This document shows positions 1 to 64,000 of a stretch of 64,000 nt of DNA, piece by piece. Every line of letters starts with the position of its first letter. The stretch's first letter is position 1. The translations under genes were made by a program, and so were the position numbers. The notes under the pieces are model-generated. The model did no database searches. It was not told the origin of the DNA and saw only the letters and a program-made list of their open reading frames with translations. Source of the stretch: Cytophagaceae bacterium (GTDB taxonomy: Bacteria; Bacteroidota; Bacteroidia; Cytophagales; Cytophagaceae); assembly GCA_025455005.1 (NCBI GenBank), contig JALONH010000005.1:1-64000 (forward strand). Direction: 5' to 3'.

Positions 1-94
1 TCTTAAATCGTGGATAATAAGACTTGAATGTGTCCTAATTTTCCATTAATTTCAAGAGTGTGTCTGAAGGGACGAATGACCATTCCAGGCACAC
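1..94. other. left edge, no gene assigned
   Basis: I see no complete gene. One + frame is open from the window edge to a TAA at 47-49 and could be the last codons of a gene that lies mostly outside, but 15 codons are too few to judge. Confidence 0.2.
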
Positions 95-224
95 ACAGCA
101 CCTACCCAAAAGTGGCGGTTCAGTTGTTAAATCGAGCTTTGTGCTTCTATCAAAGTTTCTGCTTGGTTGACAGTGAAGTGCTTCGAAATCGCCACCTTCG
201 GGTAGCTGCAAAACGTTACATGCA
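95..224 (+). repeat. attC-like imperfect palindrome E1 (class A)
   Basis: A long imperfect inverted repeat lies before the GapS4-like genes. The left arm at 98-117 (GCACCTACCCAAAAGTGGCG) pairs with the right arm at 190-209 with only a few mismatches; about 70 bases separate them. The right side is closely similar to the repeat at 2306-2443: both carry TTGACAGT, then TGCT-CGAAATC, GCCACC, TAGCT and AA-CGTTA in order. It ends in GTTACATGCA (215-224), whose exact reverse complement opens the next repeat at 2306-2315. Such complementarity between the two ends of a unit is typical of integron cassettes. No integrase is visible, so 'attC-like' is an inference. Confidence 0.6.
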
Positions 225-256
225 ATTTTAAAAAAACTGAACAATACTAATAAATT

Positions 257-1192
257 ATGGGAGAATGGTCTAAATCAATTGGCGAAAAGGGTGAAAAAAT
301 TGTAAAATTTATATTTGAGGATATATTAAATTACAATTCACTTCAAGAGAACAATTCAATAAATTGCAATAGAGGAACAAAGCATAAAGATCCTTCTGCA
401 AAAAACAATAAAACCACACATGGAATTGACGGATTAGTAACTTACAAATGTCCTTTGGAAGATTACACTTTAGATATTGGTGTTATTTCATCTAAATATA
501 TTGGAGGTGAATATCCTAATTACCCTTCTACTCTTTTTAAATCTCACATAAAAGATTTAGCATATACATTGGAATGCTTTAATTATTCCAAAGAAAAAAG
601 TAATCTAAATCAAAGCTTTACCGGAGTTAATAAGACTGATATTTTTGGAATATTAGTTTGGTTATCGAACACAAGTCCAATAAATTTTAGTTTAGCGTCT
701 ATTGTATCTAATGTTCAAATTGAAAACGACTTAGTTTTTGATAAAATTATATTATTAGATAATAATAAAGTTAACTTTCTATACGAAAGTATTTTTAGAA
801 CTAAAGAGAATTTTGGAGTAGCAAATGTTGATTTTGTATATCATAATTCAGGTTTAAATTACACATCAATACATGAAAATTCATTCGGTAAAATATTTCC
901 ATTAAATTATCTATATTCTGATATAATTCCTTTACGTATCGAAAATGGAAAGGACATTGAATTGAGAATTTTTATAAACGATGATTTTTCAGAAACACAA
1001 TTTTCTCAAATTCTAAACTTTGCTAAGAATTTCGACCATCTTAATTCTATAGATAAAACAGTTTTATATTTCAAAACATATGATTATTTAACAAATGACA
1101 ATTCGATAAAACAAATGTTATCGAATTTCTCTACTTATGTTTTAAATGAAAATTTAATAGTAAAAAAATTTCCGTCTGACTTTAGAAATTAA
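257..1192 (+). CDS. gapS4a: GapS4a-like defence protein, PD-(D/E)xK-type nuclease
   Basis: This 311-residue protein resembles the first gene of the GAPS4 two-gene anti-phage/anti-plasmid system. I recognised it from memory of the family pattern: an MGEWSK-type start, then GExGE, HGID and SxK. The probable nuclease core is E10/E13 in the first helix, D58 (HGID) and K80 (SSK); the usual acidic residue before xK is a serine here. The middle part (about 90-150), with FKSHIKDLAYTLECF and GVNKTDIFGILVWL, also fits the family. It begins 32 bp after repeat E1 and is followed after 5 bp by the partner gene, so the two should be co-transcribed. There is no signal peptide or membrane segment, so it should be cytoplasmic. 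Codon use is very AT-rich. Confidence 0.65.
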   Translation: MGEWSKSIGEKGEKIVKFIFEDILNYNSLQENNSINCNRGTKHKDPSAKNNKTTHGIDGLVTYKCPLEDYTLDIGVISSKYIGGEYPNYPSTLFKSHIKDLAYTLECFNYSKEKSNLNQSFTGVNKTDIFGILVWLSNTSPINFSLASIVSNVQIENDLVFDKIILLDNNKVNFLYESIFRTKENFGVANVDFVYHNSGLNYTSIHENSFGKIFPLNYLYSDIIPLRIENGKDIELRIFINDDFSETQFSQILNFAKNFDHLNSIDKTVLYFKTYDYLTNDNSIKQMLSNFSTYVLNENLIVKKFPSDFRN

Positions 1193-1197
1193 GAAAT

Positions 1198-2304
1198 ATG
1201 AATAAAGATATACTTCCTCAAGGTGATTCCATCAGACAATTACTTGTAAAATCAAATATCACAAACGCTAATATCAATTCATTACTTAGAGAAAAAGGTG
1301 TTTTCTTAGGTCAAAATCAAAAAAACAACTCAGTTCCTTTAATTATGAAAAGTATAATTAGTCCTAAAGATTTTATTGAATTGTATGAAACACAAAAGAC
1401 AAAAGAAGAAACAGTAAAATATAGAACTTCTTCTATCAATTGTAAAAGTGATTTCGATTTTCAAGAAGTAATAGGAAACAATATAGATATAAATGCTTTA
1501 ATAAAAGAAAAATATACATATAGACCTAACTATTCAGTAGTTGGCAATCCTAATTTTTATTTTGAAGATGAATTTACAGCAGTATTTGAATATCAAATTG
1601 AAAGAGAAAATCTATTAGATGATTGGACAAATAACAAAACCTATCATAAAGGTGCAATTACATTAAAAAAGATATCAGAAAATGATATTCAAATATCTGT
1701 TCAGCAAGATTCAACGTCAAAAGAAACATTTGAAGTTAATAACATATTATTACAAGCTTTAAAAGAGCAAATGTTGACAAAATCAATTATTAAATCAAAT
1801 GATGACATTATATCAGTAAGATTTAATCATTTTGACAATTCGACAAGAATAAAGTTTTTTTACTCATTCATAAGTAATTTTACGATTTACCTAGACTTTA
1901 AATCTATTACTGATATAGATTTATATCTTGATGAAAGTGTTGAATCTCATGAAGATGTAAAACTGTTTTTAGATGAAATAGACAATCTTAAACTTAGTGG
2001 AAAAGGTTTGCAAAAACATGTTCTTATTAATAAACAAGAATATTATCCAAAACTTATTTTCGGAGCCGTGAAATTTAAATATATATTATCATTTAATGGG
2101 ATACAAGGTAGTGTCGTTGTAAATCTTGGATTTCCAGATTATGTAAAATCTAAAGATGAAAATGCTGACTTTCAAATGTCAATTGAAATAATTTTAAGTC
2201 GTGAAGATAAAAATTCAAACACCGAAAATAAGATTAGAAAAAAACTTTTAGAATACTTTGAGAAGAAAAAAGTAGAAAGCTACAATAAATTTAAAACAAT
2301 ATAA
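1198..2304 (+). CDS. gapS4b: GapS4b-like defence partner protein
   Basis: This 368-residue protein matches the GapS4b pattern as I remember it: an N-terminus with LLPQGD-type sequence (here ILPQGDSIRQLL), then a serine/isoleucine segment, REKGVF, and VPLI...SPKDFIELYE around residues 28-65. No catalytic motif is evident. In the family it works with GapS4a, and the pair is needed for defence; its biochemical role is not clear to me. It lies 5 bp downstream of gapS4a. Its stop (2302-2304) is one base before the repeat at 2306, so gene and repeat form one compact unit. It is cytoplasmic, with no signal peptide. The assignment rests on motif memory plus the pairing, not on a search. Confidence 0.65.
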   Translation: MNKDILPQGDSIRQLLVKSNITNANINSLLREKGVFLGQNQKNNSVPLIMKSIISPKDFIELYETQKTKEETVKYRTSSINCKSDFDFQEVIGNNIDINALIKEKYTYRPNYSVVGNPNFYFEDEFTAVFEYQIERENLLDDWTNNKTYHKGAITLKKISENDIQISVQQDSTSKETFEVNNILLQALKEQMLTKSIIKSNDDIISVRFNHFDNSTRIKFFYSFISNFTIYLDFKSITDIDLYLDESVESHEDVKLFLDEIDNLKLSGKGLQKHVLINKQEYYPKLIFGAVKFKYILSFNGIQGSVVVNLGFPDYVKSKDENADFQMSIEIILSREDKNSNTENKIRKKLLEYFEKKKVESYNKFKTI

Positions 2305-2305
2305 C

Positions 2306-2443
2306 TGCATGTAACAAGCGTTTAGCTCAATGGCGGGTGTAGTGGTTAATTAAACATTCTACTTAGCATCAACTTTTGTGGTGTATTGACAGTTTTGTGC
2401 TCCGAAATCCGCCACCATTTGTTAGCTATAAACCGTTAAAAGC
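2306..2443 (+). repeat. attC-like imperfect palindrome E2 (class A)
   Basis: It opens with TGCATGTAAC (2306-2315), the exact reverse complement of 215-224 on the other side of the gapS4 pair. The left arm (2311-2336: TAAC, GCGTTTA, GCT, CAA, TGGCGG in order) pairs in the same order with the right arm (2409-2437: CCGCCA, TTG, AGC, TAAACC, GTTA), with unpaired bases between blocks. That interrupted pairing is the layout of integron attC sites. The right half is strongly similar to E1. The core GTTA at 2435-2438 would be the entry point of the next unit. Confidence 0.6.
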
Positions 2444-2465
2444 AGCGTTGTTTGATTATTGATAT

Positions 2466-2473
2466 TAACTTTG
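2466..2473 (+). promoter_or_regulatory. possible -7 promoter element for the PIN-GNAT gene
   Basis: TAACTTTG fits the Bacteroidota -7 consensus TAnnTTTG and lies 11 bp before the ATG at 2485. I see no TTTG at the usual 19-bp distance upstream, so this is tentative. If real, the leader is only a few bases long. Confidence 0.35.
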
Positions 2474-2484
2474 ATATACACTAA

Positions 2485-4008
2485 ATGAAAGTATTGCTTG
2501 ATACAAACATTATCATTCACAGAGAAGCCAGTAAGATTTACAACCTCGACATTGGACAACTATTCAATTGGCTCGACAAACTAAAATACGACAAGTACAT
2601 TCATCCATTGACAATTCAGGAGTTAAACCGGTATAAAGACCAAAGCTCTTTGAAAACAATGAATATCAAAATCGAAAGTTACAATCAGTTAAAGCATCAA
2701 GCTCCGCTAAGTAACACTGTAAAACAAGTAAGCCGGCAAATTGATAGTCAAGAAAACGACATCAATGACACACAAATCTTAAATGAAGTTTATGAAAATA
2801 GAGTTGATATTCTGATTTCTGAGGATAAAAAAATACACACGAAAGCAAAACTCTTAGGAATTGGCGATAGAGTTTTTCGTATTCAGACATTTTTAGAAAA
2901 GGCAACAGCAGAAAATCCCGAATTAGTAACACATAAAGTTTTAGCAGTAAAAAAAGTTGACTTTGCAGAGGTTGATCTGAAAGATAGTTTTTTCGACAGT
3001 TTTAGAAGTGACTACGCTGAGTTCGACAAATGGTTTAATAGCAAGGCAGAACAACCATGCTATGTATGTTACAGCGATAATCAACTGACTGCATTCTTAT
3101 TTATTAAAATTGAAAAGACAGGAGAAGAAAGTTATGCTGACATCACTCCTATTTTTAAGCCTAAGAAACGTCTGAAAATCGGAACTCTTAAAGTAACAGG
3201 AAATGGCTACAAAATTGGGGAGCGTTTCTTAAAAACAATCTTTGAAAATGCTATTCTGTTCAAGGTTGAAGAAATTTATGTAACTATTTTTGACAAAAGG
3301 CCAGAACAAGAGCAACTCATTGAAATGCTCGAAGAATGGGGCTTTAAAAAATATGGAATTAAGACTACCCCAAACGGAGACGAACTTGTTTATGTAAGAG
3401 AGTTTAGCAAAAACCTACCTGTAAACATTGAAAATCCAAAACTTACATTTCCTTTCTTTTCAAGAGAGACAGATAAATATTTAATAAGGATAGAGCCACA
3501 GTATCATACAGAACTGTTCCCAGACAGCATAAATACAAGAGAAGATAAGGCAAAATATACTGAGAACGAACCGCACAGAAACAGAATTAGTAAAGTATAT
3601 ATTTCTCATTCACCTGATAGATACTTAAAGTCAGGAGACATTGTGTTAATTTATCGTATTGGCGAAACATCACCTAAGACATACTCAAGCACTGTAACTA
3701 CAATTTGCATAGTAGAAAGTGTTAAAAACAATTTTAAGGACTTTGACGATTTTTTCAATAGTTGTAATAGACGGACAATGATTTCTAAAGAAGATTTAAA
3801 AACAAAGTGGTGGGAAAAATTTCCTAAATACAAACCTTTTATAATCAACTTCTTGTATGCTCATTCATTACCTACACCCAAGCCGACACTTAGTGATTTG
3901 ATTAAATTAAAAATATTCGCAGACCCAATGAGTTTACCAAAAGGTTTTGCTAAATTGACTAATGAGCAGTTTAACGATTTAATTAAATTTGCGTATACTA
4001 AGAAATAA
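2485..4008 (+). CDS. PIN nuclease-GNAT acetyltransferase-PUA-like fusion
   Basis: A three-domain protein of 507 residues. Residues 1-150 form a PIN domain with the full acidic set: D6 (LLDTN), E46 (TIQEL), D95 (INDTQIL) and D114 (ISED). PIN domains are metal-dependent RNases, often toxins. Residues about 175-310 look like a GNAT acetyltransferase: GNGYKIGERFL would be the acetyl-CoA loop and LEEWGFKKYG the last strand-helix. The C-terminal part (about 330-507) has a PUA/ASCH-like pattern around YLKSGDIVLIYR, a fold that often binds modified RNA or nucleotides. The ASCH gene follows after 4 bp, so the two form an operon. The combination suggests an RNA-targeting toxin-antitoxin or defence unit; this is inference. 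Confidence 0.65.
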   Translation: MKVLLDTNIIIHREASKIYNLDIGQLFNWLDKLKYDKYIHPLTIQELNRYKDQSSLKTMNIKIESYNQLKHQAPLSNTVKQVSRQIDSQENDINDTQILNEVYENRVDILISEDKKIHTKAKLLGIGDRVFRIQTFLEKATAENPELVTHKVLAVKKVDFAEVDLKDSFFDSFRSDYAEFDKWFNSKAEQPCYVCYSDNQLTAFLFIKIEKTGEESYADITPIFKPKKRLKIGTLKVTGNGYKIGERFLKTIFENAILFKVEEIYVTIFDKRPEQEQLIEMLEEWGFKKYGIKTTPNGDELVYVREFSKNLPVNIENPKLTFPFFSRETDKYLIRIEPQYHTELFPDSINTREDKAKYTENEPHRNRISKVYISHSPDRYLKSGDIVLIYRIGETSPKTYSSTVTTICIVESVKNNFKDFDDFFNSCNRRTMISKEDLKTKWWEKFPKYKPFIINFLYAHSLPTPKPTLSDLIKLKIFADPMSLPKGFAKLTNEQFNDLIKFAYTKK

Positions 4009-4012
4009 GAAA

Positions 4013-4390
4013 ATGAAAGTTGTATTATCAATAAAACCAGAGTTTGCGTTCAAGATTTTTGACGGTACAAAGAAGTTTGAGTTTAGAAAATCAATATTCA
4101 AAAATGAGAATATAAAATCAGTCATTGTATATGCTTCTTCTCCTGTGCAACAAGTAATTGGTGAATTTGAAATTGACGAAGTTTTGAACTATGACCTTTC
4201 AACACTTTGGGATTTAACGCAAGAGCATTCTGGCATCAGCAAGGAATTTTATTACGACTACTTTGCAAATAAGAAACAAGGTTTTGCTATCAAAATTAAA
4301 AAGGCAAGAAAGTATAGAAAACCAAAATGTTTGAGAGAAGACTTTAATTTATCTCCACCACAATCATTTGCTTACTGGACAAATAAATGA
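4013..4390 (+). CDS. ASCH/PUA-like domain protein
   Basis: A 125-residue protein with the ASCH pattern: SIKPEFAFKIFDGTKKFEFRK at its start (a K/E/R-rich binding face on the first strand and helix), then IVYASSPVQQVIGEFEI and a C-terminal WxxT/Y-rich tail. ASCH domains are PUA-like folds thought to bind RNA or modified nucleosides. I chose the ATG at 4013, 4 bp after the upstream stop, because the ASCH strand begins right there; an upstream in-frame start at 3989 lies inside the previous gene. Coupled to the PIN-GNAT gene, it could be that protein's antitoxin or RNA-recognition partner (inference). Confidence 0.7.
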   Translation: MKVVLSIKPEFAFKIFDGTKKFEFRKSIFKNENIKSVIVYASSPVQQVIGEFEIDEVLNYDLSTLWDLTQEHSGISKEFYYDYFANKKQGFAIKIKKARKYRKPKCLREDFNLSPPQSFAYWTNK

Positions 4391-4442
4391 AAAGCATAAC
4401 CTCGTTCCGTCAACATCACGTAATTTTTAAAGTTAGCTAGCA
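4391..4442 (+). repeat. degenerate right arm of a class B palindrome (E3)
   Basis: GTCAACATCACGTAAT, then AAAGTTAGCT, aligns with the right-arm tail of the repeats at 7485-7576 and 10629-10723 (GTCACCAACACGTAAT ... AAAGTTATT). The matching left arm is missing, so it is probably a decayed or interrupted copy. A reverse complement of its end (AGCTAAC) occurs at 4746-4752. Confidence 0.3.
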
Positions 4443-4450
4443 ATAAAAAA

Positions 4451-4490
4451 AGACTTGTTGAACAAAGCTTTCGCTCTATCCAACAAGTCT
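4451..4490 (-). terminator. rho-independent terminator acting on the minus strand
   Basis: AGACTTGTTG (4451-4460) and CAACAAGTCT (4481-4490) form a perfect 10-bp stem around a 20-base loop. The A-run at 4445-4450 becomes a T-run on the minus strand, so it would stop leftward transcription. No minus-strand gene exists to its right for many kilobases, so it looks like a relic of a lost gene or insertion element. Confidence 0.5.
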
Positions 4491-4520
4491 CTTAACAAAG
4501 AATAAATACTTAATTTAATA

Positions 4521-4581
4521 GAGCCCCCGCTAACCTAGATTTGCAATCTAGGTTGCAGATAAAGCGGATTTGTAAACCGTA
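4521..4581. repeat. REP-like twin hairpin
   Basis: AACCTAGATT (4532-4541) and AATCTAGGTT (4545-4554) form a perfect 10-bp stem with a 3-base loop. CCGCT before it (4527-4531) pairs with AGCGG after it (4563-4567). A second small hairpin, GCGGATTTGTAAACCGT, follows. The twin layout is like REP/BIME elements moved by REP-associated transposases; I remember similar elements in other Bacteroidota, but this is unverified. No transposase is nearby. Confidence 0.4.
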
Positions 4582-4825
4582 TATAACATTCCACGTTTAA
4601 TTGATATGTATCTACTTAGAGATGAATGTAATGAAAAGTATCGATTATTGAGGCGTCACCAATACGCTATTTTAAGCTAGATAGGACCAAACGGTTTTCA
4701 ATTGATACAATTTTAGAAGGTTGGTGAATTGAGAATGATACACCAAGCTAACTAATATATTGTATTGAAAGTAGGTTTAGAATATAATATTATTAACAAA
4801 GAAGACAAAGAAAATTAAAAATACA
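4582..4825 (+). other. gene-free spacer with one class B arm
   Basis: GAGGCGTCACCAATACG at 4649-4665 matches the right arm of the class B palindromes (GCGGCGTCACCAACACG), but no left arm is found. CACCAA here could pair with TTGGTG at 4721-4726. AAGCTAAC lies at 4745-4752. The stretch just before the ATG at 4826 is AT-rich, and I see no clear promoter. Confidence 0.3.
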
Positions 4826-5548
4826 ATGGCAGAGTTTTTAACTACAAACGGTACATCTCATAATATTGAAAATATAATCATTGAAGCTAAAGCAAAGCTT
4901 ATTCTTGTTTCTCCCTACCTACAAATTTCGAAAACATTTTTCGAGCGTCTTAAAGACGCATCTAATAAAAACGTATCAATAAAAATCATTTATGGGAAAG
5001 ACGAACTAAAACCAAACGAGAGGAATTCACTAGCCGAATTAAAAAATGTCGAACTTTATTTTTTTGAAAATCTTCATGCTAAATGTTATTTCAACGAAAC
5101 AAAAATGGTAATTACTTCGATGAATATGTATGAGTTTTCTGAGAAAAATAATCGTGAAATGGGTGTTCTAATTAATCGAAATATAGACAAAGAGCTTTTT
5201 GATAAAGCAGTTGCAGAAACATATTCAATTATTCAATCAGCGGAACAAGTTTCATTACGTAAAGTTGACAGACCAATTTTTACTAACAAAAAACAACAAG
5301 ACAATAATCAAAATAAATATAAGAGAATAATTAGAGGTTATTGCATAAGATGTGAGAATAGGATTGACTATAATCCTACAAGACCTTATTGCGGTGATTG
5401 TTTTTCGATTTGGTCTCAATATGAAAATCCGGACTATCAAGAAAATGTTTGTCATAGATGTGGAGAATACGAAATGACAAGTATGAATAAGCCTCAATGC
5501 TATCATTGCTATACAGAACATCAACAAGAATTAAGAAGAATGATGTAA
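4826..5548 (+). CDS. phospholipase D-like nuclease with two Cys4 zinc knuckles
   Basis: A 240-residue protein. Residues 1-135 are a single PLD-type domain: the catalytic motif is H84-A-K86 followed by TSMN (97-100), close to the HxK...N signature, and EMGVLI ends the domain as in PLD nucleases. One HxK motif per chain implies a dimer. Residues 170-230 carry two zinc knuckles: C173/C176/C189/C192 and C209/C212/C225/C228. These probably bind DNA or RNA. It stands alone between palindromic spacers, on the same strand as its neighbours. A restriction or defence nuclease is likely from context, but the target is unknown. There is no signal peptide. Confidence 0.7.
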   Translation: MAEFLTTNGTSHNIENIIIEAKAKLILVSPYLQISKTFFERLKDASNKNVSIKIIYGKDELKPNERNSLAELKNVELYFFENLHAKCYFNETKMVITSMNMYEFSEKNNREMGVLINRNIDKELFDKAVAETYSIIQSAEQVSLRKVDRPIFTNKKQQDNNQNKYKRIIRGYCIRCENRIDYNPTRPYCGDCFSIWSQYENPDYQENVCHRCGEYEMTSMNKPQCYHCYTEHQQELRRMM

Positions 5549-5566
5549 CATAAACCCTTCTACTTA

Positions 5567-5710
5567 AAGTTGGCAACTTGTGCCTACTAAATCCATCAGT
5601 CTGCGACCGTCTTTTACTTTATAATAAGGTAAAAACAATTAAACTTATCAATTACCGTAGTGGCGCAAGTTGGCAACTTTTGCCTAGTAAATCCATCGGT
5701 CTGCGACTGT
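5567..5710 (+). repeat. 44-bp direct repeat, two copies exactly 100 bp apart
   Basis: Copies at 5567-5610 and 5667-5710 share 40 of 44 bases. Each starts with the palindrome AAGTTGGCAACTT, then TGCCTA-TAAATCCATC-GTCTGCGAC-GT. A partial inverted relative (GCGCAAGTTGG-AACTT read on the minus strand) lies at 10752-10783, so this family brackets the block with the TIR, unknown and DUF488 genes. Confidence 0.6.
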
Positions 5711-6100
5711 AAGGCTGCGCGCTGCAAGAAAAAAGTTTCCCAGGTGGTGCGGCCATCAGACGCCGACCTGCCACAGATATTTGTTAACTCCGTTTTTACT
5801 TACTACATAACTATTACCAGTTACTGGTTTTCTCCTTTCTTTTGTCTTGTTACAAAAGAAACTAAAAATCAAGGCTGGTGAAGTCTGCTGCCTTCTTATT
5901 AATGGCGCATCCTTCAAAGGCCGGATGATAAAGTGCTAAATTATAGAGTTGGCGGAGAGAGCGCAATTGAGTATCTTAGATATCAGGAATAAAATCAAAA
6001 GCTCTATAATAGATTTGGTAGGTGGTCGTTGCTCTTGAGAAGCTCACAATCACGGATTCTGACGTGCTTAAGAAACAAACTATAAACACCTACCTCGGCA
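5711..6100. other. noncoding stretch with several hairpins
   Basis: No gene is supported. It holds CAGGT...ACCTG at 5741-5770; a perfect 10-bp hairpin TTTCTTTTGT/ACAAAAGAAA at 5836-5861, of a kind I recall as scattered in Bacteroidota genomes; TTATAGAG (5941-5948) with its complement CTCTATAA (6002-6009); and GGTAGGTG (6017-6024) with CACCTACC (6087-6094). TGGCGGAGAGAGCG (5950-5963) is, on the minus strand, like the 3' end of a tRNA-Ser. Confidence 0.4.
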
Positions 6101-6130
6101 AAAAAGCCTCCAAGTGATTGGGGGCTTTTT
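6101..6130. terminator. bidirectional rho-independent terminator
   Basis: AAAAAGCCTCC and GGGGGCTTTTT pair over 11 bp (one G-T) around an 8-base loop. The A- and T-runs allow termination in both directions. It lies 75 bp before the TIR gene and would shield that gene from read-through. Confidence 0.7.
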
Positions 6131-6164
6131 ACGCTTTTTGAAAAGAAGTGGAAATGGGGTAAAT

Positions 6165-6172
6165 TAGGTTTG
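6165..6172 (+). promoter_or_regulatory. possible -7 promoter element of the TIR gene
   Basis: TAGGTTTG fits TAnnTTTG, 33 bp before the ATG. TTTG at 6137-6140 precedes it by 24 bp, longer than the usual 19, so the -33 part is uncertain. It sits just after the terminator at 6101-6130, where the gene's own promoter would be expected. Confidence 0.45.
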
Positions 6173-6204
6173 TATATAAATTATTATAGACAATTAAGCC
6201 TTCT

Positions 6205-7473
6205 ATGGAAATAACTACTCAAAATCAACTTTTAGATTTATTAATAAAATACAATAATGAAGGATCACCTATTTACAAAATATATTACGATCTTCACTTA
6301 AGTGGAACTAATCAAAAATATAGCGAACTACTTGAAATTAATAAAGCCATTTTTAAGAATTATACTTTTCAAGAAATAAGATTTAGTGGTTTCAAATTTA
6401 AAAATTGTCAATTTAATAATTGTCAATTCAGAAACATCGATTTCTCAGCTTGCGAATTTGAATCATGCCAATTCAATAATATCGACATGAGTTCCTCTGG
6501 TTTTTTTGAAAGTAGATTCGAAAACGTAAAAATAATAAAATCAAAACTCTCCCTAATACATTTTGCTGATGTAGAGATATCAAAAACTAATTTTGAATCT
6601 TGTCATGAATTAATGGATATATATTGGGGTGGAACCTCTTTCAAAAACGTAAATTTTAATGAATGTTTTGTTAATTATAACAGATTTACAGATTCATATA
6701 GAGATCTTGAACCAACAATTGAATTCAATAGTTGTCTATTGACGAGAAATTATTTTTCTTTTTTAAAACTAACTACTGTAAAGTTTATATCGTCTGTAAT
6801 GAATTTAAATAGTTTTCAAAACTGTATACTGTCTAGGGATTCATTTCAATTTATTCCAAACTCTAAAGGAACGGAATTCAATTCAGTTGATTTTACTACT
6901 ATAGCTGAATCCGAGATTTTAAATCAGAATGATCTTTATAATTTATTTGGAATTACTGCACCTGATATTAAAGATTATTTATATGGATTGACAAATAAGA
7001 TAAATTTTCAAACTGTATTTATTTCATACAGTACAGAAAATTTAGATTTCGCAAAAAAATTAAATAATGCTCTTATTGACAAAGGTATTATTACTTTTTT
7101 ATGGGAAAAAGATGCTCCAGGAGGAAAGCAACTTAAGAATATCATGAAAGATAATATAAAAAAATACGACAGAGTTCTTTTTATTGCTTCAGAAGATTCT
7201 TTAAAGAGCCCTGCTTGTCAATTTGAACTCACAGAAGCAAGACTAAAACAGGATAAGTATTGGAAAGATGTTTATTTCCCAATAACTATAGATGACTTCA
7301 TTTTTAAAATCCAAAAAGAAGACATTAGACCTCGAGAAGATGCAGAAGAATACTGGAAAAATATTCTTGGATTAAAAGAATTCAACATTCTCGACTATTC
7401 TAGTTTTCTGAAGGGGAATAATGAAAACTTTGAAAAGGAAATATTTAAATTAATTAAGGATTTAAAAAAATAA
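6205..7473 (+). CDS. pentapeptide-repeat-TIR domain fusion
   Basis: A 422-residue protein. Residues about 50-235 are pentapeptide-like repeats (runs such as FKNCQFNNCQFRNIDF with F/L/C at every fifth place), which fold as a quadrilateral beta-helix. Residues 268-422 are a TIR domain: FISYS at 272-276, then FAKKL and GI-TFLWEKD. The motif SPACQFE ends in E341, the position of the catalytic glutamate in NAD+-cleaving TIRs. I infer an NADase effector that depletes NAD+ on infection, with the pentapeptide part acting as sensor or assembly platform. No partner gene adjoins it; it seems to be a one-gene unit closed by palindrome E6. There is no signal peptide. Confidence 0.75.
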   Translation: MEITTQNQLLDLLIKYNNEGSPIYKIYYDLHLSGTNQKYSELLEINKAIFKNYTFQEIRFSGFKFKNCQFNNCQFRNIDFSACEFESCQFNNIDMSSSGFFESRFENVKIIKSKLSLIHFADVEISKTNFESCHELMDIYWGGTSFKNVNFNECFVNYNRFTDSYRDLEPTIEFNSCLLTRNYFSFLKLTTVKFISSVMNLNSFQNCILSRDSFQFIPNSKGTEFNSVDFTTIAESEILNQNDLYNLFGITAPDIKDYLYGLTNKINFQTVFISYSTENLDFAKKLNNALIDKGIITFLWEKDAPGGKQLKNIMKDNIKKYDRVLFIASEDSLKSPACQFELTEARLKQDKYWKDVYFPITIDDFIFKIQKEDIRPREDAEEYWKNILGLKEFNILDYSSFLKGNNENFEKEIFKLIKDLKK

Positions 7474-7484
7474 TTTCTGCACCC

Positions 7485-7576
7485 CGCCCGATTCGGTGTT
7501 TAGCCGCTCACTCAGGTGTATAGCAAGGAGTATAGTCTTCTGCGGCGTCACCAACACGTAATCTTCCTAGAAAGTT
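7485..7576 (+). repeat. attC-like palindrome E6 (class B)
   Basis: The left arm CGGTGTTTAGCCGC (7494-7507) pairs with GCGGCGTCACCAACACG (7542-7558). It is nearly identical over about 90 bases to E8 at 10629-10723, and its arms resemble E7 at 8639-8720. It begins 11 bp after the TIR stop and ends in AAAGTT, before the next gene. Confidence 0.6.
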
Positions 7577-7611
7577 ATTAAATAGTCATAACGATAATTG
7601 TAAATTCTTAA

Positions 7612-8160
7612 ATGCAAGATTTGATTCATACGAACCTGAAAGATTATTTTTTCGAAATGAAACAATTATTTCACGAGCAAAGTGGTTTAAATTCTTTGAC
7701 AGAAATATTAGGTACTTGTGAGTTTAGTGAAACTAGACCTTATTTAACTAGACGCAAATTGACGCCTCATGATAAAAGATTTACCTCCATTGAGCTTGTT
7801 TATGAAACTCCCAAAGAAGTCAGAAAAATTTGTTGGTATTTGGATGTTACTATTTCTGAGTTAATTGATTACTTTGGGGAACCCAGATTTCACTATTCAC
7901 CGCATGGTAGCGCAACGCTAATTGGCTTCTTTGATTCCGAAAATCAATTTACAGGATTTGAAACCATGTATTCAGGAAGTGTAAGAGAAAAAAAAGGCAA
8001 ATATGAATGTTATAGTGAAGATGGAAAATTTGAGATAAAAGAAAATTTGAAGGTTTCTTATATATCTTATGATATTGAAACAATGAAAAATAAAAGGGAA
8101 ATTCCTACAACAAAGGTTGATAATAAAATTCCGAATTGGTTGAAAAAACTGTGGGCATAA
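7612..8160 (+). CDS. protein of unknown function
   Basis: I do not recognise this 182-residue protein. It has no signal peptide and no membrane segment, and looks like a mixed alpha/beta cytoplasmic protein. Features to search with are YFGEPRFHYSPHGSATLIGF around residues 85-110 and a basic, Trp-containing C-terminus (NWLKKLWA). It is the first of two genes between palindromes E6 and E7; the second encodes a small membrane protein. A soluble-plus-membrane pair within one cassette-like unit could be an effector with a membrane partner, but nothing in the sequence proves it. Confidence 0.6.
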   Translation: MQDLIHTNLKDYFFEMKQLFHEQSGLNSLTEILGTCEFSETRPYLTRRKLTPHDKRFTSIELVYETPKEVRKICWYLDVTISELIDYFGEPRFHYSPHGSATLIGFFDSENQFTGFETMYSGSVREKKGKYECYSEDGKFEIKENLKVSYISYDIETMKNKREIPTTKVDNKIPNWLKKLWA

Positions 8161-8198
8161 ATCGTCGATTTCATCTGACTTTTAATTTTAATAATCTC

Positions 8199-8603
8199 AT
8201 GAATATTTTCTTCAAATTATTATCTAACGATAAAGTACAGCGTATTTTATATTCTATCGCTTTATTATTTTGGTTGATACTTTGGATTAACGATTGGGAA
8301 AGAAATGATTCAATAAGTTCTATGGGTATTAAATATTTTTGGTTGGGTCTTTTTCCAACATTGTTACTAGTTCTTCAAGTATTATTTAATAATCAATACG
8401 CATGGCTTAGTATTCTTTCCTTATTCCTTCTTTATACTATTTTGACTGTGTATAATCTCTTTTTAATGATTATGGTTGATTCAGAGCGCATGTATGTTAA
8501 AGGAGTATATATTAACTTTGAACAGATATTAAGTTTGGTGTTTATAGTCATTATTTTAACTTTGATAAATCTAGTGCTGTTTAAAATGAAACCTAATAAT
8601 TAA
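8199..8603 (+). CDS. small integral membrane protein of unknown function
   Basis: A 134-residue protein with about four hydrophobic segments: residues 16-31, 44-62, 66-87 and 107-128. I chose the ATG at 8199, 38 bp after the upstream stop. An in-frame ATG at 8136 would overlap the previous gene by 25 bp and add 21 residues before the first membrane helix. I do not recognise a family. Conserved-looking features are the WINDWERND loop after the first helix and a Lys-rich C-terminus. It shares a unit with the unknown soluble protein before it and may anchor it or act on the membrane (inference). Confidence 0.55.
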   Translation: MNIFFKLLSNDKVQRILYSIALLFWLILWINDWERNDSISSMGIKYFWLGLFPTLLLVLQVLFNNQYAWLSILSLFLLYTILTVYNLFLMIMVDSERMYVKGVYINFEQILSLVFIVIILTLINLVLFKMKPNN

Positions 8604-8638
8604 CCACCAACCTTAATCCTTGCTAAAAAAGTTACCTT

Positions 8639-8720
8639 GCCCGAGTTGGTGTTTTGCCACGCAGGCTTGTGTCGTGAATGAGATGTAAATAATTGTGGCG
8701 TCACCAATCAATATCTTTAT
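8639..8720 (+). repeat. attC-like palindrome E7 (class B)
   Basis: GTTGGTGTTTTGCCAC (8645-8660) pairs with GTGGCGTCACCAATC (8695-8709). The arms match those of E6 and E8, but the loop is different. Confidence 0.55.
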
Positions 8721-8743
8721 ATCTTAATTATGTAACATTGAGT

Positions 8744-8815
8744 TGTTGGTGATGCGGTAATGTTGTGTCAATTATAACGAGAGTGGAGAGCACCGCTAAC
8801 GCCAAAAACGCTATG
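8744..8815 (+). repeat. second palindrome after E7
   Basis: GGTGATGCGGT (8748-8758) pairs imperfectly with ACCGCTAACGCC (8792-8803). AACGCCAAAAACGCTATGGG follows, comparable with GCAAAACGTTACATG at the end of E1. It may be a third type of unit boundary; the evidence is weaker than for E6-E8. Confidence 0.3.
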
Positions 8816-8859
8816 GGTCGTATTGTTGCTAAATAATCGGAATTAAAGGTCAAAATAAG

Positions 8860-8867
8860 TACCTTTG
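8860..8867 (+). promoter_or_regulatory. -7 promoter element directly before the DUF488 gene
   Basis: TACCTTTG matches TAnnTTTG exactly and ends only 4 bases before the ATG at 8872. Transcription would start at or very near the A of ATG, giving a leaderless or nearly leaderless mRNA. A -33 TTTG is not evident. Confidence 0.5.
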
Positions 8868-8871
8868 CACT

Positions 8872-9756
8872 ATGTTTTATAGACGAAAAATTATACTTGC
8901 TTTAATGCAACTTTTTGAAGGTAATCTGGAAAAAATCCGTTTACAAAAATTGTTATTTCTATTTGCTCAAAAGCAGGAAAATAAAGCGTATGATTTTGTT
9001 CCATACCGATTTGGTTGTTACTCCTATTCTGCCAATGCAGATTTAACAGCTATGGCAAATAAAGGTATTTTATCTGAAACCAACAGCCATTTTAAAAGTT
9101 TAGACAAAACAGATTATTTAAAGTCGCTCAAAGAAACCGACCGTAAACAATTATTGGAAATTAAAAAATTGTACGGTAGCATGAGTGCTAACAAGTTGAT
9201 GGAACATACTTACGTCAATTTTCCTTATTGGGCAACCAAAAGCGAAAAAGCGGAAAGCATTTTAACAAAACATGAACTTGAAAAAGTAAAGAATAGTATC
9301 CCTGTCAATAACAAAACCATATTATTTACGATTGGGTACGAAGGTATATCGCTTGAAGAATATTTAAACCGTCTGTTAAAAAATGACGTGAAAATTTTAG
9401 TGGATGTTCGTAACAATCCGTTGAGTATGAAATACGGCTTTAGTAAAAGCCAATTGAAACGCTATTGTGAGAGTTTGGGAATACAATACATACACTTTCC
9501 CGAAGTAGGAATACAATCCGAACAAAGACAGGAATTAAATACACAAACGGATTACGATAAATTGTTTGCCGTTTACCGAAAAAATAACTTGACAAAGACG
9601 GTTTCTACGCAAAACGCCATACTAAACTTATTAATACAACATAAACGCATTGCATTAACTTGTTTTGAAGCCAACATTTGCCAATGCCACCGTAAACACT
9701 TAGCGGAAGCCATTGAAACGCTTCCAGGCTTTGAATACGAAGTAAAACATATCTGA
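8872..9756 (+). CDS. SocA/Panacea-like-DUF488 fusion protein
   Basis: A 294-residue protein. The N-terminal half (1-130) has the RLQKLLFL...F-PYRFGCYSYSAN pattern of the SocA/DUF4065 (Panacea) type, found in antitoxins and toxin-neutralising fusions. The C-terminal half (148-294) is DUF488: FTIGYEGISLEEYLNRL, VDVRNNP, and near the end CFEANICQCHR with the family's cysteine and CHR triad. DUF488 proteins are of unknown activity but are common in defence islands. The next gene starts 49 bp downstream on the same strand, and I recall this DUF488-plus-partner pair in other Bacteroidota. A defence or stress role is inferred from context. Confidence 0.65.
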   Translation: MFYRRKIILALMQLFEGNLEKIRLQKLLFLFAQKQENKAYDFVPYRFGCYSYSANADLTAMANKGILSETNSHFKSLDKTDYLKSLKETDRKQLLEIKKLYGSMSANKLMEHTYVNFPYWATKSEKAESILTKHELEKVKNSIPVNNKTILFTIGYEGISLEEYLNRLLKNDVKILVDVRNNPLSMKYGFSKSQLKRYCESLGIQYIHFPEVGIQSEQRQELNTQTDYDKLFAVYRKNNLTKTVSTQNAILNLLIQHKRIALTCFEANICQCHRKHLAEAIETLPGFEYEVKHI

Positions 9757-9805
9757 AACTGCGAAGCAATCATCGAGACCATAAAAATAAAAGACTTCGA
9801 GATAA

Positions 9806-10618
9806 ATGGCATTAACAAAAGTTCTGATAACTGTAAAAACCTACCCTGCTATTTCAAGTAAGTATGATGAATTGGTTTGTACTGCAGGATTTCGTGAAGA
9901 TGGCACTTGGATACGTCTTTACCCTGTTCCGTTCCGAAAAAAATCATATAACGAACAATACAAAAAATATGATTGGATTGAAGTTGATTTGGTAAAAAAC
10001 ACAAGCGATTTCCGTCCTGAAAGTTATCGACCTAAAAGTATTGACACAGAGATAAATGTAGTTGGACATATCGACACCAAAAGCAATTGGGAAGAACGCA
10101 AGAAAATCTGCTTAGGGAAAATTTATTATAACCTAACAGAATTGATAGCAGAGGCCAAGGACAAAAATATTTGCACATCATTGGCAGTATTTAAACCAAC
10201 AGAAATTTTGGATTTCTACGCAGAACCAGTTGAAAGAGAATGGGACAAAGACAAATTAGCTAAGTTGAACCAACTCAATTTATTTGAAACTAATCAAGAA
10301 GGTAAATTTGATGTTGTTCAGAAACTACCATACAAATTCAAGTTTAAAATAATCGACAATCAAGGAAAACAGAGTAATATGATGATTGAAGATTGGGAAA
10401 CAGGTCAGCTTTATTGGAATTGTCATGCTCGACACGAAGGAGACGAACAAAAAGCAATTGCAGATGTGAGAAAAAAATATTTTGACGACTTTGCTAAAAC
10501 AAAAGACTTGCATTTTTTTTTAGGGACAACCCAAGCACATCATCACGTTTCATTAAATCCGTTTATGATTATTGGAACATTTCAACCAAAAATTGACCTA
10601 CAAGGAAAGTTGTTTTAG
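9806..10618 (+). CDS. conserved partner of the DUF488 protein
   Basis: A 270-residue soluble protein of no named function. It starts with KVLITVKTYPAISSKYDELVC, then TAGFREDGTWIRLYPVPFR, a pattern I remember next to DUF488 genes. Near the C-terminus, FFLGTTQAHHHVSLNPFMIIG has a three-histidine cluster that could bind metal or nucleotide. The GTW-IRLYP strand-turn and overall beta content would suit an OB/PUA-like nucleic-acid fold, but that is a guess. It shares the unit with the DUF488 gene, and palindrome E8 begins 11 bp after its stop. Confidence 0.6.
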   Translation: MALTKVLITVKTYPAISSKYDELVCTAGFREDGTWIRLYPVPFRKKSYNEQYKKYDWIEVDLVKNTSDFRPESYRPKSIDTEINVVGHIDTKSNWEERKKICLGKIYYNLTELIAEAKDKNICTSLAVFKPTEILDFYAEPVEREWDKDKLAKLNQLNLFETNQEGKFDVVQKLPYKFKFKIIDNQGKQSNMMIEDWETGQLYWNCHARHEGDEQKAIADVRKKYFDDFAKTKDLHFFLGTTQAHHHVSLNPFMIIGTFQPKIDLQGKLF

Positions 10619-10628
10619 CCCAATCCGC

Positions 10629-10723
10629 CCCCGTCCGAGTTGGTGTTTAGCCGCTCACTCAGGTGTATAGTAAGAAGTATAGTCTTTTGCGGCGTCACCA
10701 ACACGTACTCTTCCTAGAAAGTT
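10629..10723 (+). repeat. attC-like palindrome E8 (class B)
   Basis: GAGTTGGTGTTTAGCCGC (10637-10654) pairs with GCGGCGTCACCAACACG (10689-10705). Almost the whole element, loop included, is the same as E6 at 7485-7576, so the two could recombine and remove the 3.1 kb between them. Confidence 0.6.
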
Positions 10724-10949
10724 GGGATTTACAATCTGCATACACCCTTTTCTAGTACAAGTTACCAACTTGCGCCAAGTACGACACGGGTGAGTGTGAA
10801 GATTGGTAAAATCACCAACGAACTTTTAATCGAATCCTCCCCTTTTTTTAAATAATACCATACAATCCATAAAAACAACCACGAAAACAACATCACGGTC
10901 CTATACATTTGACTATTGAACTTAGTATTCTTAGTTATATGTCACTGTC
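10724..10949. other. right border of the island
   Basis: No gene. Nested pairing: ACACCC (10742-10747) with GGGTG (10788-10792), enclosing CAAGTT-ACC-AACTTG (10758-10772). This copy is related, in inverse orientation, to 5656-5687. TTGGTAAAATCACCAA at 10805-10820 is another small hairpin. Base composition changes to the more GC-rich core genes from about 10,950. Confidence 0.4.
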
Positions 10950-11363
10950 ATGGATCAGAAACTTCCCTTGCCTCCTTTTACGTTAGATACAGCCAAACAG
11001 AAAATTCAAATGGCCGAAGACGCCTGGAACAGCAAGGATCCGGTGCGGGTGTCCATGGCCTACACCCCCGATAGTGAATGGCGTAATCGCTCCTTCTTTA
11101 TTAACGGTCGGGAAGAAATCGTACAATTCCTCACAGAGAAGTGGTCCAAAGAACATCAGTACAAACTTAAAAAAGAACTATGGGCGTATCAGGACAATCG
11201 CATTGCGGTGCGCTTTGAATACGAATACCATAACGACGAGGGGCAATGGTTTCGAGCCTACGGGAATGAAAACTGGGAGTTTGATGCCAACGGTTTTATG
11301 CAAAAACGCTTTGCCAGTATTAACGATGTACCCATTAATGAATCTGAAAGAAAACTTTTATAA
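10950..11363 (+). CDS. NTF2-like protein, DUF1348 family
   Basis: 137 residues, the normal size for a single NTF2/SnoaL-type domain. The DUF1348 pattern is clear: an N-terminal helix ([17 protein letters not shown]), then [27 protein letters not shown] and the Gly-Asn-Glu-Asn-Trp-Glu-Phe stretch near 108-114. These small cone-shaped proteins are often enzymes or ligand binders, but the function of this group is not known. It is 22 bp upstream of cyanase on the same strand, suggesting an operon. These two genes are visibly more GC-rich than the island just left of them. Confidence 0.85.
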
Positions 11364-11385
11364 TCACTAAACAACTACTATACAC

Positions 11386-11829
11386 ATGGAAAGAGAACAA
11401 GTAACTGCCCACATCATCGAGACGCTTAAAGCGAAAAACATTACCTACCAACAAGTGTCGGAAGCGGTGGGCCGAAGTCTGGTATGGACTACCCTTGCCT
11501 TACATGGTCAGGCTACGATGGATAAATCAGAAGCGGAAAAGGCTGGAGCACTTCTATCGCTGACGCCGGAACAAATCCAATCGCTTCAGGATATGCCTGC
11601 CAGAGGTTCGCTGGATATCATACCTCCGACGGATCCAACGATCTATCGATTTTATGAATTGGTATTGGTATATGGTACTACCTTGAAGGCCTTGATCAAT
11701 GAAAAGTTCGGAGATGGCATAATGAGTGCCATTGATTTTACAATGGATATGGAAAAGGTGCCGAATCCTAACGGTGATCGAGTGAAGATTACGATGGAAG
11801 GGAAATTCCTGCCGTATAAAAAATGGTAA
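11386..11829 (+). CDS. cynS: cyanate hydratase (cyanase)
   Basis: 147 residues, the usual cyanase length. It converts cyanate with bicarbonate to ammonia and carbon dioxide, in the cytoplasm as a decamer. The N-terminal helical domain (1-75) carries GRSLVWTTLALHGQ. The C-terminal catalytic domain holds the conserved triad R88, E91 (YRFYELVLVYG) and S114 (GIMSAIDF). The terminator at 11848-11878 closes the gene. An AraC-type regulator follows on the same strand and may control it (inference). Cyanase is patchy in Bacteroidota, and its place beside an accessory island suggests transfer, though its own composition is that of neither neighbour. Confidence 0.95.
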   Translation: MEREQVTAHIIETLKAKNITYQQVSEAVGRSLVWTTLALHGQATMDKSEAEKAGALLSLTPEQIQSLQDMPARGSLDIIPPTDPTIYRFYELVLVYGTTLKALINEKFGDGIMSAIDFTMDMEKVPNPNGDRVKITMEGKFLPYKKW

Positions 11830-11847
11830 TACCTATTTTGATTACTG

Positions 11848-11878
11848 CCCTTGGAGGTTTTGCTTAAGTCTCCAAGGG
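11848..11878 (+). terminator. terminator after cynS
   Basis: CCCTTGGAG (11848-11856) and CTCCAAGGG (11870-11878) form a perfect 9-bp stem with a 13-base loop, followed by TTTCGCTT. The T-run is short, so efficiency is uncertain. Confidence 0.55.
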
Positions 11879-11949
11879 TTTCGCTTGCACTCCTTTTATT
11901 TGCTTCGTATATTGAAGTGATACCATCTTGACCCTGGTATATTGCAGGA

Positions 11950-12819
11950 ATGAAGCGTGCCTTCCCCGTTTATGATATTTGTAAGTTTTCTCTTACGCAA
12001 GAGGAGGATATCATTATCAAACGTTTTGCACCTTACCTCAAAACCTTGACCAAGGTGCACTTTCCTCATCGCCATGATTTTTATCACCTCGTCTTTTTTA
12101 CACACGGTGGCGGAGGACACTCCATCGATTTTGAACAATTCAAGATTCAACCTTTTCATGTATATTTTATGGTACCCGGACAGGTACACGACTGGAGTTT
12201 TGAAGGAGAAATGGATGGGTATGTCATTAACTTTTCTACGGTTTTTTTTCAATCCTTTTTATTAAATACCCATTACCTTGATCAGTTTTCTTTTTTCCGA
12301 GGGAACGTTAGTACTTGTACGCTCAATATCCCGGAAGCACAACAACAGCGGGCAATAGAGATACTGGAAAAAGCGGTTCAAGAAGAAGAGCAAGCGGGTA
12401 AATTCCGTCAAGATATATTAAGAGTTTTGTTGTTGGAATTTTTTCTGCTGATGTCGAAAGTAAATGGAGATATGGAGACCTCTGCGGTTCAAGAGAACCA
12501 TTCGTATACTCTTGTGCGTAATTTTGAACGACTAATAGAAGAGCATTATTTGCATCAACGTTTGCCAAAATATTATGCCGAACAGTTGTGTATTTCTCCC
12601 AGTCATCTTAATGCTATTTGTCAAGATATCTTAGGAACATCTGCGGGCGAGTTAATCCGTAACCGAATTGTATTGGAAGCCAAACGGATGTTAGTGAACT
12701 TGGATCTGACCGTTGGTGAAATTGCCTACGGCTTAAACTTTACAGACAATTCTTATTTCGGTAAATTCTTTAAAAATCAAACCGGCATGACACCGGAGGT
12801 GTTTAGGAAGAAGTTCTAA
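11950..12819 (+). CDS. AraC-family transcriptional regulator
   Basis: 289 residues. The N-terminal half is a cupin-like sensor domain: LTKVHFPHRHDFYHLVFFTHGGG at about 37-60 is the classic HxH...F pattern, and YFMVPGQVHDW follows. The C-terminal 100 residues are the twin helix-turn-helix: YYAEQLCISPSHLNAICQ and VGEIAYGLNFTDNSYFGKFF with KNQTGMTPEVFRKKF at the end. It binds DNA and probably an unknown small effector. It lies 120 bp after cynS on the same strand, with the cynS terminator between, so it should have its own promoter. Control of the cyanase genes is plausible but not shown. Confidence 0.9.
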   Translation: MKRAFPVYDICKFSLTQEEDIIIKRFAPYLKTLTKVHFPHRHDFYHLVFFTHGGGGHSIDFEQFKIQPFHVYFMVPGQVHDWSFEGEMDGYVINFSTVFFQSFLLNTHYLDQFSFFRGNVSTCTLNIPEAQQQRAIEILEKAVQEEEQAGKFRQDILRVLLLEFFLLMSKVNGDMETSAVQENHSYTLVRNFERLIEEHYLHQRLPKYYAEQLCISPSHLNAICQDILGTSAGELIRNRIVLEAKRMLVNLDLTVGEIAYGLNFTDNSYFGKFFKNQTGMTPEVFRKKF

Positions 12820-12923
12820 AAGTAAAACACCCTATATGCTAATCTTCTTCGTTTAGAATATATAACTCGTTACGTCCATCGACGTTAACTAAACGACATT
12901 ACCATTCAACTATAATTTCTATT

Positions 12924-15380
12924 TTACTCTTCAGAAAAATAGATACGTTTCACTCGGTCTCCTATGCCGGTTAAGACTTCGTATCCTATGGTCCCAATTT
13001 TAGCCGCCACTTCCGGTATGGTAATTTGATCCCCAAATAATTGTACTTCATCTCCCACCGCGCAGTTGGGCACATCCGTCACATCAATCATCGTCATATC
13101 CATACATACATTACCAATCACCGGACATCGTTGCCCTCGTATCCCTACCTCTCCTACCCCGTTGCTTAACCGACGATCATAACCATCGGCATATCCCACT
13201 TCAATAGTGGCAACCCGTGTGGTACGTTGTGCTACCCATCGTCTACTATACCCTACACTAACTCCTGCTTCTATTGTTCGCAATTGGGATATATGTGTCT
13301 TAAACGTACTAATCGCTTTTAATTCGTTTTGATAGATTCCTGAACTCTCCACCCCATACAAACCGATACCCAATCGGACCATATCCAAATGTGTTTCGGG
13401 TAATCGTAGTATAGCGGCTGAGTTGGCCGCATGCCGTAGTATCGGATACCCAACAACTGCTTCAATCTTTTCTGTAATACTTAAAAATAAGTCCAATTGT
13501 GCCTGAGTAAAAGCGTCATGTTCGACTTCGTCTGAACCGGCTAAGTGTGTAAAACAACTGGCTACTCGTAAGGTTGGAGCCGCTTTCAGTCGTTCTACCA
13601 CCGCGTCCACATCTTGGTGCTCCATACCCAAACGCCGCATTCCGGTGTCCCACTTTAAGTGTATGGGAAGAGTGATGGCTTGACTACGGGACATTTCCAA
13701 CCAGATGTCTAACATATCTAATCGATAAATCTCCGGCTCTAATTTATACTCTACTAACCGATCAAAGGTCTCTACTGCAGCATTCATGACCATGATAGGA
13801 AGTGTTACGCCTTGCTCTCTCAACTGCACTCCTTCATCTGTATACGCCACTGCTAAATAATGTACACCTAATTGTTGCAACCATAAGGCTACCTCATGCG
13901 CGCCGCTTCCATACGCTAAGGCTTTCACCATTCCCATTGTCTTAACACCGGGTTTCAATCTGGATCGGTACACATTCAAATTATGCGCCAAAGCGTTTAA
14001 GTTTACTTCCAAGCGGGTCTCGTGCTGTTGCCACTCCAGCACTTGAACAATGCGTTCAAAAGAAAAAGAACGTGCTCCTTTGATTAAAATAATTTCTTTC
14101 GAAAAACTGCGAATCCATTCGCTAGTTAAAAAGTCTTCCACAGTATCAAAAGTATGCACTTCCAATGTTGTGTGTGGCACTAACCACTTGCCTTCTTTTC
14201 CAATACAAAATACCCGCTGTACCTCAGCAGCCTGAAGCATGCCGGCTATCTCTTGATATAATTGCTCCGGTGGTATGCCACTTTCTAAAACGTCTGAGAG
14301 TATGACCGTTTTTTGGTGGCGTTGCCGTACGTGCAACATAAAATCTAAGGCCATGCGAATGCCGGCTAAATCGTTGTTGTACGTATCGTCAATTATATAA
14401 CAATCGTTCTTAGCTTGTTTTAACTCCAGCCGCATTTGTAAGGGCTGTAAAGCATCGATTCGTTTTTGAATATCCACAACCGGATAACCGAAGTAAACTA
14501 AAACCGCAACTACATGTGCTGCATTTTCTATAGAAGCTTTATCGGTAAAGGGTAACTGAAGTACTCCTTCCCAATGGGGTGTTACAACATTCCATTTTAA
14601 AAATCCTCCGGTAGTAGGTAAAGCTTGCCATTGTATATCGGCAGCTTGACCTTGCATGGACCATGTAAACAACGACAGTGCTTGTATGGCCGGATGTTGA
14701 ATTATTTCTGTATGATCACGACATAATATGACCGTCTTGCAATGGGTAAATAATGCCGCTTTTTCTTTTATCTTATGAAACCGATCTTTAAACCCTTCGT
14801 CGTGAGCCGACCCTATTGTAGTAAAAATGCCCAGGGAAGGTTGTATCACTTTTTCTAAGTGGCGCATTTCATCCGGTTGAGAAATACCGGCTTCAAAAAT
14901 ACCTAAGGTATGTCGTTCGTTGATCGACCACACAGAAAGGGGCACGCCTATTTGAGAGTTATAGCTTTTAGGGTTGCGAGCTACACAATAATCACTCTGT
15001 AAAACTTGGTACAACCATTCCTTTATTATGGTTTTAGCATTACTGCCGGTAATACCGATAACAGGTAACGTAAACTGTGCACGATGATGCGCTACCCAGT
15101 GTTGTAAAGCTTGAATGGTAGAAGTCGTTTTAAAGAAACCGGCATCCGGATACTGCTCTATTGAGATATCCGCTTCTATTACAAATGCTCGAATACCTTT
15201 TGCATATGCGATAGAAATATACTCGTGTGCATCGTGATTTTTACCTCTAATGGCAAAAAACAAGGTACCTTCCGGAGCCGTAACTTTACGTGTATCTAAT
15301 GATAAATGTTGGATAACGATAGAAGGTGGCGACGATATAAAAACACCTTCGCAGACCGCTGCCATTTCAGAGAAATACAT
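12924..15380 (-). CDS. murF-alr: bifunctional MurF ligase-alanine racemase
   Basis: An 818-residue fusion typical of Bacteroidota. Residues 1-450 are MurF, which adds D-Ala-D-Ala to UDP-MurNAc-tripeptide in peptidoglycan synthesis; the ATP loop is GITGSNAKT (110-118), with A where most Mur ligases have G. Residues 455-818 are alanine racemase, which supplies D-alanine: the PLP lysine is in MVKALAYGSG, and the tyrosine-bearing GYSRRW and GYADGYDRR motifs are present. Cytoplasmic. The MFS gene ends 4 bp upstream of the start, so the two share an operon. The fusion couples D-Ala supply to its use. Confidence 0.95.
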   Translation of the reverse strand: MYFSEMAAVCEGVFISSPPSIVIQHLSLDTRKVTAPEGTLFFAIRGKNHDAHEYISIAYAKGIRAFVIEADISIEQYPDAGFFKTTSTIQALQHWVAHHRAQFTLPVIGITGSNAKTIIKEWLYQVLQSDYCVARNPKSYNSQIGVPLSVWSINERHTLGIFEAGISQPDEMRHLEKVIQPSLGIFTTIGSAHDEGFKDRFHKIKEKAALFTHCKTVILCRDHTEIIQHPAIQALSLFTWSMQGQAADIQWQALPTTGGFLKWNVVTPHWEGVLQLPFTDKASIENAAHVVAVLVYFGYPVVDIQKRIDALQPLQMRLELKQAKNDCYIIDDTYNNDLAGIRMALDFMLHVRQRHQKTVILSDVLESGIPPEQLYQEIAGMLQAAEVQRVFCIGKEGKWLVPHTTLEVHTFDTVEDFLTSEWIRSFSKEIILIKGARSFSFERIVQVLEWQQHETRLEVNLNALAHNLNVYRSRLKPGVKTMGMVKALAYGSGAHEVALWLQQLGVHYLAVAYTDEGVQLREQGVTLPIMVMNAAVETFDRLVEYKLEPEIYRLDMLDIWLEMSRSQAITLPIHLKWDTGMRRLGMEHQDVDAVVERLKAAPTLRVASCFTHLAGSDEVEHDAFTQAQLDLFLSITEKIEAVVGYPILRHAANSAAILRLPETHLDMVRLGIGLYGVESSGIYQNELKAISTFKTHISQLRTIEAGVSVGYSRRWVAQRTTRVATIEVGYADGYDRRLSNGVGEVGIRGQRCPVIGNVCMDMTMIDVTDVPNCAVGDEVQLFGDQITIPEVAAKIGTIGYEVLTGIGDRVKRIYFSEE

Positions 15381-15384
15381 CCGA

Positions 15385-16683
15385 TTAATGAGTTTGGGTA
15401 GCCTTACCGGTAAGCGAGTTAAAATCTTTGTATTTAAAAACTAAAATCAATCCGGCCAACACACAGAAAGTAGCGAGGATGAAATAAGCGTATATCACAT
15501 TATTCCCTTCTTCGAAAAAGGGCAATACAAATAACAAAATAAAGAACAATCGGAACACGGTGTTAATTACATTGAAGAAGCTATTTACTCGACCGGCTAA
15601 TTCGTTTGGTATTAATGCAAATAAGTAAGACACTCGGAAGATGCGAGAGCCTGCATTTGAAAATCCTTTAAATAAAGCCACTACCAAGTAAACGGAAACT
15701 AATGCAGTAAAGGAGCTGATAAAAAAGACACCTGCTGTTAGAAATGTAATAATTAATATAGCCTTTAATAGAGGCATTCGACTAAAGACTGTTTGAATTA
15801 CGATACCGGACAATAAGGAACCTGTTGCATACATAAATTCAACCAAACCGATGACTTCCGCCCCTTCACCTAAGTTGTTTTTAACATACAGCGGTATTAA
15901 GCAAAATATTTCTACTAACACTACAACAAAAATAGCATAGGAGCAGATTCCGAATAACAAAACTAATTGGTTATTTCTTAAGTAATCGTAGCCGGATTTC
16001 AAACGCTCGTATAAGGTCCCTTCGTCTGCATGGTTCACTCCCATAACAGGATTGTATTCAATCAACAGTATAATAATGAAGGATACAAAATAAGCTAACG
16101 CATCAAAGAGAAAGATTTCATGAATTTCAAGTCTAGGTACATAAACATGAAGCGACCAATTGATATTGGCAAATGGTAAATCAAAGACGATATCCTGATT
16201 CAACCCATCTAAAAATAGCGTTCCCATCACAGCACCACCAATGGCGGTAGATTGACCTACGATTTCAATAATGGAAGTTATTTTGGTATAATCTTTTGGA
16301 TCGGAAAGTTCTTGTGCAAAAGCGTATAGATTAGGATAGTGTATGACATACCCTAAAAAGGTGGTGGTAAAGACCAAAACTATTAATTCTGTAGGTAATG
16401 TCCCTTCTTTAAAACCAAGAGAGGATACCGAGAAAACGATTAAGCCACCTACTACATTTGTACCTAAGAATACATCTTTACGGTTAAATCCATCAATTAA
16501 TGCTCCGGCATATAGTCCCCAAAACAAGGAAAGTAAAGTGACAACAGCAAAATAGGCAATGAAGATGTTTGCTTGATTGTTGACCGTAAAGTACCATGGA
16601 ATAGCCAACATGGTTAAGCCTTGGGCAAAACCCGCTACAGCATTTGCGGTAAAAAGTATTGCTAATGATTTTTTATTGGTCAA
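15385..16683 (-). CDS. MFS transporter
   Basis: 432 residues with about 12 hydrophobic helices, as in the major facilitator superfamily. The loop after helix 2 (AGALIDGFNRKDV) fits the G-x3-D-(R/K) signature A region. The central loop around residues 215-240 (YERLKSGYDYLRNNQLVLLF) is characteristic of the MFS_3/enterobactin-exporter-like group, so efflux is likely; the substrate is not predictable. It is divergent from recX, with only 32 bp between the two starts, and is followed at 4 bp by murF-alr, which suggests co-transcription. Confidence 0.85.
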   Translation of the reverse strand: MTNKKSLAILFTANAVAGFAQGLTMLAIPWYFTVNNQANIFIAYFAVVTLLSLFWGLYAGALIDGFNRKDVFLGTNVVGGLIVFSVSSLGFKEGTLPTELIVLVFTTTFLGYVIHYPNLYAFAQELSDPKDYTKITSIIEIVGQSTAIGGAVMGTLFLDGLNQDIVFDLPFANINWSLHVYVPRLEIHEIFLFDALAYFVSFIIILLIEYNPVMGVNHADEGTLYERLKSGYDYLRNNQLVLLFGICSYAIFVVVLVEIFCLIPLYVKNNLGEGAEVIGLVEFMYATGSLLSGIVIQTVFSRMPLLKAILIITFLTAGVFFISSFTALVSVYLVVALFKGFSNAGSRIFRVSYLFALIPNELAGRVNSFFNVINTVFRLFFILLFVLPFFEEGNNVIYAYFILATFCVLAGLILVFKYKDFNSLTGKATQTH

Positions 16684-16715
16684 TTTTGTATAAACTATTG
16701 GTTAAAAATACGAAA

Positions 16716-17210
16716 ATGGACGGCACAAAAAAACAGAAAGTTTTAACACCGGGGCAGGCGTATGTAAAAATAACTGCTTTTTGCGCATATCAAGAACGCT
16801 CTCATCGCGAAGTTGTTCAAAAATTATACGAATATGGGCTAAAAAAGGCTGAAATAGACGAGCTATTAAGTCGCTTAATCACTGAAAATTTTATCAACGA
16901 AGAGCGTTTTGCCAAGGCCTATGCCGGTGGAAAGTTTAGGATGAAACATTGGGGAAGGGTAAAGATAAAAAAAGGACTGGAACTGCATGGGGTCTCCTCT
17001 TATTGTATTCGAAAAGGATTAGAGGAAATAGAGGAGGCACTCTATGAAGCAACATTGTATACACTTTTAGTAAAAAAAGCACGTGCGTACAAAGACATTG
17101 GATTAGTAAAAAAAATCAAAACGATCAACTATTTTTTAGGTCGAGGATATGAAAGGGATGTGATACAAGAGGCTTGGGATAGAGCGGTAAAAGAAAAGGC
17201 GGTATCGTAA
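16716..17210 (+). CDS. recX: regulatory protein RecX
   Basis: 164 residues from the ATG at 16716. Earlier in-frame starts (16659) would run into the divergent MFS gene, and the family begins near AYVKITAFCAYQERSHREV. RecX binds RecA filaments and inhibits recombination. Three tandem three-helix repeats are seen: YQERSHREVVQKLYEYG, then ENFINEERFAKAYAGGKFRMKHWG with the typical ERFA-A(F)-R..-GR pattern, and a C-terminal copy ending in GYERDVIQEAW. The terminator stem overlaps the stop codon. recA is not in the window. Confidence 0.9.
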   Translation: MDGTKKQKVLTPGQAYVKITAFCAYQERSHREVVQKLYEYGLKKAEIDELLSRLITENFINEERFAKAYAGGKFRMKHWGRVKIKKGLELHGVSSYCIRKGLEEIEEALYEATLYTLLVKKARAYKDIGLVKKIKTINYFLGRGYERDVIQEAWDRAVKEKAVS

Positions 17211-17220
17211 TACCGCCTTT
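17195..17220 (+). terminator. terminator overlapping the recX stop
   Basis: AAAGGCGGTAT (17195-17205) pairs perfectly with ATACCGCCTTT (17210-17220) around the loop CGTA. The TAA stop of recX (17208-17210) spans the loop and the first paired base. The T-run is short (TTTTA). Confidence 0.75.
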
Positions 17221-17363
17221 TACTTGTTTTTTATGTATATAGAAATCCAGATGTGTTAAAGCCTATCTGTTTTTTTTGATTAACCGTAGCGTTTTATTTA
17301 ACAACTGTAGGTGAATATACTTTTACACCGGTTACGTGTATCGATCTACGATAAACGACAGTA

Positions 17364-18698
17364 TTAGGATAAAACACCGGAAGCAAAAAACACCCGTTCG
17401 TTGATTTCATTCAACGCTCGGTTTTTATCTTCTGTTTTCACTAAAACGGAAATATTATGCGCACTGCCACCGTAAGAGATCATACGAACCGGTATTTGCT
17501 CCAACGCATCGAATAAGCGCTTAGAAGCACCGATTCTATCTTTAGAGAAATTGCCTACTATACAAATAATCGTTTGGTCTTTGTCCACTTCTGTTACGGC
17601 AAAATCATTTAATTCGGCAATGATTTTAACCAAGTTTTTATCGTCGTCTATAGTTAACGACACGGCTACTTCAGAAGTAGTGATCATATCAACTGATGTT
17701 TTATATTTTTCAAACACCTCGAAAATACGTCTTAAAAATCCATAGGCATTTAACATACGAGTGGATTTTACGGTGATAGCCGTAATATTATCCTTTGCTG
17801 CTACCGCCGTAACATCTCTATCTGTTGACTTTGTAGAAATCACTGTCCCTCTTTGTTCCGGTTGCATGGTATTCAGTAAGCGGACCGGGACATTGCGAAT
17901 ATGAGCCGGACGTATACAGGTAGGGTGTAGTATTTTAGCACCGAAGTAAGCCAATTCAGCTGCTTCATCAAAGGATAACTCCGGAATAGGATACGTGCGT
18001 TTTACTATGCGAGGGTCATTGTTGTGCATACCATCGATATCCGTCCAGATTTGAATCTCTTCTAAACGCAAAGCAGCGCCTATTAACGTTCCGGTATAAT
18101 CAGACCCACCTCGTTTTAAATTATCTATTTCACCTTGGTGATTTAAACAAATGTAACCTTGTGTGATATATAAATGTTTACCCGGATGGATTTCTAATTG
18201 TTCTTTTAATTTTTCTTCAATATATCCCAGCATAGGTTCACTGTCTGCATCTGTTTTCATAAACTCCAGAGCCGGCAATAAAACGGAATTATATCCTTTT
18301 TCCTCTAAGTACGTTTGAAATAACTGAGTAGAAATTAATTCTCCTTGTGCTAAAAACAAGCGGGTTTCTTTATCTCCAAAACCGGAGGCATTGACATAAC
18401 TGCGAATGATATCTTCGTGTTTTTTTACTATAGCATGCCCTTTTGCTTTAGCATCTGAAGTGGTAACAAGTTGTTCTACAAAAGCAGCATAAGGAGTGAA
18501 AAGTTGTTCGATAGCTGCTTCAGCTGCTGACGTGTCCCCTTTCGTAAGTTTGGCCGCTATATCCACTAAGGCATTCGTAGTACCGGATACAGCAGATAAT
18601 ACAACAATTTTAGGCTCTGCATCTGAAATCAATTGTGCAACGGAATGCATGCGTTCCGGTTTTCCGACAGATGTACCACCAAATTTTAATACTTTCAT
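17364..18698 (-). CDS. lysC: aspartate kinase
   Basis: 444 residues, monofunctional. It phosphorylates aspartate, the first step to lysine (diaminopimelate), threonine and methionine. The N-terminal kinase domain opens with MKVLKFGGTSVGKPERM; FGDKETRLFLAQGELIST, then RGGSDYTGTLIGAAL and WTDIDGMHNNDPR complete the substrate and ATP sites. The C-terminal 140 residues hold two ACT domains, which usually give feedback control by lysine or threonine. Here there is no homoserine dehydrogenase fusion, in contrast to the thrA-type enzymes. It is flanked by gaps on both sides and seems to be a single-gene unit. Confidence 0.95.
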   Translation of the reverse strand: MKVLKFGGTSVGKPERMHSVAQLISDAEPKIVVLSAVSGTTNALVDIAAKLTKGDTSAAEAAIEQLFTPYAAFVEQLVTTSDAKAKGHAIVKKHEDIIRSYVNASGFGDKETRLFLAQGELISTQLFQTYLEEKGYNSVLLPALEFMKTDADSEPMLGYIEEKLKEQLEIHPGKHLYITQGYICLNHQGEIDNLKRGGSDYTGTLIGAALRLEEIQIWTDIDGMHNNDPRIVKRTYPIPELSFDEAAELAYFGAKILHPTCIRPAHIRNVPVRLLNTMQPEQRGTVISTKSTDRDVTAVAAKDNITAITVKSTRMLNAYGFLRRIFEVFEKYKTSVDMITTSEVAVSLTIDDDKNLVKIIAELNDFAVTEVDKDQTIICIVGNFSKDRIGASKRLFDALEQIPVRMISYGGSAHNISVLVKTEDKNRALNEINERVFFASGVLS

Positions 18699-18737
18699 AA
18701 ATAGGTAAGGACTATAAAATCGATATGAATTAACTTA

Positions 18738-19226
18738 TTATATACTCTTTTGGAAGGCAATCATTTTCAAAGCCGTCATGGCAGCTTCGTCGCCTTTGTT
18801 CCCATGTTTTCCTCCTGCACGATCAAGCGCTTGTTGTTTCGTATTCGGTGTTAAAACTCCAAATACTACCGGTTTGTTGTATTTCAACGATACATTAGTT
18901 ATGCCGTGGGCAACAGCTTGACAGATGAAATCAAAATGTTTGGTATCCCCTTGAATCACACATCCCAAAGCCACCACTGCATCGATGTCGTCTCGTTGTG
19001 CTAAGCCTTGTGCTCCCAGCGACAATTCAAAGCTACCGGGAACGTAGCGGGTCAGAATATTTTCCTTTCGTACACCATGAGCGCGAAGCGTCTCCATAGC
19101 CCCTTGATATAAAGCGTCCGTAACATCATCGTTCCACTCCGATACGACAATAGCGATTTTTTTAGTACTCATATCCGGTAGAGTAGTGGAGCGGAAAACA
19201 CTTAAATTTTTATCGGCACTCGACAT
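18738..19226 (-). CDS. ribH: 6,7-dimethyl-8-ribityllumazine synthase
   Basis: 162 residues. It condenses a 4-carbon phosphate with the ribitylamino-uracil intermediate, the penultimate step of riboflavin synthesis; the enzyme forms icosahedral or pentameric shells. Family motifs: VSEWNDDVTDALYQGA near 30-45, the GSFEL substrate loop, ALGCVIQGDTKHFDFI with the catalytic histidine, and PVVFGVLTPNTKQQALDRAGG. A terminator separates it from the TPR gene upstream, so it should have its own promoter. No other rib genes are nearby. Confidence 0.95.
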   Translation of the reverse strand: MSSADKNLSVFRSTTLPDMSTKKIAIVVSEWNDDVTDALYQGAMETLRAHGVRKENILTRYVPGSFELSLGAQGLAQRDDIDAVVALGCVIQGDTKHFDFICQAVAHGITNVSLKYNKPVVFGVLTPNTKQQALDRAGGKHGNKGDEAAMTALKMIAFQKSI

Positions 19227-19250
19227 GGTTCAATTAATAGGTATCATTAA

Positions 19251-19283
19251 AAAAGGGATAAAACAAGTTGCTTTATCCCTTTT
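19251..19283 (-). terminator. terminator after the TPR gene
   Basis: AAAAGGGATAAA (19251-19262) pairs with TTTATCCCTTTT (19272-19283). On the minus strand the stem runs into a T-run, ending transcription of the TPR gene, which stops at 19302. Confidence 0.75.
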
Positions 19284-19301
19284 CGTTTCTCGTTCGTTCC
19301 T

Positions 19302-19988
19302 TTATTCTTTCGAAGCGGCAAGGGAAGTAGCTCTTGCTTTATACTTCTTGGCATCCGTTACATCTTGTGATCTGGGATATTCCTTAATGACTACATCATA
19401 CGTACTGATGGCATCGTTAAACTTCCCGGCTAGTTCTTGAGTCAGACCTAGCTTAATCATATAGATTGTAGATACTTGTTCGTTTGGTAAATAACCGGAA
19501 GCTTTTTTGTAATATTTAATGGCATTATCCAAATCGTTGAGTTCTGCATACGCATCACCCATCATGGACCAAGCTCTTGCTTGTATTAAACCATTTTTAG
19601 AGCTATACTGATCTAAATACGCAATCGCTTGCTCATAATTCTTTTGTTGAAGATAAATAGCCCCTACATAATACGATGCTAACTTACCGCTTTGAGTCCA
19701 GGAATATTGATCGGCTACATCTAAAAAGCCCATGAAATCACCGGATCCTTTTAAGGCGGTATCCAAAGAATCTTTTTCAAACATCATTTGAGCTCGGTAC
19801 ATAGCAGCAGCGGCTTCTTTGTTTAAGTTCGCTTGATATAAGGAGAATCCAACCCATCCACCTACTATTACAACAACAGCGAGTACCCCGGCTATAATTA
19901 CTTTTTTATACTTTTCAAATGTACTCAGCGGATCTAGTGAAACGTTCACCGCCTCTACAACATTACTTTCTTTTATTTCAGACGACAT
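19302..19988 (-). CDS. membrane-anchored tetratricopeptide protein
   Basis: 228 residues. One membrane segment (about 30-50, IIAGVLAVVVIVGGWVGFSL) follows a cytoplasmic N-terminus, and the rest should lie in the periplasm. Three or four TPR units follow: SYYVGAIYLQQKNYEQAIAYLDQ, AWSMMGDAYAELNDLDNAIKYYKKA, and MIKLGLTQELAGKFNDAISTYDVVIKEYP. The layout is like YfgM-type periplasmic TPR proteins, which serve as scaffolds for envelope protein handling; a specific role cannot be assigned. It starts 10 bp after the end of pdhA, so it is probably in its transcript. Confidence 0.8.
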   Translation of the reverse strand: MSSEIKESNVVEAVNVSLDPLSTFEKYKKVIIAGVLAVVVIVGGWVGFSLYQANLNKEAAAAMYRAQMMFEKDSLDTALKGSGDFMGFLDVADQYSWTQSGKLASYYVGAIYLQQKNYEQAIAYLDQYSSKNGLIQARAWSMMGDAYAELNDLDNAIKYYKKASGYLPNEQVSTIYMIKLGLTQELAGKFNDAISTYDVVIKEYPRSQDVTDAKKYKARATSLAASKE

Positions 19989-19998
19989 GATGATTTTA

Positions 19999-21042
19999 TT
20001 ATTCTACAACGTAAGGGTAATCCGTTTGAACGTACACATCTTTGTACGCTTCGGATGGATCAGGATAAGGCGACTCTTCTGCAAATTTTTCTGCTTCTAC
20101 CACTTTAGCCATAATTGCAGCATCTATTTTTTGCAAGTCTTCTTCTGTAGCAAATTTTTGTGTTAATATGGTGTGGCGCACTTTTTCAATCGGATCTTCT
20201 GCTTTTTTAGATTCCAATTCTTCCTTGGTTCTGTATTTTGCCGGATCAGACATGGAGTGCCCTTTGTAACGGTACGTTCTAAATTCTAAAAAGGTAGGTC
20301 CACCACCGCTGCGAGCACGCTGAGCTGCACGCTCCACTGCTAAATGCACTTCTTCTACATTCATTGCATCTACCGGTTCTGCCGGCATATCATACGCTTC
20401 CGCAAGAGTATATAAATCAGTCACATTGGACGTACGTTCAACGGAAGTACCCATAGCGTATCCGTTGTTTTCTACTACGAATATGGCAGGGATATTCCAC
20501 AACATCGCCAAGTTGAACGTTTCATGTAATGAACCTTGACGGGTAGCACCATCCCCCATGTAGGTAATAGATATTTGATCCGTTCCTTTATATGCCTCAG
20601 CAAATGCTAGCCCGGCTCCCAGAGGAATCTGCCCTCCTACAATACCGTGACCACCGGCAAAATTGACGGATTTGTCAAAAATATGCATGGAACCTCCTTT
20701 GCCTTTCGCAACACCGGTTACTTTACCATACATCTCTGCTAAAATTGCTTTGGGATCTGTTCCCAATGCCAGGGGTTGACCATGGCAACGATATGCCGTT
20801 ACGAAATGATCTCCCTTTTTCAAAGCGGATACAGCACCTGAGGCACAAGCTTCCTGCCCTATATATAGGTGACAGAAACCTTTAATCTTTTGTTGACCAT
20901 ACAAAAACCCACATCTTTCTTCGAATTTGCGAATTAATTGCATGTTCTCATACCAGAAAAGGTATTGCTCTTTGCTAAATCTTGGTTTACCATTTACCTT
21001 TGCAGAAGAGCTATCTTTAGCTTTTTCTTTTACACTTGCCAT
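19999..21042 (-). CDS. pdhA: pyruvate dehydrogenase E1 component, alpha subunit
   Basis: 347 residues. It decarboxylates pyruvate with thiamine diphosphate as part of the pyruvate dehydrogenase complex; the beta subunit must be elsewhere. The TPP-binding motif GDGATRQGSLHETFNLA runs to ENNGYAMGTSV; GQEACASGAVSALKKGDHFV and YRCHGQPLALG are family blocks; the loop YKGHSMSDPAKYR holds the conserved His and Ser. The gene is divergent from recF with 59 bp between. It leads a two-gene minus-strand unit with the TPR protein. Confidence 0.95.
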   Translation of the reverse strand: MASVKEKAKDSSSAKVNGKPRFSKEQYLFWYENMQLIRKFEERCGFLYGQQKIKGFCHLYIGQEACASGAVSALKKGDHFVTAYRCHGQPLALGTDPKAILAEMYGKVTGVAKGKGGSMHIFDKSVNFAGGHGIVGGQIPLGAGLAFAEAYKGTDQISITYMGDGATRQGSLHETFNLAMLWNIPAIFVVENNGYAMGTSVERTSNVTDLYTLAEAYDMPAEPVDAMNVEEVHLAVERAAQRARSGGGPTFLEFRTYRYKGHSMSDPAKYRTKEELESKKAEDPIEKVRHTILTQKFATEEDLQKIDAAIMAKVVEAEKFAEESPYPDPSEAYKDVYVQTDYPYVVE

Positions 21043-21101
21043 TCTTTACTATAAAGCTGTTTAACAGTCAGAAATTTAGACGGGCAAATTAAGTAAATTT
21101 C

Positions 21102-22199
21102 ATGTATTTAGAAAAATTAAGTCTTCTTTATTTTAAAAACTATTCTTCCCTGGATATTCGTTTTTCCCCTGATATTAACCTACTTACAGGTTTAAATGGC
21201 AGCGGAAAGACGAATTTATTAGACGCTATCTTTTGTCTTTGTTTGACCAAAAGCTTCTTAAATACCCCCGAAACACAACTCATGACCCTTCAGGCGCCTT
21301 ACTTTTCTATTCATGGAAATTTCATGGGGGAACGAGGTGAACATATCATTCAATACAATTATGATGGGCGTAAAAAGTCTTTTTTGGTAGACAAACAATC
21401 CTATACGCGACTTTCTGAACATATAGGTAAATTTCCGGCCATCGTACTGACACCTTATGATACAGATATGATTCGAGACGGTAGTGAAGACCGTCGTAAA
21501 TTTTTTGATACTTTATTTAGTCAGGCGGATGCAGTCTACTTACATCAACTGATGCGCTATCAACATTTTTTGAAACAACGAAACGGATTATTGAAAGCCG
21601 TTTCTGAAGGAGCGCGACTCGATTATGTTTTATTGGAAACCTATGATGCAACACTTTTGGAACTGAATACGGCCATCAGCTACACCCGATCAAAATTATT
21701 ACAGCAACTTTTACCGGATGTATTTTCCTTTTATTCGCTTTTATCACCGGAAGAGGAACAACCCTCCATACTCTACCTCACAGAAGTGCTCTCAGCGGAT
21801 TTTGCACAGGCTTTTGAACAAAATCTTAAAAAAGATATCCTCCTCCAACGGACCGGGATGGGTATACATAAAGACGATTTTAGTTTTTTGTTAAACGATA
21901 AACCCATTAAACAGTATGGATCCCAAGGACAACAAAAAACCTTTATGATTGCCTTAAAATTAGCACAGTACACATTTCTTAAAAAAATCCTGCAACGTCG
22001 ACCCATTCTAATGATGGATGATATATTCGATAAATTGGATGATGTACGCATAGAAAAGCTGATTGAATGGGTAAAGCGTGACTTAGATGGTCAAATTTTT
22101 ATTACTGACGCACGCCCGGAAAGAAGTACCGCAATCGTAGGTCATTCGTCCAAAGATTTTCGTATATTTAATATTCATCATGGCTCCCTCTTGCCGTAA
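21102..22199 (+). CDS. recF: DNA replication and repair protein RecF
   Basis: 365 residues. RecF is an SMC-like ATPase that, with RecO and RecR, loads RecA at single-strand gaps. The P-loop is GLNGSGKTNLLDAI (30-43); the N-terminus MYLEKLSLLYFKNY is standard. The signature region QGQQKTFMIALKLAQ lies near 280, and Walker B is PILMMDDIFDKLDD. It is followed 10 bp later by dciA, and both are cytoplasmic replication and repair proteins, which fits one operon. Confidence 0.95.
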   Translation: MYLEKLSLLYFKNYSSLDIRFSPDINLLTGLNGSGKTNLLDAIFCLCLTKSFLNTPETQLMTLQAPYFSIHGNFMGERGEHIIQYNYDGRKKSFLVDKQSYTRLSEHIGKFPAIVLTPYDTDMIRDGSEDRRKFFDTLFSQADAVYLHQLMRYQHFLKQRNGLLKAVSEGARLDYVLLETYDATLLELNTAISYTRSKLLQQLLPDVFSFYSLLSPEEEQPSILYLTEVLSADFAQAFEQNLKKDILLQRTGMGIHKDDFSFLLNDKPIKQYGSQGQQKTFMIALKLAQYTFLKKILQRRPILMMDDIFDKLDDVRIEKLIEWVKRDLDGQIFITDARPERSTAIVGHSSKDFRIFNIHHGSLLP

Positions 22200-22209
22200 T
22201 AGTTGACAA

Positions 22210-22530
22210 ATGAATAACCGTTGGAAAGAAAAAGACTACCCCAGAAAAAAAGATGCCTTGTCGATGGGTGAAGCTCTAGCCGGTTGGATACAAGCACTCC
22301 ATATACAACAGCCCTATCAAGAATCCTATATTATTCAACATTGGGAAAAAATAATGGGGAGTCCTATTGCCAAACGCACCGATAAATTGTTTATTAAAAA
22401 GAAAAAGCTCTATGTGTATCTCAACTCTGCCCCATTAAAACAAGAACTAAACGCTTCCAAAGGGAAAGTATTGGAGTTACTTAATAAAGCGGCAGGAGAT
22501 ACAGTATTAGAGGATGTTGAATTTTATTAA
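22210..22530 (+). CDS. dciA: DUF721/DciA-type helicase-loading protein
   Basis: 106 residues, the usual size for DUF721 proteins in Bacteroidota. The family block is WEKIMGSPIAKRTDKLFIKKKKLYVYLNSA, then LKQELNASKGKVLELLNK. DciA helps place the replicative helicase DnaB on DNA in bacteria that lack DnaC/DnaI. Linkage to recF fits, as dciA genes often sit beside replication genes. The C-terminus ends 4 bp before the start chosen for the next gene. Confidence 0.85.
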   Translation: MNNRWKEKDYPRKKDALSMGEALAGWIQALHIQQPYQESYIIQHWEKIMGSPIAKRTDKLFIKKKKLYVYLNSAPLKQELNASKGKVLELLNKAAGDTVLEDVEFY

Positions 22531-22534
22531 ACAT

Positions 22535-25500
22535 ATGCTAAAACTAGTATTTATCTTATTTTTAATTACAAACTCCATTTTAGGATATAGTTTTGTAGGC
22601 CCAACACAGCGCTATTTTTTTACAGAAAACAAAGGTCAGTTGCCCCAGCCGGTATTATTTCAAGCTTCTTTCCCTCAAGGTAATGTATACATCGAAACGG
22701 GAGGACTGACCTACCAGTTTTATCGTTTAGACCATACAGGACATGCGCACGAAACAGAAGAATATAATGAATGGGAGCCTGCCGGTAAGGGCCATTCCTA
22801 TAAAGTAGAATTTCTCCAACATACTTGGAATGGAAGTGCTAAAAAGGAAAATCCATCTCCTTTTTATTTTAATTACTTAAAAGGGAAGCCTGAAACATGG
22901 GCATCTGAAGTCTTAAGCTATGAAAAAGTTCAGTTAGAAAATGTTTTTCCCGGAATTGATGTGCACTACTATGTACAAGAAAATAATTTTAAGTATGATT
23001 TTAGTGTACAAGCCCACAGTGACGTTCAAAAAATTAAATTAAATTATTCCGGTGCTGATAGCCTCTTTATCAAAAATGGCCATTTGTTCATTCGAACCAG
23101 CATGGGTGATATTCGAGAATCAAAACCTTTTGCTTATCAAACTATAAAAGGAGTCCTCCAACCGGTTGTTTGTAATTATAGATTAAACGGCACCACCGTT
23201 ACTTTTGACTTCCCTAAGGGATATGATCGTAGCCAGTTGTTAATTATAGATCCGGAATTAATTTTTTCTACCTATTCCGGTTCCTTTGGTGATAACTGGG
23301 GAAATACGGCTACCTATGACACTTTGGGAAATGGATATGCAGCCGGCACATTGTTTCAAATAGGATACCCAACAACAACCGGTGCCTTTCAAATTGTGTA
23401 TCGAGGTACATTAGAATTCAAACCTTTCCCTACTGACCCTTCCACCGGCATCGCCATTACAGACCCCGATATTGCTATCATGAAAATCTCCTCCTCCGGT
23501 AGCTTAGTTTACGCTACTTTATTAGGAGGCTCGAACAGCGATATACCAAGTTCTATAATCGTTAACCACAAAAATGAATTAGTTATTTTAGGTATCACAG
23601 GTTCTTCTTCTTCTAATGGTTTGTTCCCATTCCCTACTACACCTACGGCTATTCAAACCGAATTTGCCGGAGGTACTCGCTCGTACCCTCTTGGATATAA
23701 TAATGGTGTTCATTTTGATATAGGATCGGATTTGTTTGTTTCCATTTTAAACCCTAGAGGAACCGGTTTAATTGGATCTACCTATTTGGGAGGCACCTCT
23801 AATGACGGTATTTATGACTTATTTGACCCTATCTGTCGTAACTATGGAGACCAGTTTCGCGGTGAGGTTACTGTAGATTCAATTGACCAAATTTATGTTG
23901 CTACAAAAACCTTTTCTAGCGATATCGCTAAGTCTACCACCAGCACTTTTAGTGGGGGAAAGTCCGATGGTTACATTGCTAAACTTTCTTCGAATGCGAG
24001 TGTTTTGCATTGGGATAATTATATCGGAGGTTCCGGAATGGATGCTGCTTACAGTGTTCAATTGAATACGAAAGGCGAGCTCTATGTAGCTGGAGGCACC
24101 GGCAGTACAAACTTTCCGGTGACAAGTGGGGCGCATAAAACACGAATTAATTTTGGAGATATCGATGGATTTATCTGTCGTTATTCCGGAGGTGGCACTT
24201 TATTGCAAGCTACATATATAGGATCTGTAGCCTATGATCAATGTTTCTTTGTGCAGTTGGACACCTTAGATAAAGTGTATACTATTGGTCAAACCAGAGG
24301 CTCTATACCTTTGATTAATAGTGCATGGAACATACCAAACGGAGGGCAATTTATTCAAAAATTGGATGCTGCTTTATCATCTATTGAAATGTCCACCACC
24401 TTTGGAAGTAGTAACGGTTTAATTAATATTTCTATCAATGCTTTTACGGTAACTGATTGTGGTAAAATATTATTAAGTGGATGGGGAGGTACTGTCAACC
24501 AAGGAAATGGTTACGTTGGTGGCTCTACGTTTAATATGCCGATTACCGCTGACGCATTTAAAGTTACTACCGATGGTTCGGATTTTTATTTAATGGTAAT
24601 CGATGAAAACGCCAACGGCTTATTGTATGCTACGTATTTCGGAAGCAATACTCAAATTGGAGAATTTGGAGATCATGTCGATGGCGGGACAAGCAGGTTT
24701 GATAAAAAAGGGATTATATATCAAGCCGTATGTGCAAGTTGTGGTGGATTTGACGGCTTTCCTACAACAAGTAACGCACACTCCAGAACTAACAATTCTA
24801 GAGATTGTAATAATGCCCTTTTCAAGTTTGACTTAACGCAATTACGTGCTGATTTTGCTATTGGTCAAACTAGAGCTTGTAATAATTTAACCGTTATGGT
24901 ATCCAGCACAAGTGTTGGAGGGAAATCTTTTTCTTGGAAATTTGGAGACGGAACCACAGCCAATGGGCCGGGGCCCCATTCCCATAGATATAATCAACCG
25001 GGCAAATATCCTTTAACTTTAATTGCAACGGATAATACCACTTGTTTAGGTAGAGATAGTATAACACGATGGGTAGAAGTATTTAAAAGTCCGGATATTC
25101 CACTATCGTTGAAGGATACTACTATTTGTTTTCCAGATACACTTCAATTGCTTACTCTTTGTGATCCCTTATTAAGTTATGAATGGACCCCAAACACCTT
25201 TATCAAAGACCCATCTTCCTGTACCACACGCTTCTTCCCTCCCGCGACGACGGACTATATTCTTACCGTTCGAGATACCAACTCTTGTATCCGAAGAGAT
25301 ACTATTCGAATAGAAGTAGCTAAAATTGAAAAGGGGATACAATGGATAAATCGTACAGAATGTACCGGAAATCCAAAAGTAGAATTAATAAATACAAGTG
25401 CAGGTCCACTTAATTACTTCTGGACATTTGGAGACGGAACTTCTTCCACGCTTCGAAATCCTATACACTCCTACAACTCAGGAGGAACATACCCAATCGT

Positions 25501-25807
25501 AGTCGATATATTTAATAGTATATGTCAAGAACAAGATACTTTAACGATTCGTGTTCAACCTATTGTCATTCCGAATTTAATAACACCCAACCAAGATGGT
25601 AAAAACGATTGCTTCGAGATTACAGGCATATACCCGGATTGGGAAGTCGGTATATATAATGCGTGGGGAGATCGTGTATTTTTTAGTGAAAGTTACCATC
25701 AACAATTTTGTGGACAAGGCCTATCGGAATCTGTTTACTATTATATAGTATGCTCTCCTCAAGGTGACTGCTGCAAAGGCTGGTTGCATACGGTAAATAA
25801 ACGATAA
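22535..25807 (+). CDS. type IX secreted PKD-domain protein with CHU_C-type sorting end
   Basis: About 1,090 residues. I chose the ATG at 22535 because it gives a clean signal peptide (MLKLVFILFLITNSILGYS); an ATG at 22514 overlaps dciA. The N-terminal 250 residues, with FTENKGQLPQPVLFQ, match the DUF7948-type domain. Residues about 270-780 are beta-propeller-like repeats of the SBBP kind (YLGGTSNDGIYD, YIGGSGMDAAYSVQ). Two PKD domains follow (FSWKFGDGTT; YFWTFGDGTS), then the gliding-motility C-terminal domain with ITPNQDGKNDCFEI. The last part is a signal for outer-membrane export and surface attachment. The function is probably adhesion or matrix. Confidence 0.85.
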   Translation: MLKLVFILFLITNSILGYSFVGPTQRYFFTENKGQLPQPVLFQASFPQGNVYIETGGLTYQFYRLDHTGHAHETEEYNEWEPAGKGHSYKVEFLQHTWNGSAKKENPSPFYFNYLKGKPETWASEVLSYEKVQLENVFPGIDVHYYVQENNFKYDFSVQAHSDVQKIKLNYSGADSLFIKNGHLFIRTSMGDIRESKPFAYQTIKGVLQPVVCNYRLNGTTVTFDFPKGYDRSQLLIIDPELIFSTYSGSFGDNWGNTATYDTLGNGYAAGTLFQIGYPTTTGAFQIVYRGTLEFKPFPTDPSTGIAITDPDIAIMKISSSGSLVYATLLGGSNSDIPSSIIVNHKNELVILGITGSSSSNGLFPFPTTPTAIQTEFAGGTRSYPLGYNNGVHFDIGSDLFVSILNPRGTGLIGSTYLGGTSNDGIYDLFDPICRNYGDQFRGEVTVDSIDQIYVATKTFSSDIAKSTTSTFSGGKSDGYIAKLSSNASVLHWDNYIGGSGMDAAYSVQLNTKGELYVAGGTGSTNFPVTSGAHKTRINFGDIDGFICRYSGGGTLLQATYIGSVAYDQCFFVQLDTLDKVYTIGQTRGSIPLINSAWNIPNGGQFIQKLDAALSSIEMSTTFGSSNGLINISINAFTVTDCGKILLSGWGGTVNQGNGYVGGSTFNMPITADAFKVTTDGSDFYLMVIDENANGLLYATYFGSNTQIGEFGDHVDGGTSRFDKKGIIYQAVCASCGGFDGFPTTSNAHSRTNNSRDCNNALFKFDLTQLRADFAIGQTRACNNLTVMVSSTSVGGKSFSWKFGDGTTANGPGPHSHRYNQPGKYPLTLIATDNTTCLGRDSITRWVEVFKSPDIPLSLKDTTICFPDTLQLLTLCDPLLSYEWTPNTFIKDPSSCTTRFFPPATTDYILTVRDTNSCIRRDTIRIEVAKIEKGIQWINRTECTGNPKVELINTSAGPLNYFWTFGDGTSSTLRNPIHSYNSGGTYPIVVDIFNSICQEQDTLTIRVQPIVIPNLITPNQDGKNDCFEITGIYPDWEVGIYNAWGDRVFFSESYHQQFCGQGLSESVYYYIVCSPQGDCCKGWLHTVNKR

Positions 25808-26325
25808 TGAGACAACTTCTCCTTCTTTGTATTCTAGTTTTAGGTTCTTTTATTCAAGACCAATCCTTGCCCTTAATATTTAATAAAGTTCTGGAGGCAA
25901 AACTAACTTCTGCTTGGAAAGAAAAAGAAGAAATAAAAAAAGGCTCTACCTATATTGCTACCTATCTGCGTTCTAAAGGAGATAGCCTTCGTTCGACCGG
26001 TGTATATTCCATACAACTTCAATTAAGAAACGGCATGGATATAAAAACCTACTCTACCCAACAACTCAATATTGAAAAAAAACGACCTAATTTTGTGGTT
26101 GAAAAAGTTATCACTGCCTCTGATGGTGTTCTGCCTTTTCCCTATGGTGTAGGCTACTGGTGTACCTATACGGATAGTGAAGGAGGAGGGAAAACAAAAG
26201 CATTTTATGCACATGCATTAGACAAGAATACGGCTTGCTCCATTTTATTGAAAATTTCCCAAGATGATTTTTATAAAGTAGAAGGCGAGTGGTTGGCAAT
26301 AATTAAAAGTCATCGATTTAAGTAA
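25807..26325 (+). CDS. exported protein of unknown function
   Basis: 172 residues with a signal peptide (MRQLLLLCILVLGSFIQDQS), so periplasmic or surface-exposed. Its ATG overlaps the stop of the large secreted protein by one base (TAATG), so the two are translationally coupled. The rest is beta-rich, with repeated aromatic strands (YGVGYWCTYT, FYKVEGEWLAII). I do not recognise a family. It may help secretion or folding of its neighbour (inference). Its last 8 bp overlap the 3' end of the convergent gene. Confidence 0.6.
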   Translation: MRQLLLLCILVLGSFIQDQSLPLIFNKVLEAKLTSAWKEKEEIKKGSTYIATYLRSKGDSLRSTGVYSIQLQLRNGMDIKTYSTQQLNIEKKRPNFVVEKVITASDGVLPFPYGVGYWCTYTDSEGGGKTKAFYAHALDKNTACSILLKISQDDFYKVEGEWLAIIKSHRFK

Positions 26326-27532
26326 GAGGAAATTTTTTAACGTTTCCATTTTCTTTAAACGCTATTTGATGTTGATGATAATAGGCCGAAAACAAATGCC
26401 GAAATGCTAGTAACCTTTTCCGTTTTACAGTAGTATGTCGCAGTATCCCTGCGTCTAAGTAACTACAGGTGATAGAATATTCTCCATTATCATGTTCATC
26501 TTTTAATTGAATTAAAAAAACATCTGTTAACGGTACTCTAATAGCAAATACCGGTTCTTTCCTTAGCACCCAACGTAGGATGGATTTCCATATTGGAGGA
26601 TAAATACAAATAAAAGTAGCATACCATCCAATATGAGATTGAAAGAAAAAGTAGATAAACATTCCTATATTAAATACTAAGAATAGATACGTTGCCGGCA
26701 AAGGTAAACCTTCTATAACATTCGGGTAGTGTTGATTCCAAAACACCAAAGCTCCACTTACGGATATTAACAGTAAAGAAATAAACGTCATCCACTGAGA
26801 ACCACTTTTTGTGCCTTTTTGCCCTAATAATAAAGTATCCGTAGAGGAAGTAGAATATGGATTGTACACGTTTAATTCTCTATTCTGACGATACGCTATA
26901 GTGTATATACGGTATAAGTCCGGCATTTGCCTTTTGAATTCGGAAGGTGCTTCAAAGAAATATTCCGTCCCGACAGCAAAAAACTCGGAAGTGTTCGTAG
27001 CCGCATAGGACCTAAAAAATGGAACATCCGGTTGACGTTGAATATACTGCCTGCCTATTGTTTTAATTTTTTCAATTGCATGTGCAAAATAATCATCTAT
27101 ACCTAAGTCTGCTTTATCTATGAATTCTAAAGCATGTGCAAATTCATGTAAGCCCACATTTCTACTGTCTTGATCTACCTTTATTCCCTCATAAAAATCT
27201 TTCCAAGAAAAAACAATGACACCGGCGGTATTCATTTCACCGGTATGATATTGTCCGGTATGATGGGATAGATACTTTTCCGGATACAACAACACCTTTT
27301 TAAAATGTTCGTAGTAATAGTGTACATAAAAACCTAGGGTGAGTTGGACCGCTGTAGCTGCAATCAATACCTGCATCGTTTCTGTCACGACTAGTCCTTT
27401 TCTTCCTTCAAAGCTGGTCGATTGGATAAACTCTTGTATCCTATTTCTAAAAAGTTTCTGATCGGATGGAGATAATTTTCTATAGTAGGAAAATTCTTTA
27501 TTTAACAAATAATGTCTATCGATGGTAATCAA
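26318..27532 (-). CDS. MtfA-like zinc peptidase with membrane domain
   Basis: 404 residues. Residues 1-230 match the MtfA/SgcX-type zinc peptidase: the motif is H129-EFA-H133 (zinc ligands and general base), with TSEFFAVGTEYFFE downstream as the probable third ligand helix. MtfA in Escherichia coli acts on the glucose regulator Mlc. The C-terminal part (about 255-330) has two hydrophobic helices, which MtfA itself lacks, so this is a membrane-bound variant and its target may differ. It has its own gap of 190 bp upstream and converges on the previous gene with an 8-bp overlap. Confidence 0.8.
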   Translation of the reverse strand: MITIDRHYLLNKEFSYYRKLSPSDQKLFRNRIQEFIQSTSFEGRKGLVVTETMQVLIAATAVQLTLGFYVHYYYEHFKKVLLYPEKYLSHHTGQYHTGEMNTAGVIVFSWKDFYEGIKVDQDSRNVGLHEFAHALEFIDKADLGIDDYFAHAIEKIKTIGRQYIQRQPDVPFFRSYAATNTSEFFAVGTEYFFEAPSEFKRQMPDLYRIYTIAYRQNRELNVYNPYSTSSTDTLLLGQKGTKSGSQWMTFISLLLISVSGALVFWNQHYPNVIEGLPLPATYLFLVFNIGMFIYFFFQSHIGWYATFICIYPPIWKSILRWVLRKEPVFAIRVPLTDVFLIQLKDEHDNGEYSITCSYLDAGILRHTTVKRKRLLAFRHLFSAYYHQHQIAFKENGNVKKFPLT

Positions 27533-27577
27533 GAATGTTTTTTTATAAAAATAGACGCTCTAGGTATAAAAACAAAA

Positions 27578-27602
27578 AACGATGCTACGTCTTAGCATCG
27601 TT
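27578..27602 (-). terminator. terminator of the rlmI-GYP operon
   Basis: AACGATGCTA (27578-27587) pairs with TAGCATCGTT (27593-27602); on the minus strand the stem is followed by TTTTTTG. It ends transcripts coming from 27723 and lies just upstream of the mtfA-like gene. Confidence 0.7.
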
Positions 27603-27722
27603 GATTGCATTTAACAGGTTATGAATAGGAAGTGTTATCTATCCATATATATTTGAAGAAGATAAAAAGTAACCGAAGCAGGTAAATAAATTTTAATATA
27701 TTTTTAAACCACTATTTTACAA

Positions 27723-29210
27723 CTACTTAACAAACTGGTATATTCTAAATGTTCCTGTTTTCCCTACATAATAGCCCACTAAAACTTCCTCTTGCAGGTT
27801 AACCAAACGGACAAGTTCGGGAATTTGTTCTTTAAACATACCCTCTTGAAAATTACTGATGCGTTCTCTTAAACTTATAGGTACTATGCCCTCTTTGTGG
27901 GAGAAGTCGGGTTGATGCAGTAAGCTGTAGAAATAATAGCTTCTTACTTGAGTGGTATAAGTAGTATTGTAGGGATAATATCCCGGATAGCCGCCATAGA
28001 AACCAGGATACCCGCCGTAGTAACCGGGGTAGCCTCCATAAAAGCCCCCATACCCCATGCCCATACCCATACCCATGCTCATGGAAAAATTAGACCCGCC
28101 GGTACCATAAGGGCCTGAACTGGTAGTATATGTTTCAAATCCACCGATTTCCAATACATATAAGCTATCCTTTTGATTTACGGCTATAGCCACGGATGCT
28201 GCTAAAACTTTCTTAATAAACTGTTCAGTTGTTGTTATAATTTTATCTTTATCAGAGTTGCCCTCTTGCAACATTGGGCCATTCTTAAAGGTTAGTTCTG
28301 TTCCAGGAAATCCATTAAAAGACAATCGTTGGACCATAGAATCTAAATCAATCACAGAAACATTAAATTGATGCGTATTCACAGTAAAGCGAAATAAATA
28401 CTTTCCCCATAGAAACGAGTTACCCTGCTTCTTATCAGAAGTTGTTTCGTTTTCTAAAGAAAATTTTAATTTTTTATACGATGCCTTGTTTTCTTTTGTA
28501 TCAATTGTAAGCAGATGAGTATAATCCGGATCGTCAAATGTTAATGTGATTTTTCCTTGGGATACATATACTTTTTTAACTGCTTGTGCCGACTTTACAT
28601 TATTTTCAATATCTGTGCGTATTCTATCTATACCTATTAATCCATTAGGTTCTTCATTTAAATAAGAATTACCGGTAGACAATCGTTTATAAAAATCCGG
28701 TAGTTCAATGCCATAGAGTTGTGAAGAAGCCTTACCTTTTGAGACCGACCAAACGGCCAATTCATTCCGACCGGATGGCACAGCTAATAAATAGAATTGG
28801 GTTCCATCTGTAAGTGCTTTTAGAAATTTTTGCTGATACGGTAATTGCGCAACCGTAGCATACGAATGCTGACCGGAGGCTCGGGTTACTTTTAGTTCTC
28901 CTATAGTTCCTGTTTTTTCATTGTATAGGTAAATATAGGCTTGATCTCCGTCTACAATCATCGACAAAGGTTTGGCCGATTTCACTTCTTTTGGCTTAGA
29001 AAAAAGAATGGAGCCAATGGACTTTTTTTGAGCGTCAAAAAAAACAACATGGTATTGCGTTGACGAATATAAGAAATAGGCAAATCTGCCTTGAGCGTCC
29101 GCCGCACTGGTAATCCCGGTGGGCTTACGAATAAGCATTTCGAATCGTGCCACCTCCGTTTGTGCCATTACAAATGTAGTGGTGCAAAACAAGGTTATGA
29201 AAATTAACAT
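27723..29210 (-). CDS. secreted protein with Gly-Tyr-Pro repeats
   Basis: About 495 residues from the ATG at 29210, one base after the stop of the upstream gene. Its signal peptide is MLIFITLFCTTTFVMAQ. Most of the chain (30-370) is beta-strand-rich and could be a propeller; no enzyme motif is seen. Around residue 380-415 is a low-complexity tract: GMGMGMGYGGFYGG, then three GGYPG units with YY or FY between them. Gly/Tyr-rich tracts like this are flexible or self-associating. I do not recognise a family. It follows the rRNA methyltransferase in one operon, which need not mean a shared function. Confidence 0.6.
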   Translation of the reverse strand: MLIFITLFCTTTFVMAQTEVARFEMLIRKPTGITSAADAQGRFAYFLYSSTQYHVVFFDAQKKSIGSILFSKPKEVKSAKPLSMIVDGDQAYIYLYNEKTGTIGELKVTRASGQHSYATVAQLPYQQKFLKALTDGTQFYLLAVPSGRNELAVWSVSKGKASSQLYGIELPDFYKRLSTGNSYLNEEPNGLIGIDRIRTDIENNVKSAQAVKKVYVSQGKITLTFDDPDYTHLLTIDTKENKASYKKLKFSLENETTSDKKQGNSFLWGKYLFRFTVNTHQFNVSVIDLDSMVQRLSFNGFPGTELTFKNGPMLQEGNSDKDKIITTTEQFIKKVLAASVAIAVNQKDSLYVLEIGGFETYTTSSGPYGTGGSNFSMSMGMGMGMGYGGFYGGYPGYYGGYPGFYGGYPGYYPYNTTYTTQVRSYYFYSLLHQPDFSHKEGIVPISLRERISNFQEGMFKEQIPELVRLVNLQEEVLVGYYVGKTGTFRIYQFVK

Positions 29211-29211
29211 T

Positions 29212-30393
29212 CTATTCCACATATAATACAAGACCTTTTAAATATTCACTTTCCGGATGATAAATATTGATAGGGTGATCCAAGGGTTGATGAACTTGGT
29301 GTATAATTCGAACATTTCTACCGGCATCGGCAGCTGCTCCAAACACAATTTTTTGGAACAATACTTTATCTATATTCTGAGAGCAGGAAAAGGTAAACAA
29401 TAATCCGCCTTTTTTGATTTTTCGAAAGGCTTTTAAGTTAATTTGTTTATATCCCCTGGAAGCATTAGCTACGGCTTTAGCAGATTTTGCGAATGCCGGT
29501 GGATCTAAGATAATAATATCATAATACGCTTCCGGAATTTCCCCTAAATAATCAAAACAATCCGCCGCAACAGCAGTATGTTCTACCAATGAAGAATTTA
29601 AGCGTACATTGGTTGAGGCTTTCAATATCGCATCTTTAGAAATATCTACTGAATCAACCGACGTAGCACCACCGGCAGCAGCATAGGCACAAAATCCCCC
29701 GGTATAACAAAACGTATTCAAGACACGCTTTCCTTTTGCATAATGCGCTACTAATTGCCTATTATCTCTTTGATCAATAAAGAAACCCGTTTTTTGCCCA
29801 TCGATAAAGTCTACATCAAACAAAACGTTATTCTCTTTTACCCGCACCGGAACAGCTACACTACCTTTCAACCAACCGGATGCTGTTCGCACATCTTCTA
29901 AAACAAAAGAGGACGTTTTCCCTTTTATATAAATATGTTGAAAACCTATTTCCTGTAATGCTATCTTAAGTGGTTCCACTAAAAGCTCCGTGCCTCGTAT
30001 CAATAATTGTACTACTGCAACGGTATCGTAAACATCAATGATGACACCCGGAAAAAAATCGCCTTCTGCGTGAAGTAATCGATATGTGTTAGTCGTTTCT
30101 AAATGGAGTAAAGAACGTCTTAATGTTGCTGCGGCTAAGAGTTTTTTTGTCCAGTACTGTTGTTTGAAATCATCCGTATTTTGTTTTTCCCATTCGAATA
30201 ATCGACAAACGATTTGACTTCTACCGGAATAAAAACCATAGGCTAAAAATTGTCCATCCGAACTTAATACTTCTACGATAGAACCCTCTTCTACTTTGGG
30301 TAACTCGGCAACAGCCCCGGAAAATATCCAAGGATGTCTATGAATAATGGATTTCTCTTTCCCTTTTTTTAACCGCAGTGCCTGATTATCCAT
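29212..30393 (-). CDS. rlmI: 23S rRNA m5C methyltransferase, RlmI-like
   Basis: 393 residues, the standard length for RlmI. It methylates a cytosine of 23S rRNA (C1962 in E. coli numbering) with S-adenosylmethionine. Residues 1-80 are a PUA domain (LRLKKGKEKSIIHRHPWIFSGAV). The Rossmann-fold methyltransferase starts about 200: FIDQRDNRQL, LNTFCYTGGFCAYAAAGGA (SAM loop), then DIIILDPPAFAKS and FSCSQNID, which carries the catalytic cysteine. Some related enzymes modify other positions, so the exact site is inferred. The next gene downstream starts one base after its stop. Confidence 0.85.
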   Translation of the reverse strand: MDNQALRLKKGKEKSIIHRHPWIFSGAVAELPKVEEGSIVEVLSSDGQFLAYGFYSGRSQIVCRLFEWEKQNTDDFKQQYWTKKLLAAATLRRSLLHLETTNTYRLLHAEGDFFPGVIIDVYDTVAVVQLLIRGTELLVEPLKIALQEIGFQHIYIKGKTSSFVLEDVRTASGWLKGSVAVPVRVKENNVLFDVDFIDGQKTGFFIDQRDNRQLVAHYAKGKRVLNTFCYTGGFCAYAAAGGATSVDSVDISKDAILKASTNVRLNSSLVEHTAVAADCFDYLGEIPEAYYDIIILDPPAFAKSAKAVANASRGYKQINLKAFRKIKKGGLLFTFSCSQNIDKVLFQKIVFGAAADAGRNVRIIHQVHQPLDHPINIYHPESEYLKGLVLYVE

Positions 30394-30495
30394 GTTCTAA
30401 CATTCTATATTAAACAAATTTAACAAACTATTTTAATTTAAATAATTGGAACTAATGGATTGAACCCTTAATTTTAAAATCAAATCCTTCAATCT

Positions 30496-31209
30496 ATGAA
30501 ACATTTCTATCTTTTAGTACTTACTTGTGTATTCGCTTTTTCGGCAAGCGCTCAAAAAAAATCCTACTTTGTGTATGAAACTAAAACATTGTTTTCCCTA
30601 CACAATCTAGAAATTAAAAATGCTAACGACCCTCTAGATGCCCCTATCGAACCGAAAAACGTTGTTCGTTTTGCGCCCTATTTCAATTTTGGTATTAATT
30701 ACAATTACGACTTTAGTAACCGAGTAGGTTTTTATTTAGGTGCAGGTGTCCAAAATATGGGTTTCATTACTCGCGACTCCATGAATAATACATCTAAACA
30801 CAGAGCCTATGGATTAGCAGTTCCTGTAGGTTTAAAATTTGGGAATATGAAAGACGATAAGTATCTTTTTATCCAAGGAGACTTTTTTTGGATGTTTGAT
30901 TATAAAGAAAAATACTTTCAAGGTAATAGTAAATCTAAATCAAAGCCGTCTAACGCTGTTGAAACAATTAATTTTGCAGCAACGGCCGGTATTTGTTATA
31001 AATCCTTTACTCTTGGTTTTCAATACCTAATAAATGATTTCTTTTCAGAGTCCTATCGTTTTGATTATAACAAAACGATTCCATCAGATGAGTATAACGT
31101 AACTAATGCTAATATTTATTCTTTCTTTGTTGGTTTCAGAACTAAATTGGGAGAAGAAGGCGAAATCGTACCTACAAAAATTCAACAAGCTCAAGCTCGT
31201 TTATACTAA
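30496..31209 (+). CDS. outer-membrane beta-barrel protein
   Basis: 237 residues with a signal peptide (MKHFYLLVLTCVFAFSASAQ). Alternating aromatic strands such as VGFYLGAGVQNMGFITRD and YALAVPVGLKFGNM-type segments, together with a long loop between residues 140-165, fit a small PorT/OmpW-like eight-strand barrel. The C-terminus lacks a clear terminal Phe strand (FRTKLGEEGE, then a tail), so folding at the end is less certain. The gene stands alone, transcribed away from rlmI, and is closed by a strong bidirectional terminator. The function is unknown. Confidence 0.7.
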   Translation: MKHFYLLVLTCVFAFSASAQKKSYFVYETKTLFSLHNLEIKNANDPLDAPIEPKNVVRFAPYFNFGINYNYDFSNRVGFYLGAGVQNMGFITRDSMNNTSKHRAYGLAVPVGLKFGNMKDDKYLFIQGDFFWMFDYKEKYFQGNSKSKSKPSNAVETINFAATAGICYKSFTLGFQYLINDFFSESYRFDYNKTIPSDEYNVTNANIYSFFVGFRTKLGEEGEIVPTKIQQAQARLY

Positions 31210-31230
31210 TTCACACCTATTCTTTAATAA

Positions 31231-31262
31231 AAAAAGGGAAGTAAGACATACTTCCCTTTTTT
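31231..31262. terminator. bidirectional terminator between convergent genes
   Basis: AAAAAGGGAAGTA (31231-31243) pairs with TACTTCCCTTTTT from 31249, with a 5-base loop. A- and T-runs on the two sides serve both the barrel gene and the COG0523 gene ending at 31271. Confidence 0.8.
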
Positions 31263-31270
31263 ATTAGATT

Positions 31271-32455
31271 CTAATGATCCGGCCATGGATCTTTAAATCC
31301 GTGACCTGAATGATATAATTCAATCTCGTCTTCAGTTAATAAACAGTTGTTTAATTCTTTTAAAATGACCGTAGAATCTAGATCTTGACCAATTAGGACC
31401 AGTTCGTTTATTCGATCTCCCCATATAGGATCCATTCTATTTTGTATTTCATTGCGAGAACCCCCTAGAAGTTCCCACTCATCCTCTGATTTGGAAGCCC
31501 ACCAAACACCCGCTCTTTCCGTCCGAAGAGAACCACCTGCCTGGCCCCAATTATAGGCAATATCAGGTCTTGAAGCTAACCAAAACAGCCCTTTGCTTCG
31601 TATGACTGCTTCCGGCCATTGGTTATTTATGTAGTTCCAAAATCGTTGTGGATGAAAAGGTGTTTTACTTCTAAATACAAACGAAGTGATTCCATATTCT
31701 TCCGTCTCCGGTACATGTTCCTGCAAACGTTCATTCATCCATGAAGCTGAATTAGACATGCGATCAAAATCAAAGGATTGTGTATGCAAAATAGAAGTCA
31801 ATGGAACTTTCCCAAAAGTTGATTCTACTATTCTCGCATCCGGATTAAGTTTCTTAAGGACTGCTTTGAGCTCGCCTAGCTCCGCTTGGGATACTAAATC
31901 TGTTTTATTTAAAACGATCACATTAGCGAATTCTATCTGGTCTGTCAAAAGATTTACTATCGTCCGCTCATCAGTATCGTCCTCGTTCAATTTTCTTGTT
32001 TTTACCGTATCTAAAGTACCGAAATCATTAGCAAAATTATACGCATCCACAACTGTTACTAAGGTGTCCAGTTCACTTATAGCGGATAAATCTATTCCTA
32101 ATTGTTCATCTACATAGGTAAAGGTTTGCGCTACCGGTATAGGTTCAGAAATACCCGTTGATTCAATTAATAAATAATCAAATCGGTTTTCTTTCGCTAA
32201 CGCTTCTACTTCTTTAAGCAAGTCTTCCCTTAAGGTACAGCAAATACATCCATTAGACATCTCGACCAACTTCTCTTCTGTACGGCTTAAAGTATTGGTT
32301 TCTGCAACTAAACGAGCGTCAACATTCACTTCACTCATGTCATTTACAATGACAGCAACTCGTAATCCTTCTTTATTGGATAAAACGTGGTTTAACAAAG
32401 TGGTTTTCCCGGCTCCGAGAAAACCACTCAATACCGTAACCGGTAATTTTTTCAT
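31271..32455 (-). CDS. COG0523 GTPase, zinc metallochaperone type
   Basis: 394 residues. G3E GTPases of this group carry zinc or other metals to target proteins. The Walker A is [13 protein letters not shown] (11-23). The metal motif CxCC is C70, C72, C73 (NGCICCTLR). Then [11 protein letters not shown] (switch) and [10 protein letters not shown] (base specificity). The C-terminal half, with [18 protein letters not shown], matches the ZigA/YciC-type members made under zinc limitation. It is last in a four-gene minus-strand series with a TonB receptor and a metal-binding membrane protein. I infer zinc supply under limitation. Confidence 0.85.
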
Positions 32456-32466
32456 ATGAAATAGTA

Positions 32467-33057
32467 TTAAGGGGCTGCAACAATAGAAGCTGAGGTAATA
32501 TTAATTGGAAACGTTACATCAAAATCAGTTGAACCTAAAGCAGCATTTCCAAAACCGGTAGTAGGTTTTACCCCGGGTTGATGCTTTAATACTACTTGTA
32601 AAGAACCATTCGTTACGGTTCCTACATTACCCATGGTCATTTTTAAACCAATTGGGACACCGTTATCATCGGAATCTGCATAGGTTAGATTCATAAATGA
32701 GGAAGACAATGTATAGAAGAGTTGGTGCTCATCCGCTTCCTCTTTAATTTCTTCTGTCATATCTTCTACATTTGCAGGATTACTTTCATCTAAAGCAATC
32801 AATGCCATGTAGGTATAATCATCTGTAATATTAATGGTTTGAATAGTCGGTGCGTTTCCACCATCACCATCCGTATCTCTCCAAGAAAACACTAAGGAAT
32901 CCGTAGCGCTAGGTGATTTTTTAAAAACTAATTTTACTGTAGTAAATAACTCTTCTTCATTTGGATTTTGAGGGGCAGGTGCATCGTCTTTGTCTTTTTT
33001 ACAAGAAGAAACTGCAGCCATTAAAGCAACTAAGAGGTAGATCCATTGTTTTTTCAT
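32467..33057 (-). CDS. lipoprotein of the zinc-receptor operon
   Basis: 196 residues. The signal ends in a lipobox (VSSC), then Lys/Asp-rich [10 protein letters not shown]. The body has [23 protein letters not shown], which I recall as an unnamed lipoprotein family often found next to TonB receptors for zinc in Bacteroidota. It contains several Asp/Glu-rich loops and few His residues. It lies 38 bp behind the receptor gene and 11 bp before the GTPase gene. A likely role is surface or periplasmic help in metal uptake. That is from context only. Confidence 0.65.
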
Positions 33058-33095
33058 AATTGTTTGAGTTTAAGTGTATGATTTTATTTTATTTA

Positions 33096-35393
33096 TTAAA
33101 ATTGGTATTGAATACGGAATTGAACATTTCTACCCACTGCATCGTGGTAGTATCGGAATCGATCTAGATAATCCCGATATACTACATTGAATAGATTCTT
33201 TACTTGTATATTAAAATGAATGGTTTGCTTACCTATAGGAAGAACTGCATTTGTTTGTAGCCCCGATAAAGCATAACCAGCAGGCGGTGGCATATAATCT
33301 TGCTCTGCTTCGACTTGTTCTTTTTGAAAGACTACTTGAACATTTGCCCCAACAGAACAATTCCATTTTTTTAGTACCGGAAGCAGGTACTGAATTTGTG
33401 TCATCCACCGAGAGGATGGAATATAGGGTACCCACTCTTCAAGGTCTAAATTTCGAGCAGATACAGAGGACCAAGTAGACTGCCAAGTAATATCTTTACC
33501 TATCGAATCTCTTATCCCTATATCAAATCCCCAATACACTGTTTTGGCCTGTCGATATTCGAACGTTGGGAAAGCCCCTCGTATAGTAAGTGTAGGCGGC
33601 TGTACCGGTTGCAGATAGATATAGTTAAAAAAATAATAACTGTACGCATGTGCAAAAACGGTATATCGGTTCCTGGTATAGGTATGATGTAACGATAAAT
33701 TAAGCGCTTGTTCGGCTTGCAAATCAGGAGAACCCTTTTCAACTGCTGCTACTCCATGATGAACGCCATCGGCATATAGTTCATTTACATTGGGAGCACG
33801 AAAAGAGTTGCCCATCCAAAGCTTTGATATGCTCTTTGTATTCCATTTTACTTGCACTCCGGTTGATACTACAGGACTTACAAATATTCTTTCCGGTGCA
33901 ACCAATTGTTGATTCTGATAAAAGTAAGAGGTGATTTCTTTTAGATCGATTCTGCCCCCAAACTCCCACGTAGTTCGATTACTTAATCTTCTTTCCCCAC
34001 TTACATAAAGAGCCGCTGCATTACTAATAAAATTGGGAATGAAATACCGTCCTTCATATGTATTCTTTTGATGTTGATACCATAAACCATTATTCCATCG
34101 AACACCGGCAAAAGAAGTAAATTGTTTTAACGATACCGTTTGTGTCGTCAGTTCAAATTGGAGTGCCGGTCTTAATCCGAAATCATTTGTTATAGAATTG
34201 ATATCATATTCTGCTCTTCTATTGTATTGGCGAGAATACTGCAAATGCCATTTTGATTTGAACGCATACTGTTCGATAGCAGTAGACCAAGTTTCATGGG
34301 TTACATCTTGTTTAGGATTACCAATCGTATAACTAAAAGGGGCTGTTAAATAGGGTGATCCGGATTGAATTACTTGTTGTAAATCGGTTAAATTTCCAAT
34401 ATGAGCACCGGTAAAAATTCCTAATACAGTATTAAATTGACTATAGTTAACTTCTACCTTGCCTGTTTTCCATTTATATTGTCCGGCCCAAGAAAAATTA
34501 TATTCTTTTAATCCGGTATTATCTAAATAATAATCCGGAGTACGGCTATTACCGGCTCTTCGAATAGTTCCCTGAGCACGAAAGGCTAATGCATTTATTT
34601 TTTGAGGTTGATAGTCGATTACACCTGAACAATATCCCAACCGATTATTACTAAAGTATCCCGTATAGAGCGAACCGTGCCATCCCGACTGTAATCCAAG
34701 AGGAGGAGCACTTGTTAGAATAACTCCTCCTATAGCATCCGCTCCATAACGAATCGACTGCGCTCCTCTGATCACTTCTACTTGAGAGGCTAAAAAAGGA
34801 TCGACCTCCGGAGCGTGTTCATTCCCCCATTGTTGTCCTTCCAAACGAACGCCTTGATGAAACAGCAAAACCCTACTTCCATACATACCTTGTACAACGG
34901 GTTTTGAAATTGTAGAACCGGTAGATAACATGGATACGCCGGGTACTTGTTGAACCATTTCTGTAATCGTTTGCCCTCGTTGAGATCGTAAATCGGATGT
35001 TGTCAATACTGTATTATAGGAAGAATGAAATACATCTGTTTCCCGGATTCCTTCTATTACAACTGCCTTCGCTGCCTGCTGTAATTGTAATTCACACTTC
35101 ACCGGAAGGGTAGTCGGTACTACTATTGTAAAATCTTTATGTTGGTAACCTACATAATCAATATGAAGGATATATGTACCCGAACATAAGGAAACAAAAG
35201 AAAAGGCTCCCGCGCTATCTGTGGTAGCGTGCAGGTGTTGTTCATGATGTGTCATATGTATAAGCGCTCCCGGTATAACGGCTCCGCTGGTATCTTGTAC
35301 TATACCTGAAAGTGTATAATTACAAGACTGACCCGAACCTTTCAGAGCGAATAATACAGCACTTAATAGCACTGTCAGTAATAAGACTCGCAA
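33096..35393 (-). CDS. TonB-dependent receptor, probably for zinc
   Basis: 765 residues. Signal peptide (1-22), then a carboxypeptidase-regulatory-like domain with a His cluster (H46, H49, H50, H53, H55). The plug follows: PGVSMLSTGSTISKPVVQGM, GSRVLLFHQGVRLEGQQWG-EHAPE, and the end of the plug at IRYGADAIGGVIL. That pattern with GQQWG and HAPE is shared with ZnuD-like zinc receptors. The remaining about 540 residues make the beta-barrel and end in the terminal-strand pattern VQFRIQYQF. It is second in the operon that starts at 35748. The metal is inferred from neighbours and operator. Confidence 0.85.
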   Translation of the reverse strand: MRVLLLTVLLSAVLFALKGSGQSCNYTLSGIVQDTSGAVIPGALIHMTHHEQHLHATTDSAGAFSFVSLCSGTYILHIDYVGYQHKDFTIVVPTTLPVKCELQLQQAAKAVVIEGIRETDVFHSSYNTVLTTSDLRSQRGQTITEMVQQVPGVSMLSTGSTISKPVVQGMYGSRVLLFHQGVRLEGQQWGNEHAPEVDPFLASQVEVIRGAQSIRYGADAIGGVILTSAPPLGLQSGWHGSLYTGYFSNNRLGYCSGVIDYQPQKINALAFRAQGTIRRAGNSRTPDYYLDNTGLKEYNFSWAGQYKWKTGKVEVNYSQFNTVLGIFTGAHIGNLTDLQQVIQSGSPYLTAPFSYTIGNPKQDVTHETWSTAIEQYAFKSKWHLQYSRQYNRRAEYDINSITNDFGLRPALQFELTTQTVSLKQFTSFAGVRWNNGLWYQHQKNTYEGRYFIPNFISNAAALYVSGERRLSNRTTWEFGGRIDLKEITSYFYQNQQLVAPERIFVSPVVSTGVQVKWNTKSISKLWMGNSFRAPNVNELYADGVHHGVAAVEKGSPDLQAEQALNLSLHHTYTRNRYTVFAHAYSYYFFNYIYLQPVQPPTLTIRGAFPTFEYRQAKTVYWGFDIGIRDSIGKDITWQSTWSSVSARNLDLEEWVPYIPSSRWMTQIQYLLPVLKKWNCSVGANVQVVFQKEQVEAEQDYMPPPAGYALSGLQTNAVLPIGKQTIHFNIQVKNLFNVVYRDYLDRFRYYHDAVGRNVQFRIQYQF

Positions 35394-35427
35394 TTCAATG
35401 GTGGAAATTAAAGGATGAAACTAGTAA

Positions 35428-35748
35428 TTAGATAAAAGGGTAAGAAGGTGGCCCTCTATCTCTCCATGATAATAATGGTCGATGAATAAAAATATCCGTA
35501 AGTATAGGATAGGTAAGAATCGAAAATAAAACGGTTAAATAAATAAACGAACTAGGTGAGGAATACTCCCAAGCACTCGTTGTAAGAAATTCCAAAATGG
35601 CACATACAAAACAAGTTTCTGTGATATGCCAATGTTCGCCTTTAGCTTCGGGTGCATGATGGTGTCCCCACGCTTGAGACCAAAATACCATTAACCCTAA
35701 TAATAGGGAAAGGGCTAAAATGTTCCTAAAACGTTGTAAACGAACCAT
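35428..35748 (-). CDS. small His/Cys membrane protein of the zinc operon
   Basis: 106 residues and the first gene of the operon. A hydrophobic segment (10-27) is followed by H29-H30-H31, H39, H41 and the pair C46/C49 (CFVC), then a second hydrophobic segment near 65-88. The clustered ligands suggest metal binding on the periplasmic side; it might act as a metal buffer or sensor of the receptor system. I know no name for it. It starts right at the consensus promoter, so its mRNA has almost no leader. It is 34 bp from the receptor gene. Confidence 0.6.
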   Translation of the reverse strand: MVRLQRFRNILALSLLLGLMVFWSQAWGHHHAPEAKGEHWHITETCFVCAILEFLTTSAWEYSSPSSFIYLTVLFSILTYPILTDIFIHRPLLSWRDRGPPSYPFI

Positions 35749-35752
35749 AGTA

Positions 35753-35804
35753 CAAAATTACGACATTTAAATCTTAATGCAAATATATTGCATTAAGATT
35801 TAAA
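35753..35804 (-). promoter_or_regulatory. promoter and perfect 17-bp inverted-repeat operator of the zinc operon
   Basis: On the minus strand TTTG-N19-TAATTTTG is an exact Bacteroidota -33/-7 promoter; the -7 box (35760-35753) ends 4 bases before the ATG at 35748. The left arm at 35766-35782 (TTTAAATCTTAATGCAA) and the right arm at 35788-35804 are perfect inverted copies with a 5-base centre, ATATA, and the -33 TTTG lies in the middle. A dimeric repressor binding there would block the polymerase. The AATGCAA-type core and the operon content suggest a Fur-family zinc regulator (Zur); this is inference, since no zur gene is in the window. Confidence 0.7.
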
Positions 35805-35981
35805 TTATCCATCGTTCCAAGTTTTGAAAAGCGCTCCTTATGTTTTAAAATAGTATGAATCAAATAAAATATAAGAATTTTTAAATTTGGATTAAAAAAA
35901 TGTATACTTGAGTTCGTATTTATTCTGAAGAAAAAAACCCTTAGAAAGAAAAGGCGTACAAAGGAATGAATAAAAATGTAA

Positions 35982-36545
35982 ATGAGAAATAGAGGGGCTA
36001 ACCGATATAAAAAAGGATTATTATTTTTAGGAATCATACTATTGTCTTTGATTCTAATCGGTTTTCTATTGCCTTCTACTTTTTTTGTACAGAGGTCCAT
36101 ATTAATTGAAAATACACCCCAAAAAATATTCCCGTATGCAAATAGCATTCCCAAATGGAGAGATTGGACAGCGTTGAATCCAATGAAAGATTTGTCCTTA
36201 CAGGAGAATTTTTACGGGCCGGCCTATGGCATAGGGAGTGGTATTAAATACAAAGGGAATAAAGTGGGCGCCGGAACAATTGAGATTATTGATAATGAAC
36301 TAAATACGAAAGTAGATTTTAAAGTTTTCATCAATAACAAAATTGAAACAACCGGACGTATAGTGCTCGATCCCGAGGATGTTAACAAAACGTTGGTGAC
36401 CATTACATTAGAAGGTAATGTTAAGTTCAATTTAGTGAACCGTTACATTATTTTATTTATGGACAATGTAGCCGGACCGTTGTTTGATGACAGCTTACGG
36501 GAATTAAAAGCCTTGTCCGAAAGGAAGAAAGACCCCGCTCCTTAA
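35982..36545 (+). CDS. SRPBCC (START-like) domain protein with membrane anchor
   Basis: 187 residues. One N-terminal membrane segment (residues 11-29), then a SRPBCC fold: VQRSILIENTPQKIFPYANSIPKWRDWTALNP is typical for the polyketide-cyclase-like group, with the last helix at NVAGPLFDDSLRELKALSE. These proteins have a deep pocket for lipid-like ligands. The domain should face the periplasm, from the charge before the helix. It is 51 bp ahead of prfA on the same strand. Upstream, between the zinc operon and this gene, there is no further feature apart from the divergent promoter. Confidence 0.8.
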   Translation: MRNRGANRYKKGLLFLGIILLSLILIGFLLPSTFFVQRSILIENTPQKIFPYANSIPKWRDWTALNPMKDLSLQENFYGPAYGIGSGIKYKGNKVGAGTIEIIDNELNTKVDFKVFINNKIETTGRIVLDPEDVNKTLVTITLEGNVKFNLVNRYIILFMDNVAGPLFDDSLRELKALSERKKDPAP

Positions 36546-36595
36546 AGTATCACGTCTTTATTTTTAGTATCTTTACAGTCCATTTAGGATATAGT

Positions 36596-37672
36596 ATGTT
36601 AGATAAATTAGAAGCCATATACCAGCGATTTCAAGAAGTTTCAGATTTAATAGTGGATCCTCAAGTGATCTCGGATATGAAACGGTATTCCTCTTTAAAT
36701 AAAGAATACAAAGAATTAAACAAAATTGTAGAAGTATACAAAGAATACAAACTCTTGTTAGCGAATATCGATAATACTAAAAAAGTAATCGAGACGGAGA
36801 AAGATCCGGAATTTCGTGAAATGGCAAAAGAGGAAATGGACGCTTTGCTTCCTCAACGAGAGGCAATGGAAGAGCGAATAAAAGAAATGTTGATTCCTAA
36901 AGATCCGAATGATAGTAAAGATATTATTTTAGAAATCAGAGGGGGTACAGGAGGCGATGAAGCGGCTATTTTTGCCGGTGACTTATATCGATTATACCAA
37001 CGTTTGTGTGATCGTATGGGTTGGAAGATGGAATTAATAGACTTTACAGAAGGTACTTCCGGCGGATATAAAGAAATTATAGTTGGAATTACCGGAGAAG
37101 ACGTATATGGTAAGTTAAAATTCGAATCCGGTGTTCACCGTGTTCAACGTGTACCCGCTACTGAAACACAAGGCCGAATTCATACCTCTGCTGCATCGGT
37201 GGCTGTTCTACCGGAAGTCGAGGATGTAGATGTTCAAATTAATATGAACGATATACGGAAAGATACCTTTTGTTCTTCTGGTCCTGGGGGCCAATCGGTG
37301 AACACTACGTATTCCGCCATTCGTTTAACCCACATCCCAACCGGCGTTGTTGTACAGTGTCAAGATGAAAAATCCCAAATCAAAAATTTTGAAAAGGCAC
37401 TAAAAGTATTGCGTTCTCGTTTATACGAAGTGGAGTTAAAAAAACAACAAGATGAATTAAGTACGCAACGTAAATCCATGGTAGGAAGTGGCGATCGTTC
37501 CGATAAAATTCGAACATACAACTATCCACAAAGTAGAGTCACCGACCATAGAATAGGTCTTACGGTTTACAACCTGCCTGCTGTAATGGATGGTGCTATC
37601 GAAGAGTTCATTGAACAATTACGTATTGCAGAAAATGCAGAACGACTAAAAGAAGGTACTGTGGTAGCCTAA
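36596..37672 (+). CDS. prfA: peptide chain release factor 1
   Basis: 358 residues. It recognises UAA and UAG in the ribosomal A site and triggers release. The catalytic GGQ is in SSGPGGQSVNTTYSA (about 229-231). The codon-reading motif is PAT in RVPATETQGRIHTSA, which marks RF1, as RF2 has SPF. A TATCTTTA (36569-36576) near the start resembles a -7 element but lacks the last G. The gene is intact, so stop codons elsewhere in the window should be read as stops. Confidence 0.95.
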   Translation: MLDKLEAIYQRFQEVSDLIVDPQVISDMKRYSSLNKEYKELNKIVEVYKEYKLLLANIDNTKKVIETEKDPEFREMAKEEMDALLPQREAMEERIKEMLIPKDPNDSKDIILEIRGGTGGDEAAIFAGDLYRLYQRLCDRMGWKMELIDFTEGTSGGYKEIIVGITGEDVYGKLKFESGVHRVQRVPATETQGRIHTSAASVAVLPEVEDVDVQINMNDIRKDTFCSSGPGGQSVNTTYSAIRLTHIPTGVVVQCQDEKSQIKNFEKALKVLRSRLYEVELKKQQDELSTQRKSMVGSGDRSDKIRTYNYPQSRVTDHRIGLTVYNLPAVMDGAIEEFIEQLRIAENAERLKEGTVVA

Positions 37673-37709
37673 CAAAATGTTACAACTTCCTTTCATACTA
37701 CAACCATTG

Positions 37710-39017
37710 ATGCGATACCTCGGTCAATGGTTTTTTTATTGTATACCTTTGAGTTTCATATGGGTATCGTGTATGAAAGAAAATGAACAAATCAACTCAG
37801 ACCCGAATGCCTCTTTATTGTTTTCAACAGATACCGTATATTTTGATACTATTTTTACCGGAATTGGAAGTATAACCCAACGGGTCGTCATTACTAATCC
37901 TAATGCACAACTCATTCAGATCGATCGAATCCAACTTCACGGAATCAATAGCCCCTATGAAATTATAGCGAATGGTCGATTAGGGCCGGATATTCAGTCC
38001 ATCCAACTTCGCGGAAAAGACAGTATATATTTACTGGTTAAAGTAACCATTGATCCTACCCTTCAATCTGCTCCTATTTTAGTTACAGACTCTATCAAAA
38101 TAGAGTGGAACAGCAGACAAGCCTATATTCAATTAGAGGCTTATGGTCAAGATGCCTATTGGCATAATAAAGAAACCATATCTACCTCCACAACCTGGAA
38201 TGCAGACAAGCCCCATGTTTTACTAGATACGTCTATCGTTTCCCCGGGAGCGACCCTAACCATTGCCCCGGGTGCCCGTATTTTTGCACATGCTGCATCC
38301 GGTTTAACCATAGCCGGGAATTTAATAGCTGATGGCTCAACAGACAGTATTGTATTCAGTACCGATCGACCACAACCCGGTTTGTCTGCCGGTCTATGGT
38401 CCGGTATTGTCTTTGAATCCGGCTCTAGCGGTAACCTATTGCATCGAGTGTCCATACTTCATGCTGCCCATGCACTACACTTTCTTGGTCAACCGGATTC
38501 CGATACCCTAGCTGAAATTACATTACGGAAATGTCGACTTACATTTGCGAGTCAAGATGTCATTCGAAGTGTGGGTGCCGACTGGCATATTGAAAACTGT
38601 TGGTTGGGCCAGACGCCTAAATCTGTATTAAGAATAGAACAATCCGATGTTGTATGTTTATTTTCGACTGTAGAAAATTACTCGATCAATTTTTTTAGAG
38701 AAGCACCTATACTACAAACTACGATTTCCGGAAAATTTTACTTAATAAATTCCATTTTATACGGTGACCGAACAGAAGAATTATTTGTATATGCACCCAT
38801 TCATGCCAATCACTCCATTGTCCGAACAGCTACAGCCTTCATCAATACGAATTCTTTTAATACGAATCCAAAATTTGCTTCGACCAATCAATTGAATTTT
38901 ACGCTTATGTCAGACTCTCCTGCATTAAATGTCGGAAACAATCTATATTTTCTTACCGATGATCTGAACCAAAAAACACGAACGATGCCGGGAGATTTAG
39001 GGTGTTATGAAAAATAA
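37710..39017 (+). CDS. lipoprotein with parallel beta-helix features
   Basis: 435 residues from the ATG at 37710, which gives a normal lipoprotein signal ending in WVSC (Cys 21). A start at 37677 would give a longer leader. The N-terminal part has immunoglobulin-like strands (TVYFDTIFTGIGSITQRVVITN), the second half has the repeating hydrophobic pattern of a right-handed beta-helix (LTIAPGARIFAHAASGLTIAGNL; YLINSILYGD), and the end NPKFASTNQLNFTLMSDSPALNVG is typical for such surface proteins in Bacteroidota. The function is unknown; carbohydrate or surface binding is a possibility. It follows prfA by 38 bp. Confidence 0.65.
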   Translation: MRYLGQWFFYCIPLSFIWVSCMKENEQINSDPNASLLFSTDTVYFDTIFTGIGSITQRVVITNPNAQLIQIDRIQLHGINSPYEIIANGRLGPDIQSIQLRGKDSIYLLVKVTIDPTLQSAPILVTDSIKIEWNSRQAYIQLEAYGQDAYWHNKETISTSTTWNADKPHVLLDTSIVSPGATLTIAPGARIFAHAASGLTIAGNLIADGSTDSIVFSTDRPQPGLSAGLWSGIVFESGSSGNLLHRVSILHAAHALHFLGQPDSDTLAEITLRKCRLTFASQDVIRSVGADWHIENCWLGQTPKSVLRIEQSDVVCLFSTVENYSINFFREAPILQTTISGKFYLINSILYGDRTEELFVYAPIHANHSIVRTATAFINTNSFNTNPKFASTNQLNFTLMSDSPALNVGNNLYFLTDDLNQKTRTMPGDLGCYEK

Positions 39018-39076
39018 CCCTTTACTATTTAAGTATTTCAAACTATATTTATATTCAATCCTATTCTATTAAACCC

Positions 39077-39661
39077 ATGAAAAAATCAACCTTTTATTAC
39101 CTTTTTATTTCCGTATGCTTATCCCTTCTTTTTTCATCTTGTGGCTATAATGGTATGATAGAACGACAAGAAGGCGTAGAAAAAGCTTGGAGTGATGTAG
39201 AAGTTCAATATCAAAGAAGAGCTAACTTAATTGATAACTTAGTAGAAGCAGTAAAAGCAAACACCGAATTTGAAAAAGAAGCTTTAATTGGGATAGTGGA
39301 AGCTCGATCAAAAGCAAGTAACATTACGTTAAAAGCGGATCAATTATCCCAGGAGAACATTGAAAAATTTCAAGCATCTCAAGGGGAGTTATCACAAGCC
39401 TTAGGACGCTTTTTGATGATTACCGAAAACTACCCCACATTACAATCGAATCAAGCTTTTGTAGACCTAAGAGCGGAACTATCCGGTACTGAAAATAGAG
39501 TGGCTCAAGCTACTCGTATCTTTAATGAAGCTGTCTCCCAATACAACACCTTCATTCGTAGTTTTCCAAATAATATGACAGCGGGGATGTTTGGATTTGA
39601 AACAAAAGGATATTTTAAAGCAGATGCAGGCACCAGCAAAGCCCCTAAAATAAAGTTTTAA
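39077..39661 (+). CDS. lemA: LemA family lipoprotein
   Basis: 194 residues. A lipobox (LFSSC) at 20-24 replaces the membrane helix of other LemA proteins. The LemA core is plain: GVEKAWSDVEVQYQRRANLIDNLVEAVK, then EALIGIVEARSKA, LSQALGRFLMITENYPTLQSNQAFVDL and EAVSQYNTFIRSFPNN. LemA genes are often next to TPM-domain genes, as here: three follow in series, 2 bp or less apart. The helical-bundle protein's role is not known, perhaps in envelope upkeep. Confidence 0.9.
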   Translation: MKKSTFYYLFISVCLSLLFSSCGYNGMIERQEGVEKAWSDVEVQYQRRANLIDNLVEAVKANTEFEKEALIGIVEARSKASNITLKADQLSQENIEKFQASQGELSQALGRFLMITENYPTLQSNQAFVDLRAELSGTENRVAQATRIFNEAVSQYNTFIRSFPNNMTAGMFGFETKGYFKADAGTSKAPKIKF

Positions 39662-39662
39662 T

Positions 39663-40106
39663 ATGCCGCGGCAACATTTCTCAGAAGCGCAAGAACAAGC
39701 CATCATCACTGCAATTGAAGCTGCAGAACAGATGACGTCCGGAGAAATACGGGTACACATTGAAGATCATTGTGATTATGAAGTTCTCGATCGTGCAGCC
39801 GATGTATTTGCGCTTTTGAAAATGCATACTACGGAATTACGAAATGGTGTTTTGTTTTATGTAGCGATGGAAGACCATAAGTTTGCCATATTAGGGGATG
39901 CAGGAATAAATTCTAAAGTACCTTATGGCTTTTGGGATGAAGTAAAAGAAGAAATGAAACGCCATTTTAAAGTTGGTCATTTGACAGAAGGCATTTGTGT
40001 CGGAATTGAAATGGCTGGAACTAAGTTGAAAGAACATTTTCCATATGCTTCAAATGATGTAAACGAATTAGATGATTCTATCTCGTTTCATTCGAATAAA
40101 AAATAA
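39663..40106 (+). CDS. TPM-domain protein, first copy
   Basis: 147 residues without signal peptide or membrane segment, so cytoplasmic, unlike its neighbours. It begins 2 bp after lemA. The TPM pattern: IITAIEAAEQMTSGEIRVHIED, then NGVLFYVAMEDHKFAILGDAGINSKVPYGFWDEVKEEM, and HLTEGICVGIEMAGTKLKEHFP. This domain is found in a thylakoid protein and in bacterial YgcG/Psb32-like proteins. Its last base is also the first base of the next gene. Confidence 0.85.
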   Translation: MPRQHFSEAQEQAIITAIEAAEQMTSGEIRVHIEDHCDYEVLDRAADVFALLKMHTTELRNGVLFYVAMEDHKFAILGDAGINSKVPYGFWDEVKEEMKRHFKVGHLTEGICVGIEMAGTKLKEHFPYASNDVNELDDSISFHSNKK

Positions 40107-40864
40107 TGCATAAAAGTACCTACTTTTTACTCTTGTTGATCTTTTGGAGTAAGATCAGTTTTGGAACAAGCACATCTGATTTTCCAGCCCCCCCCAATCC
40201 GCCAAAACTGGTAGTAGATTTTGTGGGACTTCTCTCCCCTGATCAGCAACAAACTCTCGAATTAAAATTAAATCGTTATAACGATACGACTTCCAATGAA
40301 ATTTCAATCGTTATAGTAGCCTCAGTGGGTGATTATGATATTTCGGATTATGCCATTCAGTTAGGGCACTTTTGGGGTATAGGGAAAAAAAAGAAAGATA
40401 ATGGGGTATTGATTCTAATCGCGAAAGAAGATAAAAAAATATTCATTGCTACGGGTCAAGGATTAGAAGGTGCTCTCCCGGATTTGATTTGCAAACGTAT
40501 TATTGATTATAAAATAAAACCCGCTTTCAAACAAGCCAGCTATTATGAAGGTCTCAATAATGCCATAGACGAAATTATTCTCCGATCCATGGGGGAATAC
40601 ACCGCTGAAAATTCGTCCGACAATACTATAACATGGCTATTGCTATTCGTTGTAATTTTAATTATAATTGGCATAAGCTTTATCCAAAATAATAATTCCG
40701 GGAAAGGTGGTAAAAGAAGATATTATGGGGACACATTTGGACCAAACTTCGGGGGCGGATGGTATAGCGGCGGCGGCGGCTGGAGCGGAGGTTCAGGCGG
40801 CGGTGGATTCGGAGGTTTTGGCGGCGGAAGTTTTGGCGGTGGTGGCGCCGGTGGTGATTGGTAA
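40106..40864 (+). CDS. YgcG-like TPM-domain membrane protein with Gly-rich tail
   Basis: 252 residues. A signal peptide (1-20), then the TPM domain (about 28-170; FVGLLSPDQQQTLELKLNRYND, GVLILIAKEDKKIFIATGQGLEG), a membrane helix (about 176-195) and a tail of roughly 40 residues made nearly all of Gly with Ser, Trp and Phe. The gene overlaps the previous one by one base and the next one by about 11 bp. The DNA of the glycine tail also forms an open, Ala/Val-rich frame that is part of the next reading frame but is unlikely to be translated. Confidence 0.85.
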   Translation: MHKSTYFLLLLIFWSKISFGTSTSDFPAPPNPPKLVVDFVGLLSPDQQQTLELKLNRYNDTTSNEISIVIVASVGDYDISDYAIQLGHFWGIGKKKKDNGVLILIAKEDKKIFIATGQGLEGALPDLICKRIIDYKIKPAFKQASYYEGLNNAIDEIILRSMGEYTAENSSDNTITWLLLFVVILIIIGISFIQNNNSGKGGKRRYYGDTFGPNFGGGWYSGGGGWSGGSGGGGFGGFGGGSFGGGGAGGDW

Positions 40865-41639
40865 ATTATTTCGTTTCAATCTCGTTCTATTTTGTTTTTC
40901 TTTTTTATTGTTTTCATCCTATGCCAATTATCCCAATCGCTTTTCAACAGTTTCGCACATTAATGATTACGCCGGTCTATTGAGCGGTAAGGAAAAAAGT
41001 CATCTAGAATCCGTTTGCAATCGTTTTTTAGATACTACCGGTAATGAGCTGGTTATACTTACGGTAAATGACATCAAAGGGCATAATGTTCAAGCTTATG
41101 CAGACTCCGTGGTTAATCAATGGACAAAAAGTTCAAAACAACTGGATATGCACGGTTACTGGGTATTAATATTGATATCTAAATATTCCAGAGAATACGC
41201 GATATCAGTTGGTTCTCGCTTGGAACGTAAATTAGATAAAGTAGCCCTCACCCGAATTGAACAATCGTATCTTAAACCATATTTTAAAAAAAACCACTTT
41301 GAGGCCGGATTGGTTACCTCCATCAACGCTATGGAAAGTGTTGTCAATGGACATAAGACCGTTGACGATTTAGAAAAAACGCCCTATGGCTTTGTACTCA
41401 TCCTACTATGCATTACGTTTATTTTTTATATGTTTCTTATTCCCTTGTTTCAATATCAAGTTTTCAAACACAATAATTTAGGTAGTAAGCCAGTGAATTT
41501 TTTAACCGGAATAATGATTGCTTATGGTAAAAGTTTTATCGCTCACCGTTCGTATGATGATTTTGCGCATAACGTTGGTATTTTTAAAACAAGTATTCCA
41601 TATAAAAATGGAGGTAGTGGCGTAGTCGGTAAATGGTAA
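40854..41639 (+). CDS. TPM-domain membrane protein, third copy
   Basis: About 261 residues from a proposed GTG at 40854 (a GTG at 40851 is also possible). The next upstream ATG (40707) would add some 50 Ala/Val residues that are only an off-frame reading of the previous gene's Gly-tail. With the GTG, a normal signal peptide results (KLFRFNLVLFCFSFLLFSSYA). The TPM domain follows: ISHINDYAGLLSGKEKSHLESVCNRFLDTTGNELVIL-type pattern, and there is a helix at about 180-200. The tail has GGSGVVGKW, a short echo of the glycine tail. It is a diverged duplicate of the preceding gene. Confidence 0.7.
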   Translation: MIGKLFRFNLVLFCFSFLLFSSYANYPNRFSTVSHINDYAGLLSGKEKSHLESVCNRFLDTTGNELVILTVNDIKGHNVQAYADSVVNQWTKSSKQLDMHGYWVLILISKYSREYAISVGSRLERKLDKVALTRIEQSYLKPYFKKNHFEAGLVTSINAMESVVNGHKTVDDLEKTPYGFVLILLCITFIFYMFLIPLFQYQVFKHNNLGSKPVNFLTGIMIAYGKSFIAHRSYDDFAHNVGIFKTSIPYKNGGSGVVGKW

Positions 41640-41643
41640 ACAC

Positions 41644-42291
41644 ATGTTATTCCCTCTATCTTTTCATTTTATACTCGGTTTTATAGTTAGTTTTATCGGA
41701 AGTATTCCACCGGCTAGTATCAATCTTATTACCATAAAAATAGCCGCATCCAAAGGCCTGAACAAGGCCTTATGGTTTGCTTTAGGTGCAGTAATAATAG
41801 AGTTTATTTACAGTTACATCGCTATTGCTTTTTCTAACCAACTTACGCTCAATCAACCCTTATCCCAGTTTATTCAATGGTTGGCCATTCCAATATTCCT
41901 TTTACTGGCTTATCTATACTTTATTCAACGTAAGTCCATACAGGATGTCCCCTTAAACGAAACGGAAACACAATCCATCAAACAATCTAACACCTTTCTA
42001 CAAGGTCTTGGTATTGGTTTAATGAATATTATACAAATACCTTTTTGGCTCGCTTATGGCACTTATTTTTCCAGTATTCATTGGATTAAAACATACAGCC
42101 CATATATTTTTTTGTTTGTAATAGGCATATGCTGTGGCACGTTTGCCTTGTTAAGTGTGGCCGCTTATTATGGGAAGGCTTGGCTAGGAGATTCCGGTTG
42201 GTTCAAACCAAACCAAATCAATAAATGGCTTTCGTATCTATTTCTTTTGCTAGCCTTAATCCAATTGTTAAAAATACTTTTAGAAGTATAG
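41644..42291 (+). CDS. LysE-family amino acid exporter
   Basis: 215 residues with six hydrophobic helices, standard for LysE/RhtB. The first helix has GFIVSFIGSIPPASINLITIKIA, matching the G-(x)-PGP-like N-terminal signature in its Bacteroidota form, and the second begins GLNKALWFALGAVIIEF. LysE proteins export basic or other amino acids, or toxic metabolites, across the inner membrane; the substrate is unknown. It starts 4 bp after the TPM cluster and ends 3 bp from the end of the convergent gene. Confidence 0.8.
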   Translation: MLFPLSFHFILGFIVSFIGSIPPASINLITIKIAASKGLNKALWFALGAVIIEFIYSYIAIAFSNQLTLNQPLSQFIQWLAIPIFLLLAYLYFIQRKSIQDVPLNETETQSIKQSNTFLQGLGIGLMNIIQIPFWLAYGTYFSSIHWIKTYSPYIFLFVIGICCGTFALLSVAAYYGKAWLGDSGWFKPNQINKWLSYLFLLLALIQLLKILLEV

Positions 42292-42293
42292 TA

Positions 42294-42983
42294 TTACTTG
42301 CTCGCCACCTGATTCAATATATGATACATATATTGATTTGATTTGATAATTTTTTCTTGGTCTAAAAAAGTATCTATCGATTTAACGTATGGACCTTCTA
42401 TGATATCCGACTTTCCATAATGAAGCATTTGACTAATGGATGCTGCTGTCATTTCTAAATGAAACTGTATAGCCAATACTTGACCGTTGTAAACAAATCC
42501 TTGTTGCACACAAGCGGCACTGGAAAAAATCGGAATCGTTCCGGTCGGTAATTCAAACGTTTCTCCATGCCAATGAAAGACATCCAATGTATCCGGTAAT
42601 CCTTGAATCCATCGTTGTGTCTTGCCTTCCGCCGTTTTTTGGATCGGCATCCAACCTATTTCTCTAAAGGTATTCGGATATACTTTTGCGCCTAAGACAT
42701 CTGCTATTAACTGTGCTCCTAAACACACCCCTACTACTTTTTTCCCTTTTTGTATAGCTTTTTCAATTAGCTTCTTTTCATCTTTTAACCAAGGGTACTT
42801 CTTTTCTTCTGTTACACTCATTGGGCCTCCCATAACAATCAACATATCAAACCAATCTACAAAAGGCATTTTACTGTCTTCATAAAATCGAGTAGCGGTT
42901 AATTGATTCCCCGGACGTTTAGCCCAATGTTCTATACACCCTAATCCCTCAAACGACACATGTTGTAAATAATGTAGTACCAT
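42294..42983 (-). CDS. class I glutamine amidotransferase-like protein
   Basis: 229 residues from the ATG at 42983, where the family usually starts (MVLHYLQHVSFEGLG); an upstream start at 43004 adds seven residues. The class I triad is present: nucleophile in VVGVCLGAQLIADV, His in AIQFHLEMT and Glu two residues later. IVMGGPMSVTEE is the oxyanion region. It has no synthase domain, like the GMP-synthase-like stand-alone GATases, whose substrate may be glutamine or a gamma-glutamyl compound. It is cytoplasmic, stands alone, and points away from the TonB receptor to its right. Confidence 0.8.
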   Translation of the reverse strand: MVLHYLQHVSFEGLGCIEHWAKRPGNQLTATRFYEDSKMPFVDWFDMLIVMGGPMSVTEEKKYPWLKDEKKLIEKAIQKGKKVVGVCLGAQLIADVLGAKVYPNTFREIGWMPIQKTAEGKTQRWIQGLPDTLDVFHWHGETFELPTGTIPIFSSAACVQQGFVYNGQVLAIQFHLEMTAASISQMLHYGKSDIIEGPYVKSIDTFLDQEKIIKSNQYMYHILNQVASK

Positions 42984-43004
42984 CCTATATCGAAACGCTC
43001 CCAT

Positions 43005-43344
43005 TGAGCATACTAACTAAGCTTGTAAAACTACATTTTTTATATACAAGTTCAAAAACCGGTATCCATTGCTTACTTTCTATATATTTCTTATGTCAAT
43101 TTCTACGCAGATCTGTTAAAACCTAAATGGGGGGGGTAGGAATAGAAGCGATTTAGGTAGCATCTATGCTCCTGTATAAAGTTGAAGCCTTCAGATTCAC
43201 GACTTATGCGAATCCATTTAGCGTATCAATATGCTATAAAAATACCGTTACTTACTAATTAACAAATATTTATAATATTTTATTTAGACTTGTCTAATAT
43301 TTTTATTTTATATAGCTAAATTCTATATTTGTATCCACTAAATT
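43005..43344 (+). promoter_or_regulatory. spacer with promoter and a DtxR-like palindrome for the second TonB receptor
   Basis: No gene. TATATTTG at 43324-43331 fits TAnnTTTG, 14 bp before the ATG; the base block at the -33 distance is TTTT rather than TTTG. TTAGAC-TT-GTCTAA (43284-43297) is a perfect 6-bp inverted repeat upstream of it, similar to binding sites of DtxR/MntR-type metal regulators. ACCTAAAT (43121-43128) pairs with ATTTAGGT (43151-43158), with a run of eight G's in between. Confidence 0.5.
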
Positions 43345-45588
43345 ATGAAACGGTATTTCTTCCTTGCTCTTTTGATCTTTCTAACCTATGGGCATGTTGC
43401 GCAAGCTCAATCGGTTTGTTTACAAGGCTATGTGATTTCCGACTCTACACCTGTCATCGGGGCAGTTGTTTTCATACCATCCACTACATGGGGTACACAA
43501 ACCAATTCTGATGGTTATTTTAATTTGGTTGTACCCAAAACCGGCTACTACCGTTTGCGTGTCAGCAGTGTAGGCATGCAATCTATAGATACGCTGGTGC
43601 TAGCACAGATCCCGAACGATACTTTATTGCTAACGCTTACAGCCCTACAATCCGAGGAAGTAGTAATAACCGGAGTCCTTTCTGAAGTAAGTCGAATGGA
43701 ATCGGTAACAGCCGTAGAAGTTTACCAATCCTCCTTCTTTAAAAAAAATCCAACGCCTCAACTCTTTGATGCTTTACAATTGATCAATGGGGTACGCCCT
43801 CAACTCAACTGTTCTGTATGCAATACAGGGGATATTCATATTAATGGCTTAGAAGGGCCCTATACTATGATACTTTTAGATGGAATGCCTATTGTCAGCG
43901 GATTATCTACTGTCTATGGTTTAATGGGTATTCCCAATAGTATGATCCAACGAATAGAAGTAATGAAAGGGCCGGGTGGCGTCTTGTATGGATCGGAGGC
44001 TATAGGTGGTGTCATTAACGTCATCACAAAGCAAATTCCTCAAGCCCCGGTTTTTTCTGCCGATGTTTTTTCTACTTCTCAATGGGAAAACAATATTGAC
44101 CTTTCTGTCAAATGGGGAAAGAAAAAAGTACAAGGCTTTGCCGGTTTAAATTACTTTTATTTTGGGAATAAAATGGATCACAACGGAGATCGTTTTACAG
44201 ATGTTACCTTACAAGATAGAATCTCGTTATTTCAAAAATGGTCGATTGTCCGTAAAGAAAATCGAGTGGCAAGTATAGCCGCACGTTATGTATATGAGGA
44301 TCGATGGGGAGGACAGCTCAACTGGACACCTGCCTTTCGAGGAGGAGACAGCATCTATGGTGAATCTATTTATACGCATCGATGGGAAATAATCGGGGCT
44401 TACCAACTTCCTATTCAGAAAGAAAACATTACTCTACAATTTTCCCTGAATGAACACCGACAAAATTCTGTTTATGGTATCACTCCTTTTATTGCCCATC
44501 AATGGATACAATTCACACAATTAGTTTGGAATAAAAAAATACAACACCATGCACTGCTATTGGGTTTAGCAAACCGAATAACCTATTACGATGATGATAC
44601 TCCGGCTACGGTAGTTCCTTCGGAGGTATATCAACCCATTCAACCTCTGCCCGGTATGTTTGTTCAAGACACCTGGAGTTTAGGCAAACGATGGCAATTG
44701 TTAGGGGGAGTACGATATGATTACCATAGTATACACGGTGGCATTTTGACTCCTAGGTTAGGTTGGAGATTCTTACGTAAAGAAGAGGAAAGCATACGAT
44801 TAAATATTGGCTCCGGCTTTAGAACAGTTTCTGTTTTTACAGAAGACCACGCAGCACTGACCGGATCTCGCGACGTTGTTCTAAAAGAAACTCTATCTCC
44901 GGAACGTTCTTGGAACGCTAACTTAAATTATTTAAAACAATGGCATTTTAAAAAATCTTTTGCCGTTGTAGATGTTACCTTTTTCTATTCCTACTTCACG
45001 AATAAAATTATTCCTGATTACACTACTAATGTTAATCAAATCATTTATGAAAACTTACAAGGGTACGCCGTTTCTTCCGGCGCTACCCTCAACTTAGAAT
45101 ATAATTTCCCTTTCCCACTAAAATGTCGTGGGGGACTTACCTGGATGGACGTATACAGTGTAGACCATACCACAGCAGAAAGTAAAATACGACCTGTTTT
45201 AACGGAACGAATGAATGGTAGTTTTATGGTCAGTTATACCCTTCAACGTTTAGGCCTTACTGTAGACTACAGCGGAAATTTTACAGGATCAATGTTGTTG
45301 CCGATTCAAGCAAATGATTTTAGAGCGCCGGAGTCTCCTCTGTGGAGTATTCAAAATATTCAAGTGACAAAAAAATGGAACGAACGATGGGAATGTTATG
45401 GGGGAGTTAAAAATCTCCTAAACTACCTACCACCGGCGTATTCCATTATGCGACCCTTTGACCCATTTGATAAAAATGCAAATGACCCAATAACTAACCC
45501 TAATGGATACACCTTTGATGCAACTTATATGTATGCCCCTAATCAAGGCATTCGAATCTTTTTTGGATTCCGTTATTTGATTTTATAA
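43345..45588 (+). CDS. TonB-dependent receptor, probable metal or siderophore type
   Basis: 747 residues. The signal peptide ends at AQAQ; a carboxypeptidase-like domain follows (VISDSTPVIGAVVFIP), then the plug with QLNCSVCNTGDIHINGLEGPY, DGMPIVSGLSTVYGL and KGPGGVLYGSEAIGGVINVIT. The CSVC cysteine pair is typical for one receptor group and could bind metal or form a disulphide. The barrel (about 240-747) ends with IRIFFGFRYLIL. The DtxR-like palindrome upstream suggests control by iron or manganese. The 3' end overlaps the convergent gene by 16 bp. Confidence 0.85.
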   Translation: MKRYFFLALLIFLTYGHVAQAQSVCLQGYVISDSTPVIGAVVFIPSTTWGTQTNSDGYFNLVVPKTGYYRLRVSSVGMQSIDTLVLAQIPNDTLLLTLTALQSEEVVITGVLSEVSRMESVTAVEVYQSSFFKKNPTPQLFDALQLINGVRPQLNCSVCNTGDIHINGLEGPYTMILLDGMPIVSGLSTVYGLMGIPNSMIQRIEVMKGPGGVLYGSEAIGGVINVITKQIPQAPVFSADVFSTSQWENNIDLSVKWGKKKVQGFAGLNYFYFGNKMDHNGDRFTDVTLQDRISLFQKWSIVRKENRVASIAARYVYEDRWGGQLNWTPAFRGGDSIYGESIYTHRWEIIGAYQLPIQKENITLQFSLNEHRQNSVYGITPFIAHQWIQFTQLVWNKKIQHHALLLGLANRITYYDDDTPATVVPSEVYQPIQPLPGMFVQDTWSLGKRWQLLGGVRYDYHSIHGGILTPRLGWRFLRKEEESIRLNIGSGFRTVSVFTEDHAALTGSRDVVLKETLSPERSWNANLNYLKQWHFKKSFAVVDVTFFYSYFTNKIIPDYTTNVNQIIYENLQGYAVSSGATLNLEYNFPFPLKCRGGLTWMDVYSVDHTTAESKIRPVLTERMNGSFMVSYTLQRLGLTVDYSGNFTGSMLLPIQANDFRAPESPLWSIQNIQVTKKWNERWECYGGVKNLLNYLPPAYSIMRPFDPFDKNANDPITNPNGYTFDATYMYAPNQGIRIFFGFRYLIL

Positions 45589-46373
45589 TCCATCAACGAA
45601 GTATAAATGGCTTCAAACGCTTCTGGACCAACTGATACTGTTCCTCTAAACGGATTGTCTAGTATGATGATAGCATAAATCATTAATCCAATAGTAAAAG
45701 CATACAACGTATTTAATACAAGTCCTTGTTTGGTGGTTTCCGGTATATACATCCATGCGGCTAAAATATTTACAAAGGCTCCCAGTAAGAGAATGGACCA
45801 CAAAACGCCCGGCATCCCCACAGCTACCTCTGATAAACGTAATCGTCGTAGTTCAATAAAGCGATTAAACTGTCTTAACGCTTCTTGCTGAATATTCGAT
45901 TCTCTTACATCACTCGGCTTAAATCCATACAACTCCAGCTGTATTTTATTTATAAAAGCCGTTCCGCCTTTAGGAACTACACCTTGACGTTGCTTTACCC
46001 ATGCTGAATCTATAACATACCGCACATAATGTTCCAGATGTAAACATAAAGAATCCGATGTGGGACTTGGTAATGCATAACAATCTCGATATAATGCTGC
46101 AATCGATACCGATTCTTCTGTCACTTTTTCTTCTACTTCTTGAAAATTCTCCCAAGCACCGGCAGCAATAAGGCCTAACGTTATTCCATAAAACACGCCT
46201 ATGCCGGATAAATAAAAACTATTTAAATCATTATTATCGTGTTTCACAGACCACCATTTTGAAACGATAGGGGTTATAATTTTGTGTCCAAGTAAGGAAA
46301 ACGCAATAAAAAACCCTACGATCAAAACAAAGGATACTAAAAGGGGTAAATCATAAATAAAATAAATGTTCAT
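45573..46373 (-). CDS. DUF4239/bestrophin-like membrane protein
   Basis: 266 residues, about four hydrophobic helices: residues 7-30, 55-75, 185-207 and 219-238. The pattern FFIAFSLLGHKIITPIVSKWW with GVFYGITLGLIAAGAWENFQEVEEKV is that of the DUF4239 group, a distant relative of bestrophin-type channels. Between helices 2 and 3 a helical segment (SVSIAALYRDCYALPS) is conserved in the family. The function is unknown; ion transport is a guess from the fold group. It lies 17 bp after polA on the same strand, so it may be in its transcript. Confidence 0.75.
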   Translation of the reverse strand: MNIYFIYDLPLLVSFVLIVGFFIAFSLLGHKIITPIVSKWWSVKHDNNDLNSFYLSGIGVFYGITLGLIAAGAWENFQEVEEKVTEESVSIAALYRDCYALPSPTSDSLCLHLEHYVRYVIDSAWVKQRQGVVPKGGTAFINKIQLELYGFKPSDVRESNIQQEALRQFNRFIELRRLRLSEVAVGMPGVLWSILLLGAFVNILAAWMYIPETTKQGLVLNTLYAFTIGLMIYAIIILDNPFRGTVSVGPEAFEAIYTSLMDYKIK

Positions 46374-46390
46374 ATAAAATTTTTTTAAAA

Positions 46391-49180
46391 TTAATGTGCT
46401 TCTAGCCAGTGTTGCCCTACACCTATATCTACTTCTAATGGCACATCAAACGACAAGGCTTGCGTCATGTGTGTCTGAATGATCTTTTTCATCATCTCAA
46501 TCTCATCCAAGGGAACATCAAATACTAATTCATCATGAACCTGTAAAACCATTTTAGCAGACATTTTTTCTTCCTTCATGGCCCCATGAATTCGAATCAT
46601 GGCCGCTTTAATTAAGTCCGCAGCACTACCTTGAATCGGAGCATTAATCGCGTTGCGTTCTGCAAACCCTCTTATGGTCATGTTTCTGGAATTAATATCC
46701 CGAAGGTAACGCCGCCGCCCTAAAACAGTTTCTACGTACTCTACTTCTCTTGCTTGATGAATACAATTATCCATATACTTTTTTACACCGGGAAATTGTA
46801 AGAAGTAAGCATCTATTATATCTGCAGCTTCTTTCCTAGGTATATCCAATCTTTGTGCTAATCCAAAGGCACTGATTCCGTATATAATCCCGAAATTAAC
46901 CATTTTTGCTTTACGGCGCATATCGGAGGTTACAGCATCCGTTGAAACATTAAATACTTTGGCAGCAGTAGTAGTATGAATATCTTGTCCTTGTTGAAAA
47001 GCTTCTAACATGGCTTTGTCTTTGCTGAAGGACGCCATTATCCGAAGTTCAATTTGAGAATAATCTGCACTTACAATTTTATGGTGTTCATCGCGTGCTA
47101 CAAAAGCTTTTCTAATTTCTCTACCTCTATCTGTTCGTATAGGTATATTTTGTAAATTAGGATTAGTCGAACTTAAACGCCCGGTAGCTGCTACTGTTTG
47201 GTTAAAGGACGTATGCACTCGTTTATCTTCCCCTAACAATTCAGGTAACGCATCAACGTAGGTTGATTTCAATTTCTGCAGTTCTCTATAATCTAATATG
47301 TGCTTGATAATCGGATGTTGTTCTAATTTCAACAATACATCTTCTCCCGTTGCATATTGGCCGGTTTTAGTCTTCTTTGCTTTTGGGTCCAATTGTAGAC
47401 GTTCAAACAATACATCGCCCAATTGCTTGGGCGAAGCAATATTAAAGGTGACGCCTGCCAAGGCATAAATTGCCGCTTCTTCTTTCTTTACTTCTTGCTC
47501 TAACTCCTTAGAATACAATTGAAGCGCAGTCGTATCAATAGATATCCCCGCTAGTTCCATATCCGTTAACACCACACTTAACGGCATCTCAATAGTTTCA
47601 AATAATTCAATCAGTCCTTTTTCTTTTAATAAGGGTTCAAAAATGGTGTATAATTGATAGGTAACATCCGCATCTTCTGCTGCATATTCTGCTACAATCG
47701 ACACTTCTACCGAGCGCATACTCTTTTGTTTTACGCCTTTTTTACCAATTAATGTTTCAATTGATATGGGCGTATAATTCAAGTATTGTTCTGCTAATGC
47801 ATCCATATTGTGCCTCGACTCTGGATCCAATAGATAATGCGCTATCATAGTATCAAACAATTTTCCCTTTACTTGTACTCCATATTTTCCCAATACTAAT
47901 AAGTCATACTTTATATTCTGTCCAATTTTAAGAACGGCTGTTGATTGAAATAATGGGGCTAATCGATGTAAGATTATTTTAGTTTCTTCAAAATTATTAG
48001 GGAAAGGGATATAATAGGCTTCTCCTGCTTTCCAACTTAATGCTAAGCCTATAACTTCTGCTTCTAATGCTTGTAGTGAAGTAGTTTCGGTATCAAAACA
48101 AACAGCGGATTGTTGTAAAGCCAAAAAGAGTAAGCGATCTATACCTTCTGCTTCAATGATGGTATATTCATGAGGTACATCATACAAGGTCTTTCGTGTG
48201 TTGACTAATGGTTGCAATTCGGATACTTCCGCTTCAACTGATGCAAACAAACTGGTTTGTTGCGGTACGCTTTTCGTTATAGGTTTTGAGGCTTGTTCTT
48301 CTACTACTGTTCCGTTCCCTAACAAGCGTTTTTTTAGTGTTCGAAATTCTAATTCATCTAAAAGCGGTTCTAATAATTCGGCATTGTATCCGTCTAACTT
48401 CATTTCCTCCAAAGACCAATCGATAGGTACGTCACAATGTATAGTAGCCAACTCCTTTGACAATAGGCCTTGGTCGGCATACGTTTCCACATTTTCTTTT
48501 AACTTCCCTTTTAACTCCGATGCATTTGCAATCAAGTTCTCTACAGAACCAAATTGTGCTATTAATTTTTGAGCTGTTTTCTCACCTATCCCTGGTATTC
48601 CCGGAATGTTATCAACTGCATCACCTTGTAAGCCTAAAATATCTCGTACTTGATCGATTCGTTCGACGCCAAATCGTTCTAATACTTTAGCTACCGTATA
48701 TACTTCTGCATCGTTACCCATATAGGCCGGTCGGTATAAAAAAACATATTCATTGACCAATTGCATATAGTCCTTATCCATTGTCATCATATAGACATGC
48801 GTATCCGGACCACACACTTTTTTAGCTATAGTACCTATAACATCATCCGCTTCATATCCGGCAATACCTAAAAGCGGTATGTTCATAGCCTTTAATAGTC
48901 TTTCTACGTATGGGATAGCTAGTGTTATGTCTTCGGGTTGTTCTTGACGATTTGCTTTGTAGTTCGTAAAGTTTTCATGTCGAAACGTAGGAGCTGCCAT
49001 ATCTATCGCAACGGCTATATGGCTAGGCTTTTCTTTAGAAATAATTTCTAACAAACTATTCGTAAACCCAAATACAGCTCCAGTATTTAAGCCTGTTGAC
49101 GTTATTCTTGGGTTTTTACTAAAAGCAAAATGAGCACGATAGATCAAAGCCATCGCATCTAATAGAAACAGTTTATTCAT
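46391..49180 (-). CDS. polA: DNA polymerase I
   Basis: 929 residues. It fills gaps and removes RNA primers. Residues 1-290 are the 5' nuclease (MNKLFLLDAMALIYRAHF, GYEADDVIGTIA, GDAVDNIPGIPGIG). Residues about 330-520 are the 3'-5' exonuclease, with active motifs DTETTSL, NIKYD and YAAEDADVTY, so proofreading should work. The polymerase follows: SADYSQIELRIMAS (motif A), RRKAKMVNFGIIYG (motif B) and VLQVHDELVFD (motif C). All catalytic residues are kept. The start is preceded by a short gap from the divergent carbonic anhydrase gene. Confidence 0.95.
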   Translation of the reverse strand: MNKLFLLDAMALIYRAHFAFSKNPRITSTGLNTGAVFGFTNSLLEIISKEKPSHIAVAIDMAAPTFRHENFTNYKANRQEQPEDITLAIPYVERLLKAMNIPLLGIAGYEADDVIGTIAKKVCGPDTHVYMMTMDKDYMQLVNEYVFLYRPAYMGNDAEVYTVAKVLERFGVERIDQVRDILGLQGDAVDNIPGIPGIGEKTAQKLIAQFGSVENLIANASELKGKLKENVETYADQGLLSKELATIHCDVPIDWSLEEMKLDGYNAELLEPLLDELEFRTLKKRLLGNGTVVEEQASKPITKSVPQQTSLFASVEAEVSELQPLVNTRKTLYDVPHEYTIIEAEGIDRLLFLALQQSAVCFDTETTSLQALEAEVIGLALSWKAGEAYYIPFPNNFEETKIILHRLAPLFQSTAVLKIGQNIKYDLLVLGKYGVQVKGKLFDTMIAHYLLDPESRHNMDALAEQYLNYTPISIETLIGKKGVKQKSMRSVEVSIVAEYAAEDADVTYQLYTIFEPLLKEKGLIELFETIEMPLSVVLTDMELAGISIDTTALQLYSKELEQEVKKEEAAIYALAGVTFNIASPKQLGDVLFERLQLDPKAKKTKTGQYATGEDVLLKLEQHPIIKHILDYRELQKLKSTYVDALPELLGEDKRVHTSFNQTVAATGRLSSTNPNLQNIPIRTDRGREIRKAFVARDEHHKIVSADYSQIELRIMASFSKDKAMLEAFQQGQDIHTTTAAKVFNVSTDAVTSDMRRKAKMVNFGIIYGISAFGLAQRLDIPRKEAADIIDAYFLQFPGVKKYMDNCIHQAREVEYVETVLGRRRYLRDINSRNMTIRGFAERNAINAPIQGSAADLIKAAMIRIHGAMKEEKMSAKMVLQVHDELVFDVPLDEIEMMKKIIQTHMTQALSFDVPLEVDIGVGQHWLEAH

Positions 49181-49274
49181 AATGTATCGAAAAGCAAGTC
49201 TAAATTACGAAAATTTAATGGGCTCATATTTCTTAACTATCCACAATTATGTTTATTTTAGTTAAAATATAAAA

Positions 49275-49793
49275 ATGGCAATTATTAAAAAGGTTAGAGG
49301 CCACGCACCGGTATTTGGAAAAGGTGTATGGTTAGCCGAAACGGCAACCGTGTTAGGTCAAGTCCAAATGGGTGACGCTTGTACCGTATGGTTCAATGCT
49401 GTAGTACGAGGGGATGTACACTACATACACATAGGTGATCAAGTTAACATTCAAGATGGGGCTTGTATACATTGTACTTACGAAAAATATCCCACCATTA
49501 TTGGTAATCATGTTTCTATTGGTCATCATGCTATTGTTCATGGTTGTACGATTGAGGATAATGTACTAATTGGCATGGGAGCCATTGTAATGGATGGCGT
49601 ATACATCGAGAAAAATGCATTGATTGCTGCAGGAGCGGTAGTGTTAGAAGGTACTCGAGTTGAAAGTGGCAGTATATATGCCGGAGTCCCTGCTAAAAAA
49701 GTAAAGGAGATGACCGCAGAGCATTTTGAAAAAATCAATCAACGCATTGCCAACAATTATGTACTGTATGCTTCTTGGTTTCAAGAAGACTAA
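49275..49793 (+). CDS. gamma-class carbonic anhydrase-like protein
   Basis: 172 residues, a left-handed beta-helix of hexapeptide repeats: GKGVWLAETATVLGQVQMGDACTVWFNAVVRGDV is the classical start. Zinc ligands are in IHCTYEKY-type and IGHHAIVHGCTI segments (three His across trimer faces). It belongs to the YrdA/PaaY/CaiE group; whether it hydrates CO2 or is a ferripyochelin-binding-like protein is not decidable here. It is cytoplasmic, transcribed away from polA. The C-terminal helix (MTAEHFEKINQRIANNYVLY) is standard for the group. Confidence 0.85.
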   Translation: MAIIKKVRGHAPVFGKGVWLAETATVLGQVQMGDACTVWFNAVVRGDVHYIHIGDQVNIQDGACIHCTYEKYPTIIGNHVSIGHHAIVHGCTIEDNVLIGMGAIVMDGVYIEKNALIAAGAVVLEGTRVESGSIYAGVPAKKVKEMTAEHFEKINQRIANNYVLYASWFQED

Positions 49794-49870
49794 GTGATAC
49801 TCAGATTTTTTTATATATTCAATAGATTTTAATTTATTTATTTTTTGTTTCACTTTAACTTTTGAAAATT

Positions 49871-50410
49871 ATGTCAGATTCAACACAATCAATTGAACAA
49901 GAATTAATGGACTATACTAGTGATAGTTTAAGTAGTGCTTCTAGTATTATAGTCGACACTTTAAATGGCTCTGTTACTGTAAACTACGAATCATTAGCGG
50001 CCGATCCTCAAGCTCAAAGTATGTTTAACCTATTTGCTGGATTTGGAATTGGATTATTTATTTTTCTATAGGTCCTTGTTGTGTTTCAATACATTTGTTA
50101 ATGGAAAGTATTTTTAAAAGTAGGAGAACCAGGAAGGGCTTCATTAGTGCCTTTCTATAATATCTATATCATGTTTAAAATAGTAGATAAGCCATTGTGG
50201 TGGATACTACTATTGATAATTCCAATTGTAAACATCTTTTTTGCAATTAAATTAGTACATGCTTTGTCCAAATCATTTGGCCAAGGAGTTAGATTTACAA
50301 TTGGATTAATTTTTCTTCCAACAATCTTTTTAGGTATATTGGCTTTTTGTGATGCGACTTATAAAAATGAAGTTCTTGCAGATAGTAGTGCCTTAGACAG
50401 CTCAATTTAG
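49871..50410 (+). pseudogene. DUF5684-type membrane protein gene with two in-frame stops
   Basis: Read in one frame from ATG 49871 to the stop at 50408-50410, this gives a 179-codon DUF5684-like protein: N-terminal linker, TM1, the block WKVFLKVGEPGRASLVPFYN, then KPLWWILLLIIPIVNIFFAI and IGLIFLPTIFLGILAF. But codon 67 is TAG (50069-50071) and codon 77 is TAA (50099-50101), both in the first membrane segment region. Only base changes, no frameshift, are needed to explain it. The downstream half alone has only a GTG (50147) or a later ATG as start and lacks TM1. It is probably a dead gene; recoding is very unlikely because RF1 is normal. Confidence 0.7.
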
Positions 50411-50424
50411 TCTGAAAAAAATTA

Positions 50425-50460
50425 ATAAAGTCTCCGTAAGGCTTATTACGGAGACTTTAT
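50425..50460. terminator. bidirectional terminator with a 15-bp perfect stem
   Basis: ATAAAGTCTCCGTAA (50425-50439) pairs with TTACGGAGACTTTAT (50446-50460) with a 6-base loop. It lies between the DUF5684 pseudogene and the convergent lipoprotein gene. Confidence 0.8.
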
Positions 50461-50466
50461 GATTTT

Positions 50467-51102
50467 CTAGCGATTTGATGTATTATATCTATAACGGAAG
50501 AGCTTTCCTGAAAAGTCAATATTCACTGTCATTGGCTTGTCAGAATAATAATTATCGTAATAATTTTCAGTAGTAACCGCTGTATAGGAAAAAGAGATAT
50601 TTCCAGTATTAAAATCAAAACTATTGATTACTAATGTTTGAGTAATGTCAGTAGTTCCATCTAGGTCTACTCTTACTTCATCTCCTACGCCATCGATACC
50701 TGCTCTAAAATAAGCATAATCTACATCCTTTTCTCCGGTGTAAGGGTTAAATGTAAAGGATATATAGGTATAGTTATCATCTAGATTACCATATTTTTCA
50801 ACATACACGTAATATGTGCTATCTCCATTATCTTGGATATATGTATCAGAATTAGCATCTCCATAAGTAAAACAATACTGATCTGTAAAATCAATAGCAA
50901 CATCGTCACCGGTATTTGTTCTCATCCTTACATTAGCACAAGAAGTAGCGCCTAATCCATTCTGTAATTGCTGTGTTTTAGCTTGTTCTTCTGCTAATTT
51001 TTTTTCTAAATCATCAATATCTTCTTTTAATTGTTTGTTACAAGAAGAAATAACGCCCAAGGCTACTACAGCAATAAAAGCAATTCGTAATTTTTTAAAC
51101 AT
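50467..51102 (-). CDS. lipoprotein with coiled-coil start
   Basis: 211 residues. The signal ends in a lipobox (ISSC); a coiled coil follows at 25-48 (QLKEDIDDLEKKLAEEQAKTQQLQ), and then a beta-rich domain with the order FTDQYCFTYGDANSDTYIQD, YTYISFTFNPYTGEKDVDYAYF and ISFSYTAVTTENYYDNYYSD. Comparable lipoproteins with a short Lpp-like coil are common in Bacteroidota and are not characterised. It stands alone between two terminator-like regions and is anchored at the outer membrane (inference). Confidence 0.65.
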   Translation of the reverse strand: MFKKLRIAFIAVVALGVISSCNKQLKEDIDDLEKKLAEEQAKTQQLQNGLGATSCANVRMRTNTGDDVAIDFTDQYCFTYGDANSDTYIQDNGDSTYYVYVEKYGNLDDNYTYISFTFNPYTGEKDVDYAYFRAGIDGVGDEVRVDLDGTTDITQTLVINSFDFNTGNISFSYTAVTTENYYDNYYSDKPMTVNIDFSGKLFRYRYNTSNR

Positions 51103-51241
51103 AAAATTTTAATTTTTTATTAAACAATACTGAAATATACCACATAAGTTTTATAACGTAAGCTTAAATCAAGAATAAATTTTATGTGAATATTAACAAT
51201 AAAAAAAACAACCAATATCTATTCAATACGTTTAAAGGACT

Positions 51242-54200
51242 TTATTTTAAGATTATCGGGAAGTCCCCTCCTCTTGAAAATGTATAGGGATACTGGCTTT
51301 TGCTTCCATATTTTGTACTCCATTGTGGTACTTGATCATCCAAATAAGACTTTAATTCGTATAAAGTAATTTTTCCATCTTGTGGTGCTCCATCTGCCTC
51401 TCCTGTCATTCCTTTTAACAATAAATAGGTAAACAATCCATGTTTTAACTCAGTTATCTCTTTGGCCGATTGGTCTCCTGCAGCGGCAGCCAATACGTGT
51501 ATTCCCACACTTCTGGACAATTGAGCAAACGCTCTTTCCTCCGATACCCCTCTCATGGCAAGCACTTCAACAGAGCCTCCTGACTGACACGCATCAATTA
51601 CTATCACTTGTTTTAATGCTTTAATTAAGGCGAGTTGTTGTTGTATTTCAATGGCACTTAACCCCCACTCCTTTAATGCTGCGCCATCATACATTCTGGG
51701 ACAATTAGCTGTAATAAAATAATACGTTCCTTCCACCATAACACCATGGCCGGCATAATAAAGAACAAATACATCATTATAAGAAATTGTTTGTTGTAAA
51801 GCCTTTAACGTATCGATTACATTTTTTTTATTTACGGCTGCATCGTAAAGTTCATGTATTACCACCTCTTCAAATAAGTCTTTACTCTCTTTTTTTAATA
51901 TTTCAGCGAATGCCACTGCATCTTGTTTAGCATAGTTTAATTGATACACCGGATTCTGATAGGCATTGATTCCCATAACAAAAACATGACATTTAGTAGC
52001 ATGAGGCGCTTTATCTGAATAAACCATACTTTCTACCGGCATCGTTTCAATACCGGCTTTACTTTGTGCAGTAGCAGAAAAATGGTTGTGCCCCTTGATC
52101 AACACTGCCGAATATTTTAAGTTAACTGACTGGCCTTTCTCCACTGCAAATGTTGTAGTATCAAAATTCGAATGAATTACTTTGCCGTTTTGAAATAGTT
52201 TTACTTTTTGAATTCCACCACCGGTATTGGTAATCTTCATCATGATATCAGCATGTATTCCATCTGTAGATAACACCGTTGCGATTTTAACTATAGGTGG
52301 AGGAAACTTATCCAAAGATCCCTGGATACTTTGAGAGGGAATAGCTGTGCCTCTATTTTGTATCATTTGTTGAATCAAATCTGGCTTATAATATTTTTCA
52401 AAAAATTGATCCGCTCTATAGGCTTCCAGTCCTCTTACAAAATGAATACTTTGTCGAGCACCTTCTGTTGCCACAAAAAATCCTTCCGGTGTTTTTGCCA
52501 TCCAGTCTTTTGCAGATAAATGAATGTGTTCAAAAATTTCAGTATTGGTTTCTAAATTCCAACATTTCAAAACACCATCTACACTATAGGTATAGGCTGT
52601 TTTATGATCGGAAGAAAGTTGGATATCCGTAATTTCTGACGTATGTCCTGATAGTTTTTGTAACAATTTGCCATCGGCTACATTCCAAATGCGTACGATT
52701 CGATCTTCTCCTACTGTAATAACTTTGGTGTTATTTTGAAAAAATACAGCGGCATGTACTTTGCCGGAAGATTTAAATTTTTGTGAAACTAGTCCGGTAG
52801 CCAACTCCCAAAGGCGCGTGCTACCGTCCCAAGATGTAGTCAACAATTGGTTTCGATCTTTGCCAAAACGTATACTACTTACAATATCAGTGTGCCCGAT
52901 GTACGTCCTCACCGGTTTCTTTGTATCCGGTTCTATTAATGAAACCGATTTATCTAATTGCGCAACGACAAGATAGAGACCATCGGGTGAATAGGTTAAA
53001 CAATATACACTTTGATTTTCGAAATCAATGGTATTTTCGAGTTCACCGGTTTCTACATTCCAAATTCGAACAGTGGCATCCCATGATGCACTGGCTAAAC
53101 TTAATCCATTTGGATGAAAGGCTAAGTCAAAAATCACTTCTCGATGTGCTGAAATAGTCCGAAGTACTTTACCCGTAAGAGCTGAATGAATATAAATTTT
53201 ACCGGCTCCATCTGCCACTGCTATTCGTTTGCCATCAGGGGAAAATGCTGCTGCAATAATCGCTTTTTCATGTCCTCCCCAAACATAATCCGGAGCTCCT
53301 GTTAGGGTGTTCCATCCTATAACATCTTTTGATGACTTGCCTGTGTACAAATGTGTGCCTTCTTTATTCAGCCAACACTTATTTTTATATCTCAAATAAA
53401 GTGCGATATAACGATCCCAATAACTATCGGCATCATAGGTTATACCTCCGGTTTCAGAAATACGTGCAAAGCCTTCTAATTTTTGCATTTCTGCCCCATC
53501 GGTCAATCGTAGTAATATAGACTGATTGTTCCCCATCGACAACCAAGCGGAAGTCGCATCTACCATTCTCGTACTATGAATTTTATACTTTGGCTTTATA
53601 GTGACAGACCGAATTTCTTTGCCACTTTGTTTAACATACGTTCGAATTGTAGTATCGGTCGCTAATATTACATAATCATCTATAATACTAACCCCATATA
53701 TATCATCTACCTCATTCCCATAAGTAGCCACCGCTTTATTGGTTTCAAGGGAAAATAACGTTGGTGTATCGTTATGAGATACTCTCAATATAAACTTGCT
53801 GTCCTCTGTAAAAGATACCAAGGTGCCACAACCACCACACCATCCTTTTTCCGGAGTAAACGTGTAGGCAAGTTTCCAATTAGTCGTTGAATAAACACGA
53901 ATCGTTTTATTATCTTCCCCAACAGCTAGCCATTTCATGTCCGGACTGAACTGCACATCTATTCCATATCCGGAACCTTGATCAGCATTAGTTTCAATTT
54001 GTGTGATTACTTTACCGCTTGGGATTTGAACTACATACAATGAATCAAAATAACCGCCATAAACTAACCACTTTGTGTCTTTACTAATGTCTACGGATGT
54101 TGCATACTTATTGTGGTCCGGACTTCTCCACACCGCTTTACCTTCAATAATACTCCAAAGTATAACGGTATTGTCCGCACTGCTGGTAGCTAAATAATTT

Positions 54201-54484
54201 TCATTGGAACTAAATACCGCATCGTTAACTGTATGCTCGTGGCCATAGAATGTACGAATTTCCAAACCGGAGAGCGCATCCCAAAGTTTGATGGTTTTAT
54301 CTCTTGATGTGGTCGCTATCAGTTTTTTAGTTGGACTAACAACAGTTGTTTTGACAGCCGCACTATGGCCTTGTTGGATAACGGTAAATACTTCTTGTGT
54401 CTGCCCCAAGACAGGTTGTATAAGATGTATGAAAACGACAATGATTGTAAAAATTTTGTAAGACGACATAGATACTTTGGACAT
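51242..54484 (-). CDS. WD40-propeller protein with C-terminal caspase-like protease
   Basis: 1,080 residues. A signal peptide (1-27, ending VLGQ) predicts export. About twelve WD40 repeats follow (40-670), many with clear GH...WD ends such as LIATTSRDKTIKLWD and LASASWDATVRIWN, enough for two propellers. The C-terminal 260 residues are a caspase-type (C14) peptidase: the His of YYAGHGV is H913 and the Cys of DACQSGG is C966, so the catalytic pair is kept. LFTYLLLKGMTGEADG is also typical. Similar WD40-caspase proteins exist in some bacteria, with unknown substrates; here the exported form suggests a periplasmic or surface protease with a propeller as sensor or docking part. Confidence 0.85.
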   Translation of the reverse strand: MSKVSMSSYKIFTIIVVFIHLIQPVLGQTQEVFTVIQQGHSAAVKTTVVSPTKKLIATTSRDKTIKLWDALSGLEIRTFYGHEHTVNDAVFSSNENYLATSSADNTVILWSIIEGKAVWRSPDHNKYATSVDISKDTKWLVYGGYFDSLYVVQIPSGKVITQIETNADQGSGYGIDVQFSPDMKWLAVGEDNKTIRVYSTTNWKLAYTFTPEKGWCGGCGTLVSFTEDSKFILRVSHNDTPTLFSLETNKAVATYGNEVDDIYGVSIIDDYVILATDTTIRTYVKQSGKEIRSVTIKPKYKIHSTRMVDATSAWLSMGNNQSILLRLTDGAEMQKLEGFARISETGGITYDADSYWDRYIALYLRYKNKCWLNKEGTHLYTGKSSKDVIGWNTLTGAPDYVWGGHEKAIIAAAFSPDGKRIAVADGAGKIYIHSALTGKVLRTISAHREVIFDLAFHPNGLSLASASWDATVRIWNVETGELENTIDFENQSVYCLTYSPDGLYLVVAQLDKSVSLIEPDTKKPVRTYIGHTDIVSSIRFGKDRNQLLTTSWDGSTRLWELATGLVSQKFKSSGKVHAAVFFQNNTKVITVGEDRIVRIWNVADGKLLQKLSGHTSEITDIQLSSDHKTAYTYSVDGVLKCWNLETNTEIFEHIHLSAKDWMAKTPEGFFVATEGARQSIHFVRGLEAYRADQFFEKYYKPDLIQQMIQNRGTAIPSQSIQGSLDKFPPPIVKIATVLSTDGIHADIMMKITNTGGGIQKVKLFQNGKVIHSNFDTTTFAVEKGQSVNLKYSAVLIKGHNHFSATAQSKAGIETMPVESMVYSDKAPHATKCHVFVMGINAYQNPVYQLNYAKQDAVAFAEILKKESKDLFEEVVIHELYDAAVNKKNVIDTLKALQQTISYNDVFVLYYAGHGVMVEGTYYFITANCPRMYDGAALKEWGLSAIEIQQQLALIKALKQVIVIDACQSGGSVEVLAMRGVSEERAFAQLSRSVGIHVLAAAAGDQSAKEITELKHGLFTYLLLKGMTGEADGAPQDGKITLYELKSYLDDQVPQWSTKYGSKSQYPYTFSRGGDFPIILK

Positions 54485-54521
54485 AATTTTTTATATTAGA
54501 TATCGTTAAAAACCGTTGTTC

Positions 54522-55067
54522 ATGAACTTTAAACTTATTAATCTACTTGGAGTAGTTATCTTTTCTTGGCTCTCCTTCATCTCAGATGCACAAACACTTC
54601 CTATAGATGCAGAAACTCAAAGAATCACATGGGTGGAAACCGTATCGCAAGACAGCTTAACTAAAGATCAACTCTATGATCGAGCGAAACGATGGTTGAC
54701 CATTTACTATAAAAATACAACATTTGATATGGATAGCAAAGCTATCTATACGATTACAAAGACAGGCACCTTCAATATCGCCCTAACGTATGACTTTAAG
54801 TATAAATCACAAAATACCATCACCTATTCGATTTCTATTAGTTTTAAAGATGGTAGATACCGCTATAAAATTACAGATGTACGTTTTTATCCGGTGTCTT
54901 CCGGTGCAAAAGCGCAATTGAATCTAGAGACAGCATATTCGAAGATGACTACTCAGAATAAAAACGAGACGAATGTTCAGGTTAACAAAGAAATTAACAC
55001 TGTTATAGCCGACTTAAAGGCGTATATGTTAAAAGGGGAAGCTCCTACTACAGAAGAAGATTGGTAA
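54522..55067 (+). CDS. DUF4468 family exported protein
   Basis: 181 residues from the ATG at 54522; a TTG at 54516 is less likely. The signal peptide ends in SDAQ. The rest is the DUF4468 TBP-like fold: residues 35-45 and QLYDRAKRWLTIYYKNT, then SISFKDGRYRYKITDVRFYP. The domain occurs in Bacteroidota only and has no known function. It is divergent from the WD40-caspase gene, 37 bp away, so their promoters must overlap, which may mean shared control. Confidence 0.8.
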   Translation: MNFKLINLLGVVIFSWLSFISDAQTLPIDAETQRITWVETVSQDSLTKDQLYDRAKRWLTIYYKNTTFDMDSKAIYTITKTGTFNIALTYDFKYKSQNTITYSISISFKDGRYRYKITDVRFYPVSSGAKAQLNLETAYSKMTTQNKNETNVQVNKEINTVIADLKAYMLKGEAPTTEEDW

Positions 55068-55093
55068 AAAACCGACATATGTCGGTTTTTTTT
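55066..55093. terminator. terminator shared by two convergent genes
   Basis: AAAAACCGACATATGTCGGT with its T-run (55066-55093) is a perfect palindrome. It starts in the stop codon of the DUF4468 gene and ends in the stop of the SNF2 gene, so the whole 24-bp space between them is terminator, usable in both directions. Confidence 0.85.
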
Positions 55094-58091
55094 AATCGAA
55101 TATACTTTGAATATCTTCTTTACTTAAGCTTTTAACAAAACTCTCTTCTGAGTTTATCAAATCATTTGCTAGTTTTAATTTAGATTGTTGTAAGTGAAGA
55201 ATCTTCTCTTCCACAGTATTTTGTGTTATAAATTTATATGTAAATACAGTGTTTTTTTGTCCAATTCTATAGGCTCGATCTACAGCCTGTGCTTCAATAG
55301 CAGGATTCCACCATGGATCTAATAAAAATACATAATCGGCTGCGGTTAAATTTAAACCTAAACCTCCTGCTCTAAGTGATATTAAAAAGATGCGTACTCC
55401 CTCCTCCTGTTGAAAGCGCTCTACTTCAGCTTGACGGTCTTTTGTTGATCCATCTAAATAAGCAAAGGGAATTCCTTTTTTCTCTAAATATGCTGCATAA
55501 ATTTGAAGATGTTTGACGAACTGACTAAATACTAAAATTTTGTGGTCTTGAGTTAAGGCATTCTCCATTAAATGTTTTACGTCTTCCATTTTACCGGACT
55601 CTCCATCATAAGACTCTTCTGTAAGTTTAGGATGATTCGCTATTTGTCTAAGTTTCGTTAAACCTTGTAATAATAAAATTTGTGAACCGGCTAAGCCTTT
55701 GTCTTCTATAGATTCTAAAATTAGATTTCTATAATTAGATTTGACCGACTCATATTCTTTCTCCTGTTCCGGAGTCATCATACAATATTTGATATTTTCT
55801 ATTTTTTCGGGCAACTCTTTTACAACTTGCGATTTAATTCTTCTTAGTATAAACGGTTTTATAATACTATACAATCGTTTTACTTTTAATTCATCGTGTT
55901 TTTTTTCAATTGGATTTAAAAATTCATTTTTGAAGAATGCTTGTGTACCCAACAACCCAGGATTGACAAACGACATTTGAGACCATAAGTCCAATGTGCT
56001 ATTTTCAATAGGGGTACCGGTTAGAATCAGTTTGTGCTTACTGTGTAATTGTTTGACCGATTTTGCTATGTTCGACTCCGGATTTTTGATTACTTGAGAT
56101 TCATCCAAAATGATATAATGGAATTGGTATTGTTTCAACAGTTCGATATCAACTCGGACTGTTCCGTAAGAGGTGATGACAAGGTCGTAGTCTTGAAATC
56201 GAGCAATATTCTTTTCTCTATAAATACCGGTATAATTTAGTAGTTTCAAGGTGGGAGCAAATTTCCGTGCTTCGACTTCCCAATTGTATACTAAAGAGGT
56301 CGGCATAACCAGTAAGGTAGCTTGAGATGTGCCGCGTTCCTTCTCCGATAACAAAAGAGATAAAGTTTGAACCGTTTTTCCCAAACCCATATCATCGGCT
56401 AAACAACCGCCTAAATTATAACTATTCAAAAATCGCATCCAGTTATAACCTGCCTGTTGGTAAGGGCGCAAAGTGCCTTGTAACGTAACCGGAAGTGGGT
56501 ACTCTTCAATTTCTTCAAATGAACGTAACCGATCTAGTTTTTGAGAAATCGTAACCTTTGCTAAATTTTGTTGATGCAATTCATTTACTAAAGCAACATG
56601 ATGTTTATGCAACAAAATATTCTCTTGCTTTTCTTCCATAAAAGCAAATAGTTCCGAATATTGCGCAAACCACTCCTCCGGAATAATAGCCACTTCGCCA
56701 CTGGGTAATTCAAACTCTCTTTTACCTTTTAATATATAATTCCGAAGTTTAATAAATGGTATTTCAAAAGAACCAAACCGAACAATGGCGTACACATCAA
56801 ACCAATCATTATTTTCTTTTACTTCAACACTGATAGAGGACTCTCCCACAAAATAACGCTTCCCGTCCTTTAACATTTGTTTGATAACATATCCATCTGT
56901 TTCTAAGACAGCACGTCGTTGTGATAACCAATGAAAGATAAATCCTCGATCTTGTGTTAATCTTCCATTTTTAAATTCTAATTGATTCTCTCGTAAAAAT
57001 TGTAGGAATTTTTTTTCTTTATCGGTATCGCGTTTGACTTTATGAAATAAGAAAGAGTCATTGCTGCTTTCCATTTTAACATAGGATGGTGCTAACGTGT
57101 CAGAGGGAAAATAAAAATCGCCGTATTGAAACTCTAGTTTTACCATTACTTTAATATCTGCGATGTCTGCCTTTTCTTCTTCATTGTCACCAAATAAAGA
57201 AAGACTTGGTTTTACTTCCGCCAACTCTGTAATAGTAAGTACCGGTACAGGCGAGTATTCTTCTGAACGAATTTCAAAGCCTTTGGCGTATACATCAAAT
57301 GACGCAATTAATGGGGTAACGAATTTTTCATAATAGGTTTGCTCCATTTTCTTTGGTATCAAAATAAACTTCTTGGAGAGAAAGGGTTTTAATTTATTCC
57401 CATCTACATCTTTTTTGAAATGGTAAATGATGTTATCCACCAGTAACCAAGCAGGTTGTGAACAAACTATTATAGCATTCTTATATTGAAAGTCTACTTT
57501 TTCACCTTGATACTTTATAGTAGGAAAATAATGAGTATTCTCCTCATTACGCATGAAGTGAAATAATATCGTCGCTTTATGATCCGCAATCTTTAGTTGT
57601 TTCCAAGTAGGTTCACCGTCATGCCCCATCTCGAAAACGAATTTATGTTGAAGCAACAATAAAATTTCATTCTTCTGATGTTCAATGTAGGTTCGAATAG
57701 TGTCTTGCAGAAGTTCATCCCCTTTCTCTTTATGAAAGGTTTTGATTAAAAAATCTGTTGGAGTTGTTTTTTTAGAATTAGCAAATTTCTTTACGATAGC
57801 ATCTTGTTGAATGGAATCACAAAGTTTAATTAATTTGAAATCTGTTTCATCTAATCCATCTGCAAATTCTTGAGCGTTTTTGTTCGAAATATTTTGGTGT
57901 TTGAACGTTAGTTTCCCATACTGGTCCAACTGAATTACAAAGGACTCAAATAAATAGCCTAAATACTCATGCTCAAAAAGCGAGTAAATGATTTGAAATG
58001 GATTTGTAGTGGATACTTTCAAAGAATCAAAGTGTTCAAATGAATCCGTTTGGAACCTATCTGTTGAAAGGCGCCACTTCGGAACATACAA
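55092..58091 (-). CDS. SNF2-family DNA-dependent ATPase
   Basis: 999 residues. The N-terminal 520 residues are the variable part common to bacterial SNF2 proteins. The motor follows: motif I DDMGLGKTVQT, motif II DESQ (in place of DEAQ or DEGH), motif III LTGTPIEN, and in the second lobe LILTG-like blocks ending with KILVFSQFVKHL, LISLRAGGLGLNLTAAD and DRAYRIGQ. It moves on DNA to remodel protein-DNA complexes or help RNA polymerase recycle; E. coli RapA is a distant relative. There is no methyltransferase or nuclease next to it, so a defence role is not indicated. Confidence 0.85.
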   Translation of the reverse strand: MYVPKWRLSTDRFQTDSFEHFDSLKVSTTNPFQIIYSLFEHEYLGYLFESFVIQLDQYGKLTFKHQNISNKNAQEFADGLDETDFKLIKLCDSIQQDAIVKKFANSKKTTPTDFLIKTFHKEKGDELLQDTIRTYIEHQKNEILLLLQHKFVFEMGHDGEPTWKQLKIADHKATILFHFMRNEENTHYFPTIKYQGEKVDFQYKNAIIVCSQPAWLLVDNIIYHFKKDVDGNKLKPFLSKKFILIPKKMEQTYYEKFVTPLIASFDVYAKGFEIRSEEYSPVPVLTITELAEVKPSLSLFGDNEEEKADIADIKVMVKLEFQYGDFYFPSDTLAPSYVKMESSNDSFLFHKVKRDTDKEKKFLQFLRENQLEFKNGRLTQDRGFIFHWLSQRRAVLETDGYVIKQMLKDGKRYFVGESSISVEVKENNDWFDVYAIVRFGSFEIPFIKLRNYILKGKREFELPSGEVAIIPEEWFAQYSELFAFMEEKQENILLHKHHVALVNELHQQNLAKVTISQKLDRLRSFEEIEEYPLPVTLQGTLRPYQQAGYNWMRFLNSYNLGGCLADDMGLGKTVQTLSLLLSEKERGTSQATLLVMPTSLVYNWEVEARKFAPTLKLLNYTGIYREKNIARFQDYDLVITSYGTVRVDIELLKQYQFHYIILDESQVIKNPESNIAKSVKQLHSKHKLILTGTPIENSTLDLWSQMSFVNPGLLGTQAFFKNEFLNPIEKKHDELKVKRLYSIIKPFILRRIKSQVVKELPEKIENIKYCMMTPEQEKEYESVKSNYRNLILESIEDKGLAGSQILLLQGLTKLRQIANHPKLTEESYDGESGKMEDVKHLMENALTQDHKILVFSQFVKHLQIYAAYLEKKGIPFAYLDGSTKDRQAEVERFQQEEGVRIFLISLRAGGLGLNLTAADYVFLLDPWWNPAIEAQAVDRAYRIGQKNTVFTYKFITQNTVEEKILHLQQSKLKLANDLINSEESFVKSLSKEDIQSIFD

Positions 58092-58145
58092 TATACAAAA
58101 AACAGAATATCTCGAAAGGATGTAAGTAGATTTTTTTATTTAAAC

Positions 58146-59372
58146 TTAAAGGTGGCTTTTAATTGGAATTTTCGAAGCCAAAATCGCTGGTCTTATCGAA
58201 GAAATAAAGGTAATCAGACCTACCCATAACAATATAGTAGAAATATCTGACCAACGGACTTCAACCGGATAGGATTCTACTACAGAAGATTCCATACCTA
58301 TGGATATCAATCCATACTTTTCTTGAAGTTTACAAACTAAAAAACCAATTAAGGCCCCTAACAAGGCTCCGGATGTCGCAATCCAGCCGCCTAACAAAAT
58401 AAATAAACTACGAATAGACCCTGTCGACCAGCCAATTGTTTTTAATACAGCGATATCCTTACGTTTAGTCAGGGTTAACATCGTTAAACAAAAAAATATT
58501 CCTACCGATGAAAGCACTAATATAAAACCTAACATAAAATTGACAACGATTTTTTCTGTACGAATAGCTTTTAATAAACTAGCATGTTGTTCATCATTAT
58601 TTAATACTTTATATTTATTTCCTAGACGTGTTTTTAAATTTGCTTGCACCTCTTCAATATCGGCCTCATCCGAAACTTTTAATTCAAAAGAAGTGCGCTC
58701 TTGGTCATATTGTAATAAATTTTGAGCAAAGGATATTGGTATAATTACGTAATTGTCATCGTACTGTTTCTCTATAGCAAATACTCCTCCCGCATGGAGA
58801 ACGCCGGTGTTAAATGTTTCTAAAGAAGTCAGGTTTTTAATTTTATTTTTATCCGGATAATATAAAACTAACGGGTGTACTCCTTTTAACTTTATCATTA
58901 ATTTATATTGTACACCTCTACCGATTATGGCCATAGGTATAGTATCCTTTGTAAATAAATTAAGTTCTCCCTCTACTAAAAAAGAATCCAATCGGCGGTG
59001 CTTAAAAAAATTATCACTTACCCCTTTCAATTTAATAACATCACTTTCGTTTTTATAGGACAAGACCGCATTATCCTCTATTACTTCTGTCACCAATACC
59101 ACGCCGGGGGTAGTTTGTATCAATCGAATCAGAGTGTCACTGGAGGAAAATGTTTTGCCGGTATAGGGGACAATTTTTAATGCTGGATCAAAAGACTGGT
59201 AAAGCGACCGAATTAAATTCTCCATGCCATTAAAAACAGACATTATAATAACAAGTGCCATCGTAATGCCGGCAATGACTAATACCGATAAACTACTGAC
59301 CACATTGATCAACAAAAGTTGTTTGCCGGAAAAGTAGTATTTACGTGCTACAAAAAAAACGGTACGAAACAT
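58146..59372 (-). CDS. FtsX/LolE-type ABC transporter permease
   Basis: 408 residues with four membrane helices: one near 22-46 and three at about 275-295, 320-345 and 380-400. Between the first two is a large periplasmic MacB-like domain. The N-terminal FVARKYYFSGKQLLLINVVSSLSVL and the end block ALLGALIGFLVCKLQ are typical of LolC/LolE relatives, which take lipoproteins from the inner membrane. The ATPase subunit is not in this window. Its ATG is shared with the end of rbfA (1-bp overlap), a linkage I recall from other Bacteroidota. Confidence 0.8.
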   Translation of the reverse strand: MFRTVFFVARKYYFSGKQLLLINVVSSLSVLVIAGITMALVIIMSVFNGMENLIRSLYQSFDPALKIVPYTGKTFSSSDTLIRLIQTTPGVVLVTEVIEDNAVLSYKNESDVIKLKGVSDNFFKHRRLDSFLVEGELNLFTKDTIPMAIIGRGVQYKLMIKLKGVHPLVLYYPDKNKIKNLTSLETFNTGVLHAGGVFAIEKQYDDNYVIIPISFAQNLLQYDQERTSFELKVSDEADIEEVQANLKTRLGNKYKVLNNDEQHASLLKAIRTEKIVVNFMLGFILVLSSVGIFFCLTMLTLTKRKDIAVLKTIGWSTGSIRSLFILLGGWIATSGALLGALIGFLVCKLQEKYGLISIGMESSVVESYPVEVRWSDISTILLWVGLITFISSIRPAILASKIPIKSHL

Positions 59373-59773
59373 TATTCTGAAGCTAAGCCGGGGTAGGTAT
59401 CTTCATCCACCTCTTTAGTTGGAGGAGGAATATCTATTTTAGACATGATATCATCAATATGATTCGCATAATCTACATTGTCATCTAAATAAAACACTAG
59501 CTCCGGTACTATGCGCATCTGTTTTTTAACTTTTTCGCCTAATAATTTCCGGATTACCTTCGTCTGAGTACGAATACGTTTTAATGTATCTTCTTTATCG
59601 ACAGCCATCAACATGCTTAAAAATACTTTCGCAACACTCAAATCCGGACTCATGCGAACGACAGTCACCGATACAATTTGATTTCCCCACCAATTTCGGC
59701 CCTCTTTTATAAAGATATCAGCGAGTTCTTTTTGAATGGCTCTACCTACTTTTTGTTGACGAATACTGTCCAT
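59372..59773 (-). CDS. rbfA: ribosome-binding factor A
   Basis: 133 residues. It is needed for late maturation of the 30S subunit, especially in cold. The KH-like fold pattern is ROQKVGRAIQKELADIF-like (here RQQKVGRAIQKELADIF), then VTVVRMSPDLSVAKVFLSML, RKLLGEKVKKQMRIVPELVFYLDDNVDYANHIDDIM. The C-terminal tail is acidic, as often seen. It leads a two-gene unit with the permease and is divergent from the membrane protein on the right. Confidence 0.9.
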   Translation of the reverse strand: MDSIRQQKVGRAIQKELADIFIKEGRNWWGNQIVSVTVVRMSPDLSVAKVFLSMLMAVDKEDTLKRIRTQTKVIRKLLGEKVKKQMRIVPELVFYLDDNVDYANHIDDIMSKIDIPPPTKEVDEDTYPGLASE

Positions 59774-59874
59774 GTATGTGTGTGTTACGAATCCTAAAAA
59801 TACAAAAAAGATATCCCATGTTTACTATCTGTGATAGAAATCCTGTATTTTTATCTGATAACCCTTTCATGTAG

Positions 59875-61293
59875 ATGCTTTCTTATTTTAGAGAAACGGA
59901 TATTTTCCGGTTTGTAGCTTTATTCTTCCTTTGTTTAGCGATACGGTTTTTCTACTTAACTGCAGACGTATCGATTATACCGAGCGTACGATGGTTGTCG
60001 ATAGGGGAAATTATGGGGAGTTCTTCTATTCTTTACCGAGACATCTGGACTACCTTAGAGCCTTTTAGCGCTTCCGTATATATGATTGTGGTGACTCTTT
60101 TTGGTAAATCCTTCGTATCGCTTCGTTTTTTGTCGATGTTGTTAGTCTTTGCTCAAGCTCTTTTGTTTAATTATTATGCTAACAAATCACAAGTATTTTC
60201 GGAGCGTACGGCATACCCTGCTTTATTTTACTTGTTATTCGCTTCTACCAATTATGATTTCTTTACACTCAGTCCCATTCTGATGGGCCTTACCTTCTTA
60301 CTTCCAGTATTAAATATATTGTTTATCGATGTTCGGATTGGGGATAAACCTAATAACCATTTTTTAGCCGGTTTGTTTTTAGGCATAGCCTCTTTGTTTT
60401 ATTTGCCCTATATGTTGATGTTGCCTTTGACTGTTTTATGTTTCATCGCTTTCAGTAATTTTGATTTTACTCGTGTATTTCAACTCGTGTTTGCCTTTTT
60501 ATTCCCTTGGGCTGTAGTCTCTGCCTATTATTATTTTCAAAGTGGATTATGGGAAATGGTGCAACAACTTTTAGTGGGTTATATAGGCTCTGAGCGAATT
60601 ATTTACATTGATTACAATGTCTTTCTTCAACACTCTGCGCCATTAGTACTTTTAGGTGCTATGTCTTTCTTTTATACAACAACTGTATCTAACTTATTGA
60701 ATTATCAATACAGCAGTATAAAAATTATGATTTTTTGGTTCTTTACTGCTATACTGTCTATCTATTTTATGAATGAATGGAGTTATTACTCTACGATTCC
60801 TATGATACCTTGTTTTGCTTTTGTTGCTACACATTTTTATATTTCTATACGGAAACGTTGGATGGCTGAAGTAGCATTTCTTACTATGATACTAATGTTT
60901 GGTTTTATACATTACAATACGTTTTCATTGGATATAAAAAGAGCTGCACACTCCAGTTCATCTATTCTTACCTATACAAATCAACCCATTCGTTTTGATG
61001 GTGATAAAGTGGAAAATAAAACCGTTTTAGTACTTGGGAAAAATCACTTACCCTATTTACATAATCGTAGACACCCAGTATATGCTGACTGGAACTTAGC
61101 TAAAAAAGATTTTACGCACCTAAATCAATACCGACATATTTCGAATGTGTATAGTAAACTTTCGCTCTATCCTCCGGATTTTATTGTGGATGAGGTTCAA
61201 CTTATGCCCGTTTTATTTATAAAAATTCCGGAATGGAAAAATCTTTATACTCCATCCTTAGATCAAAAAATGTACAAACGAAAAGAGATGTAA
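59875..61293 (+). CDS. polytopic membrane protein, GT-C-like
   Basis: 472 residues with about eleven hydrophobic helices, leaving only the last 120 residues soluble. The pattern ILYRDIWTTLEPFSASVYMI after the first helix, an acidic residue in a short first periplasmic loop, is like GT-C glycosyltransferases that use lipid-linked sugars. I cannot name the family with certainty. The C-terminal part (FDGDKVENKTVLVLGKNHLPYL) is outside the membrane. If it is a glycosyltransferase, it could modify envelope glycans or proteins. It is a single-gene unit. Confidence 0.6.
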   Translation: MLSYFRETDIFRFVALFFLCLAIRFFYLTADVSIIPSVRWLSIGEIMGSSSILYRDIWTTLEPFSASVYMIVVTLFGKSFVSLRFLSMLLVFAQALLFNYYANKSQVFSERTAYPALFYLLFASTNYDFFTLSPILMGLTFLLPVLNILFIDVRIGDKPNNHFLAGLFLGIASLFYLPYMLMLPLTVLCFIAFSNFDFTRVFQLVFAFLFPWAVVSAYYYFQSGLWEMVQQLLVGYIGSERIIYIDYNVFLQHSAPLVLLGAMSFFYTTTVSNLLNYQYSSIKIMIFWFFTAILSIYFMNEWSYYSTIPMIPCFAFVATHFYISIRKRWMAEVAFLTMILMFGFIHYNTFSLDIKRAAHSSSSILTYTNQPIRFDGDKVENKTVLVLGKNHLPYLHNRRHPVYADWNLAKKDFTHLNQYRHISNVYSKLSLYPPDFIVDEVQLMPVLFIKIPEWKNLYTPSLDQKMYKRKEM

Positions 61294-61316
61294 TGTACCT
61301 CTCTTTTCGTTTTTTT
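61276..61316 (+). terminator. terminator of the GT-C-like gene
   Basis: AAACGAAAAGAG (61276-61287), inside the end of the gene, pairs with CTCTTTTCGTTT (61301-61312) over 12 bp, followed by a T-run to 61316. It ends next to the 3' end of rpiB and may serve it as well. Confidence 0.75.
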
Positions 61317-61749
61317 AACAATTGATTTTTTGAACCCTGTTTTCGTGTCTGCCGCCTTCAAATGGTGTGTCTAAAAAGGCGTCTACACAAGCTTTGGCTA
61401 CTTCGATAGAAATAAATCGGGCCGGTAAACAAAGAACATTGGCGTTGTTATGCGAACGCGTTAACACTGCTAATTCCGGAGCCCAGCAAAGACCCGCACG
61501 AACCCCTTGGTGTTTGTTAGCTGTCATGCAAACTCCATTCCCACTGCCACAAATTAATATGCCGAATATAGATTCGCCACTTATAACAGAAGTAGCTAAT
61601 GGATGCGTAAAATCAGGATAGTCGACAGACTGTTCTGAATACGGTCCAACATCTTTTACGGAGTATCCTTTTGCTACAACATATTCCATTAATTCTTTTT
61701 TATACAAAAAACCGGCGTGGTCACCGCCAAACGCAATCGTTTTATTCAT
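61315..61749 (-). CDS. rpiB: ribose 5-phosphate isomerase B
   Basis: 144 residues from the ATG at 61749, which overlaps the tatC stop by 8 bp; another ATG at 61761 would add four residues. RpiB interconverts ribose 5-phosphate and ribulose 5-phosphate in the pentose phosphate pathway. Motifs: FGGDHAGFLYKKEL at the start, VDYPDFTHPLATSV, then GILICGSGNGVCMTANKHQGVRAGLCW with the catalytic Cys, and RSHNNANVLCLPARFI. It is translationally coupled to tatC. Confidence 0.95.
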   Translation of the reverse strand: MNKTIAFGGDHAGFLYKKELMEYVVAKGYSVKDVGPYSEQSVDYPDFTHPLATSVISGESIFGILICGSGNGVCMTANKHQGVRAGLCWAPELAVLTRSHNNANVLCLPARFISIEVAKACVDAFLDTPFEGGRHENRVQKINC

Positions 61750-62563
61750 AGGAATGTTCATTATAATTCTCTGATTCTTTTTCTTTTTTAGCATAAATAT
61801 AAGCACTTACATAAATGCTTAGTTCATACAAAAATATCATGGGCAATGCCATTAATACTTGACTTAATATGTCGGGAGAAGGGGTTAAAACAGCCGCAAT
61901 AATAAAAATTACGACTAATGCATGTCTTCTGTAACTTCGCATAAACTGTGGCGTCATCAAACCTAAACTCGATAATGCATATACCACAACCGGTAATTGA
62001 AATATTAGACCTCCGCCTAATACCATCATGCACAACATGGAAATATAAGAGGAGATATCAATAAAGTTTTTTATACTTGGATCTATCTGGTAATTCAATA
62101 GGAAATTAATCGCTAAGGGCGACATGATGAAATATCCAAACACAACTCCTAAGAAAAACAAAAGCGAGATAAAAAAAACAATTCCCCGAATACTGGTGCG
62201 CTCATTCTTATGTAAAGCAGGAGCCACAAATTGCCATAATTCATAAACGATGTAAGGGAATGCAAACACAATTCCGGCTACAACGGACGCCAATAAATGC
62301 ATGGTAAACTGACCGGTCATCGTTCGACTGATTAAAGTGAACTCAAGTGTTTCAACGCAATAAGAAAAATAATCACATAGAACACGGAAAGTAATAAAGT
62401 CTGACTTGGTCGGTCCAAGTAATACCACCTGGTAAATCCACTTCATTTGAGTAAAGGCGACTATTGTCATTACAATAATCGCCAATACAGATCGTATGAT
62501 GTGTTTTCTTAATTCGTCCAGATGGTCCAAGAAGGACATATCTTTTTTCTCACTACCCGCCAC
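61742..62563 (-). CDS. tatC: Sec-independent protein translocase TatC
   Basis: 273 residues with six membrane helices. TatC recognises twin-arginine signal peptides and, with TatA, moves folded proteins across the inner membrane. It begins with MSFLDHLDELRKHIIRSVLA, the hallmark block; the long first loop and then FAFPYIVYELWQFVAPALHKNERTSIRG are also typical. A second hallmark, FFISLLFFLGVVFGYFIMSP, follows. tatA is not in the window. It lies 20 bp after glyA on the same strand, so glyA-tatC-rpiB look like one operon. Confidence 0.95.
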   Translation of the reverse strand: MAGSEKKDMSFLDHLDELRKHIIRSVLAIIVMTIVAFTQMKWIYQVVLLGPTKSDFITFRVLCDYFSYCVETLEFTLISRTMTGQFTMHLLASVVAGIVFAFPYIVYELWQFVAPALHKNERTSIRGIVFFISLLFFLGVVFGYFIMSPLAINFLLNYQIDPSIKNFIDISSYISMLCMMVLGGGLIFQLPVVVYALSSLGLMTPQFMRSYRRHALVVIFIIAAVLTPSPDILSQVLMALPMIFLYELSIYVSAYIYAKKEKESENYNEHSYE

Positions 62564-62583
62564 GTCTTCTTATTTAATTATTC

Positions 62584-63879
62584 TTATTTGTAGAGAGGGT
62601 ATTCCGCCATCCATGCATTAATATCCTTACGAACAGCCTCTATTTTACTCTCGTTTATATGATTCATTAGTACAGTATCAATAGCGTCTACTATACGTTC
62701 CATATCGCCCTCTACTAAGCCACGAGTAGTAATAGCGGCGGTGCCTACACGCATTCCGGAAGTAACAAATGGCGACTTATCGTCAAAGGGTACCATGTTT
62801 TTATTGATGGTGATATCTGCTCGAATCAAAGCGTTTTCAGCATCTTTACCGGTTAAGCCTTTACTTCTTAAATCAATTAACATTAAATGGTTATCTGTAC
62901 CACCGGAAATAATATCATATCCTTTGTTAACAAATGCAGATGCCATGACTTTTGCATTCAATTGAACTTGTTTTGCATACTGCAAGTAATTATCCGACAA
63001 GGCTTCGTGAAATGCTACTGCCTTAGCCGCAATGACGTGTTCTAATGGCCCTCCTTGAGTACCCGGGAAAACGCCCATATCTAACAAATTGGACATCATT
63101 CGAATTTCACCTTTTGGCGTTTTTAAACCATACGGGTTTTCAAAATCGTTACCCATCATAATCACCCCACCCCTTGGTCCTCTCAACGTTTTGTGGGTAG
63201 TGGTGGAAACGATATGACAATATTGCATAGGGTCGTTCAATAATTTTTTTGCAATCAAGCCTGCAGGATGTGAAATATCTGCTAACAACAAAGCGCCTAC
63301 TTGATCTGCAATCTTACGGAAACGAGCATAATCCCAATCCCTGGAATAAGCAGAAGCTCCACATATAATCAATTTCGGTTTTACACGTAGTGCCGTCTCT
63401 TCTACTTTATCCATATTAATCAAGCCGGTTTCTTTTTCAACACCATAAAAATTAGCTTGATAATATTTACCCGAAATATTTACCGGCGATCCATGCGATA
63501 AGTGCCCGCCATGGGATAAATCAAATCCTAAAATAACATCACCGGGATTTAATAAAGCCAACATGATAGCAGCGTTAGCTTGTGCACCGGAATGCGGTTG
63601 TACGTTTGCCCATGCAGCTCCAAACAATTCTTTCAAACGATCAATGGCGATTTGCTCTACTTGATCCACTACTTGACAACCTCCATAGTAACGTTTTCCC
63701 GGAAGTCCTTCTGCATACTTATTGGTCAAAACACTGCCCATCGCTTCCATCACTTGCTTAGAAGTAAAGTTTTCAGATGCAATCAATTCAATTCCTTCTT
63801 CCTGACGATGCCATTCTTGTTGAATTAAATCAAATACTTTTGCATCTCGAGCGATTGTTTTAAATGAAGCCGTTATCAT
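62584..63879 (-). CDS. glyA: serine hydroxymethyltransferase
   Basis: 431 residues. It turns serine and tetrahydrofolate into glycine and 5,10-methylene-tetrahydrofolate, the main source of one-carbon units. The PLP lysine is in [15 protein letters not shown] (K about 236). Other family blocks are [38 protein letters not shown]-type sequence and [12 protein letters not shown]. It is the first gene of the glyA-tatC-rpiB series. The 121 bp upstream to the window edge hold no recognisable promoter box that I would rely on. Confidence 0.95.
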
Positions 63880-64000
63880 GATTTGTTGTTAAATAGAGTT
63901 GGTTTTGAGACGGTAAAATTACGTCTTTTATAGGAGGTTTTAAAGCTTTTTTTACATTCATTATAACCTGATTTACAAGTTTTTAATTTATTGACAATGG

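What the first reader, a model, noticed from the sequence alone, without database searches (positions are those of the whole stretch)
215..2315. GapS4 unit has exactly complementary 10-base ends
GTTACATGCA at 215-224 precedes the gene pair, and its exact reverse complement TGCATGTAAC opens the next palindrome at 2306-2315, one base after the stop. In integron cassettes the start of the attC site at the 3' end of a cassette is complementary to the core at the cassette's 5' end, since both come from one site in the circular form. The core fits GTTRRRY except for one base. So this defence pair looks able to circularise and move as a unit.
Basis: partly seen in the sequence, partly recalled or inferred. 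Interest (0 to 1): 0.7.

Follow-up and report, generated by a model that had tools for sequence, protein, structure and literature searches.

The report
Integron-type cassette carrying GapS4 defence
A two-gene phage-defence system in a Bacteroidota genome is packaged as an integron-style gene cassette with the expected self-complementary ends, and the same unit sits with the same left boundary in an unrelated place in another genome, so it has moved as a unit, although no integron integrase was found in any of the three genomes where GapS4 is packaged this way.

Summary
In detail: GTTACATGCA (215-224) and its exact reverse complement (2306-2315) bracket gapS4a/gapS4b. Each belongs to a ~130-nt attC-type palindrome (89-221, 2309-2441) recognised by a covariance model built without the window (E 3e-17, 1.3e-11). 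In 27 of 35 cassettes from Bacteroidota arrays the two ends agree over 9-10 nt, against 2.6% of mismatched pairs; a second set of 79 behaves alike. Published work already says most integron cassettes self-pair over 9-11 nt; two class 1 cassettes tested here give 10 and 12. Two further gapS4 cassettes were found: in a Chryseobacterium bin the nucleotide homology starts exactly at base 215 with an unrelated left flank; in Flavobacterium hibernum a different core (GTTGGCAGAT) has its matching complement. Most other gapS4 loci are not cassettes. The integron reading is right. 'Able to move now' is weaker: no canonical IntI in this genome or the other two, and the upstream attC has a degenerate R'' box. 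The corrected unit is 216-2435. Defence genes in integron cassettes are known, so this is a new member of a known kind. Less expected: a Bacteroidota attC family whose hosts in the window's class lack IntI, with a fixed mismatch at position 11.

The parts
89..221 (+). Upstream attC-type site (P1); its R'' box is degenerate (CACAC where TAAC is expected), L''/L' arms intact (GCACCTACCC / GGGTAGCTGC), then AAAAC and the core
   Evidence: Covariance model R1, built without the window: 90.9 bits, E 3e-17; fold
215..224 (+). R' core and 5' end of the GapS4 cassette, GTTACATGCA; expected crossover between G215 and T216
   Evidence: Sequence; homology to L252 starts exactly at 215
257..1192 (+). gapS4a, anti-phage GapS4a family protein
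   Evidence: NF047933, 311 bits, cut-off 270
1198..2304 (+). gapS4b, anti-phage GapS4b family protein
   Evidence: NF047934, 397.6 bits, cut-off 300
2306..2315 (+). R'' end of the GapS4 cassette, TGCATGTAAC, exact reverse complement of 215-224; complementarity resumes for two bases beyond a mismatch at position 11 (A at 225 against C at 2305)
2309..2441 (+). Downstream attC-type site (P2) belonging to the GapS4 cassette, up to the R' core of the next cassette
   Evidence: Model R1: 64.8 bits, E 1.3e-11; fold
2435..2442 (+). R' core GTTAAAAG, start of the next cassette; expected crossover G2435/T2436
   Evidence: Sequence; finder
2485..4008 (+). PDC-M11A (PIN domain), candidate defence protein, first gene of the next cassette
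   Evidence: PADLOC 688 bits; Pfam PIN_4
4013..4390 (+). PDC-M11B (ASCH domain), partner gene; no recognisable attC follows it, so this second cassette is open-ended or decayed
   Evidence: PADLOC 174 bits; Pfam ASCH; no further model R1 match below E 1 in the window

Best explanation
Bases 216-2435 are an integron-type gene cassette: the gapS4a-gapS4b pair followed by its own attC site. In the circular cassette the 5' end (TTACATGCA) is joined to the G at the end of the 3' attC, so the core R' and the inverse core R'' are pairing partners and must be complementary; the 10-base match is that R'/R'' stem. A tyrosine recombinase of the integron type (IntI) is inferred to have inserted it by acting on the folded bottom strand. 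Shown: attC anatomy, the general complementarity rule, the same unit at a second unrelated location with an exact left boundary. Inferred: the enzyme, the circular form, and that movement came from an integrase supplied by another element or host. In this genome the array is a cluster of attC sites without an integrase (CALIN) and is probably not self-mobile.
For: Model R1 from 30 Bacteroidota sites, window excluded, finds both palindromes and nothing else below E 1 in 64 kb. The stems are supported by covariation: 93.5% of cells paired against 66.6% shuffled, 145 two-sided changes against 48. Site pattern: 35 hits in 395 genomes of the phylum against 1 for the reversed pattern. End complementarity in 35 cassettes: mean run 8.3 against 4.4 for mismatched pairs, 0 of 2000 permutations; 79 cassettes from another collection: 7.7 against 4.6. 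Another cassette in the same genome (contig C39) obeys it: GTTAGCAGCA, run 10. The 85%-identical unit in L252 aligns from 215 to 2338 with an unrelated left flank. F. hibernum gapS4: attC just upstream found by the model (E 2.2e-9) and matching 10-nt ends. A real IntI lies 4-7 kb from four sites of this family in genome G102. Class 1 control cassettes: runs 12 and 10. Literature: pairing of 9-11 nt, beyond the 7-nt R boxes, for most cassettes (PMC2727003). In the circular form the folded ends gain about 5-6 kcal/mol over the present linear junction.
Against: No IntI over the cut-off in G000 or in the other two gapS4-cassette genomes. Across 395 genomes the site family does not track IntI: 0 of 10 site-bearing genomes in the window's class and 7 of 19 elsewhere have one, against about 105 of 297 genomes elsewhere overall. 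The upstream attC R'' is degenerate; the F. hibernum right attC is reduced to ACAC; the L252 copy has an inexact 3' end (rc GCTACATTGCA) and no attC on its left. An empty site was not found. The spacer lengths (1 nt and 5 nt) are more lopsided than in textbook attC sites. IntegronFinder's own model could not be run.
Confidence: 0.93

Rival explanations
1. A transposon-like unit with 10-bp terminal inverted repeats (IS- or MITE-like); the 10-mers are its ends and a transposase acts on them.
For: The 10-mers are exact inverted repeats flanking a gene pair, and the unit is found elsewhere.
Against: The right 10-mer is not at the edge of the mobile unit: homology to L252 continues 23 bases past it into the palindrome (215-2338), and at the family level the unit ends about 120 bases after the right 10-mer. 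The 10-mer sequence differs from cassette to cassette, unlike transposon ends. No target-site duplication or transposase was seen.
Confidence: 0.02
2. Genuine attC-bounded cassettes, but moved in the class Bacteroidia by a recombinase other than canonical IntI (XerC/D or another tyrosine recombinase).
For: None of 10 site-bearing genomes of the window's class has an IntI over the cut-off, and 1 of 98 sampled genomes of the class has one. Several site-bearing genomes carry partial-scoring tyrosine recombinases, one on the same contig as an array (G283:C19).
Against: A canonical IntI sits near the same site family in G102, and IntI-adjacent arrays in other classes use sites with a similar ending (CAAACC or AGACC before GTTA in L345, L346). 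CALINs without an integrase are common in general (PMC9024848).
Confidence: 0.12
3. Chance: two unrelated hairpins, for instance terminators, that happen to match over 10 bases.
For: In AT-rich DNA a 10-base inverted repeat between flanks of this size arises in 2% of shuffles.
Against: Both hairpins match the attC model at E 1e-10 or better; only 0.25-0.5% of mismatched cassette ends reach 10; two further gapS4 cassettes exist elsewhere.
Confidence: 0.01

Closest known systems
Integron gene cassettes with attC sites (class 1 integrons, Vibrio superintegron)
   Same: Short unit, gene(s) plus 3' palindrome, core G/TTA, R'' complementary to R' of the same cassette over 9-11 nt, as described for most cassettes (PMC2727003; control).
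   Different: No integrase nearby; spacers between R and L boxes are 1 and 5 nt; a fixed mismatch at position 11 of the terminal stem that the class 1 cassettes tested here do not share.
CALIN (cluster of attC sites lacking an integron-integrase)
   Same: Two attC sites within 2.3 kb, no IntI in the genome; further single sites on contigs C39 and C10.
   Different: IntegronFinder 2.0 reported only one complete integron in Bacteroidetes (Salinibacter) besides earlier In0 (PMC9024848), so this family seems under-recorded there; the contig begins at window base 1, so the array may be longer.
Defence-carrying integron cassettes (Darracq 2025, Kieffer 2025, as summarised in PMC12409362)
   Same: Compact one- or two-gene anti-phage systems carried as cassettes.
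   Different: Those are Vibrio or mobile integrons with an integrase; here Bacteroidota, GapS4, no integrase.
GapS4 anti-phage system
   Same: Both proteins over the NCBIfam cut-offs.
   Different: Most GapS4 loci examined are not cassettes; only 3 of the loci seen here are. The original description (Vibrio islands) is from memory; no paper on it was in the library.

Membership tests
Integron gene cassette / attC site | Palindromic site with R''-L''...L'-R' arrangement ending in a G/TT core | tested here: met
   P2 complete, P1 with degenerate R''
Integron gene cassette / attC site | R'' at the 3' end complementary to R' at the 5' end of the same cassette, 7 nt or more | tested here: met
   10 nt in the window; run of 9-10 in 27 of 35 cassettes and of 8-10 in 52 of 79
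Integron gene cassette / attC site | Unit boundaries coincide with core sites when the cassette is found elsewhere | tested here: met
   L252 homology begins exactly at 215; right end less exact because that attC has diverged
Integron gene cassette / attC site | Extrahelical bases that set strand choice | tested here: inconclusive
   Lopsided spacers (1 and 5 nt) and a bottom-strand T.G at position 11 were seen; a classical extrahelical G in L'' was not consistently identified
Integron gene cassette / attC site | Excision and integration by IntI | not testable with these tools
   Needs an experiment
Complete integron | intI gene with attI next to the array | tested here: not met
   No IntI over the cut-off in G000; so not filed as a complete integron
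CALIN | At least two attC sites close together with no integrase | tested here: met
   P1 and P2 2.2 kb apart, no IntI; IntegronFinder itself not run
GapS4 system | gapS4a and gapS4b adjacent, both over the family cut-offs | tested here: met
   anti-phage activity not tested
Transposon with terminal inverted repeats | Repeats at the extreme ends of the unit, the same in all copies | tested here: not met
   Right repeat is internal to the unit and the repeat differs between cassettes

The most novel reading that the evidence does not exclude
Bacteroidia carry a shared pool of attC-bounded cassettes, some with defence genes, in genomes that have no integron integrase of their own; the pool is fed by integrases from other classes or from mobile elements. 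Its attC sites carry a strand mark that I have not seen described for other attC sites: after the 9-10 nt R'/R'' stem a fixed position 11 that mispairs as A.C on the top strand but forms T.G on the bottom strand, followed by renewed pairing to about position 15, making the bottom-strand end helix the more stable one in 49 of 52 cassettes.
Probability: 0.35. Interest if true: 0.65.

Novelty: new member of a known kind. Interest (0 to 1): 0.45.

Why it matters
It extends the recently recognised role of integron cassettes as carriers of phage defence to Bacteroidota, a phylum where a survey of complete genomes found almost no integrons, and shows GapS4 moving as a cassette. It also offers a testable family of sites: a natural pair of gapS4 cassettes with one exact shared boundary, and an attC family whose hosts in this class lack the enzyme.

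Tried and rejected
Rfam: no match in the window. The second palindrome family in the window (GTTGGTGACGCCGC ... GCGGCTAAACACCAAC) was considered as another cassette boundary and set aside: its exact motif was found only in this genome among 39 searched, and its arms have the opposite orientation to attC. TIGR02249 matches in G000 are background tyrosine recombinases, since all 14 control genomes ring too. Empty target site for L252: no homologous flank in plasmids or in 99 related genomes. Plasmid search for GapS4b found only 25%-identical relatives. A five-sequence GapS4b alignment was too diverse for the scan; a two-sequence one worked. Contig ends of G000 were compared in the hope of joining C10 to C30: only part of the attC itself is shared. 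IntI-containing contigs of seven genomes did not show this exact site type beside IntI with the strict finder; G102 was found later with the model. The GapS4 discovery paper was not in the library.

Full report
Observation. The 10-mer GTTACATGCA is at 215-224 and its exact reverse complement at 2306-2315; each occurs once in the 64 kb. Between them lie two genes that pass the NCBIfam cut-offs for GapS4a and GapS4b. One base separates the gapS4b stop from the right 10-mer.

What the 10-mers belong to. Each sits in a palindrome of about 130 nt. The upstream one ends ...GGGTAGCTGC-AAAAC-GTTACATGCA, the downstream one starts TGCATGTAAC-AAGCGTTTAGC... and ends ...TTAGCTATAAACC-GTTAAAAG. Searching 98 related genomes with AGCTRYAAAMCGTTA gave this motif in 11, and TAGCTGCAAAMCGTTA gave 35 hits in 395 genomes of the phylum against one for the reversed pattern. 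Most of the sites have a near-constant length (118-120 nt between TAAC and GTTA) and variable, co-varying arms. A covariance model of 30 such sites, with the window left out, finds the two window sites at E 3e-17 and 1.3e-11 and nothing else below E 1. In the whole source genome it finds four sites: the two here, one on contig C39 and one on C10.

The complementarity rule. Consecutive sites define cassettes. In 35 cassettes (the window's included) the 5' end and the reverse complement of the 3' end agree for 9-10 bases in 27; swapped pairs do so in 2.6%, and no permutation in 2000 reached the observed mean. A second set of 79 cassettes from IMG/VR contigs gives the same picture. The finder fixes GTT/AAC and nearly fixes position 4, so positions 5-10 carry the signal. 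A cassette on contig C39 of the same genome, not used in those counts, also matches over 10. In two class 1 integron cassettes of E. coli plasmid p1658/97 the same measure is 12 and 10, and Bouvier et al. state that for most cassettes self-pairing extends to 9-11 nt (PMC2727003). The window's 10 bases are therefore what an integron cassette should show.

Other gapS4 units. Fourteen further gapS4b loci came from a scan of 84,980 genomes, and five, some more distant, from the phylum sample (one of them is among the fourteen). Two are cassettes. L252 (Chryseobacterium bin, GapS4b 89% identical): nucleotide homology runs from window 215 to 2338 at 85%, starting exactly at the core; the left flank is unrelated and is not an attC, which fits insertion at a secondary site (inference); its 3' end is slightly decayed. 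L259 (Flavobacterium hibernum, 52%): a core GTTGGCAGAT right after an attC that the model finds (E 2.2e-9), with the exact complement ATCTGCCAAC after gapS4b, but the right attC is reduced to ACAC before the next core. The other loci show no attC and no such ends. So the gene pair is not tied to cassettes; this copy and two others are.

The enzyme. No IntI over the TIGR02249 cut-off is in this genome or in the other two. Of 395 sampled genomes 105 have one over the cut-off, but only one of the 98 in the window's own class (class counts made by hand from the lists; the class is Bacteroidia by inference, since contig G412:C9 has the same length as a Flavobacterium frigidimaris contig). None of 10 site-bearing genomes in that class has IntI, and 7 of 19 elsewhere do, about the background rate. 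In the complete genome G102 four sites of this family lie 4-7 kb from an IntI gene, and arrays near IntI in G157 and G350 use sites with a similar ending, CAAACC or AGACC before GTTA. The simplest account is an integron cassette pool that reaches this class without its integrase. The upstream site of the window also has a damaged R'' box, so excision of gapS4 from its present place would be impaired even with an integrase (inference).

An unplanned regularity. Position 11 of the cassette ends never matches: the 5' end has A in 78 of 79, the opposite base reads G in the same sense in 60 of 79, and pairing resumes at 12-15 (also mismatched in 35 of 35). On the bottom strand this is a T.G pair, on the top strand A.C. 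With DNA energy parameters the bottom-strand end helix is more stable in 49 of 52 cassettes, by 1.2 kcal/mol on average. The window and C39 cassettes show it; F. hibernum gapS4 has A against T there. The two class 1 cassettes do not share it. Whether it matters for strand choice is untested.

Contents and context. The next cassette carries PDC-M11A/B, a candidate defence pair, but no attC follows it. Proteins of other cassettes of this site family match PADLOC models for DRT3, AbiU, TmtA, a CBASS-type 4TM effector and several candidate systems; enrichment was not tested. Integron cassettes as carriers of defence are established for Vibrio and mobile integrons (PMC12409362).

Verdict. It is an ordinary integron-type cassette in anatomy, a new member of a known kind, made more interesting by its phylum, its cargo, the second copy with an exact shared boundary and the missing integrase.

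Noticed in passing
4629-4666, 7482-7576, 8640-8715, 10629-10723, 61948-61960; L284 (G000:C34 near 54382): A second palindromic repeat, GTTGGTG...GCCGC / GCGGC...CACCAAC, lies between several defence-like genes; its exact 15-base motif was found in no other genome of 39 searched. It looks like a genome-specific REP-like element, not attC.
   Followed up: partly
215-235 and 2298-2315, and about 110 other cassettes: Fixed mismatch at position 11 of the cassette end helix with pairing resuming after it; T.G on the bottom strand, A.C on the top.
   Followed up: partly
4826-10618: Further defence-like genes downstream: a PLD-domain protein with weak similarity to DrmC, a pentapeptide-TIR protein, and PDC-M19A/B (DUF488), mostly separated by the second repeat family.
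   Followed up: no
5567-5710: Two 44-nt direct repeats 100 nt apart (AAGTTGGCAACTT..TGCCTA.TAAATCCATC.GTCTGCGAC), with a related inverted copy at 10759-10777.
   Followed up: no
L132-L211 (IMG/VR contigs): At least 120 stretches of viral contigs carry this attC type, some with several cassettes in a row; phage carriage or mis-sorted bacterial contigs.
   Followed up: partly
L259:4611-4630: In F. hibernum the attC after gapS4b is reduced to ACAC between an intact R'' and the next core, as if the hairpin had been deleted.
   Followed up: partly
1-110: The contig starts inside an array next to a small hairpin (GTGTGTCTG...CAGGCACACAC), and the R'' box of the first attC is degenerate; contigs C10 and C39 also have sites within about 1.1 kb of a contig end.
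   Followed up: partly
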